Shown here one piece after another: positions 1-58,606 of a DNA stretch of 58,606 nt. Both the position numbers and the translations under genes were made by a program. Source of the stretch: a virus; IMG/VR virus record IMGVR_UViG_3300027844_000607, positions 1 to 58,606 of that record. One strand, 5' to 3'. The number at the start of each line of letters is the position of its first letter. The first letter of the stretch is position 1. A model generated the notes under the pieces. It did not search any database. It had not been told where the DNA came from and was given only the letters and a program-made list of their open reading frames with translations.

Positions 1-399
1 TGAGGTCAACGTCAATCGGCCTTCAGCGACCAAGCCAGTATCCGAACTTGCCACGGCAGTGGAAGCCCAGACAGATCCATCGCTCGTCAATACGTTGCCG
101 GATGTACTGGGCGCTACGGTTGTCGGGGTTCCTGTTCCGGCGCCGACGAGAACACCAGCACTCGTCAACGTCGCAAGACCGGTGCCGCCTTGTGCAACCA
201 CAAGTGGCGTGTTCAACCCACCCGTAAGCGTCACGGCACCAGAGAACGATGCGGCCGCAAGAACCGTCGGTCCGGTTTTCAGCGCCGTCTCAATCGCCAC
301 CACTTCCAATTCAAGGTCAGTGATGTGCGTCGTGTAGATGACGTTACCGGTCGATTTAGTTTCGAACGATTTAATAGTTGTTGGATAGGAAGCTGCCAT
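1..399 (-). CDS. Tail fibre protein, copy A (partial, C-terminus outside window)
   Basis: The reading frame starts at the ATG at 399 and is still open at base 1, so only about 133 residues of the N-terminal part are seen. It begins MAASYPTTIKSF and contains ALKTGPTVLAAASFSGAVT followed by the glycine-rich VVAQGGTGLA motif that is common in phage tail fibres and collars. The visible end, VAEGRLTLTS, matches the middle of the neighbouring copy (431-1516), so this copy probably continues into a similar receptor-binding part. An ATAAATA late-type box lies directly upstream. The role as a fibre is inferred from motif and paralogy; the distal domain is not visible. Confidence 0.75.
   Translation of the reverse strand, partial: MAASYPTTIKSFETKSTGNVIYTTHITDLELEVVAIETALKTGPTVLAAASFSGAVTLTGGLNTPLVVAQGGTGLATLTSAGVLVGAGTGTPTTVAPSTSGNVLTSDGSVWASTAVASSDTGLVAEGRLTLTS
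94..324. repeat. Long direct repeat, tail-fibre module copy 1
   Basis: This 231-base block is nearly identical to 3508-3738 at a constant offset of 3414 with no indels, and the shorter block 1287-1435 is a more diverged third copy. It encodes the conserved tail-fibre N-terminal module. Long stretches are identical even at third codon positions, so the duplication is recent or maintained by recombination. Confidence 0.85.
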
Positions 400-405
400 A
401 TGCTA

Positions 406-413
406 TATTTATG
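406..413 (-). promoter_or_regulatory. T4-late-type promoter box (CATAAATA)
   Basis: On the minus strand CATAAATA lies 7 bases upstream of the tail-fibre ATG at 399. It resembles the T4 late consensus TATAAATA used by gp55-directed polymerase. The same arrangement, ATAAATAtAGCATATG, precedes the second tail-fibre gene, and ATAAATAaGCATATG precedes uvsW. Confidence 0.6.
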
Positions 414-430
414 CTATACTGGTTTAGTTC

Positions 431-1516
431 TTAACCGTCTATGGATCCACTGATTCCGCTTTGCCGAACCGTAGGATTGCCACCGTCACCCCACCATGTC
501 GTCGTGCCAGACGCATGTGAATACTCTAACCACGCGGCAAAATGGTATCCCGCAGCAGGGTATGTCCGCAGGTCGGCAGTAACAAAGACCAGTCTAGACG
601 CTGTTGTAATGTCGATGTTCCCCATCAACGTCCCCGTAGCCGCCGCGGTCGTGGAATCGAGTCCGACCCCGGCACTCAACGTGACGTTAGATGTGCTACT
701 CCTCGTCAGTGCTATCACTATTGCCGTCAGTTCGACTTCTGCGACCCCCACAATAAATGCGAGTTGGTTGGCTGTGCTGCCGTTCGCCTGCCGTATCGTC
801 GCGATTGTGTATGTCCAAGTGTCCGTCGCTTCTAATACGCGCATCGGTCTGCTGACACGGTTGTAATAATTCCATACAAACCGTTTAGCCATTGAGTCCT
901 CGGTCGTGGTCGTCGCCGTGGTATAAAACGTCCCGATATATCTTCGGGTGGTGGCCCCCGTTTTCACTAGGACCCCGTCCTGCGTCGTGAGGGCCGTTGC
1001 CCGTGTGGTATCGTTTGTCCACGCGACTGGCGAGTCAAACGTCACGGTTCCTGAATTATCGTAGGCAAACAAGTCATACGGTTTGGCATCCGTGAGCGTT
1101 CCCAACGCAATCGTAATTTGAGTAAAGGTTCTGATGTTCCAAGCGGATGACCCGTCATACAAGGCGATCTCATTCCCGGCGTATGGGGCAAAATAGATAT
1201 TCGTGGCACCGGTCACGTCGGCCGTTGTGACGGCGGTACCGCTTGTGAGCGTTAAGCGCCCTTCGCAAATACCAGTTAGGCCACCCGCAAGGCCGGTGCC
1301 TCCTTGTGCAACCACAAGCGGCGTATTCAATCCACCCGTAAGCGTCACTGCACCGGAGAATGATGCGGCTGCTAGTACCGTTGGTCCGGTTTTTAGCGCC
1401 GTCTCAATCGCAATTACTTCATCTTCGATGTCAGTAATATGTGAAGCGTAGATAACGTGACCGTGCGCCTTAGTCGAAAAGTTCGACTTAATAGATGTTG
1501 GGTAGGAAGCTGCCAT
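431..1516 (-). CDS. Tail fibre protein, copy B (full length, 361 aa)
   Basis: Residues 1-80 form the shared module (MAASYPTSIKS start, ALKTGPTVL, VVAQGGTGLAGG). Residues 85-200 continue with EGRLTLTSG and a beta-rich shaft-like segment. The C-terminal 130 residues, with a WWGDGGNP motif near the end, are unique in this window and are the likely receptor-facing domain. No enzyme motif is visible. The start is fixed by paralogy and by the ATAAATA box just upstream. Adhesion to the host is inferred from architecture. Confidence 0.75.
   Translation of the reverse strand: MAASYPTSIKSNFSTKAHGHVIYASHITDIEDEVIAIETALKTGPTVLAAASFSGAVTLTGGLNTPLVVAQGGTGLAGGLTGICEGRLTLTSGTAVTTADVTGATNIYFAPYAGNEIALYDGSSAWNIRTFTQITIALGTLTDAKPYDLFAYDNSGTVTFDSPVAWTNDTTRATALTTQDGVLVKTGATTRRYIGTFYTTATTTTEDSMAKRFVWNYYNRVSRPMRVLEATDTWTYTIATIRQANGSTANQLAFIVGVAEVELTAIVIALTRSSTSNVTLSAGVGLDSTTAAATGTLMGNIDITTASRLVFVTADLRTYPAAGYHFAAWLEYSHASGTTTWWGDGGNPTVRQSGISGSIDG
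1287..1435. repeat. Diverged copy of tail-fibre module repeat
   Basis: This block aligns with 173-321 (offset 1114) and with 3587-3735. It encodes the VVAQGGTG and ALKTGPTVL region of tail-fibre copy B and shows more third-position differences than the other two copies share with each other. Confidence 0.75.
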
Positions 1517-1522
1517 ATGCTA

Positions 1523-1530
1523 TATTTATG
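1523..1530 (-). promoter_or_regulatory. T4-late-type promoter box (CATAAATA)
   Basis: CATAAATA on the minus strand lies 7 bases upstream of the ATG of tail-fibre copy B. Its surroundings match those of the copy A promoter, so the promoter was duplicated with the gene. Confidence 0.6.
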
Positions 1531-1616
1531 CTATGTGAAGAACGGTGTTACTCGCTTGGCGTAAAGCGCGTCACGCCGACCTGATCGCCGCGATGTCTGC
1601 CATCATCTGCCTCATC

Positions 1617-2078
1617 TTACGGGGCGCCAACCGGGAACGGCTGAGACACCGCGATCATCGCGGCGTAGATGTCGTCCGCTCGCGCTTGCGTCAGGACGCC
1701 CGTCGAGGCGCAGTAGTTCAACAGCATCTCGACTTGCGGGTCTTCGGTCAGGAACGGGTCAGACGCGGCGTCATAGAGGCCGACGCCCCACGCGAGTTGC
1801 GGGTCGGTCTGTGGCCCGAGCATCGCGACGTATTCGGTCGGCGTCAAGATGTCGATGAAGTCGGTCTTCTTGATCCGCAGGACAGTCACGGGCGGCGGCG
1901 GTGATGTCCACGTCTGCGTCACTGGATCATAGATGTCCCCCACCTGCGGCAGTGGCACGGTGTTAGTCGTATCGACAAACAGATACGTGCTATCGGGTGC
2001 AATCGGCAGGTCATCGCCGCCAGACCACGTCCCATAGCACACATAATCGCTGGTTCTCATCTCCGCTACAGTACTCAT
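1617..2078 (-). CDS. Hypothetical tail-associated protein (153 aa)
   Basis: I do not recognise a named family. The protein has a GDIYDPVTQTW motif near the middle, followed by a PPPP stretch and an aromatic-poor C-terminal helical half. Gly-Asp-x-Tyr-Asp-x3-x-x-Trp turns of this kind are frequent in small phage tail-fibre-associated and assembly proteins. It overlaps the upstream gene by ATGA (2075-2078), so the two are probably translationally coupled and lie in the tail-fibre operon. A structural or chaperone role is inferred only from position. Confidence 0.6.
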   Translation of the reverse strand: MSTVAEMRTSDYVCYGTWSGGDDLPIAPDSTYLFVDTTNTVPLPQVGDIYDPVTQTWTSPPPPVTVLRIKKTDFIDILTPTEYVAMLGPQTDPQLAWGVGLYDAASDPFLTEDPQVEMLLNYCASTGVLTQARADDIYAAMIAVSQPFPVGAP

Positions 2079-2695
2079 GCCGTCAACGCTTTCTGCGGCA
2101 CAAGAGCCGCGTGAATGTCTACCGATCCCGCGTCAAGCGCGTTCTGAATGCCGTCTGACACATGCGCTGGCGCACCCGTTAGCATCCATCTCCCGTTCTC
2201 GTGCGTGAGTTGCCCATGCAATGACCCATGAAATGGCGCAAGCGCGGTATCGGTAATGTCGAGCAAGGCTTTCTGCTCAGTCGGGAGAATACGCCGTGAC
2301 GAGCTTTGGTTCGCGTCGATGTATTTAGAAGCGCGGTCTAGCTGGATGTAGTGCCGCATGTCGGGATACTCAATGCCCCCGTCCATCGTGTTCCACTTGT
2401 GGAAATACTGATCGCCCACCGGCCAGTTGAACTTCGTCACATCGACGCAGACCGCACCACCAGCGGGGCAGTCATCCCACGCATGTTGATCCCAGCATTG
2501 TGCGATCACCTCGTACGGTGACCCCATCGGCGTGATGAGCCGCTGCGTTTCGTGCAGCCACGCATTCATGCCGATCATCCTTTGCTCTCCCACTTGCGCG
2601 AGGAGATGCGCTGGCGGGGGTGGGGCATACCCTTTCCACTCGCCGAGCCACTGCCCGTCTTCAAGGCGAAACCACGCGAAATGGCGATCAACCAT
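2075..2695 (-). CDS. Hypothetical structural protein (206 aa)
   Basis: The family is not recognised. The protein is rich in Trp, His and Pro in its first 110 residues (WFRLEDGQWLGEWKGY near the start), with several acidic-aromatic motifs, then a short helical C-terminus. It has no signal peptide or transmembrane segment. It overlaps both neighbours by 1-4 bases, so it is part of one translationally coupled run from 3419 down to 1617 between tail-fibre copies B and C. A tail or adhesin accessory role is inferred from position. Confidence 0.6.
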   Translation of the reverse strand: MVDRHFAWFRLEDGQWLGEWKGYAPPPPAHLLAQVGEQRMIGMNAWLHETQRLITPMGSPYEVIAQCWDQHAWDDCPAGGAVCVDVTKFNWPVGDQYFHKWNTMDGGIEYPDMRHYIQLDRASKYIDANQSSSRRILPTEQKALLDITDTALAPFHGSLHGQLTHENGRWMLTGAPAHVSDGIQNALDAGSVDIHAALVPQKALTA

Positions 2696-3054
2696 TAGAA
2701 CAACTCCACTAATTCATAAGTGAGCAACGTCCAGTTCGCGTTACCATTTGTAGAGACAAACGTCTGTGTCGTCGTGTTCATTCTCACACGTGCAGCGCCT
2801 TCGAGGAAATTGCCAGACGTTGAACTTGAGCTGATACCACCGAATGAAAGATAGGCCCGTGCCAGCGTGACAGCGCTCACTGTGGCCAGCGAGCTTGTCG
2901 TCCCAGTTAGCAGCTGTTCCGCTCGCTGGATGCTCGACGCCCGCACCGAATAGCTCCCCGCCGTCAGGCTGAAGCCGGTCTTGGTGTTGACTTCGACGAG
3001 CCTATTCGCAACTGGAACCTGCGTCCAGAGTTGGTTTGGTGATATGTGCTTCAT
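2695..3054 (-). CDS. Hypothetical structural protein (119 aa)
   Basis: This is a small Thr/Ser-rich, beta-prone protein with no cysteine and no membrane segment. The second half, with FVSTNGNANWTLLTYELVE at the C-terminus, looks like a compact beta domain such as those on fibres or capsid decorations. The start overlaps the stop of the upstream gene by ATGA (3051-3054). Function unknown. Confidence 0.55.
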   Translation of the reverse strand: MKHISPNQLWTQVPVANRLVEVNTKTGFSLTAGSYSVRASSIQRAEQLLTGTTSSLATVSAVTLARAYLSFGGISSSSTSGNFLEGAARVRMNTTTQTFVSTNGNANWTLLTYELVELF

Positions 3055-3419
3055 GGTGTGATTCTCAGGACATGACCAGACAGAGTGATCACATTCCCAC
3101 TCGCGGCAAAGGCTTTCACTGTCAAGGCGGTGGAACCGTCGCCCAACAGGATCAACCCATCAACCACGGCCGTGAGTCCAGTCTTCGGCGTGATCGTCTG
3201 CACGATATTTTGGTCGGGTGCCGTGGCACCGCCGAATTCGAGGGTCAGCACTACGTCTGAGGCTGAACTGTTGAATGCAAACACGGTGAGCCTATCCACG
3301 ATGGTGGCGCTTGTGCCCGTCGTGTGGATAAGTGTCCCGGCGGTCGAGGTCGCCACGACCTTGATGCCTTGTCCCTGCGTGCTTGCGGAGAACGGAATGA
3401 TTGCTGTTGCGTTGGCCAT
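3051..3419 (-). CDS. Hypothetical beta-rich structural protein (122 aa)
   Basis: The protein is Thr/Val/Ala-rich with alternating hydrophobic residues throughout, typical of an all-beta virion protein, and it has no charged cluster or catalytic motif. It starts one base after the stop of tail-fibre copy C and is coupled to the next gene by ATGA. It is probably a small virion component expressed with the fibres. The exact role is unknown. Confidence 0.55.
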   Translation of the reverse strand: MANATAIIPFSASTQGQGIKVVATSTAGTLIHTTGTSATIVDRLTVFAFNSSASDVVLTLEFGGATAPDQNIVQTITPKTGLTAVVDGLILLGDGSTALTVKAFAASGNVITLSGHVLRITP

Positions 3420-3420
3420 T

Positions 3421-3813
3421 TTAACTCATCGCCTCTACTTGTAGAATATCCAGGCCGCCCGGTGCAGGTGCGGTGCTGGCCCAGGCGGACCCGGTGCTGG
3501 TTAATAGGTTGCCGGACGTACTGGGCGCTACGGTTGTCGGGGTTCCTGTTCCGGCGCCGACGAGAACACCAGCACTCGTCAACGTCGCAAGACCGGTACC
3601 GCCCTGGGCAACTACTAGCGGCGTGTTCAATCCACCTGTGAGCGTTACTGCACCGGAGAACGATGCGGCCGCAAGAACCGTCGGTCCGGTTTTCAGCGCC
3701 GTCTCAATCGCCACCACTTCCAATTCAAGGTCAGTGACGTCTGTCAGCAGTACATAATCCCCGTTCGCTTTAGCGGGAAACGATTTAATGGATGTTGGAT
3801 AGGATGCTGCCAT
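3421..3813 (-). CDS. Short tail-fibre module protein, copy C (130 aa)
   Basis: Residues 1-80 are nearly the same as in copies A and B (MAASYPTSIKSF start, ALKTGPTVL, VVAQGGTGLA). The protein then ends about 20 residues after a TGNLLTSTG motif, so it has no distal domain of its own. It may be a fibre base or adaptor, or a truncated duplicate kept as a recombination donor. A CTAAATA late-type box lies 19 bases upstream of the ATG, which supports independent expression. Confidence 0.7.
   Translation of the reverse strand: MAASYPTSIKSFPAKANGDYVLLTDVTDLELEVVAIETALKTGPTVLAAASFSGAVTLTGGLNTPLVVAQGGTGLATLTSAGVLVGAGTGTPTTVAPSTSGNLLTSTGSAWASTAPAPGGLDILQVEAMS
3508..3738. repeat. Long direct repeat, tail-fibre module copy 3
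   Basis: This block is nearly identical to 94-324 over 231 bases with no indels and covers most of the shared N-terminal module of tail-fibre copy C. Confidence 0.85.
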
Positions 3814-3831
3814 CTAATTTTCCTTTGACAT

Positions 3832-3838
3832 TATTTAG
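3832..3838 (-). promoter_or_regulatory. Late-type promoter box CTAAATA
   Basis: CTAAATA on the minus strand lies 19 bases upstream of the ATG at 3813, with AAAGGAAAA between them as ribosome binding site. The spacing matches other CTAAATA boxes in the window. It sits beside the stop codon of the upstream glycosyltransferase. Confidence 0.6.
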
Positions 3839-3843
3839 TGTCC

Positions 3844-5559
3844 CTAATCAGGACCCGAATCCACCATCCTCAACCATTCAGCAAAGCGGCCTGCCGTCTT
3901 GCCCCATCCCGGTATACTCTCTCCTTCTTGCCAGTTTGGACAATTCCGCTTGTCTTTGAATTGATTACGGGACCATCGCGTACTAACCATGTTCGTGTCG
4001 TGCCGAATATCCACATTCGGAAACTCTGAATTGAAGGTGTCCCCTCCACGCGAATCAAATCGCGCATATGGCTTCTGACTGCCCGGCTCAAACCCAGAAC
4101 GTAGATCAAACCCATCACAATCAATACGAGCGATACGCGCACGATAATGATCCAGCAACGCACTCCGATAGGCGACAAGACCAGACACTTGCTTCGTGTC
4201 GTAGTGAATAGCACGTCCATCCTCCGCAGATACCTTCCATGCATTCATGTTGTAGTAGAAGGTGTCGCGGTGCGCGGGATCGAATAAGAAGTGTGACGGG
4301 TGGTACAGCACGTCATGGTCACAGATAAACACGACATCGCAAGTCATGGTTTCCAACCCCGTCAAGAGTTGCCGCATCCACGTTTCATGCCCGCGGTCGC
4401 GTTGCACCGTCATGTTCTTCCCAAACGAGATAGGTTTAAGCGACACTGCCGCAATCGGCAAGTCCATTTCAAGCAACCGATGTTGTACAGCAATGCCGAT
4501 GTCCGTGTCATCCAACAGGTTGTCAGTCGTGTAGAGAATGCCCTTCGTTGGATTTGAGACAACTGGCGCACTGTCGATCATCCGCGGCTGCTCAGGCTGC
4601 GGCGGAGGTGCGGGAACTTCCACATCAGGCGCTCTTGATGGCACATCATGCCAGTCTGGAACCGGACGGAATCGTTCGAGCAACCAATTCAGATCATGTT
4701 TGGCTAATGGCCATTTGTTGTCTATCCACAACGCCCGAGAGTGCTTGCGTGCGCGATCAACTTGCCGCCCAGAGAGCGGGTACGGAAAGCCAAAGTCACC
4801 ACCCTGCGTGCGGAACATATGGGCGAACCACGTTTTCTTGTTGACCACATGCCGACCGCCACTCAACCATGCCTTACACGCGACTTCCACACCAAACTGT
4901 CCCCACGATCCGTGCGCTTCGTCCATGCCACCGAGATCCCAAAACCGCTGACGGTGCATGAAGAAACAGGCCCCGACGCTCGTCATCGTGTCCGCAATAT
5001 CACCCTGAGCATTCGCATGAGTCTTGAACGATCCCCAATACTGAAAGTGCATCGTCTTATCAAACCGTGCGAAGTCTGTTTTACGATTCATTCGTGGTTG
5101 CCAGAGCATGTCGCGAACCACATTCGGACCATTACATCGCTCACACTTCTCTGGTGTTGGGCCCTGATATCGGCGCCAGTCGCAGTCCGTACACAACCAG
5201 TCGAACGCGTGGAGGTTATACATGCGCGGGATGACCGTCCAGTCATAGTCACAGTCCGCCATCAGTTTGACATCAAAGCCTTCATCAACAGAACAGTGCC
5301 CGTCGATCTTCATGATGTATTTGGCGCGAGAGAGTCGAGCGCCTTCATTCATGGCGGCGCGTTGCCCGATGGACTCAGCATGATGGACGAGTCGTACCTT
5401 CGGATGATCGGGGATGACAGGATCCGCCCAGGCGCCATCCAGAATGGCGATGACTTCTGTGTCACCTTGCATGTTCTGAAGGATAGTCTCAATCGTTTTC
5501 GCCAGAAACATTTCGTTGCGGGCGGGAATGACAATGGAAAGATCGGATGCAAACTTCAT
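3844..5559 (-). CDS. Fused two-domain glycosyltransferase (571 aa)
   Basis: Residues 5-260 are a GT2-type (GT-A fold) domain: LSIVIPARNE at the start, VIAILDGAW as the first nucleotide-binding acidic motif, and MKIDGHC as the DXD-like metal site. A CxxC...CxxC pair (CTDCDW and CERCNG) suggests a small zinc ribbon inserted in this domain. After a Pro-rich linker, residues 335-560 repeat the fold of the next two genes, with FICDHDVLYHPSHF and FYYNMNAWKV. The enzyme therefore may add two different sugars in sequence. It is in the late tail-fibre/capsid interval and follows its upstream gene by 2 bases. Acceptor unknown. Confidence 0.8.
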   Translation of the reverse strand: MKFASDLSIVIPARNEMFLAKTIETILQNMQGDTEVIAILDGAWADPVIPDHPKVRLVHHAESIGQRAAMNEGARLSRAKYIMKIDGHCSVDEGFDVKLMADCDYDWTVIPRMYNLHAFDWLCTDCDWRRYQGPTPEKCERCNGPNVVRDMLWQPRMNRKTDFARFDKTMHFQYWGSFKTHANAQGDIADTMTSVGACFFMHRQRFWDLGGMDEAHGSWGQFGVEVACKAWLSGGRHVVNKKTWFAHMFRTQGGDFGFPYPLSGRQVDRARKHSRALWIDNKWPLAKHDLNWLLERFRPVPDWHDVPSRAPDVEVPAPPPQPEQPRMIDSAPVVSNPTKGILYTTDNLLDDTDIGIAVQHRLLEMDLPIAAVSLKPISFGKNMTVQRDRGHETWMRQLLTGLETMTCDVVFICDHDVLYHPSHFLFDPAHRDTFYYNMNAWKVSAEDGRAIHYDTKQVSGLVAYRSALLDHYRARIARIDCDGFDLRSGFEPGSQKPYARFDSRGGDTFNSEFPNVDIRHDTNMVSTRWSRNQFKDKRNCPNWQEGESIPGWGKTAGRFAEWLRMVDSGPD

Positions 5560-5561
5560 AG

Positions 5562-6284
5562 TTAGTCTCGGGACCCGGGTGTTGGTGACGGCGATGCCGC
5601 AGGTGGTATCTCGTCTAGTGTAAAAGTGCCCCAGTAGGGCACGTCGTTTGTTTCAGTCCAGTTCTGACAGGTACTCTTGTCGCGAAATTTGTCCGTGGAC
5701 CAGCGGTTCGCCGTAAGGTTGTGCTTATGACGAATATCCAAATTCGGTAACGCAGACATCCACGTCCCTACGAAAAATCTGTTTTGCCACGGAAGGCGAC
5801 TCTGTTTATGCCCAGGCTCAAACCCCTTTCCGCGTGACCATGTTCCGTCTTGTGTAAACTTGATGCGTTCGCGGTAATGCTTAATCGCATCTTCGCGATA
5901 GATGCAGATGCCACTGACCTGTTGACAGTTATCAACCCACACGGCGTGCCCGTCCTCGGCACGCACTTTCCACACATTCACATTGTAGTAGAAAGTGTCG
6001 CGTGCTGTTGGTGTGAAGTCAAAGTGTGACGGGTGATAGAGCATGTCATGTTCGCAAAAGAACACGACATCTTCCGCGCAGTTCTCCAGTGCGGTAAGAA
6101 TCTGTGTAAACATTGTGAGCATCCCACGTTCTAGTGGTAACACAATGTTATGCCCAAAGTTCGGCACGGGTTTTAGTGTGACAGAGGTGATCGGTAACCC
6201 GATAGACAACAACTGTTCTCGCACACGCCGATTGATGCGTTCGTCTGCCTGATTGTCGGTGTAGTAAATAATGCCCTTCGTCAT
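5562..6284 (-). CDS. Glycosyltransferase-like protein, free-standing second domain (240 aa)
   Basis: This protein is clearly homologous to residues 335-560 of the downstream fused protein: shared motifs are GI.YYTDN, HNI, CEHDMLYHPSHF (a DXD-like acidic motif) and FYYNVNVWKVRAEDG. It also resembles the next upstream gene more weakly. It starts with ATG overlapping the upstream stop by 4 bases (6281-6284). I infer a nucleotide-sugar transferase from the HD.LYHPSHF motif and the gene context; no named family is certain. Confidence 0.65.
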   Translation of the reverse strand: MTKGIIYYTDNQADERINRRVREQLLSIGLPITSVTLKPVPNFGHNIVLPLERGMLTMFTQILTALENCAEDVVFFCEHDMLYHPSHFDFTPTARDTFYYNVNVWKVRAEDGHAVWVDNCQQVSGICIYREDAIKHYRERIKFTQDGTWSRGKGFEPGHKQSRLPWQNRFFVGTWMSALPNLDIRHKHNLTANRWSTDKFRDKSTCQNWTETNDVPYWGTFTLDEIPPAASPSPTPGSRD

Positions 6285-6994
6285 GGTTTCTCTTTTGGTT
6301 CATACATTGCCATAAGTTCTTTGGCGGTGCCCCAATACGGCAACTCGGTCGCTCGCCTGTCCGCATGGCGTTTACGTTTGCTGAGATAGCCTTCAAACTG
6401 TAATGCCTCTTCGGTGCCAAACACAATGCTCGCTGTCGGGGCGCTCCAGCGTTCGTGTGTCAATGTCGTGATGCCGAGATGTCCCTCAAACCGGCCCGGC
6501 TCCCCAAAATACCGTATGGGAATTTTATTAGGATTGGGATACTTCGCGAATCGTTCTTCCAACGTATCAATGAGAGCTTGTCGCGAGACGGTGAGACTCG
6601 TCATCGTACGTCGTTCGCGATGTGACATGAGTGGTGGTGTGTGCCATGTAAAGATGGACCACTTGTTGACATCATACGCAAACATATTTGGTGCAGGCTT
6701 ATAGAGATAGTGATCGGGTGAATACAGAACATCATCTTCCGCTGTGGCCACATACTCTGTCTTGGCAGCTTTGGCACCGATGAGTACTTGCTTATAGATG
6801 TTATAGACGGACCGGCCGATGTCACCGACGCAGATGTTTTCACCAAAGTCCATCGGTATATGCGATACGCTGATCAATGGCGTCTTACCAATGACGCGAA
6901 TCAGTTGCGTACGCACCCGGTCAGCAAAACGATCATTGAGAAAATTCGCAGTATAGTAGATGACGGTTAAATTGGGGATGACCAAATCACTCAT
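6281..6994 (-). CDS. Glycosyltransferase-like protein, third paralogue (237 aa)
   Basis: It has the same architecture as the preceding paralogue: VIYYTANFLND near the N-terminus, an acidic TAEDDVLYSPDHYLY motif in the DXD position, and FAYDVNKWSIF. I chose the ATG at 6994 (MSDLVIPN) rather than an earlier in-frame start at 7030, because it gives the ATGA overlap with the upstream stop that this operon uses elsewhere and has AAGGAT upstream. The three paralogous domains have diverged, so they probably act on different linkages. Confidence 0.65.
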   Translation of the reverse strand: MSDLVIPNLTVIYYTANFLNDRFADRVRTQLIRVIGKTPLISVSHIPMDFGENICVGDIGRSVYNIYKQVLIGAKAAKTEYVATAEDDVLYSPDHYLYKPAPNMFAYDVNKWSIFTWHTPPLMSHRERRTMTSLTVSRQALIDTLEERFAKYPNPNKIPIRYFGEPGRFEGHLGITTLTHERWSAPTASIVFGTEEALQFEGYLSKRKRHADRRATELPYWGTAKELMAMYEPKEKP

Positions 6995-7638
6995 GTCGCA
7001 TCCTTGTATATACCCTTCGTTGTGCCCCACATTTGCCGTGCGTAGATCGGTGGCGTGAGTCCGTCCGCTTCGTGATAATGCCCAAGTTTTGGATAGAACG
7101 TATACGAGGGTAGAATTTTTATGGCGGAATATTTGGCGCCATGATGACGAGGACGATTATACCACATAAACCGATCCACACAAGTAGTTAGGAGTGTGCC
7201 GCCAATGGTAAAACATGGTGGTTCGATCACGGTAGCACTCTGAATCCGTTGTTGATACGTCAGGAGAATAGGGTGATATGGCACGGTCCCGATTACTCCA
7301 TTGGCAACTCGTTCGTCATACTCAAACACCGCGAAAAAGTCCAACTCCAAAAACGACGCACCCTCAATCGTTTGCCGACAAACGGAATCCGCATCCAAGT
7401 AAATACCACCAAGGCGCAGCAGAATTTCCACTCGCGCAACATCAGCGGCCCCATCATACATCTGCTTCTTCATGAAGCGGTCGTATTTGTCGCGGTTAAC
7501 TAATCCAAAATTATCAATCGCCTGTTCGTCCCATAGCGTAAACGTAAACGACGGATTCTTCTTCGGCCATGTGTCTAACCACTCATTCGGGCGTTGCTTT
7601 GGTCCGATCCAGATCTGGTGGATGTGTGTCGGAATCAT
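6991..7638 (-). CDS. DXD-type sugar transferase, GT32-like (215 aa)
   Basis: The start MIPTHIHQIWIGPK is typical of the Gly_transf_sug family (OCH1, capsule and toxin-type GT32 enzymes). The core LLRLGGIYLDADSVC carries the G-G-x-Y-x-D-x-D metal and nucleotide-sugar site, and DVARVEIL lies just before it. Length fits the catalytic core without extra domains. It transfers a hexose from a nucleotide sugar, acceptor unknown. It is coupled by ATGA to both neighbours in the glycosylation cluster. Confidence 0.8.
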   Translation of the reverse strand: MIPTHIHQIWIGPKQRPNEWLDTWPKKNPSFTFTLWDEQAIDNFGLVNRDKYDRFMKKQMYDGAADVARVEILLRLGGIYLDADSVCRQTIEGASFLELDFFAVFEYDERVANGVIGTVPYHPILLTYQQRIQSATVIEPPCFTIGGTLLTTCVDRFMWYNRPRHHGAKYSAIKILPSYTFYPKLGHYHEADGLTPPIYARQMWGTTKGIYKDAT

Positions 7639-8168
7639 GTAATAGATCGACTTCCTCTATATTTCGTGACATACTGATTGACGATCTGTCGTACCGTAAG
7701 GCGTGTGCCGGTGATGTTCATGTCGCACGGCCAAGACGGAATGAGTCCAAGCCAGTGATGGAACTCGTCCTTCGCCAGCACATAACGGTAGGCATTCTCT
7801 ATAAGCAAGGGTTGCCCTTCGGCATGTTGACGCCGTAGGTAGTTGATGATCGTGTGTGGGTTGTCACCCCAATCAATCACACCCAACCGCATGATTGTGT
7901 GCTGAAGAAACTGTGAACGAATCAAACACTCCATTGTGCGCTTGTGGTGGGCGTATCGCGTGTCCGCATAGAACACCGACAATGAACTGAAATAAATCAG
8001 ATGCTTTGTCGGGTCTTGTTTCGCGAGTAAATGTGCCTCTCGTTCGTATTCGCTGTCTCGCGTTTCCTGACTGTTACTGACGCCCGATGCGAAGTAGATA
8101 CGATCTGGTCTGTCTAAGTTTGGCACATCCGCAATGGTGGATGCGATATCGCCTCGTCCAATAATCAT
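7635..8168 (-). CDS. Short NAD(P)-dependent SDR/epimerase-like protein (177 aa)
   Basis: The N-terminal MIIGRGDIAS looks like a minimal Rossmann glycine motif. FASGVSNS and YFSSLSVFYAD follow the usual strands of nucleotide-sugar epimerases, and YAHHK supplies the Y-x3-K catalytic pair. At 177 residues it is about half the length of extended SDR enzymes, and the C-terminal substrate domain is reduced, so it may be a binding or regulatory remnant or a compact reductase. It sits between two glycosyltransferases. Confidence 0.6.
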   Translation of the reverse strand: MIIGRGDIASTIADVPNLDRPDRIYFASGVSNSQETRDSEYEREAHLLAKQDPTKHLIYFSSLSVFYADTRYAHHKRTMECLIRSQFLQHTIMRLGVIDWGDNPHTIINYLRRQHAEGQPLLIENAYRYVLAKDEFHHWLGLIPSWPCDMNITGTRLTVRQIVNQYVTKYRGSRSIT

Positions 8169-9091
8169 TTAGTCGCACGTTTCTCATTGAAGGCGGCCAA
8201 GTCCGCTTTCCACGTATCCGTCCATGTTGGCACAGGTGAAAAGTGATCGATGAGCCACTCGAAATCTCGCGTACGTTGTTCCCACTTATTATTCATCCAG
8301 TAGTCAATACAGTAATGACGGCCGTCTTCTTTGTCGGCTTGATGCTCTCTATACTGTTGATTACTGAAACCATAGCCCTTCCCCTTCTTACCTTTGTGCC
8401 AATGAGCATACCACGTTTTCTTGTTGACAACAACGCGCCCACCACTGAACCACGTTTTATTTCCAATCTCTTGCGCTTCCTGCGTGAACATGCCATAACC
8501 ATCTTCTTCCATGTCTCCAATGACCGTATGCCAATGTGATGTCTTCATGAAATAGCAGGAACCCTGCCATGACATTGTATCATCAATAAGGATATCCTTT
8601 CTTTCATAGTGTCGTGATTTCCACTCCGACCCGTGTAACCCGTACTCTATATCGTGCGGCCGCTCAAACGGATTGGCAAGATACATATAGTCAATTGGTG
8701 GACGACCATCTTCAACGACGACCCATTCTTCGGGTTCCAACCGATAGCGGCGTGGAATGACAACCCAATTATCCTCGCAATCGGCTTTGAGCTTGGTGTC
8801 GTAGCCCTGATCGAGCAAACAGTGTTCGTCAATCTTCATCAGGTATTCGCCGGTTGCCAAGGAGACACCTGCATTGATGGCCGAGCGCATTCCATAGTGG
8901 CCGTGTGTTATTCCTTGATGGAGGTGGTGAACTTTGGGATGGTCTTTGGGGATAGTGTCTGGCCAGATACCGTCCAGTACAACTATGATCTCAATGTCGC
9001 CTTCAGCTTTGGCGAGTAGATCATCGATAGTTTTCTGGAGATACTGCGGACTGCGTGACGGGACAATAATGGACAATCGCGATGCTATCAT
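8165..9091 (-). CDS. GT2 family glycosyltransferase (308 aa)
   Basis: GT-A domain: LSIIVPSRSPQYLQKTIDDL at the N-terminus, IIVVLDGIWPD for nucleotide binding, and MKIDEHC as the DXD-like site near residue 95. WFSGGRVVVNKKTWYAHWHKGKK in two motifs near residue 220 closely parallels WLSGGRHVVNKKTWFAHM in the fused protein at 3844-5559, so the two GT2 domains are paralogues. First gene of the minus-strand glycosylation run, with a CTAAATA box and GAAGGAG ribosome site upstream. Confidence 0.8.
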   Translation of the reverse strand: MIASRLSIIVPSRSPQYLQKTIDDLLAKAEGDIEIIVVLDGIWPDTIPKDHPKVHHLHQGITHGHYGMRSAINAGVSLATGEYLMKIDEHCLLDQGYDTKLKADCEDNWVVIPRRYRLEPEEWVVVEDGRPPIDYMYLANPFERPHDIEYGLHGSEWKSRHYERKDILIDDTMSWQGSCYFMKTSHWHTVIGDMEEDGYGMFTQEAQEIGNKTWFSGGRVVVNKKTWYAHWHKGKKGKGYGFSNQQYREHQADKEDGRHYCIDYWMNNKWEQRTRDFEWLIDHFSPVPTWTDTWKADLAAFNEKRATK

Positions 9092-9112
9092 AATAACTCA
9101 CTCCTTCGTACT

Positions 9113-9119
9113 TATTTAG
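9113..9119 (-). promoter_or_regulatory. Late-type promoter box CTAAATA
   Basis: CTAAATA on the minus strand lies 22 bases upstream of the GT2 start at 9091 and is followed by a GAAGGAGTGAG ribosome binding site. It probably drives the glycosylation cluster late, together with tail fibres. Confidence 0.6.
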
Positions 9120-9133
9120 AAGATCTGTCGATG

Positions 9134-9140
9134 CTAAATA
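9134..9140 (+). promoter_or_regulatory. Second late-type box CTAAATA facing gp22
   Basis: CTAAATA on the plus strand lies 137 bases upstream of the gp22 start and 15 bases from the minus-strand box at 9113, so the two face apart. It may be a second promoter for the gp22-gp23 unit or a chance match. Confidence 0.35.
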
Positions 9141-9220
9141 GAACGACATCCTTTGCGGCGCTCATTTGCTTATGAGTGGGCACTGGAGCCAGATTCATAT
9201 TGCGTCACGTTCGCACAACG

Positions 9221-9227
9221 CTAAATA
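9221..9227 (+). promoter_or_regulatory. Late-type promoter box CTAAATA for gp22
   Basis: CTAAATA lies 50 bases before the gp22 ATG at 9277, with ACAGGAGATT as ribosome binding site between them. Same box as before gp23. Confidence 0.6.
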
Positions 9228-9276
9228 CGTTATGCGGCGATAGCTTTAGTCCCGCAAATGCACAGGAGATTTTCAA

Positions 9277-10641
9277 ATGAGCGAGATAGTCAACCCAGTT
9301 TCAGCGGCGCAACTGAAGCCGCGCAATCAGGAACCAACGCACCTTGGTGGTTCATCCTTTGAGGACATTGGCGGCACGGAGCTTAACGCCAAGCCGAACA
9401 CCGCAAAGGTTGCCGTCAAGGGCGTGACCACCGATACAACCATTCCCAAGTCTGTGGCTGCGGAACCAACACATCTGAAGGGCGTCTCCGAAGGGGAGGA
9501 AGCCGACGATGATGTGAAGGTTAAGTTCGACGAAGAGGACGATGACGAGGCGAAGCTCGATGAAGCTGACGATCTCGACAAAGCCATCAAGGAAGCCTTG
9601 AACGATAAGCCCATCGACGTGAAGGTCAACGAAGAGGATGATGAGGAAGACGAGGACGAGAAGAAGGCCGTCTCCGAAGGGGAAGATGTCGTTGAGAGAG
9701 ATCCGCGATCAGTCCCGGTCAAGGAAGGTAAGGACGATGAGGATGCTGTCACCGAAGACGATGACGAGAAGCCCGAATTCCTGAAGGGGAATAAGGACAA
9801 GGTCGACGAGGAAGCCGACGAGGACGAGAAGAAGGTTGATGAGGAAGCTGACGAGGATGAGGACGAGAAGAAAGCCGTCTCCGAAGCCGTCAACATTCGT
9901 GTCAAGATGCCGGAAGCGGCGCTCTTCGAGTCTGCCGGATTCAACGCCAAACAGCAGAAGAAGGTTGCGACACTCTTTGAGTCCGCGATCAAAGTCACCA
10001 CCCGTCAGGTTACTGAGAAGCTCAACGAAGCGTACAAGATTCGCACGGAGCGACGTATTGCTGAGTCTGAGCGGAAGCTGACGGAACGCCTTAACACCTA
10101 CCTTTCGGTGGTTGTTGAGCAGTGGGTCGAAGATAACCGTGTGGACGTTCGCAAGTCGTTGCGGTCGGACCTCGCGGAGAACTTCTTGGATGGGCTACAG
10201 AGCTTGTTCAAGGAACACTACATTGACGTGCCGGAAAGCAAAGTTGATGTGGTCGAGACGCTAACGACAGAAGTGGATGAGTTGAAGGCTCAGATTAACG
10301 AGCAGGCGTCTTCCAACCTGAAGTTGCGTCGTCTGGCAGAAGCCGCAAATAAGAAACGTATTATTGCGGAGTTTGCAAGAAACATGAGTGAAACGCAGGC
10401 GGCGAAGCTGGCTAAGCTCGCTGAAAATACTGACTATGTGGATGCTACAGACTTCCGTGAGAAGTTGGGTATGTTGAAGGAAAGCTACTTCGGAGTGTCC
10501 GATAGCAAGAGTGATCTGCAATCTGGTCGTCTTCCCGAAGAGGACGTGCAGATTGTGACGGAAGAGAAGTCAGGTGTGAAGAGCGAAGCCGATGCAGTTG
10601 CAGATGCGATTTCGCGTCAGGTGAAGTCTGACACGTTCTAA
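9277..10641 (+). CDS. 22: Prohead core scaffolding protein gp22-like (454 aa)
   Basis: Internal scaffold on which the T4-type capsid assembles, normally cleaved and lost at maturation. The C-terminal third is helical and carries the IIAEFARNMSETQAAKLAKL signature of gp22 proteins, ending in DFREKLGMLKESYF. It lies directly before gp23 as in T4. It is much longer than T4 gp22 (269 aa) because residues 70-205 are a highly acidic Asp/Glu/Lys low-complexity insert with repeated DEKK and AVSE units, also repetitive at DNA level. That insert could add negative charge to the core. Confidence 0.85.
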   Translation: MSEIVNPVSAAQLKPRNQEPTHLGGSSFEDIGGTELNAKPNTAKVAVKGVTTDTTIPKSVAAEPTHLKGVSEGEEADDDVKVKFDEEDDDEAKLDEADDLDKAIKEALNDKPIDVKVNEEDDEEDEDEKKAVSEGEDVVERDPRSVPVKEGKDDEDAVTEDDDEKPEFLKGNKDKVDEEADEDEKKVDEEADEDEDEKKAVSEAVNIRVKMPEAALFESAGFNAKQQKKVATLFESAIKVTTRQVTEKLNEAYKIRTERRIAESERKLTERLNTYLSVVVEQWVEDNRVDVRKSLRSDLAENFLDGLQSLFKEHYIDVPESKVDVVETLTTEVDELKAQINEQASSNLKLRRLAEAANKKRIIAEFARNMSETQAAKLAKLAENTDYVDATDFREKLGMLKESYFGVSDSKSDLQSGRLPEEDVQIVTEEKSGVKSEADAVADAISRQVKSDTF

Positions 10642-10656
10642 CTAGCTAGTTAGAAC
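10635..10656. promoter_or_regulatory. Perfect 22-bp palindrome at the gp22 stop codon
   Basis: The two 11-base halves around GCTAGC-like centre CTAG are exact reverse complements, and the palindrome includes the gp22 TAA stop. No T-run follows, so it is not a classic terminator. It could be an mRNA-stabilising or processing hairpin between gp22 and gp23, or a protein-binding site. Confidence 0.55.
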
Positions 10657-10667
10657 AGTTGGCTTTA

Positions 10668-10674
10668 CTAAATA
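10668..10674 (+). promoter_or_regulatory. Late-type promoter box CTAAATA for gp23
   Basis: CTAAATA lies 58 bases upstream of the major capsid ATG at 10732; a CAGGGAGATT ribosome binding site precedes the ATG. A dedicated late promoter for the most abundant virion protein is as expected. Confidence 0.65.
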
Positions 10675-10731
10675 GTTTCTACGCAGTGTCAGACAGACAA
10701 GACACGCATAACTTTCAGGGAGATTAGTACA

Positions 10732-12075
10732 ATGGCAGAATTTCTGACCGAAGACGTAAAGAAGAAGTGGGCAAAGGTTCTCGATCACCCGGATCTTCCA
10801 CCGATCAAAGAGTCATGGAAGAAGAAGGTCACTACGGTGATGCTCGAAAACACGGCCCGCGAGATGCAGAAGGCGGGCGAAGTCATGACAGAAGCCGCTC
10901 CTGCCAACCAGTCTGGTGTGTTCCCGTCTGCGACGAACCTAAAGGGATTTGATCCGATTCTCATCTCCTTGATTCGTCGTGCGATGCCGAACTTGATCGC
11001 ATACGATTTGTGCGGCGTCCAGCCAATGACTGGTCCAACCGGCCTCATCTTCGCGATGAAGTCTACGTATACCACGCAGGGTGGAACCGAGGCGCTCTTC
11101 AACGAGGCTAACACTGGGTTTGCGAACTATTCGGGCGGAACCCAGAATGGTAGCGCACCTGCTGGTAATACCTCGCAGTTGGCGACTGATACTGGCGCGG
11201 GAGGTACTTACGAGTACGACTACGTTGGTGGTTCGACCACGTTGCAGGGTGAGTCATGGGGCTCAACGGGATGCACGGCCATTCCCGAGATGGCGTTCTC
11301 TATCGACAAGGTTACGGTTACTGCGAAGACCCGTAAGCTGAAGGCAGAGTATACTATCGAAATCGCGCAGGACTTGAAGGCGGTTCACGGACTCGACGCA
11401 GAGACGGAACTTGCTAACATCCTGTCAGCGGAGATTCTTGCGGAGATTAACCGCGAGATTATTCGTACGATTTACGTGAGCGCCGTCGCGGGTGCGAACA
11501 CGAACACCACAACGGCTGGTGTGTTCGACCTCGACACGGACTCAGACGGACGCTGGATGGTTGAGCGATTTAAGGGGCTCTTCTTCCAGATTGAACGCGA
11601 TGCGAACGCCATCGCGAAGGCGACTCGTCGTGGTAAGGGGAACATCGTTCTCTGCTCGTCAGATATTGCGAGTGCCCTTGCTGCTGCGGACTATCTCCAC
11701 TATGATAGCGCCTATGACGGTAAGCTACAGGTAGATGACACGGGTTCAACCTTTGTCGGTACCTTGCAGGGTCGTTACAAGGTGTACATTGACCCGTATG
11801 CTGCGATTTCCGCAGACTCTAGCACGGCTCAGCACTTCGTGGTTGGGTATCGTGGTAGCAGCCCGTATGACGCAGGACTTTTCTACTGCCCGTACGTTCC
11901 GCTACAGATGCTCCGCGCTCAGGATCCGAACAGCTTCCAGCCGAAGATCGGATTCCAGACGCGGTATGGTGTCGTTTCTAACCCGTTCAGCAACGCGGCT
12001 GGGACGAGCGATGGTTCTATCACCGCTCGCGCTAACCAGTACTACAGGGTTGTGAACGTTCGCAACTTGATGTAA
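10732..12075 (+). CDS. 23: Major capsid protein gp23-like (447 aa)
   Basis: HK97-fold shell protein of T4-type heads. The N-terminal 65 residues (VKKKWAKVLDHPDLPPI) are the helical region removed by the prohead protease in T4, and PANQSGVFPSAT is near the expected cleavage region. LIRRAMPNLIAYDLCGVQPM and GLIFAMKSTY are strongly conserved gp23 motifs. The C-terminal YYRVVNVRNLM is also typical. At 447 residues it is shorter than T4 gp23 (521 aa), as in many marine T4-like phages. Own promoter upstream and a strong terminator downstream. Confidence 0.95.
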   Translation: MAEFLTEDVKKKWAKVLDHPDLPPIKESWKKKVTTVMLENTAREMQKAGEVMTEAAPANQSGVFPSATNLKGFDPILISLIRRAMPNLIAYDLCGVQPMTGPTGLIFAMKSTYTTQGGTEALFNEANTGFANYSGGTQNGSAPAGNTSQLATDTGAGGTYEYDYVGGSTTLQGESWGSTGCTAIPEMAFSIDKVTVTAKTRKLKAEYTIEIAQDLKAVHGLDAETELANILSAEILAEINREIIRTIYVSAVAGANTNTTTAGVFDLDTDSDGRWMVERFKGLFFQIERDANAIAKATRRGKGNIVLCSSDIASALAAADYLHYDSAYDGKLQVDDTGSTFVGTLQGRYKVYIDPYAAISADSSTAQHFVVGYRGSSPYDAGLFYCPYVPLQMLRAQDPNSFQPKIGFQTRYGVVSNPFSNAAGTSDGSITARANQYYRVVNVRNLM

Positions 12076-12107
12076 GTTCGCTTAACGATTCGCTACCGTT
12101 AGGATTG

Positions 12108-12140
12108 CCCCTGAGAGGTTCGCCTCTCAGGGGTTTTTTT
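12108..12140 (+). terminator. Rho-independent terminator after gp23
   Basis: A perfect 11-bp stem (CCCCTGAGAGG and its complement) with a TTCG tetraloop is followed by seven T. It ends the gp22-gp23 transcript 33 bases after the gp23 stop and separates it from the convergent minus-strand gene. Confidence 0.95.
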
Positions 12141-12142
12141 GT

Positions 12143-13507
12143 CTATGGCCATGACTCTAGTAGATGATCAAAGTGCGTTTCCGCTTCGCCATAAAACTTA
12201 AAGATTGACAGCATAACAAAGGTGTTTTTTATTGATTGTAGTTTAGATGGGGTCATGGGATTCACATCATCAAAATACACGCCAATGTTATTGGCATAGG
12301 GAATGAAAAAGAAAATAAAAAACTTAAAAGCCGTCAGATAATTAAACGTGATCCTCGAATTGATTAAAATAGTGCCTCTCGCAAATTTATGTTTCATCAA
12401 AAACATGAATGTCTCCGAGGATACCGCTATGTCATACGAATCCTCTGGCCCAAGTTCCACAAATCTTCGTGACGATAAATGTATTTCAAACACTTTGTGT
12501 AGATCTGACACCAAGACCTTGAGAGAAAATTCATGTTTATTTTTTGGCAGGGTATTGTTGGTGAGCAAACTGTCATGAAACGCATAATATGATTGTTCAA
12601 GATCAGAGATATTTGAAATCGTGTTCGTGGTATGTTTAATTTCGACGGCATCATGGAGATGCGACCAATACGCGATAGACTTTTTGCTGTTCAGATGGGT
12701 GTGTTGTGCATCAAGTTCTCTGGATAAATCGAATGCCTCATTCGGCATGGGCACAATTGGTATCACATCGTTGTTCAGGTTTTTGATCGTGTCATAGGCA
12801 TGGTGAATATACTGATTGTCATTCCAATAAAAATTCTCTTCGTGTGAAAAGAACACATAGCTGGCAAACAATAAACACGACTTTGGATTGAGCGTCTGTA
12901 CGATGTATTTATTTTTTTCATCTATTAGTTTTTGCTGACCAATTGATATCTTTTGATCCCCCGGATTCCCTGCCCAGTTCGCATACGAAAATTGAAAAGA
13001 CACCATATCAAGTTTTCTATTATGTAAGTGAGGAAGGATTTCTTTTTCTAGGGCGTTGTTTACATCGACTCTTGCATCATTCACATTTAAGAAGGAATGA
13101 CCATTTTCGAATAAGCACAAGATAGAGGAATCATAACCATCAGACACAAATGAAACTATCTGGAGATCATCGATAGTCACGTTTTGGTTATGAGGCAGTT
13201 CAATGACTTGATGTCCTTGAGATTCAAGAAAATTCTTAACTTTTTTATCTACGGTTTCCTGATATAAAAACTTTGTTTTTGTATGCAGGTCTTTCAACGT
13301 AGGTATTGAAAAATGATCTGGATGCTCATGTGAGATCCAGATATAGTCAAAGTCTACGTTGTTGATATCATGAGAATTTTCACATAACAACGACCATCCA
13401 TCTTGAAAGGCCGTGCCTTTGAACCACGGGTCGCAGAGGATTTTTATTTCATTGGTTTCAATGATTAGGGAAGCATGATTCAAAAATCGTACGTTGCTTG
13501 GGTTCAT
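12143..13507 (-). CDS. Metallo-beta-lactamase-fold hydrolase, AT-rich acquired gene (454 aa)
   Basis: The N-terminal half is an MBL-fold domain: FLNHASLIIE, ILCDPWF and the metal motif HEHPDH at about residues 60-65, followed by NVNDARVD and SFQFSYANWAGNPGDQ. This pattern is known from MBL proteins related to CMP-N-acetylneuraminate hydroxylase and other carbohydrate-locus hydrolases. The C-terminal half is unassigned and rich in Phe, Tyr and Asn. The gene is clearly more AT-rich than its neighbours (many AAA, TTT, ATT codons), which suggests recent transfer. Substrate unknown; nucleotide-sugar or glycan chemistry would suit the phage's glycosylation genes. Confidence 0.75.
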   Translation of the reverse strand: MNPSNVRFLNHASLIIETNEIKILCDPWFKGTAFQDGWSLLCENSHDINNVDFDYIWISHEHPDHFSIPTLKDLHTKTKFLYQETVDKKVKNFLESQGHQVIELPHNQNVTIDDLQIVSFVSDGYDSSILCLFENGHSFLNVNDARVDVNNALEKEILPHLHNRKLDMVSFQFSYANWAGNPGDQKISIGQQKLIDEKNKYIVQTLNPKSCLLFASYVFFSHEENFYWNDNQYIHHAYDTIKNLNNDVIPIVPMPNEAFDLSRELDAQHTHLNSKKSIAYWSHLHDAVEIKHTTNTISNISDLEQSYYAFHDSLLTNNTLPKNKHEFSLKVLVSDLHKVFEIHLSSRRFVELGPEDSYDIAVSSETFMFLMKHKFARGTILINSRITFNYLTAFKFFIFFFIPYANNIGVYFDDVNPMTPSKLQSIKNTFVMLSIFKFYGEAETHFDHLLESWP

Positions 13508-13517
13508 GTTGTCTATG

Positions 13518-13607
13518 TTAGAGAGTACACCCCGTACAGGCGGACCAACTAGCGTAGGTGAAGATCGCGAGTGATACTAAGATTATGGCCCATCGTATTG
13601 ATTGCAT
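13518..13607 (-). CDS. Putative small hydrophobic peptide (29 aa)
   Basis: An ATG 2 bases after the methyltransferase stop opens a 29-residue frame with a hydrophobic core WAIILVSLAIFTYASW and a Cys-x-x-Cys near the end. GGAAATCATAAT precedes it at a usable ribosome-site distance. It fills the gap between the methyltransferase and the MBL gene. It may be a small inner-membrane or lipoprotein-like peptide; coding status is uncertain because it is so short. Confidence 0.4.
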   Translation of the reverse strand: MQSIRWAIILVSLAIFTYASWSACTGCTL

Positions 13608-13608
13608 A

Positions 13609-15264
13609 TTATGATTTCCAAAACACATGTACAGGTTCATATTTCATAATTTTTCCATTCTCTAGTTTGAGATAATTCTTCGCTGTTGCTTTGCCGTCTT
13701 CCGTCACACGATTCGCTCCGGGCATGTTCATGAGTGCCATGAGAATAGTTTCCTTGTATTCAAACCCAAGTTCTTTTGCAATCGCAATGCTATCCTGCTC
13801 CAACGGTAGATACGTCTTTCCTACCTTCAAGTCTGCAATGTTCCAGAGCATATACCGTTCGTGGTTCAGGAAGTCATACGCATTCTGCAACGTCGGGCGC
13901 AGGAAGTGATCACGCCATTCACCGTAGGTTGTATACTTCTTATAGCTCTGGTTCTCATCCTCGCTATACGCCTCACGATTGAAATACGGTGGTGACGAGA
14001 ACACCAAGTCGCCGCGGCCCTTGAGCAGCTTGAAGGCCGGCGTCGTGTGGAAAAGCTCACTCCCAAGTTGGTACACATGCGACCGATGCTCTTTTTCTTC
14101 GTCCTTATACAACGACCCATCACCCGTCGATGACTCGATGCGTACTTTGTTATATGCGTCGGCAATAACACGATAGATACTCGTACCGTCTTTATAGAAG
14201 GCGGGATTCGGATCAGTGCCGACATAGTTCAAATGTTGCATGTCACCATTCGGTAGCTGTTGGTTGAATGACATCGCACCAATAAGGCGCCCCGCCCAGC
14301 CCGCCGAGGGATCCCACACGTTGACCGCTTGCGCCTTGACGTGCTGGAGGAACGTTTGATAAAGCAGCTTCGCGGTCAACGGTGGGTAGTTTACCGCATA
14401 CTGACACATCGAAATACGAAAGCTCCGAAACAGATTCGGAAACAACCGTTGTCCCTTGTCATAAATGCGGATATGGAATTCGTGTTCTGAATTCTCATGT
14501 TTCGGAAGAATGTTTCGACGTGTGATCAATGGCAACCAGCCGCGTGATAACGCATTACTGAATTCGTCAAACGACAACGCCATCAGAGTTTCAGTTCGCA
14601 TTTTATCATTGTAACCGGAATATTGCGTTTCTTTATTCACGGGCTTCGCTTCTAACAACAACTCTTGTTCGCCATACTTTCGTTCATGCACATGAAACAA
14701 TTCAACGAACTGGATAGCGGTGGCGGGTACCACCTCAGAGCGATGTTTCAGCGCCGTACCGCCCGTCACGGTCAATGCACACATGTAGAAGCTATCACGC
14801 AAGAAATGACGACGAGCGTACGGCAAATATCGTTTGAACAACTCTGGACTCGCGAAGAAATTGTAAATACTCCGGCCGTCATCTTTCGCCGTGTAATTGA
14901 TGCGAGTCTTGTACATCTCCGAGGCGTGCCAGGCGTTCACCGCACTCCCCGTGCTAACGTGCGTATTATGAATGACTCGCCGGTTAGTCAGTGTGTCGTT
15001 CTTCCAGAACTTCCCCGTAACAAAACCCGCCAGCTTCGAGAAGTCCTTGTCAATTTCACCTAGTGTCCACCCGCGGCGTGGCGGAATGCTCTCTTCGTCC
15101 CAAGACTTCAAGAAGGATTCCCGCATATGAAACACATATGCCTCAAACTCCTTATCTGACATAGCCAGAATATCATCGAACGTGCAGTTCACGGTCGGGT
15201 CGTCTAACAGCGGATGGAGACGTGCTATCGGAAAGATGTCGGTCGTCGTTTCAATAGCTATCAA
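13609..15264 (-). CDS. DNA methyltransferase with SPPY motif and large N-terminal domain (551 aa)
   Basis: SAM-dependent DNA methyltransferase of the amino-methylating class. Motif I-like VWDPSAGWAGRLIGAM lies near residue 320, and motif IV FSSPPYFNREAY near residue 425. SPPY is most usual in N4-cytosine enzymes, although N6-adenine cannot be excluded. The first 300 residues are a separate domain without a motif I recognise, possibly for target recognition. No cognate restriction gene is adjacent, so it probably protects phage DNA or marks it. A sigma70-like promoter precedes it. Confidence 0.7.
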   Translation of the reverse strand: MIAIETTTDIFPIARLHPLLDDPTVNCTFDDILAMSDKEFEAYVFHMRESFLKSWDEESIPPRRGWTLGEIDKDFSKLAGFVTGKFWKNDTLTNRRVIHNTHVSTGSAVNAWHASEMYKTRINYTAKDDGRSIYNFFASPELFKRYLPYARRHFLRDSFYMCALTVTGGTALKHRSEVVPATAIQFVELFHVHERKYGEQELLLEAKPVNKETQYSGYNDKMRTETLMALSFDEFSNALSRGWLPLITRRNILPKHENSEHEFHIRIYDKGQRLFPNLFRSFRISMCQYAVNYPPLTAKLLYQTFLQHVKAQAVNVWDPSAGWAGRLIGAMSFNQQLPNGDMQHLNYVGTDPNPAFYKDGTSIYRVIADAYNKVRIESSTGDGSLYKDEEKEHRSHVYQLGSELFHTTPAFKLLKGRGDLVFSSPPYFNREAYSEDENQSYKKYTTYGEWRDHFLRPTLQNAYDFLNHERYMLWNIADLKVGKTYLPLEQDSIAIAKELGFEYKETILMALMNMPGANRVTEDGKATAKNYLKLENGKIMKYEPVHVFWKS

Positions 15265-15311
15265 AAATAATCACCACACTTGGAAAAGGCGCAGATTGCG
15301 CGACTCCTGCT

Positions 15312-15340
15312 ATTGTATCACTTGTGCGTCGAAACTTCAA
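15312..15340 (-). promoter_or_regulatory. Sigma70-like promoter TTGAAG-17-TACAAT
   Basis: On the minus strand TTGAAG (15335-15340) and TACAAT (15312-15317) are 17 bases apart, and the -10 is preceded by GTGA as in other promoters of this window. It lies 48 bases upstream of the methyltransferase ATG. Confidence 0.55.
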
Positions 15341-15354
15341 GCGTTGGCCGCGCA

Positions 15355-17058
15355 CTATTTTCTCAGCATGGTGAAGCCGCGATCTTTAATAAAATGTAAC
15401 ACATGATGAAATTTGTCAATCAACTGATCCGTCTTGTGTGAAATGACAAAGACGTTCGCCTTCTCCAACGATTGAATGATCTTCAAGAACTCTTCGGTGC
15501 CGGACGCGTCTAATGAAGAGTCGAAGACCTCGTCGAGTACGAGTATGTTACACGCGGCACTGTTCTTCATTCGCGCCACCGCTCGCCATGTGAGCAGCAA
15601 CGCCAAGTCAATGCGCTTCTTCTCTCCTTCGCTGAACGAGTCATAAGCAAACTCTTCACGGTGGCTCGACTGGATATGTTCATTAAACTCCGTGTCAAGC
15701 GTGAAGTGAATGGGAAAGTCCATTGATGTCAGATAGAAATTGATCTGCTTGTTAATGATCGGCAAATAGTGTTTGATGATCCGTGACTTGATACCGCTAT
15801 CCTTGAGCAGCGTGTTTGCCGTGTCTAAAATGGCGCGACGGCGGGATACACTTTCATGCTCTACTGTCACCTCGGCAATGCGGGCCACGATCTCGCCAAT
15901 GTCTATCGTCTTGGTCGCGGTCGGTGTTTGTACCGCGGCGTGTTCCGCTTGTAGCTCCGACAACCGCCGTGTGTGCATCGGCGTCTGCACCGTCACCGTG
16001 TGGAGTTCCTGACTTAACGTGTTTGCTTCCTGCAAGTCGTTGTCGTATCCTTGCACCAGCAGGTCATACTTCTCCACCAACCCACGACACTGATCCACGG
16101 CCGTCTGCGTGTCTGTTTCTTTACGAGTGAGGCGTGCGTATTTGCTGTCCTTGAACGTTTCAGTAATCGGCTGAGCGCACGTCGGGCATTCATCGTGAGA
16201 CTCATAGAAGTTTCGTTCTTTGGTCAACTTCTTTGCGCGTGTTTCGATTTCTTTGCGTGTCTGCCGAAACTCCCGTGCCTTGACCGATGCTTTGTCTACG
16301 GCATCTTTCACCACATCAAACACGGCAATAGATTCACGCAACGCCTCGGCACGGTCTTGTAGTTCCACCAACGTGGCCTGGGTTTTCTGAATAGTAGCAT
16401 CGATGTTCGCCAGGCGCTCGTCAATGTCTTCCTGCGCCTGCGCCGTGAAGTTTTCCGACATGCGTTTCTGTTCATCGAACAACGTTCGCTGTTGCATCAG
16501 GCTATCGATTTTCGTTTTCACTGTCGCAAGTTCGTCTTTCGTCAGCGACGCCATCGCAGAGAAGATTTCAATGTCGAGCAGGTCTTCAACGATTTCACGA
16601 CGCACTGTCGGCGACAAGCGCATGAACGGCACATAGGACGCGCTCCCGAGAACCACAATCTGAAGAAAGGATTTGTGGTTCATGCCGATAATATGATCTT
16701 CTAACATCCGCTGATAATCGTTTAACGATGCGGGTTGTGGTAACAACACGCCATCCTGATGAATCTCAAACACATTTGGTTTGATACCACGCCTGATGTA
16801 GTAGGCATGTTCGCCCACATTAAACCAGAGTTCCACCACGGCGTCGCGTTTATTAGTTGTATTCACAAGCAGCGGTTTGTTGATGCTCCGCAACGCCCGA
16901 CCGAACAAGGCGAAGCACACGGCTTCCGTCATCGTGGACTTGCCCGCACCGTTGCGGCCGACGATCAACGTCGAGGCGTGTCGGTTCAACGGCACCTCTA
17001 TCGGAACGTTGCCTGTCGCTAGAAAATTTTGGTATTTCACGCGATCAAAAATAATCAT
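15355..17058 (-). CDS. 46: Recombination nuclease subunit gp46 (SbcC/Rad50-like, 567 aa)
   Basis: ATPase subunit of the gp46/gp47 complex that resects double-strand ends for recombination-dependent replication. Walker A GRNGAGKS is at residues 34-41. Two coiled-coil arms surround a zinc hook CPTC near residue 300. The ABC signature SEGEKKR and Walker B LVLDEVFDSSLD are near residues 480 and 520. Length matches T4 gp46 (560 aa). It follows gp47 by 5 bases in the gp55-gp47-gp46 operon. Confidence 0.95.
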   Translation of the reverse strand: MIIFDRVKYQNFLATGNVPIEVPLNRHASTLIVGRNGAGKSTMTEAVCFALFGRALRSINKPLLVNTTNKRDAVVELWFNVGEHAYYIRRGIKPNVFEIHQDGVLLPQPASLNDYQRMLEDHIIGMNHKSFLQIVVLGSASYVPFMRLSPTVRREIVEDLLDIEIFSAMASLTKDELATVKTKIDSLMQQRTLFDEQKRMSENFTAQAQEDIDERLANIDATIQKTQATLVELQDRAEALRESIAVFDVVKDAVDKASVKAREFRQTRKEIETRAKKLTKERNFYESHDECPTCAQPITETFKDSKYARLTRKETDTQTAVDQCRGLVEKYDLLVQGYDNDLQEANTLSQELHTVTVQTPMHTRRLSELQAEHAAVQTPTATKTIDIGEIVARIAEVTVEHESVSRRRAILDTANTLLKDSGIKSRIIKHYLPIINKQINFYLTSMDFPIHFTLDTEFNEHIQSSHREEFAYDSFSEGEKKRIDLALLLTWRAVARMKNSAACNILVLDEVFDSSLDASGTEEFLKIIQSLEKANVFVISHKTDQLIDKFHHVLHFIKDRGFTMLRK

Positions 17059-17063
17059 CTAAT

Positions 17064-18161
17064 CTATTGTACTCGGGCAGATTGTGTCACCGACATGGCA
17101 TCGCGATAGACATCTTGTAGATACCGTTGGAGTTCTTTCTTGTCACACGTTACGGATAAACTATCCACGTAATCTTCCATCAAGGTGAGCGTATCAATAT
17201 CCGTCGAAAGATCATCGGCCGTCGCCTCTTGTGTCATCAACGCCACGTCATCCACGACCATTACATCTTGAGCATTCACTTTCGCCAATGCGTCCATTAA
17301 CAAGTCAAACCAATACGGTTGTGCCTTGGACTTCACGACAACTTTCACATAGGCATCGTGGTGTGGTGACGCCGGATCCATGACCGTTTGAATGAGCTTT
17401 TCGATATACTGCGGGGGCTGATCCGCGTCATCATACATCATTCGCACAAACATGCTGTACGGGTTCTCGATGAACGTGAGAACGCACGTCTCCGTGTCGA
17501 ATAAATGGAAGCCGCGGGGGTCACGGTAATCACTCCACATCATCGAATATGGTGCGCCAAGATACTGTATCGGGTGCCGTGATGACCGATGATGAAAGTG
17601 TCCTGACATGACAAGCCCAAACCGATCAAACAACGCAGGATCCATTCCCTCATGAGCGGGCATGCCGCGGTACATCAAAAAGCCTTGCATTTGCATATGT
17701 CCAAGGACAACAGCACACGCAGAGGTTTCGATCAGCCGCATGGATTCCTCACGATTGCTCTCACAAATCCACGGAAGCAGAAGAATCCCACGGCCGTCAA
17801 CATCGATTTCCACGGGCCGACTGTGGATGCGAATTGTGCTATCGTGTCGGTACAATTCTTCTACAGAATTGATCTCGGTACTCTCACGAAGAAAGCAATC
17901 ATGGTTGCCAACGATCACGTCCTCAACAATACCACGCTGCCGCAATGGTACACGATACGATTCTTCGACGAACCGTGCGGTCGCAAAGTTAATATACTTT
18001 CGACGGTCGCCATAATCACCCCCGTGCAAGACGCGAGTAATGCCGTGCGTATCCAACGTTGGAAAGAATACGTGGTCAAAGAATTTCTTCTGTGACATAC
18101 GCATGGCGTCGCTATCGTTTCGCACACCGAAATGGGTGTCCGTGATGATCGCTACGTTCAA
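17064..18161 (-). CDS. 47: Recombination nuclease subunit gp47 (SbcD/Mre11-like, 365 aa)
   Basis: Metallophosphoesterase nuclease partner of gp46. The metal-binding motifs appear in order: DTHFG near residue 8, GGDYGDR near residue 47, GNHDC near residue 84 and GHFHHRSS near residue 195. The C-terminal region should contact the gp46 coiled-coil base. Length is close to T4 gp47 (339 aa). Its start overlaps the gp55 stop by ATGA. Confidence 0.95.
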   Translation of the reverse strand: MNVAIITDTHFGVRNDSDAMRMSQKKFFDHVFFPTLDTHGITRVLHGGDYGDRRKYINFATARFVEESYRVPLRQRGIVEDVIVGNHDCFLRESTEINSVEELYRHDSTIRIHSRPVEIDVDGRGILLLPWICESNREESMRLIETSACAVVLGHMQMQGFLMYRGMPAHEGMDPALFDRFGLVMSGHFHHRSSRHPIQYLGAPYSMMWSDYRDPRGFHLFDTETCVLTFIENPYSMFVRMMYDDADQPPQYIEKLIQTVMDPASPHHDAYVKVVVKSKAQPYWFDLLMDALAKVNAQDVMVVDDVALMTQEATADDLSTDIDTLTLMEDYVDSLSVTCDKKELQRYLQDVYRDAMSVTQSARVQ

Positions 18162-18697
18162 GCAACCACCGATTTTTTACTCACGCGGCGCCGGTCCCGC
18201 CGCCTGTCCGTATACTCGTCAAACTTCCGAATAAATTCCTGTACGTTTTCAAACGACAGTAGTTCTGTATCGATATGAAAATGTCCGGCGCCATCCGGTG
18301 AGGTTTGTGTGGTCCCCGACACAATCGCGTTCTCAATCAGTTTATATTTTAGATAGGTATGTTTGCGTTCGCGTTGAATACGTCGGACGAAGGCATAGTA
18401 GATAACCGAGGTGAAATAGCCGAACGGATTCTTCGATTTGCGTGGATTGAAATTGTGCATATACATCAAACAATTTTCCACGCCATCGCTGACCATATCT
18501 TCACGAAATGTGTAGTTGATGAAGTTCGGTCGATACGACAGATGGGTCGCAATTTTCAGAAAACATTCGCCAACAAATTCAGGAATGGGTGGGTTCTTTC
18601 GTCCGCGCTTTTTCGTCTTAAAGCACGCACTTCGGAATTCCGTCAATGCTTTTAGGAATGCCTTGTTGTCGATGTAGTGTTCAGTGGGTTTCGCCAT
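18158..18697 (-). CDS. 55: Late-transcription sigma factor gp55 (179 aa)
   Basis: Directs host RNA polymerase to late promoters together with gp33 and the sliding clamp. The conserved core REDMVSDGVENCLMYMHNF followed by NPFGYFTSVIYYAFVRRIQ is the diverged sigma region 2 typical of gp55. The start is ATG 18697 (MAKPTEHY), which has GGAGG five bases upstream, rather than the earlier in-frame start at 18718. A consensus sigma70 promoter precedes it. The encoded protein fits the CTAAATA/ATAAATA boxes seen across the window. Confidence 0.93.
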   Translation of the reverse strand: MAKPTEHYIDNKAFLKALTEFRSACFKTKKRGRKNPPIPEFVGECFLKIATHLSYRPNFINYTFREDMVSDGVENCLMYMHNFNPRKSKNPFGYFTSVIYYAFVRRIQRERKHTYLKYKLIENAIVSGTTQTSPDGAGHFHIDTELLSFENVQEFIRKFDEYTDRRRDRRRVSKKSVVA

Positions 18698-18741
18698 AGG
18701 CCTCCAAATGTGAAACAAAATTTATACAAAACAAGATCTCT

Positions 18742-18770
18742 ATAGTAACAGACGGCCGCCTCTCTGTCAA
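18742..18770 (-). promoter_or_regulatory. Strong sigma70-like promoter TTGACA-17-TACTAT for gp55 operon
   Basis: On the minus strand the -35 is the perfect TTGACA (18765-18770), the spacer is 17 bases, and the -10 TACTAT (18742-18747) is preceded by TGT. It lies about 45 bases upstream of the gp55 ATG, so the late sigma factor and gp46/47 are expressed by host polymerase. Confidence 0.75.
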
Positions 18771-18789
18771 CTCATGCACCAAAGTTTGC

Positions 18790-18836
18790 CAACCCAAATT
18801 TGGGAAGAGGGGGGGGATAAAGGGGGGGGAGATGGG
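18790..18836 (+). other. Palindrome plus twin G8 runs in non-coding region
   Basis: CCCAAATTTGGG (a perfect 12-bp palindrome at 18793-18804) is followed by two runs of eight G separated by five bases and then GATGGG. On the plus strand this could fold into a G-quadruplex-like structure. It lies in the 0.42-kb gap between gp55 and uvsW with no convincing gene. A replication or recombination site is conceivable. Confidence 0.55.
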
Positions 18837-18860
18837 TCTTAATTATTATTAGGCCTTTAC

Positions 18861-18909
18861 TAGATCTAAATAAACTAGAACTTAAGAAACCAGATCTAAA
18901 GAAACTAGT
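18861..18909. repeat. Short direct repeats in the gp55-uvsW gap
   Basis: AGATCTAAATAAACTAG (18872-18888 region) and AGATCTAAAGAAACTAG (18892-18908 region) differ at one base in 17 and flank a short spacer with CTTAAG. The first copy contains a plus-strand CTAAATA. The rest of the gap to 19115 holds no gene that I can support; a 71-residue minus-strand frame through the G-runs looks spurious. Confidence 0.6.
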
Positions 18910-19115
18910 GCCCGTAGGGAAACTCGCGGCATCGCTACGCGTCGTTTTAGGCGGCTCAAAATACGCTACCCTTAGCTGACTATACATGCGTGTCTGTTTT
19001 TGCGCCTAGCGAGCGGCTAAGACGGTCTAAGACATACTCCACACATTTATTCAACCCCATAAAATGACTTCAGCTACATCAGACTGGATTTTTGGAATAT
19101 CGGCATACTTGTCCA

Positions 19116-20579
19116 CTAGTGTTTTTTTTCCTTTGAAATAGTATGCATCCATTGATCAAGATCGAGTTGGAGCAACGTATATGGAAATTCCTCTGCGGCG
19201 TAATACTGCACCCGCTGTTCGGCATGTCGAAATGTGTGATTGACGGATGCGCCGATCCGGAGGTCATCTACAAAATCAATTAAGGTGGCATAAGATTTGG
19301 TGGCATGCAACCGCAAACTCCGACCAATAGACTGAAGAACCCGAATCTTGCTTTTTGACGGGCTAGCGAATATAATCATATGAAGGTTGGGAATGTTAAC
19401 ACCGGTTGCCATGGTCCCATATGACGCCACAATAATTTGTTGTTCTCCATTGGTGACCCATTGACGAATTCGTTCACGTTCATCCGCAACCACTTCACCC
19501 GAAACAAAATGCACACCGCGGTCTGGTGCCAGTTCTTGTATACGTTGATACAACGGCTTCCCATGCTTCTCGACAAAGTTGAAAAGCACCAACACATTCC
19601 CTTTGGCATTCGCTGCCATCTGCGACACGATCTCCAAACGTGTGGGATGCGTGACCAGAAATTCTACCTCATCCTGATACAACGATTTTCGAAAATCTTT
19701 ACACACATCAGGTGGATATGTCAACACACACATTTTCACTCGCAACGGCGTCAGATCTTTACTTGCGACCAAGTCTTTGGTGGTCGTAACTTTCGTCACA
19801 CTGCCAAAGAGGCCTTCCAGAATAAGTCTATGCGCTTGTGTGTCATCCAACGTGCCGGTGAAACCGAAACGGTACGGCGATTGCGTACACTTTTCCAACA
19901 ACCCCGTCAACGACTTGGCTTTTGCTAGATGGACCTCATCCACAATGACACAACGGAATTGGCCGAAATAGTTTTGGGGCAGATCGTAAATGGATTGCCA
20001 TGTAGATACTACGACCTTTGCGGTCACGTCTTTTGAACGACCGCCTTGAATAGTTTGTACCTCCGCAACATCCATGCCGTAAGATGCGAAGTCCGACACC
20101 ATCTGTGCCACAAGCCCGGTGGTTGGGACCACAATCAACGTGGGTTCATCCAACATACGCATCAATAAATAAATGATCAAGGACTTGCCACTACCCGTAG
20201 GGGACAAGACAATACCACGTTTGTCCCGTAGCATCGCCTCAATCGCTTGTAGTTGATAGACCCGTGGGGTTAGGGGTAACTCATGCACCAACGCCTCAAG
20301 CGCACTGTGGACGAGATCTGACGGGGTGTGTGGTACGTCGTTGGTAACAGGGTAACTACGTTGTTGAGCAAACTCTAACACACGCGGCAGCAAACCACGA
20401 TAAATGAGATGTCCCCGAAGTTTGAAGAGGTGGATCTTGCCCGTCCAGTGCCGCTTCTTGAATGCAGGCATGAACTTGGCGCCCGGAATTTCATATGAAA
20501 AATAATCACTCAATTCGTGCGCGATGTGGTCATCACAATCAATGCGGATCCACACATCATTCACGGGCACAATATTCAT
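19116..20579 (-). CDS. uvsW: DNA/RNA helicase UvsW (487 aa)
   Basis: SF2 helicase that unwinds R-loops and branched DNA, shifting T4-type phages from origin- to recombination-dependent replication. Motif I SPTGSGKS is at residues 126-133, motif II VDEVHLAK near 210, and the C-terminal RecA domain has GVNIPNLHMIIFA and QSIGRSLR. The small N-terminal domain (GAKFMPAFKKRHWTGKIHLF) is the UvsW-specific one. I use the ATG at 20579 (MNIVPVND), which follows an ATAAATA box, instead of a longer start inside the divergent region. T4 UvsW is of similar size. Confidence 0.93.
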   Translation of the reverse strand: MNIVPVNDVWIRIDCDDHIAHELSDYFSYEIPGAKFMPAFKKRHWTGKIHLFKLRGHLIYRGLLPRVLEFAQQRSYPVTNDVPHTPSDLVHSALEALVHELPLTPRVYQLQAIEAMLRDKRGIVLSPTGSGKSLIIYLLMRMLDEPTLIVVPTTGLVAQMVSDFASYGMDVAEVQTIQGGRSKDVTAKVVVSTWQSIYDLPQNYFGQFRCVIVDEVHLAKAKSLTGLLEKCTQSPYRFGFTGTLDDTQAHRLILEGLFGSVTKVTTTKDLVASKDLTPLRVKMCVLTYPPDVCKDFRKSLYQDEVEFLVTHPTRLEIVSQMAANAKGNVLVLFNFVEKHGKPLYQRIQELAPDRGVHFVSGEVVADERERIRQWVTNGEQQIIVASYGTMATGVNIPNLHMIIFASPSKSKIRVLQSIGRSLRLHATKSYATLIDFVDDLRIGASVNHTFRHAEQRVQYYAAEEFPYTLLQLDLDQWMHTISKEKKH

Positions 20580-20584
20580 ATGCT

Positions 20585-20592
20585 TATTTATG
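20585..20592 (-). promoter_or_regulatory. Late-type promoter box CATAAATA before uvsW
   Basis: CATAAATA on the minus strand is 6 bases upstream of the uvsW ATG, in the context ATAAATAaGCATATG, which matches the tail-fibre promoters. T4 uvsW is also late-expressed. Confidence 0.6.
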
Positions 20593-20613
20593 GGTGGACT
20601 AACTACGTCATAT

Positions 20614-21411
20614 ATGAAAATCTTTGATTGCATTACGTTTTATCGCGAACTTGAATTACTTGATCTTCGACTTATGGAACTCTATGACGTGGTGGATCAT
20701 TTCGTTATTGTCGAAGCAACTCGTACGCATCAAGGTCGACCTCATGAGCCTGTGTTTCATACTCACCGAGAACGATTCGCACCCTATCTCGACAAGATCA
20801 TTCATGTGCTTGTCGAGGACTTGCCTGTTTACAAACATCAAACCAAAACGGTGCGTTCTCGGACTGGTTATGTTCCGTATGCGGATTGGCGCCCGGAACA
20901 TTTCAGCCGGAACGCCATTCAACGCGGACTTGACCGAGGCGGTGCCGCGTTCGGGGATCGCATTCTCATTTCAGACTCAGATGAAATTCCCTCTCGCGAC
21001 ATGGTGCTGGCCGAAGCGCCACGGCCAGAAAACGTAGCGTTCATTCATGATCTCTATTACTATTATATCAATACCAAGTGGGTTGCGGATCAGTGGCACG
21101 GAACAGTGATGGTCACATACGGCAGCGTTCCGTCATGTCAATATGCACGGGATCATAAACGGAAGATGCGACGAAAGGTGCTAGACGGCATTCATTGTTC
21201 GTATGCGGGTGTTGTTGAAGAGATCACGGCGAAGTTGGAGAACTTTACACACGCTCACGAATATGGATCGGCCGAGAAAACGAAACTCGCGCAGCGCCGC
21301 GCTGCTCTGATTGATCCACTGGGTCGCGGACCATTAACCGTCGTGTCGCCACCCGCATTTCACGCGATGCCTGCGTTCACAGAGAAATACCCGCACTTTG
21401 TTTATCGCTAA
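20614..21411 (+). CDS. GT17-family glycosyltransferase (265 aa)
   Basis: The protein starts MKIFDCITFYRELELLDLRL and continues VDHFVIVEATRTHQGRP, the signature of glycosyltransferase family 17 (N-acetylglucosaminyltransferase III-like). RILISDSDEIPSR near residue 120 is the DXD-type metal site, and KMRRKVLDGIHCSYAGV follows. The ATG at 20614 gives the family's normal N-terminus; an upstream in-frame extension into uvsW is rejected. It is one of few plus-strand genes, and its 3' end overlaps the IscU-like gene by 35 bases on the opposite strand. Confidence 0.85.
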   Translation: MKIFDCITFYRELELLDLRLMELYDVVDHFVIVEATRTHQGRPHEPVFHTHRERFAPYLDKIIHVLVEDLPVYKHQTKTVRSRTGYVPYADWRPEHFSRNAIQRGLDRGGAAFGDRILISDSDEIPSRDMVLAEAPRPENVAFIHDLYYYYINTKWVADQWHGTVMVTYGSVPSCQYARDHKRKMRRKVLDGIHCSYAGVVEEITAKLENFTHAHEYGSAEKTKLAQRRAALIDPLGRGPLTVVSPPAFHAMPAFTEKYPHFVYR

Positions 21412-21817
21412 TTTCGCTTTCGCTTTCGCTCTCTTCCGCTTGCTTCTTCTTGTAGTTGTCAATCGCGGCCTTGATCGCATCTTCGGCAAGCACCGAGCAA
21501 TGAATTTTTACTGGCGGGAGTGCTAGTTCGGTAACGATGTCGGTGTTCTTGATGTCCATTGCCTCTTGGACGGTTTTGCCCTTGAGCCACTCTGTCGCCA
21601 GACTGGAACTGGCAATTGCAGAACCACACCCAAACGTCTTGAACTTTGCGTCATCGATGATGCCCGTCTTTGGATTGATCTGCACCTGTAGCTTCATGAC
21701 ATCACCGCACTCTGGCGCACCAACTAAACCGGTGCCCACGTTCATGTCATTCTTTGGAAGCGAGCCGACGTTGCGCGGATGCTCGTAGTGGTCAATCACC
21801 TTATCTGAGTAAGCCAT
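21377..21817 (-). CDS. IscU/NifU-N-like iron-sulfur cluster scaffold (146 aa)
   Basis: Closely resembles cellular IscU: the three ligand cysteines are present at C37 (APECGDV, with the flexible Asp39), C64 (TFGCGSAIASS) and C107 (KIHCSVLAEDAI). It starts YSDKVIDHYEHPRNVG as IscU does. The usual LPPVK chaperone-binding motif is present as ALPPVKIHC. The C-terminus carries a Ser-Glu repeat tail not found in normal IscU. It could build [2Fe-2S] clusters for phage or host enzymes during infection. No IscS, HscA or IscA lies in the window. Confidence 0.9.
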   Translation of the reverse strand: MAYSDKVIDHYEHPRNVGSLPKNDMNVGTGLVGAPECGDVMKLQVQINPKTGIIDDAKFKTFGCGSAIASSSLATEWLKGKTVQEAMDIKNTDIVTELALPPVKIHCSVLAEDAIKAAIDNYKKKQAEESESESEISDKQSAGISL

Positions 21818-21837
21818 GTCTTTGTTTCCCTCTGTCG

Positions 21838-22650
21838 TTAATTAGGTTCGTCATCCGGCGCGCCGCGGGAAAGTATGTGAACGGGTCGAGCATAACGGAC
21901 CCCGCTGCTGCTGCCTTTGTGGAGAAGTATCCATATTTCATCTTTCGTCAACCACTCAATACCCTCATTCGCGACAAGCACATTGTTGCGAATGTTCTCA
22001 TCATAGATCGCCGTCGCTTTTGCGTGGGCCTCCTCGCGTGTTAGCTGAAGGCGATAGTGTTCGAGTTTTTGCTTCCACGGCGTACGAATCATATCCAACA
22101 TGTTGTCTAGATCGTACGTGCCCTGTGTCAGCCCGCGGCGTAACAGTCGCAACAGGAGATCTTTATCTTCTCGGCCGTAGAATTCGAACCTCTCGTCAAA
22201 GCCGCCTGCTGCGTATAACAAGTCACGTCGAGTGGTGAATATTCCGATGTATCCCGTGGTTTGTGACCGCAGCAGATCACATTGTGTTTCCATCAAGCGT
22301 GTGCGAATGGCTTGAAAGAAGTTCTCGCGGGGGAGAATGTCCGTTGCGCTAAGGATGACGTATTCACCATCGGATACCCGTAACGAAAGGTTTCGAGCAT
22401 TAGCCATGTGGTAGTGGTCACGGTCGCGATAGATGACATGGACAAATTGATTTGGTGCGTCCAATTTATGTAACCACGGCGAGAGCATCGGTGCGAGTGA
22501 TGGCTGCTTACCGTAGTCTACAATTATGATCTCTACGGGCGGGCTCGCGTTCGCCGCAGTGATGATGTGCGGAAGCGCCTGTTCTAAATCATCCTCGCGT
22601 TGATGACACGGAATCGTGTAACTAAGTAGCGCGTTCGTAGTATTTATCAT
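21838..22650 (-). CDS. GT2 glycosyltransferase with galactosyltransferase-type C-motif (270 aa)
   Basis: GT-A domain: LSYTIPCHQREDDLEQAL at the N-terminus, VEIIIVDYGKQ for nucleotide binding, and ANARNLSLRVSDGEYVILSATD with the acidic metal site in altered form (SATD). GGFDERFEFYGREDKDLLLRL near residue 165 matches the C-terminal motif of polypeptide-GalNAc/galactosyl-type enzymes (Glyco_transf_7C). It is downstream of the sugar acetyltransferase and overlaps it by 29 bases, so the two probably act in one glycan pathway. Confidence 0.8.
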   Translation of the reverse strand: MINTTNALLSYTIPCHQREDDLEQALPHIITAANASPPVEIIIVDYGKQPSLAPMLSPWLHKLDAPNQFVHVIYRDRDHYHMANARNLSLRVSDGEYVILSATDILPRENFFQAIRTRLMETQCDLLRSQTTGYIGIFTTRRDLLYAAGGFDERFEFYGREDKDLLLRLLRRGLTQGTYDLDNMLDMIRTPWKQKLEHYRLQLTREEAHAKATAIYDENIRNNVLVANEGIEWLTKDEIWILLHKGSSSGVRYARPVHILSRGAPDDEPN

Positions 22651-23257
22651 GAGGATGACGCTGTGGTTCCGCCGTGCGCTTCATGGTGTTATTGGCGAGA
22701 CATATTGGACAGGTGTGCGATGACATTGGCGACAGGCGAGTTTCCGGATCCGGCATGGTGTGTCCCTGTTTACACACATAACCCATAATGCGAGCGGGGT
22801 TACCGCAAACGAGCGTATGCGTTGGAACAGAACGTGTCACAACCGCCCCTGCCGCGATCATCGCATATTCACCAATAACTATGTTGGCGAGGATGGTAGA
22901 GTGGGCTCCCAGTGACGCGCCTTTCTTGACAGTGGTGTATGCGGGTTCCCAGGGCCCAAATGCGCGTGGCGTGAGGTCGTTGGTGAAGGCGACGTGGGGA
23001 CCGACAAAGACATCATCTTCTAATATCACACCATTGTAGACAGACACGCCGTTCTGAATTTTACAGCGATCACCGATCACTACACCGGTATCAATGTAAG
23101 CGTCTTTACCAATAATACACTCTGCACCTATTTTTGCTCCCGCACGAATATGTGCGAAATGCCAAACGTGCGTGTTCTCACCAATGGTAGCGCCAGATTC
23201 GACAATCGCGGTAGAATGAATTGCCATTTGTGCTTTTAACCATTCCAATGTTGACAT
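22622..23257 (-). CDS. Left-handed beta-helix sugar N-acetyltransferase, WlbB/WbpD-like (211 aa)
   Basis: Hexapeptide-repeat acetyltransferase. The run IHSTAIVESGATIGENTHVW, then HFAHIRAGAKIG, CKIQNGVSVYNGV and DDVFVGPHVAFTNDLTPRA, is characteristic of enzymes that acetylate the 3-amino group of UDP-2-acetamido-3-amino-glucuronic acid in O-antigen synthesis. The C-terminal 45 residues add a Cys pair (CPIC) plus CKQGH, probably a zinc ribbon. I start at ATG 23257 (MSTLEWLK), immediately after the UvsY stop, not at the longer frame overlapping uvsY. Substrate is inferred. Confidence 0.8.
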   Translation of the reverse strand: MSTLEWLKAQMAIHSTAIVESGATIGENTHVWHFAHIRAGAKIGAECIIGKDAYIDTGVVIGDRCKIQNGVSVYNGVILEDDVFVGPHVAFTNDLTPRAFGPWEPAYTTVKKGASLGAHSTILANIVIGEYAMIAAGAVVTRSVPTHTLVCGNPARIMGYVCKQGHTMPDPETRLSPMSSHTCPICLANNTMKRTAEPQRHPHDKYYERAT

Positions 23258-23259
23258 TA

Positions 23260-23694
23260 TTATGTTCCGTGCTTGAACCGTAGGAAGTCGATACAGTTCT
23301 TGATATGATAGTTTCTCTGATGAATCTGTTTTAGAACATCTTCGATGAACCGCAGAACCTCTTCCAAATACACTTTCTTCTTTAGTGCATCCTGTATACC
23401 GGCGTCGCCTTCGATGTAGATCCCGACATTTTGTGAGAGAATTTTTAGCGCCAATGGCGGCCACCCGAGCGTCTCGCGTTCGGCGTCATCCATCTTGCCA
23501 AGAAAGTACTCCCACTTCTGCCGGTAGATTACCTTGTAATCGCTGTCGAGCTTCTTAAACCGCAGTCGTTCGGTGGTGTAGTATCTCCACCATTTGGCGT
23601 GAAGGAGCGGTACGTTTCGCGCCGACTCATCAAGCGCAGATAGGTCAAGCACGGCGTCATCTTTCCATGTATCAAGATATTGATCGAGCGTCAT
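23260..23694 (-). CDS. uvsY: UvsY-like recombination mediator (144 aa)
   Basis: Loads UvsX onto gp32-coated single-stranded DNA. The protein is small and helical, starting MTLDQYLDTWKDDAVLDL, with HAKWWRYYTTERLRFKKLD (basic ssDNA-binding helix), the KWEYFLGKM segment and a C-terminal amphipathic helix ending KNCIDFLRFKHGT, matching T4 UvsY (137 aa) in length and layout. The stop overlaps the start region of the acetyltransferase (TAATAATG). A sigma70-like promoter lies right at its start. Confidence 0.85.
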   Translation of the reverse strand: MTLDQYLDTWKDDAVLDLSALDESARNVPLLHAKWWRYYTTERLRFKKLDSDYKVIYRQKWEYFLGKMDDAERETLGWPPLALKILSQNVGIYIEGDAGIQDALKKKVYLEEVLRFIEDVLKQIHQRNYHIKNCIDFLRFKHGT

Positions 23695-23700
23695 GGGTAT

Positions 23701-23729
23701 ATGATATCACATAAACGTCTTAACTTCAA
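23701..23729 (-). promoter_or_regulatory. Possible sigma70-like promoter TTGAAG-17-TATCAT before uvsY
   Basis: TTGAAG (23724-23729) and TATCAT (23701-23706) are 17 bases apart on the minus strand, with TGTGA before the -10 as in the tmRNA promoter. The predicted start of transcription would be at or beside the uvsY ATG, so the message would be nearly leaderless. It is real only if that is tolerated. Confidence 0.45.
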
Positions 23730-24273
23730 ATGATGAACAGGAGAACGTACAGGTCGTTGTGAGTATTGGCGAATCGCTCTCGCTGGTGCTGAACTCTACT
23801 GCCGACATTCCCATTGGGAAGAGTTCTTCAAGTAAAATTTCTGCCACTATCGCACCCGTATCTGGTTGCAATATTATTAGTGTTCCCCGAGTCTTTTCCA
23901 AGTCAACCGCATGGGCCCGTGGATTGCCCTGTAATGTGAGTTGCTGGGCACGAAAGTTCTCGACTTCTTCAAAGTTGTGAGGAAATCCAACCCCCTTCAT
24001 CCAGTAGTACAGGCTGAAGTAGTTCTTAAACTTGGCATCAATGAGATAGGTAACCTCGACGCTGCCGTAGGTCAGTTGGGTGCCAGGATGATGAATCGCG
24101 TGGAACGGATTGGGTTGTGTGGCCACCCCAAGATCCACATTCGGAATACTCACCTTCTGCACAAAGAACGACAAGTCCGGCAACCGTTCAATTTCAAACT
24201 TGAAATGGTTGGCGTACAGCGTATTCTGTGTTTGTTGAAACTCCGAGGGGGTGTATGTTTGTGCTACTTCCAT
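23707..24273 (-). CDS. 19: Tail tube protein gp19-like (188 aa)
   Basis: Forms the inner tube of the contractile tail. The pattern NHFKFEIERLPDLSFFVQKV followed by SIPNVDLG, HHPGTQLTYGSVEVTYLID and LYYWMKGVGFPHN is the signature of T4-type gp19 and its paralogues. Near the C-terminus VEFSTSESDSPILTTTCTFSCSSFEV is the final beta region. T4 gp19 has 163 residues. A CTAAATA box lies only 7 bases upstream and there is no ribosome site, so translation may be leaderless. It could be a gp19 paralogue, since the rest of the tail genes are outside the window. Confidence 0.8.
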   Translation of the reverse strand: MEVAQTYTPSEFQQTQNTLYANHFKFEIERLPDLSFFVQKVSIPNVDLGVATQPNPFHAIHHPGTQLTYGSVEVTYLIDAKFKNYFSLYYWMKGVGFPHNFEEVENFRAQQLTLQGNPRAHAVDLEKTRGTLIILQPDTGAIVAEILLEELFPMGMSAVEFSTSESDSPILTTTCTFSCSSFEVKTFM

Positions 24274-24279
24274 GTATGA

Positions 24280-24286
24280 TATTTAG
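24280..24286 (-). promoter_or_regulatory. Late-type box CTAAATA before tail tube gene
   Basis: CTAAATA on the minus strand ends 7 bases before the gp19-like ATG. The very short distance leaves almost no 5' leader. Confidence 0.5.
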
Positions 24287-24290
24287 TTGA

Positions 24291-24644
24291 TCATAGCAAT
24301 GTCGGTGTGCCCTTCACGTATTTGATTTTGCGGTTAATATATCCCCACGGACAGGCATCCGTGTGCCCCTGCGCTCGGAGCATCTTACAGTGCCAACATC
24401 GGATGTTTCCTTCCGACACCAATCCCTTTTCTAACTTCTCCACCACATACGGTGATTCTGAGTCGTGTAGATGGAAGTGTCGAATAAGTTGGTCAATATG
24501 GACCGTCATCAAATTGTATTGGCGCTTCTGTTCATCGTAGTCGAGACGAAGTGGTGTAATTTTTTGCCACAGCACACATGCTGCGATGCCCAACCCAATT
24601 GATGTTACAAGTAAGAGCGAAGTAAGACTAATCCATCCCCACAT
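24291..24644 (-). CDS. Small membrane protein with Cys-rich C-terminus (117 aa)
   Basis: Residues 4-26 are a clear transmembrane helix (WISLTSLLLVTSIGLGIAACV). A short coiled segment follows, then CWHC near residue 82 with a later His and Cys, which could bind zinc. No family recognised. It lies between gp32 and the tail tube gene, after the gp32 terminator, and has its own AAGGAT ribosome site. Confidence 0.6.
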   Translation of the reverse strand: MWGWISLTSLLLVTSIGLGIAACVLWQKITPLRLDYDEQKRQYNLMTVHIDQLIRHFHLHDSESPYVVEKLEKGLVSEGNIRCWHCKMLRAQGHTDACPWGYINRKIKYVKGTPTLL

Positions 24645-24655
24645 ATATTATCCTT

Positions 24656-24695
24656 AAAAATATGTCGTGACAGCCAGAAGGCCGCCACGACATAT
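24656..24695 (-). terminator. Rho-independent terminator after gp32
   Basis: On the minus strand a 10-bp perfect stem (ATATGTCGTG with its complement) is extended by GGCC/GGCT pairs around a TTCT loop and is followed by TTTTT. A second small hairpin, GTTCGT-TTAC-ACGAAC, at 24709-24724 overlaps the gp32 stop side. It insulates the highly expressed gp32 from downstream genes. Confidence 0.85.
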
Positions 24696-24724
24696 GTAGT
24701 CACCGTCTGTTCGTGTAAACGAAC

Positions 24725-25675
24725 TTACTCATCATCATTCAACACATCAGCAAAGAACTTCTTCACATCATCATCATCGTCATCCGCTACCGCGGCTTTT
24801 GGCGCAACGGCTTGCGTGGTTTTTCCCACGGTTGTCGAGGCGCTCTTGGGTTGTACCGCCGGTTTAGAGACTGGGAGTTCGGCGTCTCGCTCGATGGAGT
24901 CTTCGGCGGTTCGGGGGGCGTTTCCGGTGTCACCGAAGAGGGTTCGGTTGAATCGCTTTTCAAGCTCGCTGTAGTCTTTGAACTGCGATTCGTGAGTGAA
25001 CTCCGTGAGTGAGTGTTCCCCCTCCCACGTTGTTTCTTTCTTCGCATCGTCGCCATCAAAAAGTTCAATCGGCTCAGTGAACTCTGACTTGTCATAGTTC
25101 TGATATCCTGCAACTTTCTGAGATTTCAGTTTGAAATCGCATCCTTCCCACAGATCGAACGGGTTTGCCGGCTTCTGATCAGGAAACTGTGGTTCCAAAA
25201 GTTCCATGATCTTCGTGTGGATTCTCGGGCCGTACTTGAACAGAAACGCCGAGCCGTTATTCTCGGGGTGTGCGTCGTCTTCAATAACCAGAATGTTACT
25301 GATGTAACTCTGCTTCCGCTTACGGTCACGGGCGATGCTCTTGTCGGACTCTACACCAGAGTTCCAGAGCTTGTTGTTACCCTTACACACAGGGCACGGC
25401 CGATCCGACAATGTCGTTGGGCAGTTCTCGATGAACCACGATCCCGATTCCGACTTGAATCCGTGAGCAAAGAGACGCGCCCATGGAATTTCTTCACCCT
25501 TTGGGGCAGGCAGAAAGCGAATCTTCGCGAATCCGATGCCCGTCTTGGCGTCTACCGACAGCTTCCAAAAGCGTTCGTCGGCACTACGTTTGGTGCTGGT
25601 TTTCTTGACTTCTTCGGCGAGCTTGGAGAGGAGATCCTTGCGGTTGTTGCGGAGGGTCGTAAAGTTTGTAGCCAT
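24725..25675 (-). CDS. 32: Single-stranded DNA-binding protein gp32 (316 aa)
   Basis: Coats ssDNA in replication and recombination. The N-terminal LAST-type basic region (KKTSTKRS) gives cooperativity. The zinc site is visible as H71, C85, C94 and C97 (RPCPVCKGN), matching T4 spacing. The OB-fold includes FLFKYGPRIHTKIMELL. The C-terminal tail ends in a run of Asp plus FFADVLNDDE, the acidic tail that contacts gp59, UvsY and polymerase. T4 gp32 has 301 residues. Confidence 0.95.
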   Translation of the reverse strand: MATNFTTLRNNRKDLLSKLAEEVKKTSTKRSADERFWKLSVDAKTGIGFAKIRFLPAPKGEEIPWARLFAHGFKSESGSWFIENCPTTLSDRPCPVCKGNNKLWNSGVESDKSIARDRKRKQSYISNILVIEDDAHPENNGSAFLFKYGPRIHTKIMELLEPQFPDQKPANPFDLWEGCDFKLKSQKVAGYQNYDKSEFTEPIELFDGDDAKKETTWEGEHSLTEFTHESQFKDYSELEKRFNRTLFGDTGNAPRTAEDSIERDAELPVSKPAVQPKSASTTVGKTTQAVAPKAAVADDDDDDVKKFFADVLNDDE

Positions 25676-25717
25676 AGTATCCTTTTCGTTATATTTTCTG
25701 TGTACGGTGTATGACGT

Positions 25718-25746
25718 ATTGTATCATTATTTAGTTACGAGAACAA
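25718..25746 (-). promoter_or_regulatory. Composite promoter of gp32: TTGTTC-17-TACAAT with CTAAATA in the spacer
   Basis: On the minus strand TTGTTC (25741-25746) and TACAAT (25718-25723) are 17 bases apart, about 43 bases upstream of the gp32 ATG. A CTAAATA late-type box (25729-25735) sits inside the spacer. This could allow both host-sigma and gp55-dependent transcription of gp32 throughout infection. Confidence 0.55.
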
Positions 25747-26430
25747 CTGGTATTCTTCCTGCTCTGGCGTGAGTGACGATAGCCGATACGACGCCCAGAA
25801 CGCATCGGCAAGTTTGTGTGTCATCTGCCGCCATGATGGGCGTACCAGATTGAGGAGTTGATCTGCTTTACGAAGGCGCGTCAGCCATGGCATCACACCT
25901 AGTGACGATTTCTTCCCCTCGCGGCGCTCCCAATACACTGGCCAATTATATCCCTTGTCCGGTTGTGGAATCAAGAGCAGGAGACACGCAAGATCCAACG
26001 GCAGGATTCGGCTCATCACTTCGCTGAGACTGGTTGGCATCACGGATCGCTGCCCGTCAATCATCGGTGCGTACAGCCATTCATCCAGCAACCGTGGTTT
26101 CAGGCGTTTCCGCACCTCATAGAGATCGTGTTTCAATACCGTAATCCCGTTCTCTGCGCGAGATGATAACGCAATGCCCGCATCTACCGCCTCGGGCGTG
26201 ACAACATCAGTGATGTACGCAGTTGGCTTGAAGAAGTGTGTCATCAATAACGTGGCATGGATCTGCTCATCGTTGAGCTTGGTCGAGAGTCTGTAGTAGA
26301 ACTGCCTGTCCCGCTGTTGAATGAGCGGGCCGGTTTTGATGTGCCCTCGGTATTTGATGAAGTCGTAGGTGTCGGTGCTGAAGTACATACGGTACGCCTT
26401 CGCCAACGTGAAGACATGTTCTGGCGACAT
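25735..26430 (-). CDS. 59: Helicase loader gp59-like (231 aa)
   Basis: Loads the gp41 helicase onto gp32-coated forks. The N-terminal LAKAYRMYFSTDTYDFIKYR and the following RDRQFYYRLSTKLND correspond to the conserved gp59 start (YDVIKYN, RRDKYFFQKLSEK in T4). T4 gp59 has 217 residues. The remainder is helical and basic. It sits between gp32 and gp33, a typical T4-type order, and overlaps the gp33 stop by one base. Confidence 0.85.
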   Translation of the reverse strand: MSPEHVFTLAKAYRMYFSTDTYDFIKYRGHIKTGPLIQQRDRQFYYRLSTKLNDEQIHATLLMTHFFKPTAYITDVVTPEAVDAGIALSSRAENGITVLKHDLYEVRKRLKPRLLDEWLYAPMIDGQRSVMPTSLSEVMSRILPLDLACLLLLIPQPDKGYNWPVYWERREGKKSSLGVMPWLTRLRKADQLLNLVRPSWRQMTHKLADAFWASYRLSSLTPEQEEYQLFS

Positions 26431-26654
26431 TAACCGGGCAATTCATTGTTTTTCGGAATCAGGTGGAGCCGTTGGGCATCTTGTGTCAGCCCATATTTGA
26501 TTTTATCACCAATCAATGGCACGACGGCGTCTACGTCGAGTTGTCGCGACTCGCAGTAGTATATGATCGCGTCGATGTACGAGAGCCGTTTCTCAGCCAC
26601 AAGATTCTGAATGTGGAGGGTGAGTTGTTCGGACGTAAGATGTGTCACTGCCAT
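26430..26654 (-). CDS. 33: Late-promoter co-activator gp33-like (74 aa)
   Basis: Bridges RNA polymerase beta-flap and the sliding clamp for late transcription with gp55. KRLSYIDAIIYYCESRQLDVD followed by VVPLIGDKIK and EAQ-like AQRLHLIP resembles the compact gp33 proteins of non-enteric T4-like phages (T4 gp33 is 112 aa). I start at ATG 26654 (MAVTHLTS) rather than an upstream TTG. The order gp33-gp59-gp32 supports the call. Confidence 0.75.
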   Translation of the reverse strand: MAVTHLTSEQLTLHIQNLVAEKRLSYIDAIIYYCESRQLDVDAVVPLIGDKIKYGLTQDAQRLHLIPKNNELPG

Positions 26655-26664
26655 AATGATTCTC

Positions 26665-26700
26665 AAAAAGGTGCTGGTTTCTGTTGCCAGGAGAGCCAGC
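26665..26700 (-). terminator. Probable terminator of the tmRNA gene
   Basis: GCTGG (26696-26700) pairs with CCAGC (26673-26677) and is followed by ACC and five T. It lies just after the tmRNA coding piece and just before the gp33 ribosome site. The stem is short, so read-through into gp33 is possible. Confidence 0.5.
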
Positions 26701-26741
26701 GTCCCCGCTACACTATTCCTAGTCTAGCAATTTGCGACCAA

Positions 26742-26771
26742 CTAGGCCGCGAGTGCGAACTGGTTATCAGT
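26742..26771 (-). other. tmRNA tag reading frame (ends DNQFALAA-stop)
   Basis: In the coding piece, codons for Asp-Asn-Gln-Phe-Ala-Leu-Ala-Ala are followed by TAG. ALAA is the classic ClpXP/ClpAP degron end. The codon before Asp is ACT (Thr) and the resume codon cannot be fixed from sequence; Ala is more usual there. The stop sits in a hairpin, CCTAGT pairing with ACTAGG downstream. Confidence 0.85.
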
Positions 26772-26854
26772 TCTGTGTGTCTCTGTTTTACGACAGCGAC
26801 TTGTCGATAGCCTCCCCGCGTTCGCACAGTTCCCGTCGAATCTATTTCGCCCCC

Positions 26855-27013
26855 ATCAAAAAAAGATTAGATAAACTACGCCGCTGAGGAGAAATATATC
26901 CGCGCAAATGGACCATACCATATATGCTCTGAGCAGCCACTTGCTTACCTCTTGGGCTAGGGGGTTCTTCATTGTTAAGCCCCTGTAGTTCTTTTTTCAC
27001 GCTAATCTCCTTT
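26855..27013 (-). other. Intervening segment of the permuted tmRNA
   Basis: The 159 bases between the CCA of the acceptor piece and the GGGGGCG start of the coding piece should be excised from the precursor. It begins with an AAAGGAG ribosome-site sequence right after the CCA and is almost completely filled by a 38-codon reading frame (26856-26972). From memory, alphaproteobacterial intervening segments are shorter than this. Confidence 0.8.
26856..26972 (-). CDS. Small membrane protein encoded inside the tmRNA intervening segment (38 aa)
   Basis: ATG at 26972, preceded by CAGGGGCTTAACA, opens 38 codons that end with TGA one base before the first base of the tmRNA coding piece. The peptide starts MKNPLAQEVSKWLLRAY and continues as a single hydrophobic helix (VWSICADIFLLSGVVYLIFF), so it looks like a real inner-membrane miniprotein. 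An alternative GTG frame at 27000-26842 has a better ribosome site (AAAGGAG) but a non-protein-like sequence and runs into the tmRNA; it might act as a leader. No homologue known to me. Confidence 0.55.
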   Translation of the reverse strand: MKNPLAQEVSKWLLRAYMVWSICADIFLLSGVVYLIFF

Positions 27014-27082
27014 TGGTGGAGGCGGCCGGTACTGCCCCGGCGTCCGAAAACCGTTGTCCGCGCTTCAACGACTACAGAAGTA

Positions 27083-27111
27083 ATTATATCACACGCGACG
27101 ACAAATGTCGA
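27083..27111 (-). promoter_or_regulatory. Sigma70-like promoter TCGACA-17-TATAAT for tmRNA
   Basis: TCGACA (27106-27111), 17-base spacer and perfect TATAAT (27083-27088) with TGTGA before it, on the minus strand. The predicted start near 27076 gives an acceptor piece of about 63 nt. It allows host-polymerase expression of the tmRNA independent of neighbours. Confidence 0.75.
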
Positions 27112-27116
27112 GGCAC

Positions 27117-27287
27117 CTAGTGTCGGAATACCTCCTTATAAAGCGGCAAGTCTTTGGTACGTTGCTCGACAAGCTCTGCCAATGTGCCATGCGCGGCGTC
27201 CCGCTCAGAGAGAAGCGGAGACTCTACACCTTGCAGATCCGTTCGTTCGGCGTGCAGATGGGTGGTGTCGGGTTTCTCAGCTATCAA
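27117..27287 (-). CDS. Putative small protein or C-terminal extension after nuclease stop (56 aa)
   Basis: The reading frame continues open for 58 codons after the TAA stop of the nuclease gene, in the same frame. A TTG at 27287 could start a 56-residue hydrophilic protein containing HLHAERTDLQGVESPLLSER and ending DLPLYKEVFRH. No good ribosome site is seen. Either it uses TTG, or it is made by stop read-through, or it is a remnant of a longer nuclease. The composition looks coding. Confidence 0.4.
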   Translation of the reverse strand: MIAEKPDTTHLHAERTDLQGVESPLLSERDAAHGTLAELVEQRTKDLPLYKEVFRH

Positions 27288-27293
27288 TGGTAA

Positions 27294-27962
27294 TTACGCC
27301 ACAGATACCGTGGCATGTGTGTAGAAGTAGTTAATCGCTTCGCGCAGTTGATCATAATAGTCCATTGGACGAATTGTAAACACTTGTAACCCCTCTGGAG
27401 ACGCGACAGGAAGCACGACCTGTTTGCACTTCATTCCCGTGCGTTCATACAAGGCGAGTGCGTAGAACGCGCCCTGTACGCAGTAGGACTGAACATACGC
27501 TTCCTTCTTCGGTTTGTTGGATTGCTTGAAGTCTACGATAGACAACACGCCGTCCACTTCCGCAATCAAGTCGGTACGTCCTGCCACCAAGAGTTTGTCG
27601 GAATAGAGATCAACTTCCTGCTCGTAGACGCCGGTAATGTTCGCGTCGAGCCATGGATGGAGGTGTCGCCAGAGTTCCATCACATGTGGCTCGACATCGT
27701 CGATGGGTAAATTGCCGAGATATTCCTCGGCGAGTGTGTGGAGTTTGAGGCCACGCCCTGATGCCGTTTTTGAAACCTGCGCGGCTACCTTTTTCCCGAC
27801 ACGCTTCTGCCATGCTATGAGTTCCGGTTTCGGTTTCGCTCCGAGAACACGCGTGATAGAAGGATAGACCAGTTCAGTGCCTACAACAGAATACACACGA
27901 CCGGTGGTCGAGTTATGCTGTTTGAGCTTGGGGAGTCCGAGCGGCGTATGATGATGAAACAT
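27294..27962 (-). CDS. PD-(D/E)XK exonuclease, Cas4/MGME1-like (222 aa)
   Basis: RecB-type nuclease fold. The catalytic core is VAGRTDLIAEVDGVLSIVDF followed by KQSNKPK: Asp in GRTD, Asp-x-Lys in VDFKQS. The upstream LHTLAEEYL helix supplies an acidic residue, and QGAFYALALYE follows the core as in MGME1 and T4-like phage exonucleases. Length is typical for a stand-alone domain. It probably trims DNA ends in recombination or degrades host DNA. No CRISPR genes are nearby, so a Cas4 role is unlikely. Confidence 0.85.
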   Translation of the reverse strand: MFHHHTPLGLPKLKQHNSTTGRVYSVVGTELVYPSITRVLGAKPKPELIAWQKRVGKKVAAQVSKTASGRGLKLHTLAEEYLGNLPIDDVEPHVMELWRHLHPWLDANITGVYEQEVDLYSDKLLVAGRTDLIAEVDGVLSIVDFKQSNKPKKEAYVQSYCVQGAFYALALYERTGMKCKQVVLPVASPEGLQVFTIRPMDYYDQLREAINYFYTHATVSVA

Positions 27963-28222
27963 TACTCTGGAATCTGTATGGTTGATCCGCGATTTCTTTT
28001 CTTGATGTCGCGGAGCATGTCCTTGAATGTCTCTGGTGTTTTCAGCCCACCTCGGTTGATGGTGTAGCTCACGCCTGGCGCGGCGATTACACGCTCAAGT
28101 GTGCCTTCCTTTTTACACGTCGGGCACGGTTGTGTGGTCGGATAGTCACGTTCGGCAATTAAAAATTGCACGTCCTCTATCCTAAAGTCACAAGCATTAC
28201 AGGCGTAGTCATAACGTGGCAC
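27962..28222 (-). CDS. FmdB-like zinc-ribbon protein (86 aa)
   Basis: The start MPRYDYACNACDFRIEDVQF and the second pair CPTCKKEG give the four-cysteine ribbon of FmdB-type regulators found widely in bacteria and T4-like phages. The 35-residue tail is basic. It may bind nucleic acid or transcription machinery. The last base of its stop overlaps the nuclease start. A second FmdB-like gene lies at 30793-30987. Confidence 0.8.
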   Translation of the reverse strand: MPRYDYACNACDFRIEDVQFLIAERDYPTTQPCPTCKKEGTLERVIAAPGVSYTINRGGLKTPETFKDMLRDIKKRNRGSTIQIPE

Positions 28223-28233
28223 AAAAACACTCC

Positions 28234-28572
28234 TTAGTGGATATACGTATTTGAGGAATACAGCCTGGGATTTTCAAATCGTTCATCGGGCCCGACCGAG
28301 TTCGGTAGATATGTAAGCACGCCCAATGAGGCACGAACAACCTGTGCAATGTCATCGTAAAAGTTACTATGTTCGGGTGGAACTAAGCTCGCCCGCATTT
28401 CACAAACGTTCGCCAGCACTAGCAGACAATCCATAGCAGACTCTTGTGATGTCTCATCCATCATTGCCTGTGCGAATTCCTGCATTGCTTCCACTTCTTC
28501 TTCTTTACTTTCGAATATCGATGACATTACCGTGTCTTTGCGGTATCGAATCTTAGGTGGCGTCGGATTCAT
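28234..28572 (-). CDS. Hypothetical acidic protein (112 aa)
   Basis: Unrecognised. The N-terminal half is acidic and helical (SKEEEVEAMQEFAQAMMDE), followed by a hydrophobic helix LLVLANVCEMRASL and a polar C-terminus. The ATG at 28572 is chosen because of the strong AGAAGGAG before it; it overlaps the upstream gene by 20 bases. It lies in a run of small early-type genes. Confidence 0.6.
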   Translation of the reverse strand: MNPTPPKIRYRKDTVMSSIFESKEEEVEAMQEFAQAMMDETSQESAMDCLLVLANVCEMRASLVPPEHSNFYDDIAQVVRASLGVLTYLPNSVGPDERFENPRLYSSNTYIH

Positions 28573-28897
28573 TATGCGACTCCTTCTCAGATGATGTCGA
28601 AGTTTCCTCGGACATCCACCGTCGAACGCGTGCTATTGAATCAGGCGTCAACCGGCGGACCAGCGGGCTGCCCATCGTCGCCCGTATGTAAACACAGAGC
28701 GCACCTATTCCCAACACTATATCCCCGAATGAATCCGCCGCCGGAAGATTGTATATAGCAATCGCGAGAGCGGACAGCGCGATGCCGATGCGAATTGCTT
28801 TATCGAATTGTAGGGTAGTTTCGCACTCTAGTTTAAGCTGCGATGCAACACGCTGCGAGACGGATTCGCTAAGGAGGTCGTTATCTTCGCTGCTCAT
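28553..28897 (-). CDS. Hypothetical small membrane protein (114 aa)
   Basis: Two hydrophobic segments (IRIGIALSALAIAIYNL and FGDIVLGIGALCVYI) form a helical hairpin between a polar N-terminus and an acidic Ser/Glu-rich tail. ATG 28897 gives an ATGA overlap with the upstream gene. No family recognised. Confidence 0.6.
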   Translation of the reverse strand: MSSEDNDLLSESVSQRVASQLKLECETTLQFDKAIRIGIALSALAIAIYNLPAADSFGDIVLGIGALCVYIRATMGSPLVRRLTPDSIARVRRWMSEETSTSSEKESHNESDAT

Positions 28898-29088
28898 TGT
28901 CTTTTCCACTCGTCATAGTCTTCAAACGCTTCCGTGTCGTTATTCTTCACCGCATGGCGCAACTCTGTTTCTATCCGTTGCTTGGTTGGTACCTTGACGA
29001 TCTTATCGGTATACGGGCTCAGTTCTCGCTTTCGGTTTAAGTTTTTGTACGCGGAGACTTTTTTTCTCTGACGTATTCCGTTAGACAT
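28894..29088 (-). CDS. Small basic protein (64 aa)
   Basis: Arg/Lys-rich first half (RQRKKVSAYKNLNRKRE) and acidic C-terminus (FEDYDEWKRQ). It could bind nucleic acid or host polymerase. No family recognised. It is coupled by ATGA to the membrane protein downstream. Confidence 0.55.
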   Translation of the reverse strand: MSNGIRQRKKVSAYKNLNRKRELSPYTDKIVKVPTKQRIETELRHAVKNNDTEAFEDYDEWKRQ

Positions 29089-29106
29089 GATACTTTCATT
29101 AACCTC

Positions 29107-29589
29107 TTATCGAAGAAATTTAATAGAGACCGGGCGTTCCAACAAGCCAGGAAACGCCGCATCAACGATTTTCTTTGGCACTCGATAGGCATTGACAAAC
29201 TTTCCGTCCTTCGCCGCCACGATCATCGCCGCTTCAGTTGGGTGGATGCGCTCAAGAAGTTGTTGGAACAACACTTCACGTCGCCGTGGCGCGAGTCCGT
29301 CGTTGCCGCCACGCAAATAAAGGTACATGGTTCGCATCTCCCGCATCAGGTTTGATGGCGTCAATCCATGTGCGCCCTTTTCGGCTTTGTGTGGCGGCGT
29401 ACCTTCGGGTAACAACCACTCAACATCCGAGTGCGCCAACTTCAAGAAATACAGTAAGGCCTGTGAGTTATTCTCGCGGAGGTTCTTGACCTTGTCCGCT
29501 ATCTTGATGAGTTTCTGTTGCCGTTCGAACACTTCCCCGAGACTCCGAAGGTGCCGTGAATGCTTTATCCTCATGATTGGCAGTGCCAT
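29107..29589 (-). CDS. DUF6433-like conserved T4-type phage protein (160 aa)
   Basis: The pattern NNSQALLYFLKLAHSDVEWL then LPEGTPPHK, MREMRTMYLYLRGGNDGL, RREVLFQQLLERIHPTEA and AAKDGK recalls a family conserved in T4-like and marine phages with the consensus D..IEW.LPEG..P and R.L...I.GG. Function unknown. Its start lies 122 bases inside the upstream gene in another frame, and no later Met exists that would avoid the overlap. Confidence 0.65.
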   Translation of the reverse strand: MALPIMRIKHSRHLRSLGEVFERQQKLIKIADKVKNLRENNSQALLYFLKLAHSDVEWLLPEGTPPHKAEKGAHGLTPSNLMREMRTMYLYLRGGNDGLAPRRREVLFQQLLERIHPTEAAMIVAAKDGKFVNAYRVPKKIVDAAFPGLLERPVSIKFLR

Positions 29590-29818
29590 TCTCCGATAAT
29601 AGGTGACAGACTTGTTTCAATAAACGCACGATATCGACAATTGGCTGATCACACGCCGTATTCCATCGACCCGTACTCTCATAGTATTGTATCATACTTT
29701 TCAAACGAGCGAGCGTTTCTTCTTCCAGCTTTTTATATACTTCTGCCGATGATAGGTTATCAACGACGGGTTGTACGTAATCACTCCGCGGCGTAAAAGG
29801 AATAACGTTTGCAGTCAT
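29468..29818 (-). CDS. Hypothetical protein overlapping its downstream neighbour (116 aa)
   Basis: The first 75 residues are helical (AEVYKKLEEETLARLKSMIQ, then VDIVRLLKQVCHLL), and the last 40 are polar and disordered-looking (SGQGQEPPRE end). That disordered tail is encoded in the 122-base overlap with 29107-29589, as expected when one frame evolves over another. Coupled to the GT4 gene upstream by ATGA. Confidence 0.55.
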   Translation of the reverse strand: MTANVIPFTPRSDYVQPVVDNLSSAEVYKKLEEETLARLKSMIQYYESTGRWNTACDQPIVDIVRLLKQVCHLLSENGTANHEDKAFTAPSESRGSVRTATETHQDSGQGQEPPRE

Positions 29819-30786
29819 TCAATAACCAACTTCTGTACTGGCGTGCCTTCGCTAATGACCGCCTTCAACAGATGCTTCCATGATTCCACACGTCCTTCAA
29901 ACGAGTAGAACTGTTGATAGTAGATGCTCTGGAGCTTGAGGATGGTGTGAATGTGTTCATCATCATAGGTGTCTATCGCTCGACGCATACACCCCAGCGT
30001 ACGGGTAATCATCACTTCGGGGCGTTCATCGAATTCGAACATCCAGGCCCATTCCGCCGCGGTTTCCGGCAGCGCACCAAAGTTTGTGGTGATTGCCAAG
30101 CAGCCCGACATGAGGGCTTCCTGAATCGCCATACATGAGGTTTCCGCGTAGATGGACGGATAGACAAACACATGTGAGTCCATTAGTGCGCCACGCACGA
30201 TGCTGTTCTCCTGTGTGCCGTGATAGACGACACACGGGTTCGCCTTCAAGGCGTCGAACACGGGCTTGAACTGCTCGTCTGCGTTTTCCCATCCGTAAAT
30301 CTTGAAGGACGAATAAACGTGAAGTTCCCAATCCTGGCGTTCCTTTGCGAGTGCAGCCGCGGCCGCCGTCAAGATTGCCAGGCCACGATGCGGGGTGGAC
30401 GTATACATAAACCGCAGTTTTCCATCCTGCTTTGGTTTGGGAAGCACGGCCGCCCGATGCGGCACACCATTTTTGATGACGAGGCCTTCGCTATACGGAA
30501 TACCGAGATACTGATTATACTGCTGTTGCTGCCAATGAGAGACAAACACAATGCGATTGAACTGTGTACGATACGTCGGGTCACGCAAGACAGCACTGGC
30601 GGGATCTTGCGGCAAATCTTGAAGAATAAGAACACGCGGCTTATCTTCAAAGGTGTAATTCTCTGGGCGAGACATCATAATTTGAACTTGGTCAGTCAGT
30701 TCTGGCAGCGCCTTCCGAATATTCGCTTCCAGTAATTCTGTGCCGCCCATGGGCTTTGCGTTGGGGTCGAACGCGTCGTCACTCAT
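29815..30786 (-). CDS. GT4-like glycosyltransferase (323 aa)
   Basis: GT-B fold retaining enzyme. GGTELLEANIRKALPE at the N-terminus is the donor-side glycine loop, FVSHWQQQQYNQYLGI and VIKNGV mark the linker region, KLRFMYTSTPHRGLAIL begins the C-domain, and FVYPSIYAETSCMAIQEALM (E-x7-E) is the nucleotide-sugar site. Short for GT4, with a reduced N-domain. It lies just downstream of the UDP-glucose dehydrogenase, so UDP-GlcA or UDP-xylose may be its donor. Confidence 0.85.
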   Translation of the reverse strand: MSDDAFDPNAKPMGGTELLEANIRKALPELTDQVQIMMSRPENYTFEDKPRVLILQDLPQDPASAVLRDPTYRTQFNRIVFVSHWQQQQYNQYLGIPYSEGLVIKNGVPHRAAVLPKPKQDGKLRFMYTSTPHRGLAILTAAAAALAKERQDWELHVYSSFKIYGWENADEQFKPVFDALKANPCVVYHGTQENSIVRGALMDSHVFVYPSIYAETSCMAIQEALMSGCLAITTNFGALPETAAEWAWMFEFDERPEVMITRTLGCMRRAIDTYDDEHIHTILKLQSIYYQQFYSFEGRVESWKHLLKAVISEGTPVQKLVIE

Positions 30787-30792
30787 TGAGTA

Positions 30793-30987
30793 TCATCCTT
30801 TTTTAGAGTATCGGTTTTGGGCGTTGTAGCCTTTGATAATGAAACTGCTGACGCTGCTGAGTCTTTCAATCGTCTCACCCGCGCCGCCGCATTCAGGACA
30901 CGCAACTTCTCCAAGATTTCGGTAGGAGTGAACATACTGTTGGAAATGTTTTTCGCAGTCATGGCAAATCAATTCATAGAGTGGCAT
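30793..30987 (-). CDS. FmdB-like zinc-ribbon protein 2 (64 aa)
   Basis: MPLYELICHDCEKHFQQYV and CPECGGAGETIERLSSV form the FmdB CxxC...CxxC ribbon. It is shorter than the copy at 27962. It overlaps the end of the UDP-glucose dehydrogenase gene by 14 bases. A regulatory or nucleic-acid-binding role is inferred. Confidence 0.8.
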   Translation of the reverse strand: MPLYELICHDCEKHFQQYVHSYRNLGEVACPECGGAGETIERLSSVSSFIIKGYNAQNRYSKKG

Positions 30988-31861
30988 GTTTTGGTTTTGG
31001 AACCACCGCTTCGACTATGTCTTTCGTATCAAGAATACCTCGTCGAATAGACCAGTTATAATCGACGGCCGCCTTTAATGTTGCGAAGTCGTATCTCATG
31101 AGATCGCAGGCATGGAGCAACGCCGCGGTATCTTTGGGGAAACAGAAGCCGCCCCAGCCACGCTGTTGTGTGACGGTCGTGTGGTTAGCACCAATATCGT
31201 CACGCATGATGAGCAGCGACCGGACAACGTCGAAGTCCAATCCCTGCCGTTGACACAGATCGAAGATGTGATTGAAGAAGCTCACCTTCACTGCCAGAAA
31301 ACCGTTCGACGCATACTTCATCATGATGGCTTCCTTGACCGCGCACTGGTGGATGTGAGCTTTGGGTAGCACCGTGTTGAAGTACTTCGTCCATGTGGCG
31401 TCAGGCGTATCATCACCAAGCACCACAAAATCCTGTGCGGCAAAGTCTGCGGCCGCGTCGGCCGCCTTTAGGAATTCGGGGGAGTATGTTATCTTCATGT
31501 GTGGACGCTGCGCCTTGATCGTGTCCCAAGATCCAAACGTGAGCGTACTCTTGATAAGCACCGGCACGTCAGGGTACTGGTGTGCAACACGCTTAAGTAC
31601 GTCTAGAACGTTGTCGATATTACAACTACCATCGGGTGCCTGCGGTGTGGAGACACAGACGATGATACCATCGACCTCAACGAATCGCTTCGAACTGACA
31701 ACGAGACCGCCAAGCACCGTATCCGTTTGCGTCGTGCTGTGAAGAAGGTCCCACGAACCACGTTCGGGAAATTGGGGATCGATAATGTAATGGGGAAGGC
31801 GCTTCGACGCGGTGTTGTAAAGGGCAGAACCAACATAACCAAATCCAGCAATAACGTACAT
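30974..31861 (-). CDS. ugd: UDP-glucose 6-dehydrogenase-like (295 aa)
   Basis: Oxidises UDP-glucose to UDP-glucuronate with NAD+. Rossmann motif GFGYVGS at residues 6-12, STPQAPDGS near 71, IKSTLTFG, the EFLK motif, the helix NGFLAVKVSFFN, and GGFCFPKDT with catalytic Cys240. It is compact compared with cellular Ugd (about 390-430 aa) because the C-terminal Rossmann-like domain is missing or nearly so. Together with the UXS-like gene at 33661 it gives a route to UDP-xylose. Confidence 0.85.
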   Translation of the reverse strand: MYVIAGFGYVGSALYNTASKRLPHYIIDPQFPERGSWDLLHSTTQTDTVLGGLVVSSKRFVEVDGIIVCVSTPQAPDGSCNIDNVLDVLKRVAHQYPDVPVLIKSTLTFGSWDTIKAQRPHMKITYSPEFLKAADAAADFAAQDFVVLGDDTPDATWTKYFNTVLPKAHIHQCAVKEAIMMKYASNGFLAVKVSFFNHIFDLCQRQGLDFDVVRSLLIMRDDIGANHTTVTQQRGWGGFCFPKDTAALLHACDLMRYDFATLKAAVDYNWSIRRGILDTKDIVEAVVPKPKHATL

Positions 31862-31909
31862 GCACTAATCTCCCATTAAAATTCTAGCCCGAAGCATTTG
31901 TTACCGTTA

Positions 31910-31915
31910 ATTATA
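31910..31915 (-). promoter_or_regulatory. Extended -10 promoter (TGTGATATAAT) for the dehydrogenase
   Basis: TATAAT with a TGTGA extension on the minus strand, 49 bases upstream of the ugd ATG, with GGGAG as ribosome site. The -35 is weak. The extended -10 is the same string as in the tmRNA promoter. Confidence 0.5.
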
Positions 31916-32206
31916 TCACAGATCGGGAGGCGGGGGAAGCTGCACGGTCACTGCGGTCATGAAAAACTTTCGCATTTCCCTCTCCACAATCTTATCGTCT
32001 CTGTCCCGCGCTTCCATATTCAAAACACACCAATCATCCATCGCCCCCTTTACCTCTCGGCTTCCCTGCCCACTTCCGGCGGGGAATGTTGAGGAGGCGT
32101 AGAACCCGTTGACGCATTCCACCAACATGCTTATTTGCATTGTGGTTGGAGGGGCGTCGTAAAAAACCCCCAACAACATAAAAGATGTGGCGATAGATAG
32201 AATCAT
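31916..32206 (-). CDS. Hypothetical exported or membrane protein (96 aa)
   Basis: A hydrophobic N-terminus (MILSIATSFMLLGVFY) looks like a signal peptide or anchor. The remainder is polar with a Pro-rich end (QLPPPPDL). No family recognised. Confidence 0.5.
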   Translation of the reverse strand: MILSIATSFMLLGVFYDAPPTTMQISMLVECVNGFYASSTFPAGSGQGSREVKGAMDDWCVLNMEARDRDDKIVEREMRKFFMTAVTVQLPPPPDL

Positions 32207-32215
32207 TAACCTACG

Positions 32216-32464
32216 CTAAAAGCTTGAATGAGTCAGTGTGTCTGTAGTCCACCCCTCCACTAGTAGCCCAACATTATTCGAATGCGTGACTAACGTATCG
32301 TGTTTCAAACACACATCACACATAGCGGTGTGGTACTCTGCAATGGGTAGCGGTTTCTGTTCCTGTACCCACGTACTATATTTAGTCGCGCAGCGCCGAC
32401 ACACTGCCGTTGGTTGTTCCTGTGCAATCTTGTAGTCTGCCACAGTTCTATTGGTCCTTGCCAT
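32216..32464 (-). CDS. Small zinc-binding protein (82 aa)
   Basis: CRRCATKY and CDVCLKHD form two CxxC pairs 27 residues apart, a likely zinc ribbon. Thr-rich C-terminus. Function unknown. Confidence 0.6.
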   Translation of the reverse strand: MARTNRTVADYKIAQEQPTAVCRRCATKYSTWVQEQKPLPIAEYHTAMCDVCLKHDTLVTHSNNVGLLVEGWTTDTLTHSSF

Positions 32465-32473
32465 TTCGAATGA

Positions 32474-32695
32474 TCATCGTCCCGTGGATTGATAAGATTG
32501 CTTATTCCACACCGCGTCCTCGGAATGTGCGTCTCGCCGTGGTCGTTGCGGCCGCGTTGGTGTAATCCTAACGGGGTTCAACTGTTCTGCCTGATGTGTT
32601 GCCCGAGCGCGTTCTTTGATAAGACGCTCCGGTGTGACCTCGCCGTAGAGGGTAGTCTTGATGGTGGTGGTGCCGACGGTAGTTGTAAATGTCAT
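32474..32695 (-). CDS. Small hypothetical protein (73 aa)
   Basis: ATG 32695 (MTFTTTVGTTTIKTTLYGEV) with AGGAAA upstream is the plausible start; a longer frame runs backwards over the upstream gene and is rejected. Beta-like Thr-rich N-terminus followed by an Arg/Pro-rich basic tail. Function unknown. Confidence 0.5.
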   Translation of the reverse strand: MTFTTTVGTTTIKTTLYGEVTPERLIKERARATHQAEQLNPVRITPTRPQRPRRDAHSEDAVWNKQSYQSTGR

Positions 32696-32703
32696 AATGT
32701 TTC

Positions 32704-33618
32704 CTAGAACGTTACACTCACGACGAACCCCGTTTGATTGATGGTCACACCAGTTGTCGTGCCGACATACGGTGAGAACCACAAGTTCGTCAACGGTTGG
32801 CGCGCCAGCGACCCGAGGTTGAATGAGATCGGCGCAATACCAACGCTCTGTTCTTCTTTGGACAGTGCGACCATAGGTGTGAGGAATGCCCAACGGGTAT
32901 CTTCGGTTGCTGTCGTGTTACCACGTTTCAACCACGGAGTTGCGAAAAAGATTCGCTGCTCACCGCCCGCGTGTCCGACACCACCCTGTACCGTCAGCTT
33001 GGTGTAGAAGTGCGGCGTGTTGCCTGTAACCGCAACCGTTGTGGTTTCCGTTGTGGGAATCAGCACACGCTCGTCATTTGGGCCGATCTCATATAGACGA
33101 ATGAGGTTCGTTGGGACATTGTCTTTGTCGCGCCCAACGCTATTGACGATGGAGAACTTCTGTGTGAGCGTGTAGTTCGCGATATTATTTTCTGCGGTGA
33201 AGTCCAGTCGCCAGTCTTTGAACGTCACGGTCGCCACGGCGGGTGCTGTCTCTGTCGGTGGAACCACAGTAGTGACCGCAACGCCGGTGCCACTGCTCTG
33301 TGCTTCTGCCAACGACACCGACAGTTGTTCGACCCGTATCTTCAACTCGTCGTTTTGTTCCAGCAAGGCGAGCGCCGCGGTTTGATCCTCTATCTCAATA
33401 TATTCGACCACGACCCTCTCAGTAATGACCTCGACGGGCACCTCTATGGTGACAACATTCGGCGCGGGCTGACTGATGGTGGCGGTTGTTTCGGGTGATG
33501 GACGTTGCAGGTAGCCAAAGAAAAACGCAGCTACAACCAATATGGTAAGAAATACCGTCACCATTTGTCCACCGCATATGCGCTTGAGTGTGGCGATAAG
33601 TTTATTCAATATATGCAT
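32704..33618 (-). CDS. Membrane-anchored protein with coiled coil and beta C-terminus (304 aa)
   Basis: A transmembrane helix (MVTVFLTILVVAAFFFGYL, from residue 19) is followed by a Val-rich segment, a short coiled coil (ALALLEQNDELKIRVEQL), and a 180-residue beta-rich domain that ends FVVSVTF. An outer-membrane-like terminal Phe and N-terminal anchor suggest an envelope-spanning protein. The ATG at 33564 is an alternative start; it would leave room for the CTAAATA box at 33627. Confidence 0.6.
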   Translation of the reverse strand: MHILNKLIATLKRICGGQMVTVFLTILVVAAFFFGYLQRPSPETTATISQPAPNVVTIEVPVEVITERVVVEYIEIEDQTAALALLEQNDELKIRVEQLSVSLAEAQSSGTGVAVTTVVPPTETAPAVATVTFKDWRLDFTAENNIANYTLTQKFSIVNSVGRDKDNVPTNLIRLYEIGPNDERVLIPTTETTTVAVTGNTPHFYTKLTVQGGVGHAGGEQRIFFATPWLKRGNTTATEDTRWAFLTPMVALSKEEQSVGIAPISFNLGSLARQPLTNLWFSPYVGTTTGVTINQTGFVVSVTF

Positions 33619-33626
33619 CTTACGGC

Positions 33627-33633
33627 TATTTAG
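33627..33633 (-). promoter_or_regulatory. Late-type box CTAAATA
   Basis: Minus-strand CTAAATA 9 bases from the first possible start of the membrane-anchored protein and 63 bases from its internal ATG. Confidence 0.45.
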
Positions 33634-33660
33634 CTCACCAACGCACTTCTTAAAGAAGGA

Positions 33661-34635
33661 TCAGTTGGCGACGAGCCTCGCGAGGCCCTCTGGCGTTGAC
33701 GATGTAAAGTAATCAATAGTCTTCTGAAGGCCCTGTTCAAGTGTGACGGACGGTTCCCATTGTAACATCGTTTTGGCAAGCGTGATGTCTGGTTGTCGTT
33801 TTTTAGGATCGTCCACCGGAAGGGGACGAAAGACGATGCGACTTCTGGAATTAGTCAACCGGATTACCGTGCGGGCGATTTCCTCCACCGTGACCTCATA
33901 TGGATTGCCAATGTTGATTGGGTCGCTCCAACTCGCATCTAATGCCATCAACCGCATCACGCCCTCGACGAGATCCGTTATGTAACAGAAGCTCCGCGTC
34001 TGACTACCGTCACCGAAGACCGTCACATCTTCATTGTAGAGTGCCTGAGATATAAACGCTGGGATAGCGCGGCCATCCTTGGGCCTCATATGTGGACCGT
34101 AGGTGTTGAAGATACGTGCAATCTTTACGTTGAGTCCGTGGGAACGATGATACGCGAGCGTCAGTGCTTCAGCAAATCGCTTCGCTTCGTCATACACACC
34201 ACGTGGTCCAGTGGGGTTGACGTTGCCCCAGTACGTTTCCTTTTGTGGATGTTCCAGTGGATCACCGTACACCTCAGACGTTGACGCGAGGATAAATCCC
34301 GCATTTTTCGCTTTCGCGAGTCCTAGCGCATTGAGTGTTCCAAGAGAACCGACCTTGAGTGTTTGGATCGGCAGTTCAAGGTAGTCCTTTGGGCTTGCGG
34401 GACTCGCCCAGTGTAGCACGAAATCAACCGGGCCATCGATGTCGATGGGATGGGTGACATCATGCCGAATGAAGTAGAACGAATCATAGAGTTCAAACTG
34501 CCGTAAATTGGCAATGTTCGCAAGACTACCAGTCAGGAGATTGTCGATACCGATCACCTTATGTCCGCGATTTAGCAGCGTCTGACTGAGATGAGAGCCG
34601 ATGAATCCGGCCGCACCCGTAACAACTATTCTCAC
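33661..34635 (-). CDS. UDP-glucuronate decarboxylase-like SDR (UDP-xylose synthase, 324 aa)
   Basis: Converts UDP-glucuronate to UDP-xylose. NAD site TGAAGFIGS at residues 6-14; [20 protein letters not shown], then [14 protein letters not shown], then [18 protein letters not shown] with catalytic Y148 and K152, then [19 protein letters not shown] and [15 protein letters not shown]. These are the specific motifs of UXS rather than of general epimerases. Full length for the family (about 310-320 aa). It directly complements the encoded UDP-glucose dehydrogenase. Confidence 0.9.
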
Positions 34636-34844
34636 GACGACGCTTTTTTTAGCTCTTTCTGATATCGCTGACGTTGTCTTACGGCGCCAATACCTTTCCC
34701 CAATCGCCGATCTAGGTCATCGAGCTTATGCTGTGTCGTGAGTTCGTCCCAGCGAGCAGTGCGCTCGGCACCCTCTTTGATTCGCTCTACCTTGCGATCA
34801 GGGCGTGGCGTGTTTTTCTTTCCGCTACCTTTAAGTATAGTCAT
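34632..34844 (-). CDS. Small basic hypothetical protein (70 aa)
   Basis: Highly charged helical protein ([20 protein letters not shown]) with basic ends. The start overlaps nothing upstream; its stop overlaps the UXS start by ATGA. Function unknown. Confidence 0.5.
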
Positions 34845-34853
34845 TTCACGTTC

Positions 34854-35123
34854 CTATTGACGGTTACGTTTGCGAGAACTTTTTGCTAATTGCGCCTTGC
34901 GACGGTTCTTCGCTTTCGTCTTTGCTTTACTCTTGACTCGCAATACACGACGTTGCTCTACTTCGACCATCTGTCGCAAAATTGCGAGTTTCTTGGCCTG
35001 CAGTTCAGCTTCGGGTACCGTGATCCGTTTCGGTGTCGTGTCTGTCGTGTCGCCTTCGGGTGCGCCGGTAATTTCATACTCGACAGGTTCGGTAGGTGCA
35101 ATAAGAGTTGGTTCTTTGTCCAT
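34854..35123 (-). CDS. Small protein with Arg/Lys-rich C-terminus (89 aa)
   Basis: Acidic N-terminal half and a strongly basic C-terminus (VKSKAKTKAKNRRKAQLAKS), likely nucleic-acid binding. ATG 35123 (MDKEPT) with GGGGAG overlaps the previous stop as TAATG. Confidence 0.5.
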   Translation of the reverse strand: MDKEPTLIAPTEPVEYEITGAPEGDTTDTTPKRITVPEAELQAKKLAILRQMVEVEQRRVLRVKSKAKTKAKNRRKAQLAKSSRKRNRQ

Positions 35124-35581
35124 TAGACTCCCCATTCATCTGGATGGGCGATAGGCGACCATCCCATATTACGAAATGTGTCACGAACTTCGTCAGTGAC
35201 AACACCCTCTTCGACCGCACCTTCGAGGCATCCCATACCACTACAATACCAATGGACGTACGTTTCTATAACGTCGGGGTTCTCTGTCTTGTTATAAAAC
35301 TCGTTACGAATCAGTGCGATGATTTCTGCGGCTTTGCGCCATGAATACGACACCTTTATTGGATCCGCGCCTGTTGTCAATTCCTCTACACGAATAAACT
35401 GTTGATTGCAGAGTGCCGCATACACATGCTGGGCAAACACTTCGTCTCTTCCAATACGTTTACAAATATCGGTTTGTGCCCACAAGTCCGTTTTTAAGAC
35501 ATCATGAATGTCATCGGCATAGTTTTGCTCGTCGGTGGCGAAATGCTTGACCATCTCTTTTTTTGGTTTCATGTGGTCCAT
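35123..35581 (-). CDS. Hypothetical conserved protein (152 aa)
   Basis: Helical protein with DVLKTDLWAQTDICKRIGRD, which looks like a winged-helix-type segment, then YSWRKAAEIIALIRNE and a Cys-Gly motif CSGMGCLEGAVEEG. Either ATG 35581 or 35572 may start it; the latter has GGA before it. It follows the tRNA gene by 17 bases, and TGATATAAT at its start resembles an extended -10 element. Confidence 0.55.
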   Translation of the reverse strand: MDHMKPKKEMVKHFATDEQNYADDIHDVLKTDLWAQTDICKRIGRDEVFAQHVYAALCNQQFIRVEELTTGADPIKVSYSWRKAAEIIALIRNEFYNKTENPDVIETYVHWYCSGMGCLEGAVEEGVVTDEVRDTFRNMGWSPIAHPDEWGV

Positions 35582-35597
35582 TATATCATACAATCAT

Positions 35598-35682
35598 TGG
35601 CGGAGAGTGCCGGAATCGAACCGACTACCCGATCACCGAGCGACAGTTTTCAAGACTGCTTGCCACCGTTGGCCTACTCTCC
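35598..35682 (-). tRNA. tRNA-Ser (anticodon UGA), CCA encoded
   Basis: A 7-bp acceptor stem GGAGAGT/ACTCTCC is followed by G and an encoded CCA (35598-35600). The D-stem is GCC/GGC, anticodon stem GCAGT/ACTGT with loop CTTGAAA (anticodon TGA at 35650-35652), a long serine-type variable arm with CTCG/CGGG, and T-stem GTCGG/CCGGC with TTCGATT. Length 85 bases. It reads UCA and UCN codons. The stop codon of the upstream gene lies in its 5' acceptor strand. Confidence 0.95.
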
Positions 35683-36132
35683 CTGTGTTTGGCACGGATA
35701 TTCATAGTTGTCGGACTCCTGATTAGTACTGAGTACTTTCGCCCCGTTCGCCAAATGAAAATCGCGAGCCATGTCTGTTATTGGTGAGAGCGTGACAACT
35801 CGCGTGATTTCACTGTGCGCGGCCATGATGTGCTTCAGTGCTGCGGATACCATCTGGCGACCTGAGCCACGCACATACGACCACACGGAGTAGAGAGTCA
35901 CAATTGGCGCGCCGAGACTCATTGTCATGTCGGACAGTTCTGCCATCGTGCGAGGTACTGCCGAGACATACGCTACACAGAGAACCGCGAGAATAACACC
36001 GTCATTGTAAAGCCCGTAAACTTCTCGTCCGTCTGCAATTCGAAATTCCATCGGGAGATGGCGGCGCACCTGATCATCCCGAATCAATGGGCATGACAGG
36101 TCGTTAATTTTTTGCAGATAATTCATTGCCAT
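35674..36132 (-). CDS. GNAT-like conserved phage protein (152 aa)
   Basis: From MAMNYLQKINDLSCPLIRDD, through LPMEFRIADGREVYGL and GVILAVLCVAYVSAVPRTM, this follows a pattern I associate with acyltransferase-like phage proteins (a beta strand AVLCVAYV before a helix, later WSYVRGSGRQMVSAAL). Acetyltransferase activity is an inference. Start chosen after the longer unrelated frame; it overlaps the previous gene by 29 bases. The stop TAG is inside the tRNA-Ser acceptor stem. Confidence 0.55.
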   Translation of the reverse strand: MAMNYLQKINDLSCPLIRDDQVRRHLPMEFRIADGREVYGLYNDGVILAVLCVAYVSAVPRTMAELSDMTMSLGAPIVTLYSVWSYVRGSGRQMVSAALKHIMAAHSEITRVVTLSPITDMARDFHLANGAKVLSTNQESDNYEYPCQTQGE

Positions 36133-36394
36133 GTTGATACTCGCGAACACGTGGCATGATCTTCTCTCCGCGTTCACGACATTCAAGCATCTCTGTCCAA
36201 AATGCAACACGATCACGTACAATTTTAAGTGACGAACTCCAGAGTGTCGGCATATTATTCTCGTTGATATAACCTTCGTAGACGGTGGCAGATTTCTGAA
36301 AGTGGGTAATGATGCCACGAATGTCATCGAGTGTGATTATGTCCGCCCACTGTGGGTGAAGGGGGCTGGCCTTGCGATATTTAGGCATGTGCAT
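36104..36394 (-). CDS. Hypothetical protein (96 aa)
   Basis: ATG 36394 (MHMPKYRKASPLHPQ) has AGAAGGAG eleven bases before it; the longer frame upstream is rejected. Helical, with IRGIITHFQKSATVYEGYI and RVAFWTEMLECRERGEKIMP. Function unknown. Confidence 0.55.
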   Translation of the reverse strand: MHMPKYRKASPLHPQWADIITLDDIRGIITHFQKSATVYEGYINENNMPTLWSSSLKIVRDRVAFWTEMLECRERGEKIMPRVREYQHGNELSAKN

Positions 36395-36434
36395 ATTATA
36401 GCAAACTCCTTCTGTCGTAGCAATAAAAATCGTG

Positions 36435-36959
36435 TTACGGTACTGGCATGTGGAGCCATTCTGGCGCGTCACGTCGCTTCCATGTGTCTGACTCGATAGT
36501 GCTGCCGCCGTAATACTTCCGATACGCATTAACGGTGGCGTCCCATGTGTTACCGCCAGCATCGGCCGATCCGGTAATTTTGTAAATATCCGGTATACAT
36601 TGCGGTGGTGGCGTATCAGTCTTGAGACTGGGTATCTTGGGTACTCGCGCAAGAGCGCGCCGCAGGCGACTGGATGCGTGTACCTTTCCGGTGCGATATG
36701 TGTATTCCTCCCATGTCGCACACGCAAGCTCATACAGCCACGCATAGTGGAGTGGATGCGTACGCGCCCATATTGTCGTTGGATGATGCTCTTGTATCAT
36801 TTTGTATAGACCCACCAATGCCGGTTCTTCGGGGTGCGAACAGGCACGGTGGGCTGATGAGAGAAGTTGGGCATATTCGATAGACTGTTGGCGCACATGC
36901 TTATCGGTGTGCATCTTTGCCGCTTCTTTCGGGTCACGGTGAAGGACAAAAATATTCAT
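36435..36959 (-). CDS. Conserved phage protein of the MNIFVLxRDPxEAA family (174 aa)
   Basis: The N-terminus MNIFVLHRDPKEAAKMHTDK and HVRQQSIEYAQLLSSAHRA are strongly conserved in a family found in many myoviruses and distantly like pyrimidine-dimer glycosylases. HPTTIWARTHPLHYAWLYEL and NAYRKYYGG also fit. A His-rich metal or DNA-binding role is possible; activity is not established. Start at the TAATG overlap with the upstream gene. Confidence 0.7.
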   Translation of the reverse strand: MNIFVLHRDPKEAAKMHTDKHVRQQSIEYAQLLSSAHRACSHPEEPALVGLYKMIQEHHPTTIWARTHPLHYAWLYELACATWEEYTYRTGKVHASSRLRRALARVPKIPSLKTDTPPPQCIPDIYKITGSADAGGNTWDATVNAYRKYYGGSTIESDTWKRRDAPEWLHMPVP

Positions 36960-37390
36960 TAGATACCGTATCCCGCTGCTTTCATTCCCGCCGCCGTTTG
37001 CCATGGCACACTCGGCCGGAGATGATTAACAGTCTCATCTGTCTCGCCCTCGATGCGATAGTCCACAGTTTCCAAGTTAGACAATAACTTGTTTAGGGCA
37101 GCGGCCGCGAGTCGGCGCGCCGCCTCAGGCGCCAGCGTTTGCCCGTGGACATGAGCGTAGTGCCCAGCGACTTGCCAGAAGGTGGCATACCCGTGGTAGT
37201 TCAACCACTCGTTCAGTCCGTCCATGTCGGACGAGTGAAAGTCGAGCGCCCTATCGGCGTAGTGCATCGAGTTTCTCATGTGAATATGATCGTTTCCACT
37301 AACAACAGTCACCCAATTGCCAGAACGCACTGCCCAGACGGCAGCCGTCCAATACATCTTATGCAGACTTATCGGAAGTGTGACTGGCAC
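36959..37390 (-). CDS. Peptidase M15-like endolysin candidate (143 aa)
   Basis: HIHMRNSMHYADRALDF followed by HYAHVHGQT near residue 83 resembles the zinc site of D-Ala-D-Ala carboxypeptidase-like M15 enzymes (S-x-H-x6-D and H-x-H). It has no signal peptide, so it would need a holin; a small membrane protein gene lies immediately upstream (37402). It could cut peptidoglycan cross-links at lysis. Metal ligands are inferred from motif. Confidence 0.65.
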   Translation of the reverse strand: MPVTLPISLHKMYWTAAVWAVRSGNWVTVVSGNDHIHMRNSMHYADRALDFHSSDMDGLNEWLNYHGYATFWQVAGHYAHVHGQTLAPEAARRLAAAALNKLLSNLETVDYRIEGETDETVNHLRPSVPWQTAAGMKAAGYGI

Positions 37391-37401
37391 GCGCAGGCCC
37401 T

Positions 37402-37638
37402 CTACCGCAATGGCTGAGGGCCACCCTGCGGGGGGAGTATGAACCCGTCCCTCGCCAACAGGTCGGTTTGCGTTTCATGGACTTTAGCTACCGCTTCAAG
37501 TGCCGCGGCAAGTTCACCATTGATAGCCACAAGCGTTTCCTCATGTCTGTGCGATTCGATGAGACAGATGCCAATCATGACAAAACACACGATCCATGGC
37601 CCGAATTTGTCGATGACTGCGTTGAATACATCTAACAT
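37402..37638 (-). CDS. Small single-helix membrane protein, holin-like (78 aa)
   Basis: ATG 37638 (MLDVFNAV) has AAAAGGAG upstream. One transmembrane helix (GPWIVCFVMIGICLI) is followed by a charged amphipathic helix, similar in layout to BhlA/UviB-type holins. It sits next to the M15-like gene. It has its own sigma70-like promoter, so it may be expressed early and may serve another role. Confidence 0.55.
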   Translation of the reverse strand: MLDVFNAVIDKFGPWIVCFVMIGICLIESHRHEETLVAINGELAAALEAVAKVHETQTDLLARDGFILPPQGGPQPLR

Positions 37639-37676
37639 TGATATTGCTCCTTTTACGATACTGTTAAACAAACACT

Positions 37677-37705
37677 ATTATACCAGATCTCTGGGTACCG
37701 TGCAA
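37677..37705 (-). promoter_or_regulatory. Sigma70-like promoter TTGCAC-17-TATAAT
   Basis: TTGCAC (37700-37705), 17-base spacer and TATAAT (37677-37682) on the minus strand, 39 bases upstream of the small membrane protein ATG and inside the 3' flank of the resolvase gene. Confidence 0.65.
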
Positions 37706-37706
37706 A

Positions 37707-38270
37707 TTATTTTCCGGTGGTCGTGATGAGGGGATCTGATTCGCTGGACACGCCATATTTGGCGATCCAGTAAGCATCTGCCAAGTCAGAAAGCGGGGCC
37801 TTGGCACGTGGCGTTGTGGGCGAGCGGGGGAAGAACGTACTACACCAACTCTGCCCATTGGGGTAGTCCTTGAGGAACGCGGATGTCATGCGTATTTTGT
37901 CGGCGTTACCTTTTCCAGTCGCAAACTTCTTGACGACCGTGGGAGGTACAGCATACACGGGGTAATCGGCTTTCCAGAGTAAGTACTTGAGAATGCCGGT
38001 ATGTTCGCCAATATGAAAGACACGCCCCGTTGCGCTGAAGGCGTAGTTCTCCAATAGTACGGCACGAACATCCGAATGATGCTTCAACCACTCAATGAGT
38101 GCAATGGCAGTTGCTTCGGCTCGTTGCGTCACGTCGAGTGTTGTGATCTTATGCGTCGAGATCGAGGGAAGTGACGCATAGGTTCGTTGACTGGCAAACC
38201 AGAATTGTGGTGTGTCATAGGGAATACACGCCGCCGGGCACGTCATAGAGTAGTCCACACCCGCGATCAT
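37707..38270 (-). CDS. RuvC-like Holliday junction resolvase (187 aa)
   Basis: RNase H-fold nuclease: GVDYS at residues 4-8 (first Asp), LLENYAF with Glu74, IGEHTGILKYLLW, PPTVVKKFATGKGNADKIRM, and DLADAYWIA with Asp162 and Asp165. These are the four acidic catalytic residues in RuvC order. It probably resolves recombination intermediates before packaging, replacing T4 endonuclease VII. Coupled by ATGA to the zinc-ribbon gene. Confidence 0.85.
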   Translation of the reverse strand: MIAGVDYSMTCPAACIPYDTPQFWFASQRTYASLPSISTHKITTLDVTQRAEATAIALIEWLKHHSDVRAVLLENYAFSATGRVFHIGEHTGILKYLLWKADYPVYAVPPTVVKKFATGKGNADKIRMTSAFLKDYPNGQSWCSTFFPRSPTTPRAKAPLSDLADAYWIAKYGVSSESDPLITTTGK

Positions 38271-38467
38271 TCATCGTCCCGGTTGAAATCTGCATCATCG
38301 TCATACACGTCTTCAAAGAATTCCTCGCGGCCGGGTTTGTCATACGGCATTGGAACTGCCTCGCTACAGAATGGACAAAATTGTACAAGCTCCACATTCT
38401 GACCGGTGATGGTACAGGTGTATAGACAGGACGCACATTCAATAACGATTCGTTTCTTGGACGACAT
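38267..38467 (-). CDS. Small zinc-ribbon protein with acidic tail (66 aa)
   Basis: CASCLYTC and CPFCSEA give a four-cysteine ribbon, followed by an acidic tail with DVYDDDADFNRDDE. Preceded by a GATAAATA late-type box at 38497. Function unknown. Confidence 0.65.
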   Translation of the reverse strand: MSSKKRIVIECASCLYTCTITGQNVELVQFCPFCSEAVPMPYDKPGREEFFEDVYDDDADFNRDDE

Positions 38468-38496
38468 ATATCAACTATCCTTTTTCGCTGGTTTAT

Positions 38497-38504
38497 TATT
38501 TATC
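38497..38504 (-). promoter_or_regulatory. Late-type promoter box GATAAATA
   Basis: Minus-strand GATAAATA 29 bases upstream of the zinc-ribbon ATG, with AAGGATAG between as ribosome site. It overlaps the stop of the RNR gene. Confidence 0.5.
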
Positions 38505-40452
38505 GCGGAATGAGATCCACAATTTCACAAACACCCGCACTACAGGCGAGTTCCTGTGTACCAGATGTATGGTCTGTCTTTTCATAATCTCCGAGCTTCG
38601 TCCAGTCCACATTTTTAGGCATCTTCTTCAGCCACTCCTCATATTCAGTCTTGGTGATGTCCTGATATGGTGCCTGCTGGTAAATGTGTTCTGAGTTTGG
38701 GAGGAACGACAGCCCAGATACCTTGTCGAAGTTGCGATAGATCCACGCACCAACATCGAGCCACTCATCTTCCTTGACATAGATCGTGGCACTGGGTTTA
38801 TGCTCACACCAGCTATCCTGATAGGTGCGCCAGAATTCCAATTGTTCGACCGCATCTCGCTTGTTGCGTGTGATGCACCCCTTCGGCGCTTTCTGTGGAA
38901 ACGAAAACACCCACGTATGATCGGGGCGCATCACATCCGCTTCGACGGGAAAGCCCGCATCGATCATCATCTTCGCCAACGGGTCTTTCTTATCCGCCCG
39001 CACTGTTCGAATATAATACTCTGCGTGTCGTGCGTGAATACCCGACGCACTATCAACAAGGTTCGACACGGTGCCTGAAGGCTTCACACAAGTGATGGCG
39101 ACGCTCTGTGGAATGCCGATCTTCTTCGCCCACTCTGCGTTTGTCGCGACAGTGATCGCCTTCAATGCTTCCAGTCGTTCAGCTAATCCTTTGCTGCCGC
39201 CGTTGGTGAGTGCGCTATCCATGATGCCCGTGAGGGAAACACCAAGCAACCGCTCTTCGTCGCAGTTCTTCTTCCAATCTTTACTCACGTAGCTAAAGTT
39301 CGTCAGGGTTGACTGGAACGTGCCGAGGATGGTCGCGAGACGCACCTTCGCCGTCAGCGTCTCCTCGGTATCATCGACGCGCACCACCACTTCGCTCAGG
39401 TTGCAGAACTCTCGACTCCGCAGAATAATCTCCGAGCATGGATTCGTGCCGAAGTCATGGTCTGTGTTTCGGCGCCCGGTTTTCTCCGATTGGATCTTTG
39501 CACCGTAACGGGAAAAGACGCCACGCTCACCGCTCTTGCTTTCGTAGAGAGCTTTCCATTCATCGAGGAAGGTAGATAGTGTCGGACGTTCCTTCTGCGC
39601 CACATAGCTGTTGTTGGACAACGCCCGCTGGGAGTTCATGTTCCACCACTCCCCGTTCTTCGCATGGCGCATTCTGTCATCATACAAATCTGAGAGCGAG
39701 ATCAGCGCACTGCGACGAACGCCACCCACGACAACAATCTCCGCGATCTTACAGACAATGTCATGACACTCTAGTGTGGTCAATCTTCGTCCGGCCGCCG
39801 CACGAAAGGTTCGAACGCAGAACCGAAACAGTTCTACCAGCGGTTCTGGTCCTGACGCCCGCCCACCAAACGTCTTGAGCGGTGATCCGGCGGGCCGCAC
39901 TTTGGTGACATCCCACGTTGGGATTTGCCCAGCATAGAGCATCGCCAGTAGTTCCTTTAGCGCCTTCGCCCAGCCGAGTTTGCTATCTCGCACGTTGATA
40001 CAGGTATCCGTGTCGTGAAAGTCTTCGGCGACGCGGGGCAACTGTGATGTGTGTTGTGACTCCACTGAGAACCCGACGCCCGTGCCGTTCATAAGAATAT
40101 AAATGATCTCATCAAACGCCCGCGGCGAGTCAATTGCCACGTACGAACAATTATAACCAGCGATGTTCTCGCGCTCCAGCGCCTCCCCTGCTGTCATAAG
40201 ACATCGCATGGATGGCATAACTTTCAGCGTCAGTACCGCCTGTTCCAATTCTTTTCGAACGTTCTTCGTGAGCGTGAAACTGTTGTTCTCTTTCAGATGC
40301 TTTTCAAAGAAGTCAAAATATCGACCAACAGTTTCCGACCATGTTTCACGTCGGTTCTCTTCGGGCAGCCACCGCGCATAGCGTGAAATATGAATGAACT
40401 TCATATAGTCCGTCATACCGAATACGTCGCGGTCGAGTCCGTCTACTGCCAT
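38500..40452 (-). CDS. nrdJ: Class II (adenosylcobalamin-dependent) ribonucleoside-triphosphate reductase (650 aa)
   Basis: Reduces ribonucleotides to deoxyribonucleotides using B12. IAGYNCSYVAIDSPRAFDEI (first redox Cys region), NGTGVGFSVE, NPCSEIILRSREFCNLSEV (thiyl radical Cys and active-site Glu), VKPSGTVSNLVDSASGIH and a C-terminal Cys pair near CSAGVC fit the monomeric RTPR type. No separate NrdB or class I genes are present. ATG 40452 with GGAG is taken as start, two bases after the ThyX stop, so RNR and ThyX form a dNTP operon. Confidence 0.92.
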   Translation of the reverse strand: MAVDGLDRDVFGMTDYMKFIHISRYARWLPEENRRETWSETVGRYFDFFEKHLKENNSFTLTKNVRKELEQAVLTLKVMPSMRCLMTAGEALERENIAGYNCSYVAIDSPRAFDEIIYILMNGTGVGFSVESQHTSQLPRVAEDFHDTDTCINVRDSKLGWAKALKELLAMLYAGQIPTWDVTKVRPAGSPLKTFGGRASGPEPLVELFRFCVRTFRAAAGRRLTTLECHDIVCKIAEIVVVGGVRRSALISLSDLYDDRMRHAKNGEWWNMNSQRALSNNSYVAQKERPTLSTFLDEWKALYESKSGERGVFSRYGAKIQSEKTGRRNTDHDFGTNPCSEIILRSREFCNLSEVVVRVDDTEETLTAKVRLATILGTFQSTLTNFSYVSKDWKKNCDEERLLGVSLTGIMDSALTNGGSKGLAERLEALKAITVATNAEWAKKIGIPQSVAITCVKPSGTVSNLVDSASGIHARHAEYYIRTVRADKKDPLAKMMIDAGFPVEADVMRPDHTWVFSFPQKAPKGCITRNKRDAVEQLEFWRTYQDSWCEHKPSATIYVKEDEWLDVGAWIYRNFDKVSGLSFLPNSEHIYQQAPYQDITKTEYEEWLKKMPKNVDWTKLGDYEKTDHTSGTQELACSAGVCEIVDLIPR

Positions 40453-40454
40453 TA

Positions 40455-41375
40455 CTACTCCGATTGAGAACAAGTTTGTTCAAGAAAAAATTTGAAGTCT
40501 GCGTATTCACGATCTGTCATACCGTATGAATTTTGTGGCCATGAATGATTATTATCTATTGTGCGAAGCGCAGCGCCGAGCATTTTACATTCTGCGGCAC
40601 TAAGCGTGTAGCTATTCCGCACATAATCTTCCCATGCCTTAAAAGCATGTGGGAAGTATGGTTTCGCACATGCATACATCGCGTTCGCATAATCACGCAC
40701 TTCCCGTTGGGCGTGATCGTCCATTCGCAGATTGAGAAAGTGCATGAAATTGTGGAGGTCACATTTCCAGTACAGTTCTGTGTAGGCACCGACGGGCGTG
40801 ACAACCCGCGCTAGTTCACGGGCAACATTGTGATCTTTCAACAAGCGTCCATATGTATCAAACGCGTTCTGCTGCGCCTGTACGAATTCCATTTGGATTT
40901 TCTCGTATTTGTCATCCCCCACTTTCTTGCCGCGCCCTTGCTTGTTGTTCGTAGACTGCTCACTCAAATGTGAGCGCCCGGGCAGATAAAAGTCATCTGA
41001 GAGTTCCGAGTACCTCGCACTATACTCATTGACGTTCGCGGTACGATGTCGAATGATTTGCCGTACAACGAAGATGGGCGCCCGGAGAAAGAAGGTGACC
41101 TCTGCTTGTTCCAACGGGCTCGTATGTTTGTGTCGTACCAAGTAACGAATCAGCGCCGCAGGACTTCGCTTTTGTGTCGTACCTTTCCCGTATGACACGC
41201 GGGCGGCATCGACGATTAACTGATCGCTCCCATATGTCGCCAGCAATGATACGTATCCGTTGTCGTGTAATGGTAATGACGCCAGTGCAGTATCTTCATT
41301 CGTCGGCCGTGCGCCAAACTTGTCCGCAACATGTTCGCACCGCAAAATCCCATCATCATTTATTATTTCCGCCAT
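40455..41375 (-). CDS. thyX: Flavin-dependent thymidylate synthase ThyX (306 aa)
   Basis: Makes dTMP from dUMP using FAD and methylene-THF. The ThyX motif RHRTANVNEYSARYS is at residues 109-123. RQIIRH, SPLEQAEVTFFLRAPIF and the late ARVVTPVGAYTELYWKCDLH are also typical. It overlaps the primase stop by 13 bases and leads into the RNR gene. Confidence 0.95.
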   Translation of the reverse strand: MAEIINDDGILRCEHVADKFGARPTNEDTALASLPLHDNGYVSLLATYGSDQLIVDAARVSYGKGTTQKRSPAALIRYLVRHKHTSPLEQAEVTFFLRAPIFVVRQIIRHRTANVNEYSARYSELSDDFYLPGRSHLSEQSTNNKQGRGKKVGDDKYEKIQMEFVQAQQNAFDTYGRLLKDHNVARELARVVTPVGAYTELYWKCDLHNFMHFLNLRMDDHAQREVRDYANAMYACAKPYFPHAFKAWEDYVRNSYTLSAAECKMLGAALRTIDNNHSWPQNSYGMTDREYADFKFFLEQTCSQSE

Positions 41376-42373
41376 CGTTGTAGCTCCAGTTCCGCGCCGA
41401 GTCCTTGATATGTATGAGCGTTAACTAATGACAAAACTGAATATCCACCAGCGTACATGTCATTCAAATCTTTCGGGAGTCCGTCCGGCCAAATGACGAC
41501 CGATTTTCCCCCCTTCACGGCCCGAGCCACAAAAGAAGTGATCTGTGAATTGCGAGGTTCATTGTCCCAAATGAGGGTACACTTTGTCAAGTCAATATCA
41601 GAACGTGTAAGAGTATCTAGTCCCCCGCACAAGTCTGACCCACACATCGCGATGGCGTTCGGCAAACACAGTGAATCTAGTGGTCCTTCCACAACATAGA
41701 CGTGCTGTGTCGTGTCAAGTGCGTCAAGTCCAAACACACGTAACTGATCGTGCCCCCACCGAAATGTGATGTATTCTTTGCGCGTGAGCAAACGAAACTG
41801 GGCACCATACCATTCGCCGTCCGTGAATCGCAATGGAATAACGAGATACGGCAACCCGTCCTTCACCCGTTCCGCCTTGTCACCAACGAGTGGCGCCAAA
41901 AAGCTATGGGCGCGGGTGGTACCATAGAGTTTGGCCAGCGCGGATTTCGGCAACTTCCGCTCCACCACATAGTCTGCAATACCGAGCATATCTGCCGGCA
42001 GATCTGCTGACGATAACTGGTGCATGTCAGAATGTACGACGAGCGTCCGTGTGGGAGGGGGTATAGACACTGCTGGAGACGGCCTAGGCGCATTGCCCTG
42101 CTCTTGGAACCTCTCCATCACATATTCGTTGAACAATGCGCGAGAGTGACGCTGGAGGAATGCTCCGAAGGGCAGTGCCACTCCACAATCGTGGCATTTA
42201 TAGAGGTAGGTTTGTTTGTTGAGGAAGAAGTAGCCCCGAGCTTTGGTTCGACTCTTTTCAGAATCGCCGCAGATGACGCATCGGCAGTTTGCGACGGTGT
42301 CCGATTTCCAGGCGAATCGGGGCAACTGGCCGGAGATGAGATTGATATATTTTTTGTCTAGCCAAATGGACAT
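41363..42373 (-). CDS. 61: DNA primase gp61-like (336 aa)
   Basis: Synthesises RNA primers with the gp41 helicase. An N-terminal zinc finger is formed by CVICGDS (C32, C35) and CHDCG (C60, C63). The TOPRIM part has VYVVEGPLDSLCLPNAI (Glu, then later LIWDNEPRN with Asp). Length matches T4 gp61 (342 aa). A perfect TATAAT lies 8 bases before the ATG, with a weak -35. Confidence 0.9.
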   Translation of the reverse strand: MSIWLDKKYINLISGQLPRFAWKSDTVANCRCVICGDSEKSRTKARGYFFLNKQTYLYKCHDCGVALPFGAFLQRHSRALFNEYVMERFQEQGNAPRPSPAVSIPPPTRTLVVHSDMHQLSSADLPADMLGIADYVVERKLPKSALAKLYGTTRAHSFLAPLVGDKAERVKDGLPYLVIPLRFTDGEWYGAQFRLLTRKEYITFRWGHDQLRVFGLDALDTTQHVYVVEGPLDSLCLPNAIAMCGSDLCGGLDTLTRSDIDLTKCTLIWDNEPRNSQITSFVARAVKGGKSVVIWPDGLPKDLNDMYAGGYSVLSLVNAHTYQGLGAELELQRWRK

Positions 42374-42420
42374 ACTCTGGAATTATAACACACTGTGCGT
42401 GGAAATTGTCGGATTAGGTA

Positions 42421-43056
42421 CTACTGTTCAGCCCAGAACTGTTTCGTGTGTTCGTAGATGAATTGTGGCGTAAGACTATAACCCGTTTGAGCATTGCTGC
42501 TTGTCGCTACGCCAACGACTTTACCGGCATAGTCCACTACAGGTCCGCCAGACATTCCTCCGACAAGTGCATTATCGAAGCCTACGAATGGGCTCCCATT
42601 ATCTGCTAGGTCTAGTATTGATACAACGGCCGTGCGGAAGGAGGGGGTCGGTCGTCCGCGAGCAAAGCCAAGCACGGCCACCCTCGTTCCAAGCCCCACG
42701 GGGTTCGGCCGTATCTTTAACGCAGGCCGCCGTGAGGTAATCTTGACCACTGCAAGGTCTAGGTCAACATCTTCGTAGAGTATCTCAAGATCTTGTCCAT
42801 CAATCTGCGGGACATCTTCCTCTTCTTCTGCTTGGGGGATGTGAAGACAATGGGACGCCGTGAGGTAATGTCCCTGCGCTCTATCAATAGAAAACGCGGA
42901 GCATGTGATACGTTGGTGAAGTGAGCATTGAATAGGTACTGTGGCGAGACGCACGGATGGTACAATGCGCGTCCAATCGACAGCTTGCGCTGGCGTTGCC
43001 CGAGCGGGCAGTAGACTTACAGTGAGAAGGAGAAGTGTGCAGATTATTAGCCGCAT
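42421..43056 (-). CDS. Secreted trypsin-like serine protease (211 aa)
   Basis: S1-fold protease with a cleavable signal peptide (MRLIICTLLLLTVSLLPARA). The triad is visible: His69 in LTASHCLH, Asp100 in DVDLDLAVV, and Ser169 in GGMSGGPV. Two cysteines (QCSLHQ and TCSAF) plus C in SHC may form disulfides. Cellular counterparts act in the periplasm. It is next to the lysis-type genes and may cut host envelope proteins or modify virion proteins. Start ATG 43056; the track-length extension is a TTG. Confidence 0.85.
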   Translation of the reverse strand: MRLIICTLLLLTVSLLPARATPAQAVDWTRIVPSVRLATVPIQCSLHQRITCSAFSIDRAQGHYLTASHCLHIPQAEEEEDVPQIDGQDLEILYEDVDLDLAVVKITSRRPALKIRPNPVGLGTRVAVLGFARGRPTPSFRTAVVSILDLADNGSPFVGFDNALVGGMSGGPVVDYAGKVVGVATSSNAQTGYSLTPQFIYEHTKQFWAEQ

Positions 43057-43104
43057 ATGCGCCGAAAGGTGTGACAATAAGCATAGAAATTATTGTCGAG
43101 TGTT

Positions 43105-43593
43105 TTAAGGGACGCTGGAAAGGGCGTTGCTCCAGTTGCGAATCGACAGGCTTAAGAATTGAATGACGATCCACATGATAACGACGCCACCACCGACAAT
43201 CAGCCAGCGCCATTTTTCAAGGCCTGTAACACGCTTGTCGATTCGGACAAACTTCGTATCCCATTTTGTATCCAATTTATCAATGGATTTGTCGAAATGC
43301 TGGGCGATTTTTTCCGATTGTGTGTCGATTTTTTTTGAGAGGTTCTCTTCCACAGTTTGAATCCTAGTATTGAGATACATGTGATCTGTTTGTTGTTTAT
43401 CACGTAACTCTGAGGACACTTTATCAATCTTCCCCATGATTTTGTCCTCACTGTTTTCAACCTGCTTATTGATTTCAACCAGCGTTTCTAGTGTGGTCGC
43501 GCCGCGGCCATGCATACCTACGATGTCGCAACGCTCCGCGGCATGATCATCATCGGCCAATTTACTAGACTCTTCTGGTTGTGGTTGTGGCAT
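43105..43593 (-). CDS. Coiled-coil protein with C-terminal membrane anchor (162 aa)
   Basis: Residues 35-120 form a long heptad coiled coil (VEENLSKKIDTQSEKIAQHF), then one transmembrane helix (WLIVGGGVVIMWIVIQFLSL) near the C-terminus. The layout could serve as an inner-membrane spacer or a lysis-regulating partner. Unnamed. It has two transcription neighbours of the same type. Confidence 0.6.
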   Translation of the reverse strand: MPQPQPEESSKLADDDHAAERCDIVGMHGRGATTLETLVEINKQVENSEDKIMGKIDKVSSELRDKQQTDHMYLNTRIQTVEENLSKKIDTQSEKIAQHFDKSIDKLDTKWDTKFVRIDKRVTGLEKWRWLIVGGGVVIMWIVIQFLSLSIRNWSNALSSVP

Positions 43594-43599
43594 TGGGTA

Positions 43600-44016
43600 T
43601 TATTGCGCTACTATCAGCATGTACAAGCGGGTTTCTAATACTTGTATTCTGGTTTTTATTTCTCCCAGTTCTCTCTCATGGGCAGACAATGCCGTATTCT
43701 GCACATGGTCAGATGAGATGGGCTTATCTTGATTTTCCGTGATGTCCGATTCAATGGCGCTAATTTTTTCTGCGTGCGTTGTAGTTTGATTCTGGACAAT
43801 GGATATTCTGGCATCCAACTGCGAATACCCCCACACGGCAATGATGACCGTTCCCAAAATTTGAATGAGGAAGCTCATCGAGAACTGGACCCCCGCTCGT
43901 TCATTTACTTGGTACGATCCGTTGTCTTTGGGCGTAATCTGCTGTGTTGCTGGTGTGCGGAACTTCGGCGGCCGCGGTATACGAATATCGTCCTCTCCTA
44001 TTTTGTGTGATCGCAT
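43600..44016 (-). CDS. Membrane protein with C-terminal coiled coil (138 aa)
   Basis: A polar N-terminus is followed by one transmembrane helix (MSFLIQILGTVIIAVWGYSQ) and a coiled coil extending to the C-terminus (HERELGEIKTRIQVLETRL). It mirrors the previous gene with the membrane segment moved to the N-terminus. A spanin-like or scaffold role is possible. It overlaps the transglycosylase by 19 bases. Confidence 0.6.
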   Translation of the reverse strand: MRSHKIGEDDIRIPRPPKFRTPATQQITPKDNGSYQVNERAGVQFSMSFLIQILGTVIIAVWGYSQLDARISIVQNQTTTHAEKISAIESDITENQDKPISSDHVQNTALSAHERELGEIKTRIQVLETRLYMLIVAQ

Positions 44017-44702
44017 TCAACTAACCCTGGCAGTATTGCATCCTCGGGCACGTCAGTTGGTGCCGCCGGAGGAGGCTCTGGAGGCGCGGGCGGCTCACAA
44101 GAGATGCCCAATCCCCACGACAAATAGCGAGGTTGAAGATCCAACAAGATGCGGACCGGATAATTCCGATTTTCTCTGATAGCCCAGTCAGCGCGGTCAC
44201 TATATTCTTCGACATTCCCCCACCATAAGGTTGAATCCTTGCCATCGGCTGTCGCGAGCCTTCGATCACGATTGACCCAGCCCGCGCCACCGTTATAGCC
44301 CGATAGCGTAAACGCCCACCGATCACACTCCCGTGTTGCGAAGGACATCCTGTCGTAAAGGTATTTATCATATCGCGCAAGGGCACGCAATGCCCATTCC
44401 GGTTCATAGGGTTGGTTTGCTCCAAGGTAGTCCGAATACCTCATGGAGATCCAGTCGGCGGTGTCTGGTGTGAACTGCGCGAGTCCGCCGGCGTATGGTG
44501 ACTGCGCGTCTGGACGCCATGCGGACTCTTGATGTATCTGTGCCGCCATCGTTGCGATAGGGGCATTCAAGCCCCATACAAAACGGGCGTTTCCGATTAA
44601 AGCGCGTTGATAGGTATAGGCGCGTTGTGGAATCTGCGCTGCGGCCGGAGCAGCAACGCCGAACAACACGAACAGCAACAGAAGGGAGGACAGAACACGC
44701 AT
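43998..44702 (-). CDS. Secreted lytic transglycosylase, SLT-like (234 aa)
   Basis: Signal peptide (MRVLSSLLLLFVLFGVAAPA, then AAA). Catalytic Glu59 is in HQESAWRPDAQSPYAGGLAQ, followed by FTPDTADWI and SGYNGGAGWVNRD, the SLT goose-lysozyme signature. The C-terminus is Pro-rich. It cuts the glycan strand of peptidoglycan in the periplasm, either at lysis or during entry. It lies between the holin candidate and the membrane coiled-coil genes, so a lysis role is likely. Confidence 0.9.
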   Translation of the reverse strand: MRVLSSLLLLFVLFGVAAPAAAQIPQRAYTYQRALIGNARFVWGLNAPIATMAAQIHQESAWRPDAQSPYAGGLAQFTPDTADWISMRYSDYLGANQPYEPEWALRALARYDKYLYDRMSFATRECDRWAFTLSGYNGGAGWVNRDRRLATADGKDSTLWWGNVEEYSDRADWAIRENRNYPVRILLDLQPRYLSWGLGISCEPPAPPEPPPAAPTDVPEDAILPGLVECDHTK

Positions 44703-45026
44703 TTAGATACCAAGGGTCAAGCCAGCGATTACCGCGAGGACAACAATAGCACGTGCCAGGATACGTGCGGGTCCGAGTGAGGAGTTCTCTAAGGTTTCAT
44801 CCACAGCAACGGTGTTGCTGAAGAGTGTGCGGTCTGCAAGATACGCGAGAACGATGGCATTGATGACCTGCAAGTTCTTGAAGACAAGAACGGGAATCTG
44901 CTGAAGCGCGATATAGCCCACCACACCAAGCGCGACGACGAGCAACACCCATAGAACACCGTTACGCTTGATTGCCGCAGTGGTGGCGCCGGTCTGATTT
45001 TTGACGAATGCAATAATTGAACTCAT
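44703..45026 (-). CDS. Holin candidate, three-helix membrane protein (107 aa)
   Basis: Hydrophobic segments: VLWVLLVVALGVVGYIAL, LQVINAIVLAYLADRTLF, and ARAIVVLAVIAGLTLGI at the C-terminus. Size, number of helices and place immediately before the transglycosylase fit a class I or III holin. The assignment is inferred from topology and context. Confidence 0.65.
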   Translation of the reverse strand: MSSIIAFVKNQTGATTAAIKRNGVLWVLLVVALGVVGYIALQQIPVLVFKNLQVINAIVLAYLADRTLFSNTVAVDETLENSSLGPARILARAIVVLAVIAGLTLGI

Positions 45027-45035
45027 ATAATCTCC

Positions 45036-45344
45036 TTAGTGGGTTTTATCTTTCGTAGGGTCTTTATGCCAAGATTGTTTCCGCAACCATGTCATGGCGC
45101 CGGTTTTACTATCGCGCAGGATAATGTCGCGTTTACTTTTCCGAGCGTGTAGACGAATTCGTTCACCCTCTTCTTCTACGCCTACATACTTAGCGTAGCG
45201 TTCCCACCGACGTTTCGGTGCTTTGGTCGCCATTACGCCGTCCATATCGGTTTCGAGTACGTCTGCACCAGCGAAGGTATCTTCGTATAGTTGTACGAAT
45301 TCTTCTTCGGTGTAGGTAGCTTCGTCGATCTGCTTACGCGTCAT
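45036..45344 (-). CDS. Hypothetical protein (102 aa)
   Basis: An acidic N-terminal region (EEFVQLYEDTFAGADVLET) and a basic C-terminus (RLHARKSKRDIILRDSKTGA) with a Trp-rich end. It overlaps its upstream gene by 11 bases. No family recognised. Confidence 0.5.
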   Translation of the reverse strand: MTRKQIDEATYTEEEFVQLYEDTFAGADVLETDMDGVMATKAPKRRWERYAKYVGVEEEGERIRLHARKSKRDIILRDSKTGAMTWLRKQSWHKDPTKDKTH

Positions 45345-46227
45345 CGTCTTTTTTCTTTCTTCTCAACCCTATTCGAGGCGGACCGCCGGGTTCACCTTTC
45401 GGTCCGACACCTAAGCCAGCAACTTCACCACCACCGACAGCATTAGCTGAAGCGTCCTCGATACGCATCCGCATGACTTCGGCCTTTTCCAAGATGGCTG
45501 CGTTGAGCGCCATCTTCTTCATCTCTGGCTTCTCCACCGTGCCGTATTGATGTTTCGGAATCTTGTTCGGTGTCCCGTATCCCTTGATACCGTAGATTTT
45601 TCCATCAGACTTGTCGATCATAAAGACGCCGCGTCCCCCGTGCGAGACTCCGCCCTGCACGGCATCGATATTGATATATTTCGATTTGTCCTTGATCGTG
45701 AGTTTATCTCGGTCTTGTTTGGGGGTACGCGTATATTCACCGCTTTGGTCTTTGGCTTTAGCGAGAATTTTATTCAGCTTGTCCACCAGCGGCTGCACAT
45801 CACGGGCGGTGACGTTCAACGGAAGTTCCCGTTCTTGTAATGACTCCTGTAACTCTGGATGACCCGTCATCAACTTCGTCATATTCCTTATATCTGGCGC
45901 CTGCACCGTGCCGTATTGGTGGCTCGTATTCGGTTTTCCATATCCTTTGGCACTGTAGATCTTTCCATTGGACTTGTCAACCGTGAAGATGACCTCGCGG
46001 CCGCGATGGCGCAGTCGGCCTCCCGACCCAACAACCGTGATATCGATAAAGGTTGTTTTTCTGGGGTCGCGAGCAAAAGATACTCCGAGTTCACTATGTA
46101 TGTTCTTATTAAGCGCGTGAAATTTTTTATTCAGTGTGACCAACACTGATTCAACGTCTCGCCAATCGACGGCGCCGCGGCCTTTAGCTTCATCCAACTG
46201 ACGGAGAATTTTCTGAAACAATGACAT
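45334..46227 (-). CDS. Protein with two tandem GKIYxxKGYGxPN domains (297 aa)
   Basis: Two copies of a domain of about 80 residues: TVDKSNGKIYSAKGYGKPN then HQYGTVQAP in the first, and MIDKSDGKIYGIKGYGTPN then HQYGTVEKP in the second. A Gly/Pro-rich, basic tail follows. The internal duplication is clear at protein level. Such domains occur in small phage structural proteins. Function unknown. Confidence 0.6.
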   Translation of the reverse strand: MSLFQKILRQLDEAKGRGAVDWRDVESVLVTLNKKFHALNKNIHSELGVSFARDPRKTTFIDITVVGSGGRLRHRGREVIFTVDKSNGKIYSAKGYGKPNTSHQYGTVQAPDIRNMTKLMTGHPELQESLQERELPLNVTARDVQPLVDKLNKILAKAKDQSGEYTRTPKQDRDKLTIKDKSKYINIDAVQGGVSHGGRGVFMIDKSDGKIYGIKGYGTPNKIPKHQYGTVEKPEMKKMALNAAILEKAEVMRMRIEDASANAVGGGEVAGLGVGPKGEPGGPPRIGLRRKKKDDDA

Positions 46228-46230
46228 ACT

Positions 46231-46626
46231 CTATAGCTCCTGTAATCGCCGGACGATACGCGCATCAGTCGGGATAGTGTCGGTCACAATATCATATCCA
46301 TCGATACCGACGATCACTGATGGCATTACCATCAGATACTCTAAAAAAGGTTTGAGGACACGATACGACTTCTCATCGTCGCTTTTGACGAATAAGAGTC
46401 GCACCATGGCTTCTGGTCCAAAGACGTTGAGCAGTCCGATCAAATGATTGAGAATCAGCCGCTCGCTTAACTGCCGGGTCGTCAGATATCGACGACAGAG
46501 CCGTTTGACGTATTTGAACCGTTTATAATCTTCCGCAAACTCGCTAATACTGACACACTGCGGGTTGTCGTAAGATCGCGTAGCGTACAAAAGCGCGTTC
46601 TTTGATGTCAGATTAACAAACTCCAT
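46231..46626 (-). CDS. Conserved hypothetical protein (131 aa)
   Basis: Helical protein with FAEDYKRFKYVKRLCRRYLT, LSERLILNHLIGLLNVFGPE and AMVRLLFVKSDDEKSYRVLK. I recall similar small proteins near the head and sheath genes of many T4-like phages, without known function. Confidence 0.6.
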   Translation of the reverse strand: MEFVNLTSKNALLYATRSYDNPQCVSISEFAEDYKRFKYVKRLCRRYLTTRQLSERLILNHLIGLLNVFGPEAMVRLLFVKSDDEKSYRVLKPFLEYLMVMPSVIVGIDGYDIVTDTIPTDARIVRRLQEL

Positions 46627-46628
46627 TG

Positions 46629-46847
46629 TTACACAGATGGTGGCGGTTGTGTATCACCCTCACCTTTGGACAAACCCTCAAGCACTTCAATAGCTCCTGC
46701 TACACGATGATACTGTTCGAGGCCAAGCTGTTTGGCTCCTTCCAAGTCTTCAAGTTCTTTAACGATCCGCCCCTGAAGTTCTTTCAATTCATCCAGTTTT
46801 GTGTTCATCCAATCCCTCTCATGTTGTTCGTACTGTCCGTCAATCAT
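46629..46847 (-). CDS. Small coiled-coil protein (72 aa)
   Basis: Heptad-patterned helix (LDELKELQGRIVKELEDLEG) through most of the protein. A CTAAATA box is 27 bases upstream. Function unknown. Confidence 0.55.
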   Translation of the reverse strand: MIDGQYEQHERDWMNTKLDELKELQGRIVKELEDLEGAKQLGLEQYHRVAGAIEVLEGLSKGEGDTQPPPSV

Positions 46848-46873
46848 ACAACCTCCATTGTGTTTTCTACCGG

Positions 46874-46880
46874 TATTTAG
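46874..46880 (-). promoter_or_regulatory. Late-type promoter box CTAAATA
   Basis: Minus-strand CTAAATA 27 bases upstream of the ATG at 46847 with a GGAGG ribosome site between; same geometry as at 3832 and 9113. Confidence 0.55.
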
Positions 46881-47395
46881 ATCAATTGATGAACTACCTT
46901 TTTCACCTGTGCAATGTCACCGTCCTGATAGACAACTCCAACACCACCGGCTTGCTGCCATTCGTTAATGTTCTTTGCGAAGTCGTCGATGAGGATGTTC
47001 GCTGTGCCATCTCGTTGCTTGGCAAACCGTCGCTTTTCTGAACGACGCACCGCGTGAAATTTGTTCATGGATGGGCGAAAATTGTGAAGATGGCGCTTAC
47101 ACCAGATGAGTTTGCCAGTTCCAGCGGATGGCCAATTAGACGGTGTAGCGGTGAGAATAGACGAATGGAGCGGACCGATCACACTCCACAACTGCTGCGC
47201 GTGTGATAGCATAGGAAGATCCATCCAGAACGTCGGCCATTCCTTCGCCAGACGTGCGGATCCTTGGGGGGAATCCCATAATTTTTTGAAGGTGGCGTCG
47301 CTGTGTCCTCTAATATCTACCTCAAAGAAGCGTTCTGCTGCCTCGACAAAGTTGGCTAATACACCGTCCATGTCACAATAAATTTGTGGAGTCAT
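46877..47395 (-). CDS. HAD-family 5'(3')-deoxyribonucleotidase-like phosphatase (172 aa)
   Basis: HAD motif I DMDGV at residues 8-12 with nucleophile Asp8, motif II LTATPSNWPSAGTGKLIWC, and motif IV NILIDDFAKNINEWQQAGG. This set is that of 5'-nucleotidase C-type phage enzymes. It may release nucleosides or adjust dNTP pools together with RNR and ThyX. Confidence 0.85.
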   Translation of the reverse strand: MTPQIYCDMDGVLANFVEAAERFFEVDIRGHSDATFKKLWDSPQGSARLAKEWPTFWMDLPMLSHAQQLWSVIGPLHSSILTATPSNWPSAGTGKLIWCKRHLHNFRPSMNKFHAVRRSEKRRFAKQRDGTANILIDDFAKNINEWQQAGGVGVVYQDGDIAQVKKVVHQLI

Positions 47396-47422
47396 TGTAT
47401 CTGTAGAGGGGGGTTATATTCT

Positions 47423-48184
47423 CTACGTCCCAAGTTTTCTTTCAGAGGAATGCTCCGTGGAGGGATAGAAGGTCACCTCGTCGTTCTTCGTGTTATGCCT
47501 GTGAAGCAAATCGTCCTGCACTTTGTCATCCGCTTTCGCACGAAGTTTCTTTTCCCGTTCAGCTTCTTTTTGTGATGACGATTTCTTCGTTGGATTAAAA
47601 TTGCCAGACGGCGTGTCGTCTTCCTGCGCCTTCTCCGGCGCCTTCTCCGGCGCTTTGGCGACCGTGTCCTTCTTACGATTCATTTCAGCATTACTTACCG
47701 GACCCTGAAACGATTCTAACCCGAAGGGCAGATCATCTTCATCGAGTGACTCCCGGTGTAGATCGGAAAATTTCTTTCCCTTTCGGAAGTCCCTATACAG
47801 TTCCTTCTCCAATTTTCTCCAAGAAGCCATGGACGATTTTTCTTTGTCCGTCTGGGGACGACCCGAATGCGCCATTTTAGACCGTCGATCCGCGGCCCGC
47901 TGATCCCACGGCTTCACTTCATTAGGAGTAGCTGTAACAGCCCCGAGACGATAGCGAATACGGTTAGGTGGCCAAACGTCTGGCTTAAGGTTAATCTTTC
48001 CGTCAGGGTGTATAAACATGACCATGTGCTTAACACCCTTGTGCGGGCCCTTGTCCACCGTTACAGCGTCGCCCTTTTTGTAGCGGCTTTCGTGTATCGT
48101 TTCCAAGGTGTCAGACACCTCGTTAACTAACTCGGATGAGACACCAAAGAGGTCACACAGGTCTTGTTTGAGCGTTGGTGACAT
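47423..48184 (-). CDS. Hypothetical KOW-like charged protein (253 aa)
   Basis: ATG 48184 (MSPTLKQDLCDLFG) has AAGGAT before it. Residues 35-60 resemble a KOW/SH3-like motif (YKKGDAVTVDKGPHKGVKHM). The C-terminal half is highly charged and disordered, with repeated APEKAPEK. The same kind of KOW segment recurs in the 778-residue protein at 48719, suggesting related head-associated functions. Confidence 0.5.
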   Translation of the reverse strand: MSPTLKQDLCDLFGVSSELVNEVSDTLETIHESRYKKGDAVTVDKGPHKGVKHMVMFIHPDGKINLKPDVWPPNRIRYRLGAVTATPNEVKPWDQRAADRRSKMAHSGRPQTDKEKSSMASWRKLEKELYRDFRKGKKFSDLHRESLDEDDLPFGLESFQGPVSNAEMNRKKDTVAKAPEKAPEKAQEDDTPSGNFNPTKKSSSQKEAEREKKLRAKADDKVQDDLLHRHNTKNDEVTFYPSTEHSSERKLGT

Positions 48185-48262
48185 AGAATAATCCTTTGAG
48201 ACAAACAGAAAATGGCAGTTGGCGTCCGAAGACACCAACTACCCATGATGTTACCGCCGAGT

Positions 48263-48535
48263 TTAGCTCGGCGAGGTCGACGCGGACGGACTTCCCGAAG
48301 CTGAAGCCGAACTCGACGGACTGGTCGAAGTTGACGGACTGACCGACGCAGACGGACTCTGCGACGCAGATGGACTCTGCGACAAGCTGGTTGAGCTTGA
48401 CGGACTGTACGAACTCGACGGGCTCTGCGAACTCGACGGACTGTTCGACTGCGAACTCGACGGACTGAACGATGCAGATGGACTATTCGACTGCGACGAA
48501 GACGGACTATATGACGGTGACGGACTCTGTGATGC
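48263..48535. repeat. Tandem low-complexity repeat encoding SPS units
   Basis: Imperfect tandem copies of 12-30 bases containing GACGGACT and GATGGACT fill this stretch on the plus strand, encoding Ser-Pro-Ser units on the minus strand. The number of units is likely to vary between related phages. Confidence 0.75.
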
Positions 48536-48703
48536 AGAGTTCGCGGTAACCTGTCCGCCTATCGCAACAATAATCTCTTCACCCCACGGGTGTCTAAATG
48601 TCCAACCCTGTTCAGTGGCATACGTGTTTGCAGCGGCAGCGTTATTCGGCTGCCCCCATGTTGGCTTATTCGCGTCAGTTGGATCTGATCCCCATCCAGA
48701 CAT
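48263..48703 (-). CDS. Ser/Pro repeat protein (146 aa)
   Basis: The first 55 residues form an ordered head (MSGWGSDPTDANKPTWGQPN, then GWTFRHPWGEEIIVAI). From residue 56 on it is only SPS-type repeats of Ser, Pro, Ala, Gln and Thr. The DNA is likewise repetitive with many copies of GACGGACT. A flexible, heavily hydroxylated tail is a plausible O-glycosylation target for the phage's glycosyltransferases. The N-terminus is like small head/virion proteins; function unknown. Confidence 0.7.
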   Translation of the reverse strand: MSGWGSDPTDANKPTWGQPNNAAAANTYATEQGWTFRHPWGEEIIVAIGGQVTANSASQSPSPSYSPSSSQSNSPSASFSPSSSQSNSPSSSQSPSSSYSPSSSTSLSQSPSASQSPSASVSPSTSTSPSSSASASGSPSASTSPS

Positions 48704-48718
48704 ATTCGTACTCCTTGA

Positions 48719-51055
48719 TTAAGATGATGCCGGCGAGGCGGCGCTCTTCGGTTGATTAGCCTTGGCTTGCTGCTCGCGAGCCTTCTGTTGCACATCCCGA
48801 AGTTTTGCCGCCATCATTGTGTTCGCTTGACGGGTCTTGAGAGCGATCAATTCTTGCTGTTGCGTCGTTCGCAATTTCTCCGTTTCGGTTGGAGGTTTTA
48901 TTACAGCCGGTGGGGTAGCAGCTTCCTTTACCCACTGATCGTCCTTTTCCACCATCACATACTTGCGAGGTGCTTTGATAATACGATCACCCCACTTGGA
49001 ACCCGGCTCCGGCCCTAGATTCACATAGATCCAATTACCATCGATGCGTTCCACTGTCCCGTCAAATCCCGCGCCTCCGCGAACGCGAAGGCCGGCGCGA
49101 ACCTTATCACCAACCTTGACGTGCTGGTCAGGGTTGGCGGCGAAGCCCGACCGGGCCGGTGCTTCGTTTATACCGTAACCTTTAGGAGTTACGTCTTTCA
49201 CATTAAACTTGGCTTTACCCTTCGCAACTCTATCCGCGGCATCCTTTGTCAAGTTGCCGTCTCGATCAAAGAGTTTTGCAAGATGTGGCGGGAGTTTAAT
49301 TTTAGATGCTTCGTCCATTTTCATGGCTTTGCGGGTTGTCGGTTTCAGTAACTTCTGATCCCATTTGATGCCTAGCTCAGTAGCTCTGTTCAGCATCTGG
49401 CCAGCGAGGTTCCATGCTTCAACGGAATGACTATTATTCAAGAATATTTTTATCGCAGCATTAACGCTAGCCGCGGGCGTTGTTTTCTTCAAAGGATTCT
49501 GACCTCGACCCAGCGAATTGCTGATAATCCTTGCGGCGCGCCTCTGATCTGCGGAGCTTGCGGGTCGGCCGCCGAGGCGGTTGGAAGAAGGAAGAGTCGC
49601 CTCGTCCATTTGTTCCCCGGCTTCCTCTATCTGCTCGACATCTTCTTTCACCACGTTGTGTGCCGGAATTTTCTCCGACTCATACTTACCAACGTCGATG
49701 ACGTAAAACGGACTGCCGTGACGGTCGCCTTTATCGTAACGAACAACTTTCCCCCGACTTGAGCGGCTCGGCGAATCGCTAATCTTTACCCATGTACCGG
49801 GATCGAGGACGAGACCGCGGTTCGGATTGACGCGTAACGTGCCATGTTTAGCTATGATTTTCTCAATCGCCTTGTTATATGCACGTTGGGACGCGGCCGA
49901 AACGCGCTTGCCTTCTTTCACGTAGGACTCCCCAGCAACAATCACTTTGTCTGCGCTAACTTTATCTTTACCGGCCGCACCAAAATCCACGATGTAATAT
50001 GCGTCTCCAGCATACGGACCTGAGGAAGCTGCTGGGCGATTCGGTCGAGGCGCTAGGCCGCGCGCAGGGTGGTAACTAACAACTCTCCCTTTCGCGAGAT
50101 CGCCTCCGGTCGCGCCGCGGGCCCGCGCCCGGTCGAATCCACTGATCTTTACGCGTGTACCGGGCTTCAGATTCCGTAGCGACCAACCGAACTTTTTAGT
50201 CGAAGTTGACAACTCAGCCAATCCTTCTTTATACTGCTGACCTGGTTTGATAACACTCACCACGCGACCACGAGCATTCTCAATAGAAAGAGTGGCCTTT
50301 GGGTGGTCGCGTTGGAAGTTTTGGACCCCATAGGGGAGTTCCATCTTGCTGACATCCCACTGTTGATCCACCACCTTATTATTGACAATGGCTACAATAG
50401 TAAATGTCTGTGGAGCCTCAAGCAACCCGATATTAAATTGTCCTTCGCTGAGATTAAACATTTCGCGTAGCCCCATATGTCGTCGTACTTGGTTAAACAA
50501 GTCTTTTGCTACCTTCTGTGGCACATGTGACGGAATCCCCGCCCCAAATGCCTTAAAGTCGTTCGCTTTCGCGAGTGCCCGCATCTTAGATGCCGACATC
50601 CCCGACACATCGTCTGCGTCGGGATCGCGATTACCAGGCACCGCAATAACCTGAAAGTGGTCAATGTCAATATGCTTGGCTGCATTATATTTAGGAGATT
50701 TGCGAGGGACAAGATATTGTGCGAACTTTTGGAAGTCACGCACACGGTCACTACCGACGATCATCAGAATTCGACGATAGCCGAGAGAGGACACCTCCGC
50801 AAACGCATCAACTGGCGTTCGTACTGACACATTGCTACTAACGAACAGTTTTGGAAAGAATTTCCGCAGAAACGCGACCTTGTTTCTGAACGGCAGTGGG
50901 TTCTTTCGCGAATCTTGAGTCTGCGAGGGGTACACACGCACATCAGCACTATTGCGCTGGGCAATCTGATTGACGAAGTTAACGAGTGCGCCGTGCCCAG
51001 TGGTCGGTGGATTGAAACGACCGAAAACGAGAACGACGGTGCGAGATGATGGCAT
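48719..51055 (-). CDS. Nucleotidylyltransferase-like N-terminus fused to KOW/SH3-like domains (778 aa)
   Basis: Residues 5-205 are a NadM/cytidylyltransferase-type domain: VFGRFNPPTTGHGALV is the HxGH-class nucleotide motif and VSGMSASKMRALAKAN matches ISSTKIR. Then at least three KOW-like beta modules follow (GTRVKISGF, GTWVKISDSPSRSSRGKVVR, and GDKVRAGLRVRGGAG FDGTV split by linkers), with a Gln/Ala-rich C-terminus. Such a combination is present in T4-like phages near head genes. Whether it makes NAD or CDP-type products or is structural is unknown. Confidence 0.65.
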   Translation of the reverse strand: MPSSRTVVLVFGRFNPPTTGHGALVNFVNQIAQRNSADVRVYPSQTQDSRKNPLPFRNKVAFLRKFFPKLFVSSNVSVRTPVDAFAEVSSLGYRRILMIVGSDRVRDFQKFAQYLVPRKSPKYNAAKHIDIDHFQVIAVPGNRDPDADDVSGMSASKMRALAKANDFKAFGAGIPSHVPQKVAKDLFNQVRRHMGLREMFNLSEGQFNIGLLEAPQTFTIVAIVNNKVVDQQWDVSKMELPYGVQNFQRDHPKATLSIENARGRVVSVIKPGQQYKEGLAELSTSTKKFGWSLRNLKPGTRVKISGFDRARARGATGGDLAKGRVVSYHPARGLAPRPNRPAASSGPYAGDAYYIVDFGAAGKDKVSADKVIVAGESYVKEGKRVSAASQRAYNKAIEKIIAKHGTLRVNPNRGLVLDPGTWVKISDSPSRSSRGKVVRYDKGDRHGSPFYVIDVGKYESEKIPAHNVVKEDVEQIEEAGEQMDEATLPSSNRLGGRPASSADQRRAARIISNSLGRGQNPLKKTTPAASVNAAIKIFLNNSHSVEAWNLAGQMLNRATELGIKWDQKLLKPTTRKAMKMDEASKIKLPPHLAKLFDRDGNLTKDAADRVAKGKAKFNVKDVTPKGYGINEAPARSGFAANPDQHVKVGDKVRAGLRVRGGAGFDGTVERIDGNWIYVNLGPEPGSKWGDRIIKAPRKYVMVEKDDQWVKEAATPPAVIKPPTETEKLRTTQQQELIALKTRQANTMMAAKLRDVQQKAREQQAKANQPKSAASPASS

Positions 51056-51071
51056 AGTTTTCCCTATAGAC

Positions 51072-51078
51072 TATTTAG
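51072..51078 (-). promoter_or_regulatory. Late-type promoter box CTAAATA
   Basis: Minus-strand CTAAATA 17 bases upstream of the ATG at 51055, with AGGGAAAA as ribosome site. Confidence 0.55.
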
Positions 51079-51094
51079 AGAAAATGTGTTCCCA

Positions 51095-52324
51095 CTATTG
51101 CCAATCTTTTGGTGCGAGGAAGTTCAATCGGGAGAACTCCAGACGGTCTACGAGCTTTATCGTCTTCCCCCCGTGGGAGGTTGCCACAAAGCCCTCAGGG
51201 CCTGTAACTCGAAACCCACTCGCTGTTGGCACGAACGTGCTGATACGGGAAACTTGCGCCAACTTTCGCACGATGATCGTTTTAGCGTTCATGACGGCTT
51301 GATGAAGCTGAAACCAATTCAGGTACCCGCGAGCGTTGCCACGAATCTGTTTCATGACCGCGTTGAACTTCGCTTCCTGATCCGTTTTGCCCCTCTCGGA
51401 GCCTCGCTTCCCGGCTTCCTTGTCTCGACGTGCAGCTATAAACTCCATCAGTTCGGTGACGGTCGACGCAGACACCCTGTTGCTACGCACACGCTGGTTG
51501 ATAAACATCTGTACCAGCATATGCAGGGGTTCGTGTGTCATGACTTCGTACACAGATGACGCAACCTGACTCTGTAACGCAGTGACGTGCGACAGAGCAA
51601 GCGTAAAGTCGCTTTGTTCCGCGTTAGTGAAGGTGACGGTACCGGACAGATCGTCAAACGAAGCATCCAGCACAACCGCGCGGCCGGACTTGCCTAAGGA
51701 CGCAAAGGCGCCAGGGGTAATGGGTGAAGCGGTGTAACTGTCAATTGTTGAACCGCGGCCGCTATACATGGTATGTACGACAATGCCCAGATGAGCGCGA
51801 CTGATCTGTTGCCCGAGGTTACTGTTTGCTTCGACCGCATAGAGAATAGTGTTAGGACGGAAGGTTACGTAGGACTTCTCGTCTATGGTCTGTGACTTGA
51901 TATCGTCAGTAAAGAGCAAGTCACCCTGAAGAATCTGCTTTGAGTGAAGCGGTTGTAGTTCCTTAAGGCACGCCTGGAGTTTCGCACCAAGTCCACTACT
52001 GCCATAGGTCGCGTTAATCTGTGCCTTCGACTTCATGAGCTTCGGGTTCTTGGCGAACGCGGACTTCGTTGCGACAAAGAATTTGTGATCGGCGGGATCA
52101 GGACCAAACACCACCGATGGCGCACCATCCCATTTCGTTGTGACGTTCATCGAGCGAGACACACCACCGTGTTCCAGCATGTGCCCGAAGTTCTTGAGGA
52201 CATCCAGTGCAAACGTCGCACCTGAGGCACCGTCATCCAACATCAAATCTTCAAGATGTTGAAGATGCGTCAGTTTACCGGCCTTAGATTCTTGTAGATG
52301 TCGTGCAAATGAAATTAGCGGCAT
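51095..52324 (-). CDS. DUF6267-like protein with KWDG ligase-type motif (409 aa)
   Basis: Conserved in T4-like phages. VTTKWDGAPSVVFGPDP holds Lys64 in a KxDG context, the AMP-accepting motif of nucleotidyltransferases (ligases and capping enzymes). Later motifs include ILQGDLLFTDDIKSQ and TILYAVEANSNLG. It could be an RNA or polynucleotide ligase. Start ATG 52324 (MPLISFARHL) with GGAG is chosen over a longer frame. Its start overlaps the upstream gene by 10 bases. Confidence 0.7.
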   Translation of the reverse strand: MPLISFARHLQESKAGKLTHLQHLEDLMLDDGASGATFALDVLKNFGHMLEHGGVSRSMNVTTKWDGAPSVVFGPDPADHKFFVATKSAFAKNPKLMKSKAQINATYGSSGLGAKLQACLKELQPLHSKQILQGDLLFTDDIKSQTIDEKSYVTFRPNTILYAVEANSNLGQQISRAHLGIVVHTMYSGRGSTIDSYTASPITPGAFASLGKSGRAVVLDASFDDLSGTVTFTNAEQSDFTLALSHVTALQSQVASSVYEVMTHEPLHMLVQMFINQRVRSNRVSASTVTELMEFIAARRDKEAGKRGSERGKTDQEAKFNAVMKQIRGNARGYLNWFQLHQAVMNAKTIIVRKLAQVSRISTFVPTASGFRVTGPEGFVATSHGGKTIKLVDRLEFSRLNFLAPKDWQ

Positions 52325-53097
52325 CGTATCTCCAAGCGAAGCGATTTGTAAAACTCGGGGTGTGCGACTATCAAATCCCACCACATTTTGATCTTCCGAT
52401 GAAACACTGGCAGCGCAGCGTGTTTCGGTGTCGTCTTGAACGCTCCTGTATATACCGTATACGTGGATTTCGCGATAAACGGCCACGGAAGAATTTCGGT
52501 TTTCATCTGTTTCAACGCATCACGGTAATTAAGATCGCCATATATCGCCCACATCTCTAATGCTACGTCGTGCGAGTACGCTTCGATTTCGTCATAGTCA
52601 CCCAGATAAGTTTGTTCCGCCTTCAGATCGATACCATCCGCCTGAGAACGATACACACGGGCATTGGTCTCTTCTCCCTTAACACTCCGATACACATCTT
52701 GATGTCGATGAACCAATTCGTGTAGCAGGTATGACCAAAAATAGAAACGGCGTATGGCCCACGTTTTGCGCGACCATTGCTGCCGTCGCCCCCCTTTAGT
52801 TACATGCCATTCAAGTCGCACATCAGCCGAAGAATGTTGAAGCGGAAGAAGTTCGTTTGGCAACCATTGTGCCGTGATCAGGACGGACTTCTTGGGTATA
52901 CCCTTTTCACCACTGCCGACAACATTTAAGACACCATATTCCTCCGTGACGGCATTAAGACGGTCTAAAAATGACGCCAAATTAAACGCACGTCCTCGAT
53001 AACAGTCCGGCCGTTTCACCGGAAAGACATCTTTCACCGCATCCTGTAATACCACTGCGTCCATTATTACTCGGCGTTGAAGTGCCTCGACTTGCAT
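52315..53097 (-). CDS. HExxH zinc-metallopeptidase-like phage protein (260 aa)
   Basis: Zincin motif HELVH at residues 126-130 in YLLHELVHRHQDVY, with a later DEIEAYSHDVALE that could supply the third ligand. It starts MQVEALQRRV at ATG 53097 after AGGAGG; the longer frame crossing the promoter is rejected. No signal peptide, so it probably works in the cytoplasm, perhaps in prohead processing or on host proteins. Protease activity is inferred. Confidence 0.7.
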   Translation of the reverse strand: MQVEALQRRVIMDAVVLQDAVKDVFPVKRPDCYRGRAFNLASFLDRLNAVTEEYGVLNVVGSGEKGIPKKSVLITAQWLPNELLPLQHSSADVRLEWHVTKGGRRQQWSRKTWAIRRFYFWSYLLHELVHRHQDVYRSVKGEETNARVYRSQADGIDLKAEQTYLGDYDEIEAYSHDVALEMWAIYGDLNYRDALKQMKTEILPWPFIAKSTYTVYTGAFKTTPKHAALPVFHRKIKMWWDLIVAHPEFYKSLRLEIRCR

Positions 53098-53111
53098 TGT
53101 GCCTCCTATTT

Positions 53112-53142
53112 TATTTAGGGGGAACAAAGGCACCCCTAAATA
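53112..53142. promoter_or_regulatory. Divergent late promoters forming an inverted repeat
   Basis: TATTTAGGGG (53112-53121) and CCCCTAAATA (53133-53142) are exact reverse complements around an 11-base spacer. Each half is a CTAAATA box, one facing the minus-strand HExxH gene and one facing the plus-strand gene at 53148. It is the cleanest bidirectional late promoter in the window. Confidence 0.7.
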
Positions 53143-53147
53143 GGACT

Positions 53148-53837
53148 ATGCAATCCTTTCGCGAACATTGCCGGGATATCACAGAAGCTCTCGACAAACC
53201 CTACCCGTACCGCGTTGTCAACAGCCGGGGCACGGGAAGCGGCGATGGCCCCGGTGTTTTTGAGGCCGAGTTTACCGTGGCCACTTCCGGCTTGAAGTAT
53301 AATGTTCACTTTGCGAAACGCGTAGAGCAAAATATTCCTCGCACCAACGGCCGCGGTCAAGTGATCGAGCCACGGTGGGAGAGTGTAGAAAAGCCGTGGG
53401 AGTTTACGTTCGCGCTTAAGCGCACACACGGAAGCGGCGCCCCCGGTGATCCGAAAACCGATACGGAGACGTATGGCGTCTCGCGCACCGGACATGCGTT
53501 TAGTGTCTTTGCGACCGTGATTGCTGTGATGAAAGAGTTCATTACCAAGTATCATCCCGCCCTCATCTACTTTAGTGCCACGGAAAGTTCTCGCGCAAAA
53601 CTCTACGACCGTTTCATGAAGCTCGTACCCCGTTCCGTGTCGGGTTATGCGGGACACAAGTTGACTGGACAATCACGACGTAGCGCGGCCGCGCTCGGTG
53701 ATTGCCACCGGGGTTCCGGTTTTCTGCGCGATCCCGAACAGAAGTGTCACGCCGATTGGATTGGCCCGGGTAACTTTGTAGTCGCAAGACGCGACGTACC
53801 CCTCACGGCCATTCTCGCCGTGACTCAGGCCCATTAG
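53148..53837 (+). CDS. Conserved hypothetical protein (229 aa)
   Basis: Starts MQSFREHCRDITEALDKPYP with AGGA before the ATG. EAEFTVATSGLKYNVHFAKR and GHAFSVFATVIAVMKEFITK then YHPALIYFSATESSRAKLYD are recognisable from hypothetical proteins of other T4-like phages. The C-terminus has CHRGSGF and CHADWIG. Function unknown. It ends overlapping the gp41 3' end by 4 bases on the other strand. Confidence 0.6.
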   Translation: MQSFREHCRDITEALDKPYPYRVVNSRGTGSGDGPGVFEAEFTVATSGLKYNVHFAKRVEQNIPRTNGRGQVIEPRWESVEKPWEFTFALKRTHGSGAPGDPKTDTETYGVSRTGHAFSVFATVIAVMKEFITKYHPALIYFSATESSRAKLYDRFMKLVPRSVSGYAGHKLTGQSRRSAAALGDCHRGSGFLRDPEQKCHADWIGPGNFVVARRDVPLTAILAVTQAH

Positions 53838-55228
53838 TCATCAGTTTTCAAGTGTGCAAGTGGTCGCCGAGCGGTGCGATCACGAAATGGCTTGGTAAGA
53901 TTGGTTGCGACAAATTGGTCTGGTGTCGGTGCAGTCTGTATCTGCTTCGGATCATACAGCTTCATACGAGAAGTATCAATACCCAGAATGAACTTCTGAA
54001 AACTCTGTCGTTTGGCATATCGATTCTTTAATACATATGCCTGTATCTGATTATTCTTATCCAAGTCATCGCTTGTGGTCAAGGCAAAGATGAAGTCCGC
54101 CGTCTGTGCGATGGCAAATGACTCACTAATCTTTTCTAACCCCGGCGCTGTCGAGGACGCCCCATCACGATTGAACTGCGCGGCCGTAAAGACGGGAATG
54201 TTCATTTCCACCGCCAACCCACGCAACTCTTCCGCAATAGATTTGTTATAAGTGTAGCTGTTGACGGCATTGCCCATCTTTATGCGCGAGGACGCACAGA
54301 TCGACAGGTAATCCACGAACAGAATGTCCGGCGTGAAGTCCTGCTTGAGCTTCAATTCGTGGAGCAACGCACGGAAGTGCCCTGTGTGTGCAGCCGCTGT
54401 CGGATACTCCTTAATGATCATTCGCCCGGTGCTGGTTTGCTGAAGTGTTTTCAGTTTCTTGAGATATCGATCCCGCGACAACGCGATCACATCATCAATC
54501 GGAATGTCCATGAGGTTTGCATCGACACGTTCAGCAATGCGTTCTTCCGCCATCTCCAATGTGATGTACAACACCTTCTTACTCATACGGGCACACGCAG
54601 CCGCCATATGCACAAGAAACAAACTCTTTCCGACATTCGTACCTGCCAGCACCACATTCAATGTCTTTCTAGGAATGCCATTCTTGGTCATGGTGTTGAA
54701 CACGTCGAGATCAAACGGAATCCGCGCTTCCGCACGATGATAGAAGTCGTACCGTTCTTCCGCGTCACCGAAGAAATCGTGGCCGACGTGTGTATCGAAT
54801 GAAACGGCCAACGCTTCTTTGAGAATGTCGGGAATTGCGTGAGGGTTCTCTTTCGGGTTGTCAAGCATTCCGACACTATGACGTAGAGCGATATACAACG
54901 CTCGTTCTTGACAGAACTTCTCCGTCTCTGCGATGAGAAATTCGTGCTGTGATGAATCTTGTGGTTCGGTCTGTTCAAGCTCGTCGATGACCGTGTTCGC
55001 CTGTTTCGCTTCCGCCTCACTTAGATTCGGGACATCATCCAGCATTAACCGTAGAACCGACACCGAAGGAAGTTGGTGGTATTCATCGAAGAACTTTTGA
55101 TACACACCAAAGACGGTCGCACATTCTCCAGTCGGAAAATATTCACCCTTGAGATACGGCGCCGCCCGCTCGGCATAGCTTTGTGATGCGTACAATTGTC
55201 GAAGCACTGTTCGCTCAAACAAGAGCAT
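53834..55228 (-). CDS. 41: Replicative DNA helicase gp41 (464 aa)
   Basis: Hexameric 5'-3' helicase of the DnaB family that drives the fork with gp61. The N-terminal domain spans about 150 residues; Walker A AGTNVGKS is at residues 195-202, then YITLEMAEERIAERVDANL, DILFVDYLSICASSRI (Walker B) and FTAAQFNRDGASS (H4-like). T4 gp41 has 475 residues. It follows the small conserved gene and UvsX in one operon. Confidence 0.95.
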   Translation of the reverse strand: MLLFERTVLRQLYASQSYAERAAPYLKGEYFPTGECATVFGVYQKFFDEYHQLPSVSVLRLMLDDVPNLSEAEAKQANTVIDELEQTEPQDSSQHEFLIAETEKFCQERALYIALRHSVGMLDNPKENPHAIPDILKEALAVSFDTHVGHDFFGDAEERYDFYHRAEARIPFDLDVFNTMTKNGIPRKTLNVVLAGTNVGKSLFLVHMAAACARMSKKVLYITLEMAEERIAERVDANLMDIPIDDVIALSRDRYLKKLKTLQQTSTGRMIIKEYPTAAAHTGHFRALLHELKLKQDFTPDILFVDYLSICASSRIKMGNAVNSYTYNKSIAEELRGLAVEMNIPVFTAAQFNRDGASSTAPGLEKISESFAIAQTADFIFALTTSDDLDKNNQIQAYVLKNRYAKRQSFQKFILGIDTSRMKLYDPKQIQTAPTPDQFVATNLTKPFRDRTARRPLAHLKTDD

Positions 55229-55560
55229 CAGTGAACGCCTTTCGTCTCCGAACTGAGAAGCGCATCAAAATTTGATAGCGAAATATAGCTTAACCACGCC
55301 ATCAACACCTCACCACAGAAATAATCGAAGTCCTCTGTGACATGAAACCCTTTAGGCGACTCATATACTTCCGTCTCAAACTTTGTCGGTACCATACCGT
55401 CCGGGCCAACTTTCTTCGAAACACGAAACGTTTTGAAGGAAAATACGACACCACGATACGGACCGGCTATGATTTCTAGACCTAAAATAGCTTCGCCCTT
55501 CTTCTGTGGAATCAATCGGGGCATGATCATTTCGAGAATGTTTGATTCTGATTCACTCAT
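55228..55560 (-). CDS. Conserved small protein between uvsX and gp41 (110 aa)
   Basis: GEAILGLEIIAGPYRGVVFS and SKKVGPDGMVPTKFETEVYE point to a compact beta domain. T4-type phages often have a small gene at this place (40-like position), but I see no direct similarity. It overlaps UvsX by 8 bases and ends at the gp41 start, so it is part of the recombination/replication operon. Confidence 0.6.
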   Translation of the reverse strand: MSESESNILEMIMPRLIPQKKGEAILGLEIIAGPYRGVVFSFKTFRVSKKVGPDGMVPTKFETEVYESPKGFHVTEDFDYFCGEVLMAWLSYISLSNFDALLSSETKGVH

Positions 55561-56620
55561 CGGCCGTCACCTCATCTGTAATATTCACAACCGGTTCGCC
55601 TGTATAAAGGAACGTCGCCTTCATGTGCGGGGCCAAGTCCTGTAGGAGGCTGTCCGTAAAATATTTAGTAGGCTTAGCGTAAACCTGTGATTCGAACGCC
55701 TTCATGTCGCCAGGGAACACATACTTGTTTCCGACCTTCGTCACCAGCCCCGAGTTCACCGCGTGCGGCAGCAACCCATAATACCGATCCAGTCCCCCGT
55801 CAAACAGGATGCGCGTCTCCACCACTGACTCTTCTTTCGTCATACGGGATTTGACCATTTTCGCCTTGACAATGTTTCCAATGATTGTCTTGTCGCTATC
55901 CCGCTCTTTCTTCTTGCTGAGAAACACGATGGTGTCTGCGGCATACTTCGCACCTGAACCGCCCGCCATTTCCTTGGTTGGGAAATACGCGCCGATCACA
56001 GCATAGGTGTGGGTCGTAACGATCATCGGTACTTGCACCTTCGCCATTTTCAGACGCAACACACGAAACGCACCCTTGATCAACTGACTCTTCGTCATGT
56101 CACGGGTGTCTTTGCCCTCTGTCATGTCACCGATTTCCTTGCCACTCGGTAGCGCAGACAGAGAATCGAGAATGATCAGAAACGGAAACCGATCTTCTTC
56201 TGGGATGTTCGCATAGGTATCCAACATCTTCAATGCAACGGTGCGGAACCGTTCAATGGATTCCGGCTCGGACTTCATGACACGTTCAGGATCAATACCC
56301 CGTGAAGAAAACATGGCATTCGTAACCGCTGATTCTGTATCGAAGTATGCGACCCGTGCTTTATCATTGGCTGCCAAGTATTGCGACATAATAGAAAGCG
56401 CAAAAAAAGACTTCCCTACTGCCGGGTCACCCGCGAGGACTAACGCTTTATTATTGGGGAGACCACCAAACATATCTCCCGATAACGCGGCGTTCAATAT
56501 GTAACTGCCGCTGTCGATGAACCCCGTAAATTCAGCCGCACTCTTGCCGTCTGATGCCAATGCAGTATCGGGATCGCCGATGTCCACAACGAACTGCCTA
56601 AAAAGGTCTACTTTGGCCAT
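55553..56620 (-). CDS. uvsX: RecA-like recombinase UvsX (355 aa)
   Basis: Catalyses strand exchange in recombination-dependent replication. Walker A GDPAVGKS at residues 64-71, FPFLIILDSLSALPSGKEIG as Walker B, and VPMIVTTHTYAVIGAYFPTK then GGSGAKYAADTIVFLSKKK (loops of the core). T4 UvsX has about 390 residues. Together with UvsY and gp32 in this window the presynaptic set is complete. Confidence 0.95.
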   Translation of the reverse strand: MAKVDLFRQFVVDIGDPDTALASDGKSAAEFTGFIDSGSYILNAALSGDMFGGLPNNKALVLAGDPAVGKSFFALSIMSQYLAANDKARVAYFDTESAVTNAMFSSRGIDPERVMKSEPESIERFRTVALKMLDTYANIPEEDRFPFLIILDSLSALPSGKEIGDMTEGKDTRDMTKSQLIKGAFRVLRLKMAKVQVPMIVTTHTYAVIGAYFPTKEMAGGSGAKYAADTIVFLSKKKERDSDKTIIGNIVKAKMVKSRMTKEESVVETRILFDGGLDRYYGLLPHAVNSGLVTKVGNKYVFPGDMKAFESQVYAKPTKYFTDSLLQDLAPHMKATFLYTGEPVVNITDEVTADE

Positions 56621-56656
56621 GATAATTTCAAGCTCCTGTCTTTATTCATATTAACT

Positions 56657-56686
56657 ATTTTATCACACTTTCGCGATATTATTCAA
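56657..56686 (-). promoter_or_regulatory. Sigma70-like promoter TTGAAT-18-TAAAAT for uvsX
   Basis: TTGAAT (56681-56686) and TAAAAT (56657-56662) on the minus strand are 18 bases apart, with TGTGA before the -10. It lies about 37 bases before the uvsX ATG; CAGGAG supplies the ribosome site. Confidence 0.6.
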
Positions 56687-57731
56687 CAGAACGGTCGCGG
56701 CGGACGCGGACGGCACGTCTACCGAGACGTATAGACTTTGGGCGAATGGCGTCCAGTGTCGTATTTTCTAATGACGGTTCCGCCAGTGTTTCGGTGTCGA
56801 CCGCGGTATCCACCCACGCCTGAGCCTTCAGTATATCCACTGGTGTATCTGGTGGGACACTATTAGGTTTCTTCACGGCCTTCTTCGCAGTTTTCTTCAC
56901 AGTCTTCTTTACCTGTGGTGATGTATTCTGGTCAATGTCCGGTACGCTACTCGGCGTAATGCGCTTACCGGGAATTGACTGCGAGGCAAGCAACAACGCA
57001 ATGGCCATTGGATCGAACACGGAGATGATGATAAGAATGAACACGGTCACGACGTGATCAAGAATATTGATATCGGTGCTGCCATACCATGCTTGCGCCA
57101 CAAACATCAACGGGCCCACATCAACGGACTGCTCTTGTGTACGCTGATTCACCGCCAACAATTCCTGCTCTGCGATCTGGAGTGCTTCACCCGAGATATT
57201 CAATTGCGTTTGAAGTTCTTGTTCAAGGACTTGCTGCTCTCGTAACACATTCACCGCACCGTTGATGCTGGTGAGTCGGTCGTTCACCACAAGTCCCCCG
57301 ATAACTTGATCCGCGAGATCGCTGCTTGTGAGCGTGGTGATAGCTGTTGCGCGGCGAGTATAGACGACGTTCGCTAACTCAACATTCCGTTCTGCTGCGG
57401 AACGTTCTGCGAGTAGTTGCGCCATCGGTGCTTGCTGTGTCAGGTACGCCCGCGAAAGATACCCGAAGATACCGATACCCGTGATCACTATCAACACAAA
57501 GACGCCGACACTCACATAAGCGACTAACGGTTTCGGTGAGGTGCGCCAATACCGGAATACCCACGACGCGCCGACGAGCTTGGCGACTTCGAGTGTACCT
57601 CCCATGATTACAATAGGCCAGAACACACTCACAAAGATGTATGCTAATCCGGTAACTGAGTAGAACGCGGCGATGCTAGAGAGGCCGATGCCCGTCACAA
57701 AAAGCATTATCCGCATAAAGGTAGACGACAT
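56679..57731 (-). CDS. Membrane protein with central coiled coil and basic tail (350 aa)
   Basis: Three N-terminal membrane segments (FVTGIGLSSIAAFYSVTGL, FVSVFWPIVIMGGTLEVAKL, VSVGVFVLIVITGIGIFGYL) are followed by a coiled coil (NVLREQQVLEQELQTQLNIS), a fourth segment (VVTVFILIIISVFDPMAIAL) and a Lys-rich cytoplasmic tail (VKKTVKKTAKKAVKK). A similar protein is often found in T4-like cyanophages. Function unknown; the layout suggests a membrane-tethered scaffold that could hold DNA or replication proteins. Confidence 0.7.
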   Translation of the reverse strand: MSSTFMRIMLFVTGIGLSSIAAFYSVTGLAYIFVSVFWPIVIMGGTLEVAKLVGASWVFRYWRTSPKPLVAYVSVGVFVLIVITGIGIFGYLSRAYLTQQAPMAQLLAERSAAERNVELANVVYTRRATAITTLTSSDLADQVIGGLVVNDRLTSINGAVNVLREQQVLEQELQTQLNISGEALQIAEQELLAVNQRTQEQSVDVGPLMFVAQAWYGSTDINILDHVVTVFILIIISVFDPMAIALLLASQSIPGKRITPSSVPDIDQNTSPQVKKTVKKTAKKAVKKPNSVPPDTPVDILKAQAWVDTAVDTETLAEPSLENTTLDAIRPKSIRLGRRAVRVRRDRSVE

Positions 57732-57739
57732 GTGTACTC

Positions 57740-58606
57740 CTAATCGAATAGTGTGGCGTTACGCCGAGGTTCAAAATTAGTAATTATTACTTCATCGACA
57801 GATACCGCGTCTCCGCGACCCGCCGTGTACGTCGCAGCCACTTGGTGTATCTGTGTGGCCGGGAAGTGGGTAATGTAGAAGGCATCACCAATCACTTTAT
57901 TTGAGTATGCATACGGTCCGTTATGTGTGGTGAGAAACTTCGCCAAGTGAACGTGATTGCTTTCTTCGAAATTGCACTGATAGTCCACAGACGAACTTCG
58001 ATACGGTGGATCGGCGTACACGTAGTCGCCATCGCGAAGCGTTACGTCTGCATACGATCCACAATGAATGTCTGCATGGCGCAATACATCTGCCACTGCA
58101 TGAATATTGTCAGTTGTGAAAAACTTCTCACCTTGCGTACAAGTGCCCGGCGGCGTCGAGTACCGTTTCTCACATATGTTGTATGCTTTCCATATACCAT
58201 TGAAATTCACACTCAACATGAACAGTAGCATACCCGACAAGTATTCAGCCGACTTATCCTGATGTGCGAGGCAGTAACCTTTGCGTAGCTTATAGTAATA
58301 CGGCTTTCGTGCTTCGGGAGTCAGCTTTAGCCACCCATTCACACATTCTTGCCATCGATCAATGACACCTGTGGTATTTTTCGCGAGTGTTTGATAGAGC
58401 AGGATAAGTTCCTTGTTGGCATCATTGATGACAAGCTGGCATGAGGGATAGGTTTCCGCCATCCACAATGTCGTGGTCAATGCGCCCGCAAACAAATCGA
58501 CAAACCGCGTTGGTTCCACCTTGGGAAAGAAGTATGGTTCATACAGGTTCAGCATTCGCTGTTTACTGCCTGTCCACTTAAAGAGGGGTTGAATGCGTGT
58601 ACGCAT
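57740..58606 (-). CDS. dam: DNA adenine methylase, Dam-like (288 aa)
   Basis: N6-adenine methyltransferase of the alpha class. Motif X/I region LFKWTGSKQRML, then FVDLFAGALTTTLWM (the FxGxG-type SAM site) and YVYADPPYRSSSV with the catalytic DPPY. Complete frame starting at ATG on the last base of the window; an upstream extension cannot be excluded. It probably methylates GATC or a related site to shield phage DNA. It is the second DNA methyltransferase in the window. Confidence 0.92.
   Translation of the reverse strand: MRTRIQPLFKWTGSKQRMLNLYEPYFFPKVEPTRFVDLFAGALTTTLWMAETYPSCQLVINDANKELILLYQTLAKNTTGVIDRWQECVNGWLKLTPEARKPYYYKLRKGYCLAHQDKSAEYLSGMLLFMLSVNFNGIWKAYNICEKRYSTPPGTCTQGEKFFTTDNIHAVADVLRHADIHCGSYADVTLRDGDYVYADPPYRSSSVDYQCNFEESNHVHLAKFLTTHNGPYAYSNKVIGDAFYITHFPATQIHQVAATYTAGRGDAVSVDEVIITNFEPRRNATLFD

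Follow-up and report, generated by a model that had tools for sequence, protein, structure and literature searches.

The question raised by this locus is what lies between the two halves of a permuted tmRNA gene in a T4-like marine phage. The window (the whole stretch of 58,606 nucleotides that was analysed) is a 58.6-kb viral contig, T4-like by gene content, with genes for a major head protein, a scaffold, gp46-like, gp41-like and gp32-like proteins and a helicase loader. The original prediction had placed a phage-encoded permuted tmRNA on its minus strand, with an empty spacer of 159 bases between the pieces, and had proposed Rfam covariance models as the means of checking it. When the models were run (Rfam cmscan), tmRNA_permuted (RF04321) matched 26742-27076 on the minus strand at 93 bits (gathering 47, E 1e-16) and alpha_tmRNA (RF01849) matched 26670-27115 on the minus strand at 81.5 bits (gathering 50, E 1.5e-20); the linear tmRNA model RF00023 gave no match in the window. 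The merged permuted model originates from PMC11915505. Linear forms were present in the unrelated loci L002 and L013, and ARAGORN did not detect the window's tmRNA. This confirms a circularly permuted tmRNA at 26670-27115 on the minus strand, with the acceptor piece before the coding piece. Its parts, and the gene behind it, are as follows.

27083..27111, minus strand: sigma-70-type promoter, TCGACA-17 nt-TATAAT with TG before the -10 box, at 11 of 12 consensus positions
27014..27076 (predicted 5' limit), minus strand: acceptor (3') piece, with T-arm, acceptor 3' strand and ACCA (RF04321, RF01849)
26670..26854, minus strand: coding (5') piece, GGGGGCG (from 26854) through the last pseudoknot (RF04321, RF01849)
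26742..26774, minus strand: tag reading frame RTDNQFALAA-TAG, from alignment with L003, L006, L010 and L162
26430..26654, minus strand: gp33-like late transcription coactivator (phrog_254, E 9e-13), directly 3' of the tmRNA

The predicted elements were found in place. The acceptor 3' strand CGCCTCC occupies 27024-27018 and the ACCA ends at 27014, with the coding piece opening 159 bases on, at 26854; the acceptor stem, GGGGGCG/CGCCTCC-ACCA, has 7 bp and includes G3.U70, and the T-arm GCCGG-GGCAGTA-CCGGC lies at 27041-27025. The TATAAT promoter that had been noted was borne out as well, and similar promoter boxes precede the sister tmRNAs. The expected DNQFALAA-TAG frame runs from 26774 to 26742 (AGA ACT GAT AAC CAG TTC GCA CTC GCG GCC TAG) and has the same position in the sisters. 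The resume codon is probably AGA; in the window's phage clade it appears to be AGA (Arg), and in related phage tmRNAs GCA (Ala). The same tmRNA occurs in six contigs of other samples (L004, L005, L007, L008, L011 and L015), and therefore does not stem from an assembly error; no DNA match to it was found among the phage records searched. The description of the tmRNA as lying among early genes was not quite accurate, since it is flanked by a phrog_298 exonuclease on one side and the gp33 late-transcription coactivator on the other.

A phage permuted tmRNA is itself of an already published kind; the unusual part is the gene nested in its spacer. The intervening sequence (IVS) is 10 nt long in six sister contigs whose tmRNAs are 89-90% identical to the window's, and in the window it holds the following features.

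26855..27013, minus strand: 159-nt IVS cassette, predicted absent from the mature tmRNA (sequence and Rfam bounds; 10 nt in the sisters)
26842..27000, minus strand: ORF1, putative leader, GTG start, 52 codons, behind AAGGAG and with its TAG stop inside the coding piece
26856..26972, minus strand: ORF2, ATG start, 38 aa, MKNPLAQEVSKWLLRAYMVWSICADIFLLSGVVYLIFF (pN/pS, homologues, hydropathy)
27002..27013, minus strand: 5' strand of the IVS-closing helix, AAAGGAGATTAG, containing the Shine-Dalgarno AAGGAG (27012-27007)
26859..26870, minus strand: 3' strand of the IVS-closing helix, CTAATCTTTTTT (pair conservation, end pairing)

ORF1 and ORF2 overlap in different frames, and the TGA stop of ORF2 falls one base ahead of the coding piece. 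By hydropathy, ORF2 is a predicted single-TM protein. It had no significant match in PHROGs or Pfam and no protein match among the phage records searched; ORF1 had no match in PHROGs. Long-spacer and ORF2 motif scans brought together at least 37 different spacers that encode ORF2 and have a length of exactly 159 nt. Coding selection was measured on 37 of these: pN/pS was 0.23 in the ORF2 frame versus 0.83 and 2.0 in the other two, and both the ATG and the TGA of ORF2 were present in 37 of 37. Given this in-frame ratio and the invariant start and stop, sequence comparison identifies ORF2 as a protein-coding gene under purifying selection. The original prediction is therefore right about the phage-borne permuted tmRNA, its two pieces and its tag frame, but not about an empty spacer.

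Could the reading frames nevertheless have arisen by chance in the long non-coding spacer of an ordinary phage permuted tmRNA? Chance ORFs are common at this place, because conserved stops at the tmRNA end (the TGA of TGAT and the TAG of GAAATAG) close two of the three frames by default, and most long bacterial spacers are without convincing ORFs. We nevertheless consider this explanation highly improbable. Purifying selection is confined to one frame, with start and stop unvaried; the 159-nt length is fixed in 37 distinct sequences; homologues of ORF2 stand free outside tmRNA genes; and other cargo families number ten or more, those tested having in-frame pN/pS of 0.07-0.49 (most from 2-6 sequences). 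For ORF2, chance was rejected on the coding test.

ORF1 behaves differently from ORF2. AAAGGAG opens the spacer in 36 of 37 sequences and the ORF1 start codon stands at one column in all 37, but pN/pS over its non-overlapping codons is 1.03; ORF1 therefore resembles a leader that is translated without its peptide sequence being important. ORF1 has the strong Shine-Dalgarno, and no minus-strand ORF in the spacer is longer; both facts might instead suggest that the 52-aa peptide is the actual product, with ORF2 as a by-product. This reading is almost certainly wrong: the peptide is unconstrained, and ORF1 has 18-23 codons in 35 of the 37 spacers, reaching 52 only in the window's species. There the usual stop has been lost, and ribosomes would enter the tmRNA by 13 bases. 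ORF1 (52 aa) was dropped as the nested gene, its peptide being unconserved.

Homologues of ORF2 occur both inside and outside tmRNA genes. The motif scan gave at least 65 copies within clear IVSs; of a further 48 matches listed, 15 were interpreted as lying in the IVS of a tmRNA whose ends vary and the other 33 as standing free, making at least 80 nested and at least 33 free-standing homologues by this reading. Many free-standing copies keep an overlapping leader. In L297 and L318, as assigned by eye, a free copy lies 5' of a gp33-like gene with no surrounding tmRNA seen, and in L318 an exonuclease-like gene (likewise assigned by eye) lies upstream of it. Among the matches listed, a gp33-like gene is located 3' of 76 of 85 ORF2-bearing tmRNAs. 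Free homologues were also seen near a cell-wall-hydrolase-like gene in L290, L294 and L370, a neighbourhood too weak to claim a role in lysis for ORF2.

The spacers of other marine phage tmRNAs hold at least ten unrelated small genes, plus a tRNA. By IVS length in nt, the cargo families include MDEVILW (108-118), MFKSIRVW (107-110), MFDRLTEFF (120), MDREIWIIY (122), MWIYKCDAG (145), MNWDWHW (149), MKHLKE (152; Pfam DUF6356) and MIYVRDEG (180), and, in longer spacers, MEMIWHILL (205), MTEKEKREAY (210) and MSEEKKNG (247). The proteins have 27-73 aa and are mainly membrane or small basic proteins. In L369, a 260-nt IVS starting at locus position 1841 carries a tandem of two cargo genes; L205 has the first of these as its only cargo. 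The tRNA, a complete tRNA-Arg (tct) gene in a 110-nt spacer, was met in a single viral case (L233), which is not the window. Counting among the matches listed, with near-duplicates included and many of the contigs being metagenomic fragments, long-spacer scans found at least 119 viral stretches with an IVS of 99-159 nt and at least 96 with one of 160-220 nt. Acceptor and coding ends lay 5-35 nt apart in at least 120 viral stretches, and short-spacer phage tmRNAs are therefore common too. When tmRNAs were chosen by acceptor sequence, irrespective of spacer length, 35 of 53 had a spacer of at least 99 nt (many near-duplicates, and some 127-nt spacers that are not cargo). Spacers of exactly 127 nt (L140, L141, L153 and others) were left out of the cargo counts because of their weak end pairing and an ORF apparently running through the whole tmRNA; throughout this group (L140, L141, L153, L158, L169, L173, L175 and L177), one same-strand frame seems to span the whole tmRNA-like sequence.

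In its tmRNA body, the window most resembles the empty-slot sisters (89-90% identity). Its cassette, in contrast, is closest, at 87% identity, to the cassettes of L291, L330, L353, L375 and L384, although the tmRNA bodies of these five share only 64-66% identity with that of the window. The cassette has therefore moved between tmRNAs. L137 and L155 share an identical tmRNA (275 nt), with a coding spacer of 122 nt in the one versus an empty spacer of 38 nt in the other, and L170 and L197, each 99.3% identical to L155, differ in cargo. In L334, the slot is empty (10 nt) and ORF2 lies immediately 5' of the tmRNA. These alignments show exchange of cassettes between phages, and the tmRNA halves likely serve as the recombination homology.

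Such exchange, together with sites that carry differing cargo and have near-identical empty counterparts, would also be expected if the nested genes were selfish mobile elements. They would then resemble the homing endonuclease genes of introns: the tmRNA would offer them a safe place to insert, and they would neither benefit the phage nor have any regulatory link. We regard this as unlikely. The cargo proteins are short (27-73 aa) and for the most part membrane or small basic proteins, and those scanned have no endonuclease domain; a homing endonuclease as cargo was rejected on the same ground (PHROGs for ORF1 and ORF2, Pfam for ORF2). Moreover, the cargo falls into many unrelated families, and ORF2 also stands free at the gp33 locus, as expected of a phage gene.

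The ends of the spacer pair with one another. Each pair of the closing helix is kept in 36-37 of the 37 spacers of 159 nt, and the helix adjoins the acceptor stem and extends it. In a set of 201 spacers, the mean pairing energy is -11.7 kcal/mol for a spacer's own ends versus -4.6 kcal/mol for swapped ends, and the ten end positions are each paired in 80-99%, with several pair types per position. In the window, the 5' strand contains the leader Shine-Dalgarno; the predicted unpaired fraction of that site falls from 0.37 before the helix is complete to 0.00-0.01 after.

Taken together, these data lead us to propose, as the probable explanation, that the spacer of this permuted tmRNA is a docking slot for a small protein gene, and that the RNA acts first as an mRNA and then as a tmRNA precursor. 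The order of translation, the processing and the functions of both products are what we infer here. One transcript from the sigma-70-type promoter would carry the acceptor piece, the cassette with ORF1 and ORF2, and the coding piece. While RNA polymerase was still in the cassette, ribosomes would load on the exposed leader Shine-Dalgarno, and translation of ORF1 would open a hairpin that encloses the start of ORF2. With synthesis of the helix 3' strand and of the acceptor strand, the Shine-Dalgarno would become hidden and the tRNA-like domain would fold; tRNA-processing nucleases would then excise the spacer and leave a two-piece tmRNA, so that the same RNA would be a small mRNA first and a tmRNA precursor later. 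Two observations count against this model: the run-on of ORF1 into the tmRNA is not needed by the proposed coupling, and the excised spacer is likewise predicted to fold with its Shine-Dalgarno hidden. The closing helix could also merely serve tmRNA processing, with burial of the Shine-Dalgarno as a side effect, a role supported by the closing stem that empty and bacterial spacers often have too.

It might also be argued that the halves have ceased to work as a tmRNA and serve as a UTR scaffold whose structure stabilises a small mRNA, since the cargo may be the dominant part of the locus and tmRNA function in any of these phages is a prediction. This is very unlikely, because the G3.U70 acceptor stem, the T-arm and an AA-ending tag frame are kept in sisters with and without cargo, and the window's Rfam scores are near those of the cargo-free sister tmRNAs. 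The docking-slot proposal can be widened to phage permuted tmRNAs at large: their spacer would be a general cargo slot, the nested genes would be expressed from the future tmRNA, the helix would make translation and maturation mutually exclusive, and cargo would be swapped through recombination in the tmRNA halves. This wider form is tentative, and we hold it to be possible but somewhat doubtful.

Phage genomes have been predicted to contain 53 two-piece tmRNAs, 50 of them marine or aquatic (PMC9004378), and PMC11915505 gives 79 phage tmRNA sequences. In phage Melnitz, a two-piece tmRNA lies 5' of the late-transcription coactivator (PMC9004378); the window is similar in that a T4-like marine phage bears a permuted tmRNA of alpha type, 5' of the gp33 coactivator. 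In the cultured Melnitz isolates the spacer is 142 nt long and bears an ORF, which in L497 (MZ577097.1, locus 482-623) is unannotated, is preceded by a Shine-Dalgarno and begins MFKWLSKTRLVVITRDYFRERNRKADAKIPKYLSG. Unlike ORF2, it belongs to another cargo family, related to cargo with a KYL(S)G motif; no mention of a spacer gene in Melnitz was found in PMC9004378.

With the bacterial permuted tmRNAs (RF04321, RF01849; PMC11915505), the window's gene shares its form, acceptor stem, T-arm and tag frame, and an IVS predicted to be removed. The available text of that survey mentions one nested tRNA gene and one repeat in spacers and no protein-coding gene, whereas the window's spacer holds one. 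When 85,000 bacterial and archaeal genomes were scanned for the 99-159 nt IVS pattern, 26 matches were obtained, mostly non-coding, and phage-type cargo was present in only two (L394 and L409, both marine MAG contigs). In most of 115 alphaproteobacterial genomes the tmRNA spans about 180-270 nt, and their spacers are therefore short.

A further parallel is offered by the intron genes of T4. In td, the Shine-Dalgarno of I-TevI is sequestered, and mutants lacking the hairpin splice poorly (PMC2988022); there as here, a small ORF with a helix-buried Shine-Dalgarno lies inside a structured RNA gene and is exchanged between phages. In the window, however, the ORF lies in the precursor of a tmRNA, for which tRNA-processing enzymes rather than self-splicing presumably do the cutting, and unlike I-TevI the cargo is no endonuclease and has no recognised internal promoter. 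No earlier report of protein genes nested in tmRNA spacers was found in the open-access literature; such genes have been overlooked because they are located within a feature annotated as RNA. If the proposal is true, small protein genes between the halves of a non-coding RNA gene are a new gene architecture in abundant ocean phages, one that offers phages a reason to retain permuted tmRNAs and makes the conflict between translation and folding on one RNA directly testable. Because Melnitz is cultured and carries a nested ORF, experiments are possible without an environmental sample.

Some minor features of the neighbourhood were also seen. A 56-codon ORF at 27117-27287 of the window resembles the C-terminal end of a sugar-epimerase-like gene that lies 5' of the tmRNA in L006 and L010, and is probably a gene remnant. 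In L003, an ammonium-transporter-like gene (upstream of position 8880) lies directly 5' of the phage tmRNA. A Glutamine riboswitch adjoins the tmRNA in L137 (1019-1072, minus strand) and in L497 (802-850, plus strand), as has been published for Melnitz.

Follow-up and report, generated by a model that had tools for sequence, protein, structure and literature searches.

A phage tmRNA spacer as a probable small-protein gene: a conserved membrane-peptide frame between the two pieces of a permuted tmRNA

The spacer of a permuted tmRNA gene in a viral genome is most probably a protein-coding mini-gene, with one precursor carrying both a message and the tmRNA; we would give this reading a probability of about 0.85. 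The DNA analysed is IMG/VR virus record IMGVR_UViG_3300027844_000607, which is 58,606 bases long and is called the window throughout. The earlier note on this DNA had proposed that the precursor would be both an mRNA and a tmRNA precursor. Judged by comparison of homologues, this is very probably so, because the frames in their long gaps are intact, equal in length, and under purifying selection. The phenomenon is also wider than first noticed, since in related viruses the slot is occupied by a variety of other small protein genes.

The major capsid protein of the window shares 58% identity with its counterparts in Pelagibacter phage HTVC008M, Methylophilales phage Melnitz, and Pelagibacter phage Mosig, and the window, which has a GC content of 50.5%, is therefore a marine T4-like phage. 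The tmRNA_permuted model (RF04321) matches it (27076-26742, minus strand, model positions 1-213) with 93 bits, where the gathering score is 47, and the tRNA-like domain is covered in permuted order by the covariance model. The alpha_tmRNA model (RF01849) also matches, with 81.5 bits. By these matches, the gene is a permuted, two-piece tmRNA on the minus strand. When ARAGORN was run on the window, the permuted tmRNA was not called, and a tRNA-Ser (tga) at 35598-35682 on the minus strand was the sole gene returned. Permuted two-piece tmRNAs of the alpha type were reportedly described by Keiler in 2000 and by Sharkady and Williams in 2004. As in that type (RF04321, RF01849), the acceptor piece comes first and is followed by an encoded CCA, an intervening sequence, and the tag-bearing coding piece:

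27083..27111, minus strand: sigma70-like promoter, TCGACA-17 nt-TATAAT with an extended -10 (TG), matching the consensus at 11 of 12 positions, immediately upstream of the tmRNA
27014..27076, minus strand: tmRNA acceptor piece with the encoded CCA (27016-27014) at its end, from the RF04321 and RF01849 alignments
26855..27013, minus strand: intervening segment (spacer), 159 nt, a two-frame cassette of the same length in 44 unique homologous segments
26670..26854, minus strand: tmRNA coding piece, mature 5' end GGGGGCG at 26854, 3' end approximate, from RF04321 and RF01849

The tag frame, as read from the sequence of the coding piece, ends in ...TDNQFALAA and a stop, with its end at 26742, and the hydrophobic degron end of the tag is retained in the relatives L010 and L015. 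By eye, a TATAAT was also seen upstream of the tmRNAs of L006, L010, L015, L070, and L100.

Two overlapping frames follow a Shine-Dalgarno sequence in the spacer of the window:

27007..27013, minus strand: Shine-Dalgarno AAAGGAG, the first bases after the CCA and the 5' strand of the spacer-closing helix
26944..27000, minus strand: leader frame ORF-A, conserved 19-codon part, NTG start in 44 of 44 sequences; the window frame extends to 26842 (52 codons)
26856..26972, minus strand: ORF-B, 38-codon ATG frame, MKNPLAQEVSKWLLRAYMVWSICADIFLLSGVVYLIFF, UGA at 26858-26856; conserved frame, pN/pS 0.22

A 38-codon frame had been said to fill the tmRNA gap and to stop one base before the coding piece. 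The coordinates bear this out (26972-26856 in a spacer of 27013-26855), with the single base 26855 between the UGA of ORF-B and the coding piece. The product is predicted by hydropathy to be a single-span membrane protein (Kyte-Doolittle maximum 2.09 over 19 residues), in agreement with the single-helix membrane peptide that had been claimed. The AAAGGAG after the CCA and the overlapping GTG frame are both present as described, and the GTG start at 27000 lies 6 nt past the AAAGGAG. However, only the phage species of the window has that frame at 52 codons: there, the leader stop has been lost and the frame enters the tmRNA, to terminate within the coding piece; the conserved leader has 18, 19, or 23 codons. 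ORF-A and ORF-B overlap by about 10 codons, and since ORF-A lacks its stop in the window, the coupling of the two frames may be altered there. A +1 slip at the A6 run after the GTG, which would fuse the GTG start to ORF-B, was also considered and was dropped because homologues without the A6 run still retain the ATG of ORF-B.

For the window taken by itself, dinucleotide shuffling of the spacer produces an ATG frame over 75% or more of its length in about 2% of shuffles, and the coding case therefore rests on relatives. Viral contigs were scanned for homologues with a tmRNA pattern, a back-translated motif, and the CCA-Shine-Dalgarno junction. All scans together placed the ORF-B family in the same tmRNA slot in 63 unique spacers (108 loci). 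Forty-four unique spacers are exactly 159 nt long and align without gaps, and frame, length, start position, and stop are all kept. AAAGGAG (AAAGGAA in one) precedes the ORF-A start in every 159-nt segment; in the alignment of the 44 sequences (A1), columns 13-18 of the Shine-Dalgarno are invariant and column 19 is kept in 43. The first set of homologues came partly from a protein-based pattern, and pN/pS was therefore repeated on a protein-blind sample, made up of the 24 unique sequences that the junction pattern retrieves, with the protein ignored. The earlier note had suggested a search of related phages and a test for synonymous-rate bias: the same frame was found, and its pairwise pN/pS, calculated without a tree, is 0.22 (codon bootstrap 0.14-0.32) vs 0.75 and 2.33 in the other frames of the protein-blind sample. 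Stops are absent from the ORF-B frame in this sample (0/24) and present in the other two frames in 24/24 and 22/24 sequences. In the larger set, which was partly chosen by protein motif, the value in the ORF-B frame is 0.17. It had also been noted that gaps without a conserved frame, or with frameshifts or stops in it, would speak against the idea; the long gaps all carry an intact frame of equal length. Comparative evidence of this kind strongly supports a coding status for ORF-B. A chance ORF in the spacer was considered and is ruled out by the frame-specific selection together with the retention of the frame across homologues.

The leader behaves differently. The NTG start of ORF-A has a fixed place in 44/44 sequences, with the T and G invariant amid variable columns, and its length is 18, 19, or 23 codons in 42/44 and much longer in two sequences from the species of the window. 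The part of ORF-A ahead of ORF-B has a pN/pS of about 1.05, and its amino acids therefore look unconstrained. Spacer variants of 119 and 120 nt have no ORF-A, and the same Shine-Dalgarno stands directly before the ORF-B homologue. A second small-protein family, ending in ...Y(E/D)D(L/V)CM and a stop, was observed in the spacers of L161, L171, L273, and L027; in L161, L171, and L273, it replaces ORF-A ahead of ORF-B.

ORF-B gave nothing above the cut-off against Pfam (best DUF2542, E=0.014) or PHROGs (best E=0.42), and this lack of a family match above threshold counts against the mini-gene explanation. A tblastn search with the ORF-B of the window and the family consensus against 50,697 GenBank phages returned no credible match, and a scan of bacterial genome contigs for the exact CCA-SD-ATG junction pattern returned none. 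The likeness of ORF-B to type I toxins is that of a short single-span hydrophobic peptide, a resemblance only.

Two conserved pairings are predicted within the spacer, in addition to the frames:

26859..26870, minus strand: 3' strand of the spacer-closing helix, formed by the last ORF-B codons; pairs with the Shine-Dalgarno region 27013-27002, 97.3% of cells paired in 44 sequences
26960..26983, minus strand: hairpin AGGGG (26983-26979) / CCCCT (26964-26960), enclosing the ORF-B start; 91% of cells paired in 44 sequences

The closing helix has 12 bp and continues, or stacks on, the acceptor stem of the tmRNA. As the ends of the spacer pair in this helix, the Shine-Dalgarno would be base-paired to the last codons of ORF-B. 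In controls, shifting the partners drops pairing to 50-77%. Compensatory changes among the 44 sequences are few, and the support for the helices is therefore conservation of pairing more than covariation.

The nearest tmRNAs (L010, L015, L019, L021, and L050) have pieces 86-89% identical to those of the window and a spacer of 10 nt. At L006, where the neighbouring gene is 71% identical, the syntenic tmRNA likewise has a short spacer. These close relatives lack the frame because their gap has only 10 nt, and the fact that they manage without the cassette is a further point against the mini-gene explanation. The spacer of L238, on the other hand, is 84% identical to that of the window while its tmRNA pieces are only about 40% identical, and the ORF-B cassette has therefore moved horizontally. 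Identical spacers were found even where the tmRNA pieces share as little as 73-85% identity. Free-standing copies of ORF-B lie just upstream of the tmRNA in L148, L156, L157, and L165 and elsewhere outside the spacer in L136, L153, L184, and L188. The GC3 of ORF-B is 0.55 in the window (50.5% GC), whereas it averages 0.37 in the relatives, whose GC content is 39%, which is consistent with a long residence in the GC-richer genome. In L195 (236 nt), a second spacer-like stem, AGAAACACTTGG...CCAAGTGTTTCTGATGG, was seen nested before the ORF cassette.

A second tmRNA type, which matches beta_tmRNA (RF01850) in three of the records tested, was scanned with the protein ignored. The sample comprises 96 unique spacers of at least 40 nt, and in 34 of them an ATG frame takes up 75% or more of the length, vs 1.85 expected. 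All 34 filled spacers end in UGAU; in 27, that UGA is the stop, and these 27 frames stop 1 nt before the mature 5' end. A 24-residue membrane peptide family in beta-type spacers has a pN/pS of 0.29 in frame vs 0.69 and 2.55 out of frame. The spacer of L345 encodes a thioredoxin (PF00085, E=4e-21) inside an RF04321 match of 136 bits. Given the 34/96 filled beta-type spacers, with the thioredoxin included, the spacers of permuted phage tmRNAs are a recurrent site for small protein genes, which are predicted to be mostly single-span membrane proteins. Over all scans, the spacer proteins form 26 clusters, a few of which may be due to chance, and four of the records checked are phage contigs of 278-364 kb. 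Filling frames are rare in the protein-blind alpha-type sample (66 spacers). About two-thirds of the beta-type and nearly all sampled alpha-type spacers are frameless and structured in appearance. Such frameless spacers of both types (e.g., L062, L102, L113, and L324) are often flanked by strong inverted repeats and recur identically on diverged tmRNAs; some contain a T-loop-like GGTTCGA, and they may be unknown small RNAs. A zinc-ribbon-like set (L282/L297/L304/L305/L387) is uncertain.

Group I introns of tRNA, rRNA, and tmRNA genes can contain protein ORFs for endonucleases or maturases. The arrangement described here resembles such intron-encoded proteins in that a protein frame lies within a part of an RNA gene that is removed. 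It differs in that neither an intron nor splicing is involved, the tmRNA pieces stay separate, and the products are small membrane proteins or thioredoxin. An Rfam scan of the window gave no match to an intron family, and the flanks of the spacer are the two tmRNA pieces. In the available text of the literature on permuted tmRNAs, the intervening sequence is treated as discarded, whereas that of the window would be a conserved protein gene. The 2025 tmRNA database, in the part of its description available to us, places a tRNA-Ala and a repetitive element inside intervening sequences and does not mention an ORF (PMC11915505). The open-access literature, to the extent of the text available (PMC11915505, PMC9004378, PMC3985003, PMC7335160, and PMC10117765 included), yielded no report of protein genes in tmRNA spacers. 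Their presence thus seems new within that open-access scope, which is not proof of novelty. Melnitz, Mosig, and HTVC008M, the nearest cultured relatives by major capsid protein (58%), all have a permuted tmRNA. The Melnitz spacer (142 nt) has its own Shine-Dalgarno and an ATG frame (MFKWLSKTRLVVITRDYFRERNRK...) that is open into the coding piece, with no stop in the spacer. This frame has no gene annotation, and only SsrA is annotated (L398 600-850; MZ577095.1 about 44793-45045). Directly after the Melnitz tmRNA lies a glutamine riboswitch (L398:954-1002), as published (PMC9004378). The tmRNA matches are no longer than 215 nt in Mosig and 210 nt in HTVC008M. Alpha-type frames that are open at the spacer end and have no stop within it were also seen in L042 and L064, and as in Melnitz, their coding status is uncertain.

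Other readings of the spacer have to be weighed against the mini-gene. It is scarcely credible that the spacer is non-coding, i.e., a structured RNA or drifted filler with a chance open frame. The many frameless, structured-looking spacers of both types and the equally long frames in about 2% of shuffles of the window spacer would suit such a view, but it is strongly disfavoured by the frame-specific selection, the intact frame in all homologues, and the free-standing copies. Very unlikely, too, is a role of the frames in cis only, in which ribosome traffic opens the closing helix or paces RNase P and the peptide is irrelevant. The pairing of the Shine-Dalgarno with the last ORF-B codons and the resemblance of ORF-A to an unconstrained leader (pN/pS of about 1.05) would fit this role. 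Strong purifying selection on the amino acids of ORF-B, the copies of ORF-B outside the spacer, and unrelated recognisable proteins such as thioredoxin in other spacers all argue against it. The spacer content might instead be a selfish mobile element that targets the tmRNA gap, given that cassettes move between diverged tmRNAs, that identical spacers occur on pieces as low as 73-85% identical, and that the L195 spacer has a nested second spacer-like stem. This is also unlikely, since no recombinase or nuclease is among the encoded spacer proteins, no target duplication was noticed, and a simpler account of the exchange is homologous recombination between the conserved halves of the tmRNA.

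A tentative refinement, which is compatible with the mini-gene explanation, holds that ORF-B acts as a toxin-like or superinfection-exclusion effector, that tmRNA maturation limits its dose, and that its late product is tagged. Because the RNase P cut would leave the UGA one base from the 3' end, late ribosomes could be rescued by the tmRNA of the same precursor. The slot is dominated by unrelated short single-span membrane peptides, and the one-base distance from stop to cut is the commonest arrangement. A precedent for such a loop is ArfA, which an RNase III-cut message makes a target of tmRNA (reviewed in PMC3985003). As in the control of ArfA (PMC3985003 and PMC10107115), a message cut near its 3' end could bring the product under tmRNA control; unlike there, the cut would come from tmRNA maturation itself, just past the stop codon, and tagging of the product is hypothetical here. 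Against the effector, soluble proteins (thioredoxin and others) occupy the same slot, and UGAU precedes the coding piece in many frameless spacers too, and the one-base spacing may therefore reflect inheritance, not selection.

Under the mini-gene explanation, the upstream promoter would give one precursor composed of the acceptor piece, the CCA, the spacer, and the coding piece. We infer expression from this precursor, a coupling through the leader, and the following order of translation and processing. Ribosomes would bind either at an early stage, while the 3' strand of the closing helix has yet to be transcribed, or on the spacer once it is released. Translation of ORF-A would melt the GGGG/CCCC hairpin and make the ORF-B start accessible; it is in this sense that we infer ORF-A to be a translated leader. 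RNase P and CCA-end nucleases would then excise the spacer, and a two-piece tmRNA would remain. The UGA of ORF-B lies in a UGAU that most of these tmRNAs have ahead of the RNase P site, and the message would thus end one base past its stop. From Shine-Dalgarno to UGA, the message and the excised segment are coextensive, as would be expected whether processing releases or destroys the message. The cassette would be one of many exchanged by phages in the tmRNA slot, and our best guess is that the ORF-B protein is a membrane-acting effector of infection.

More generally, permuted phage tmRNA genes might be dual-output genes, a proposal that we consider possible at somewhat less than even odds. 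The spacer would be an exchangeable protein cargo; a helix that extends the tmRNA would close its ribosome-binding site, and the conserved tmRNA leader would provide its stop. Translation of the cargo and maturation of the tmRNA would regulate each other, and the tmRNA could rescue ribosomes from its own spacer message. If the mini-gene explanation is true, the discarded spacer of a classic non-coding RNA is a recurrent protein-coding site, and a set of small phage proteins would come to light that go unannotated where a tmRNA call covers them. It would also be a natural case of mRNA translation and tmRNA maturation competing on one transcript. For phages, recombination between the conserved tmRNA halves would offer a simple route to swap cargo genes.
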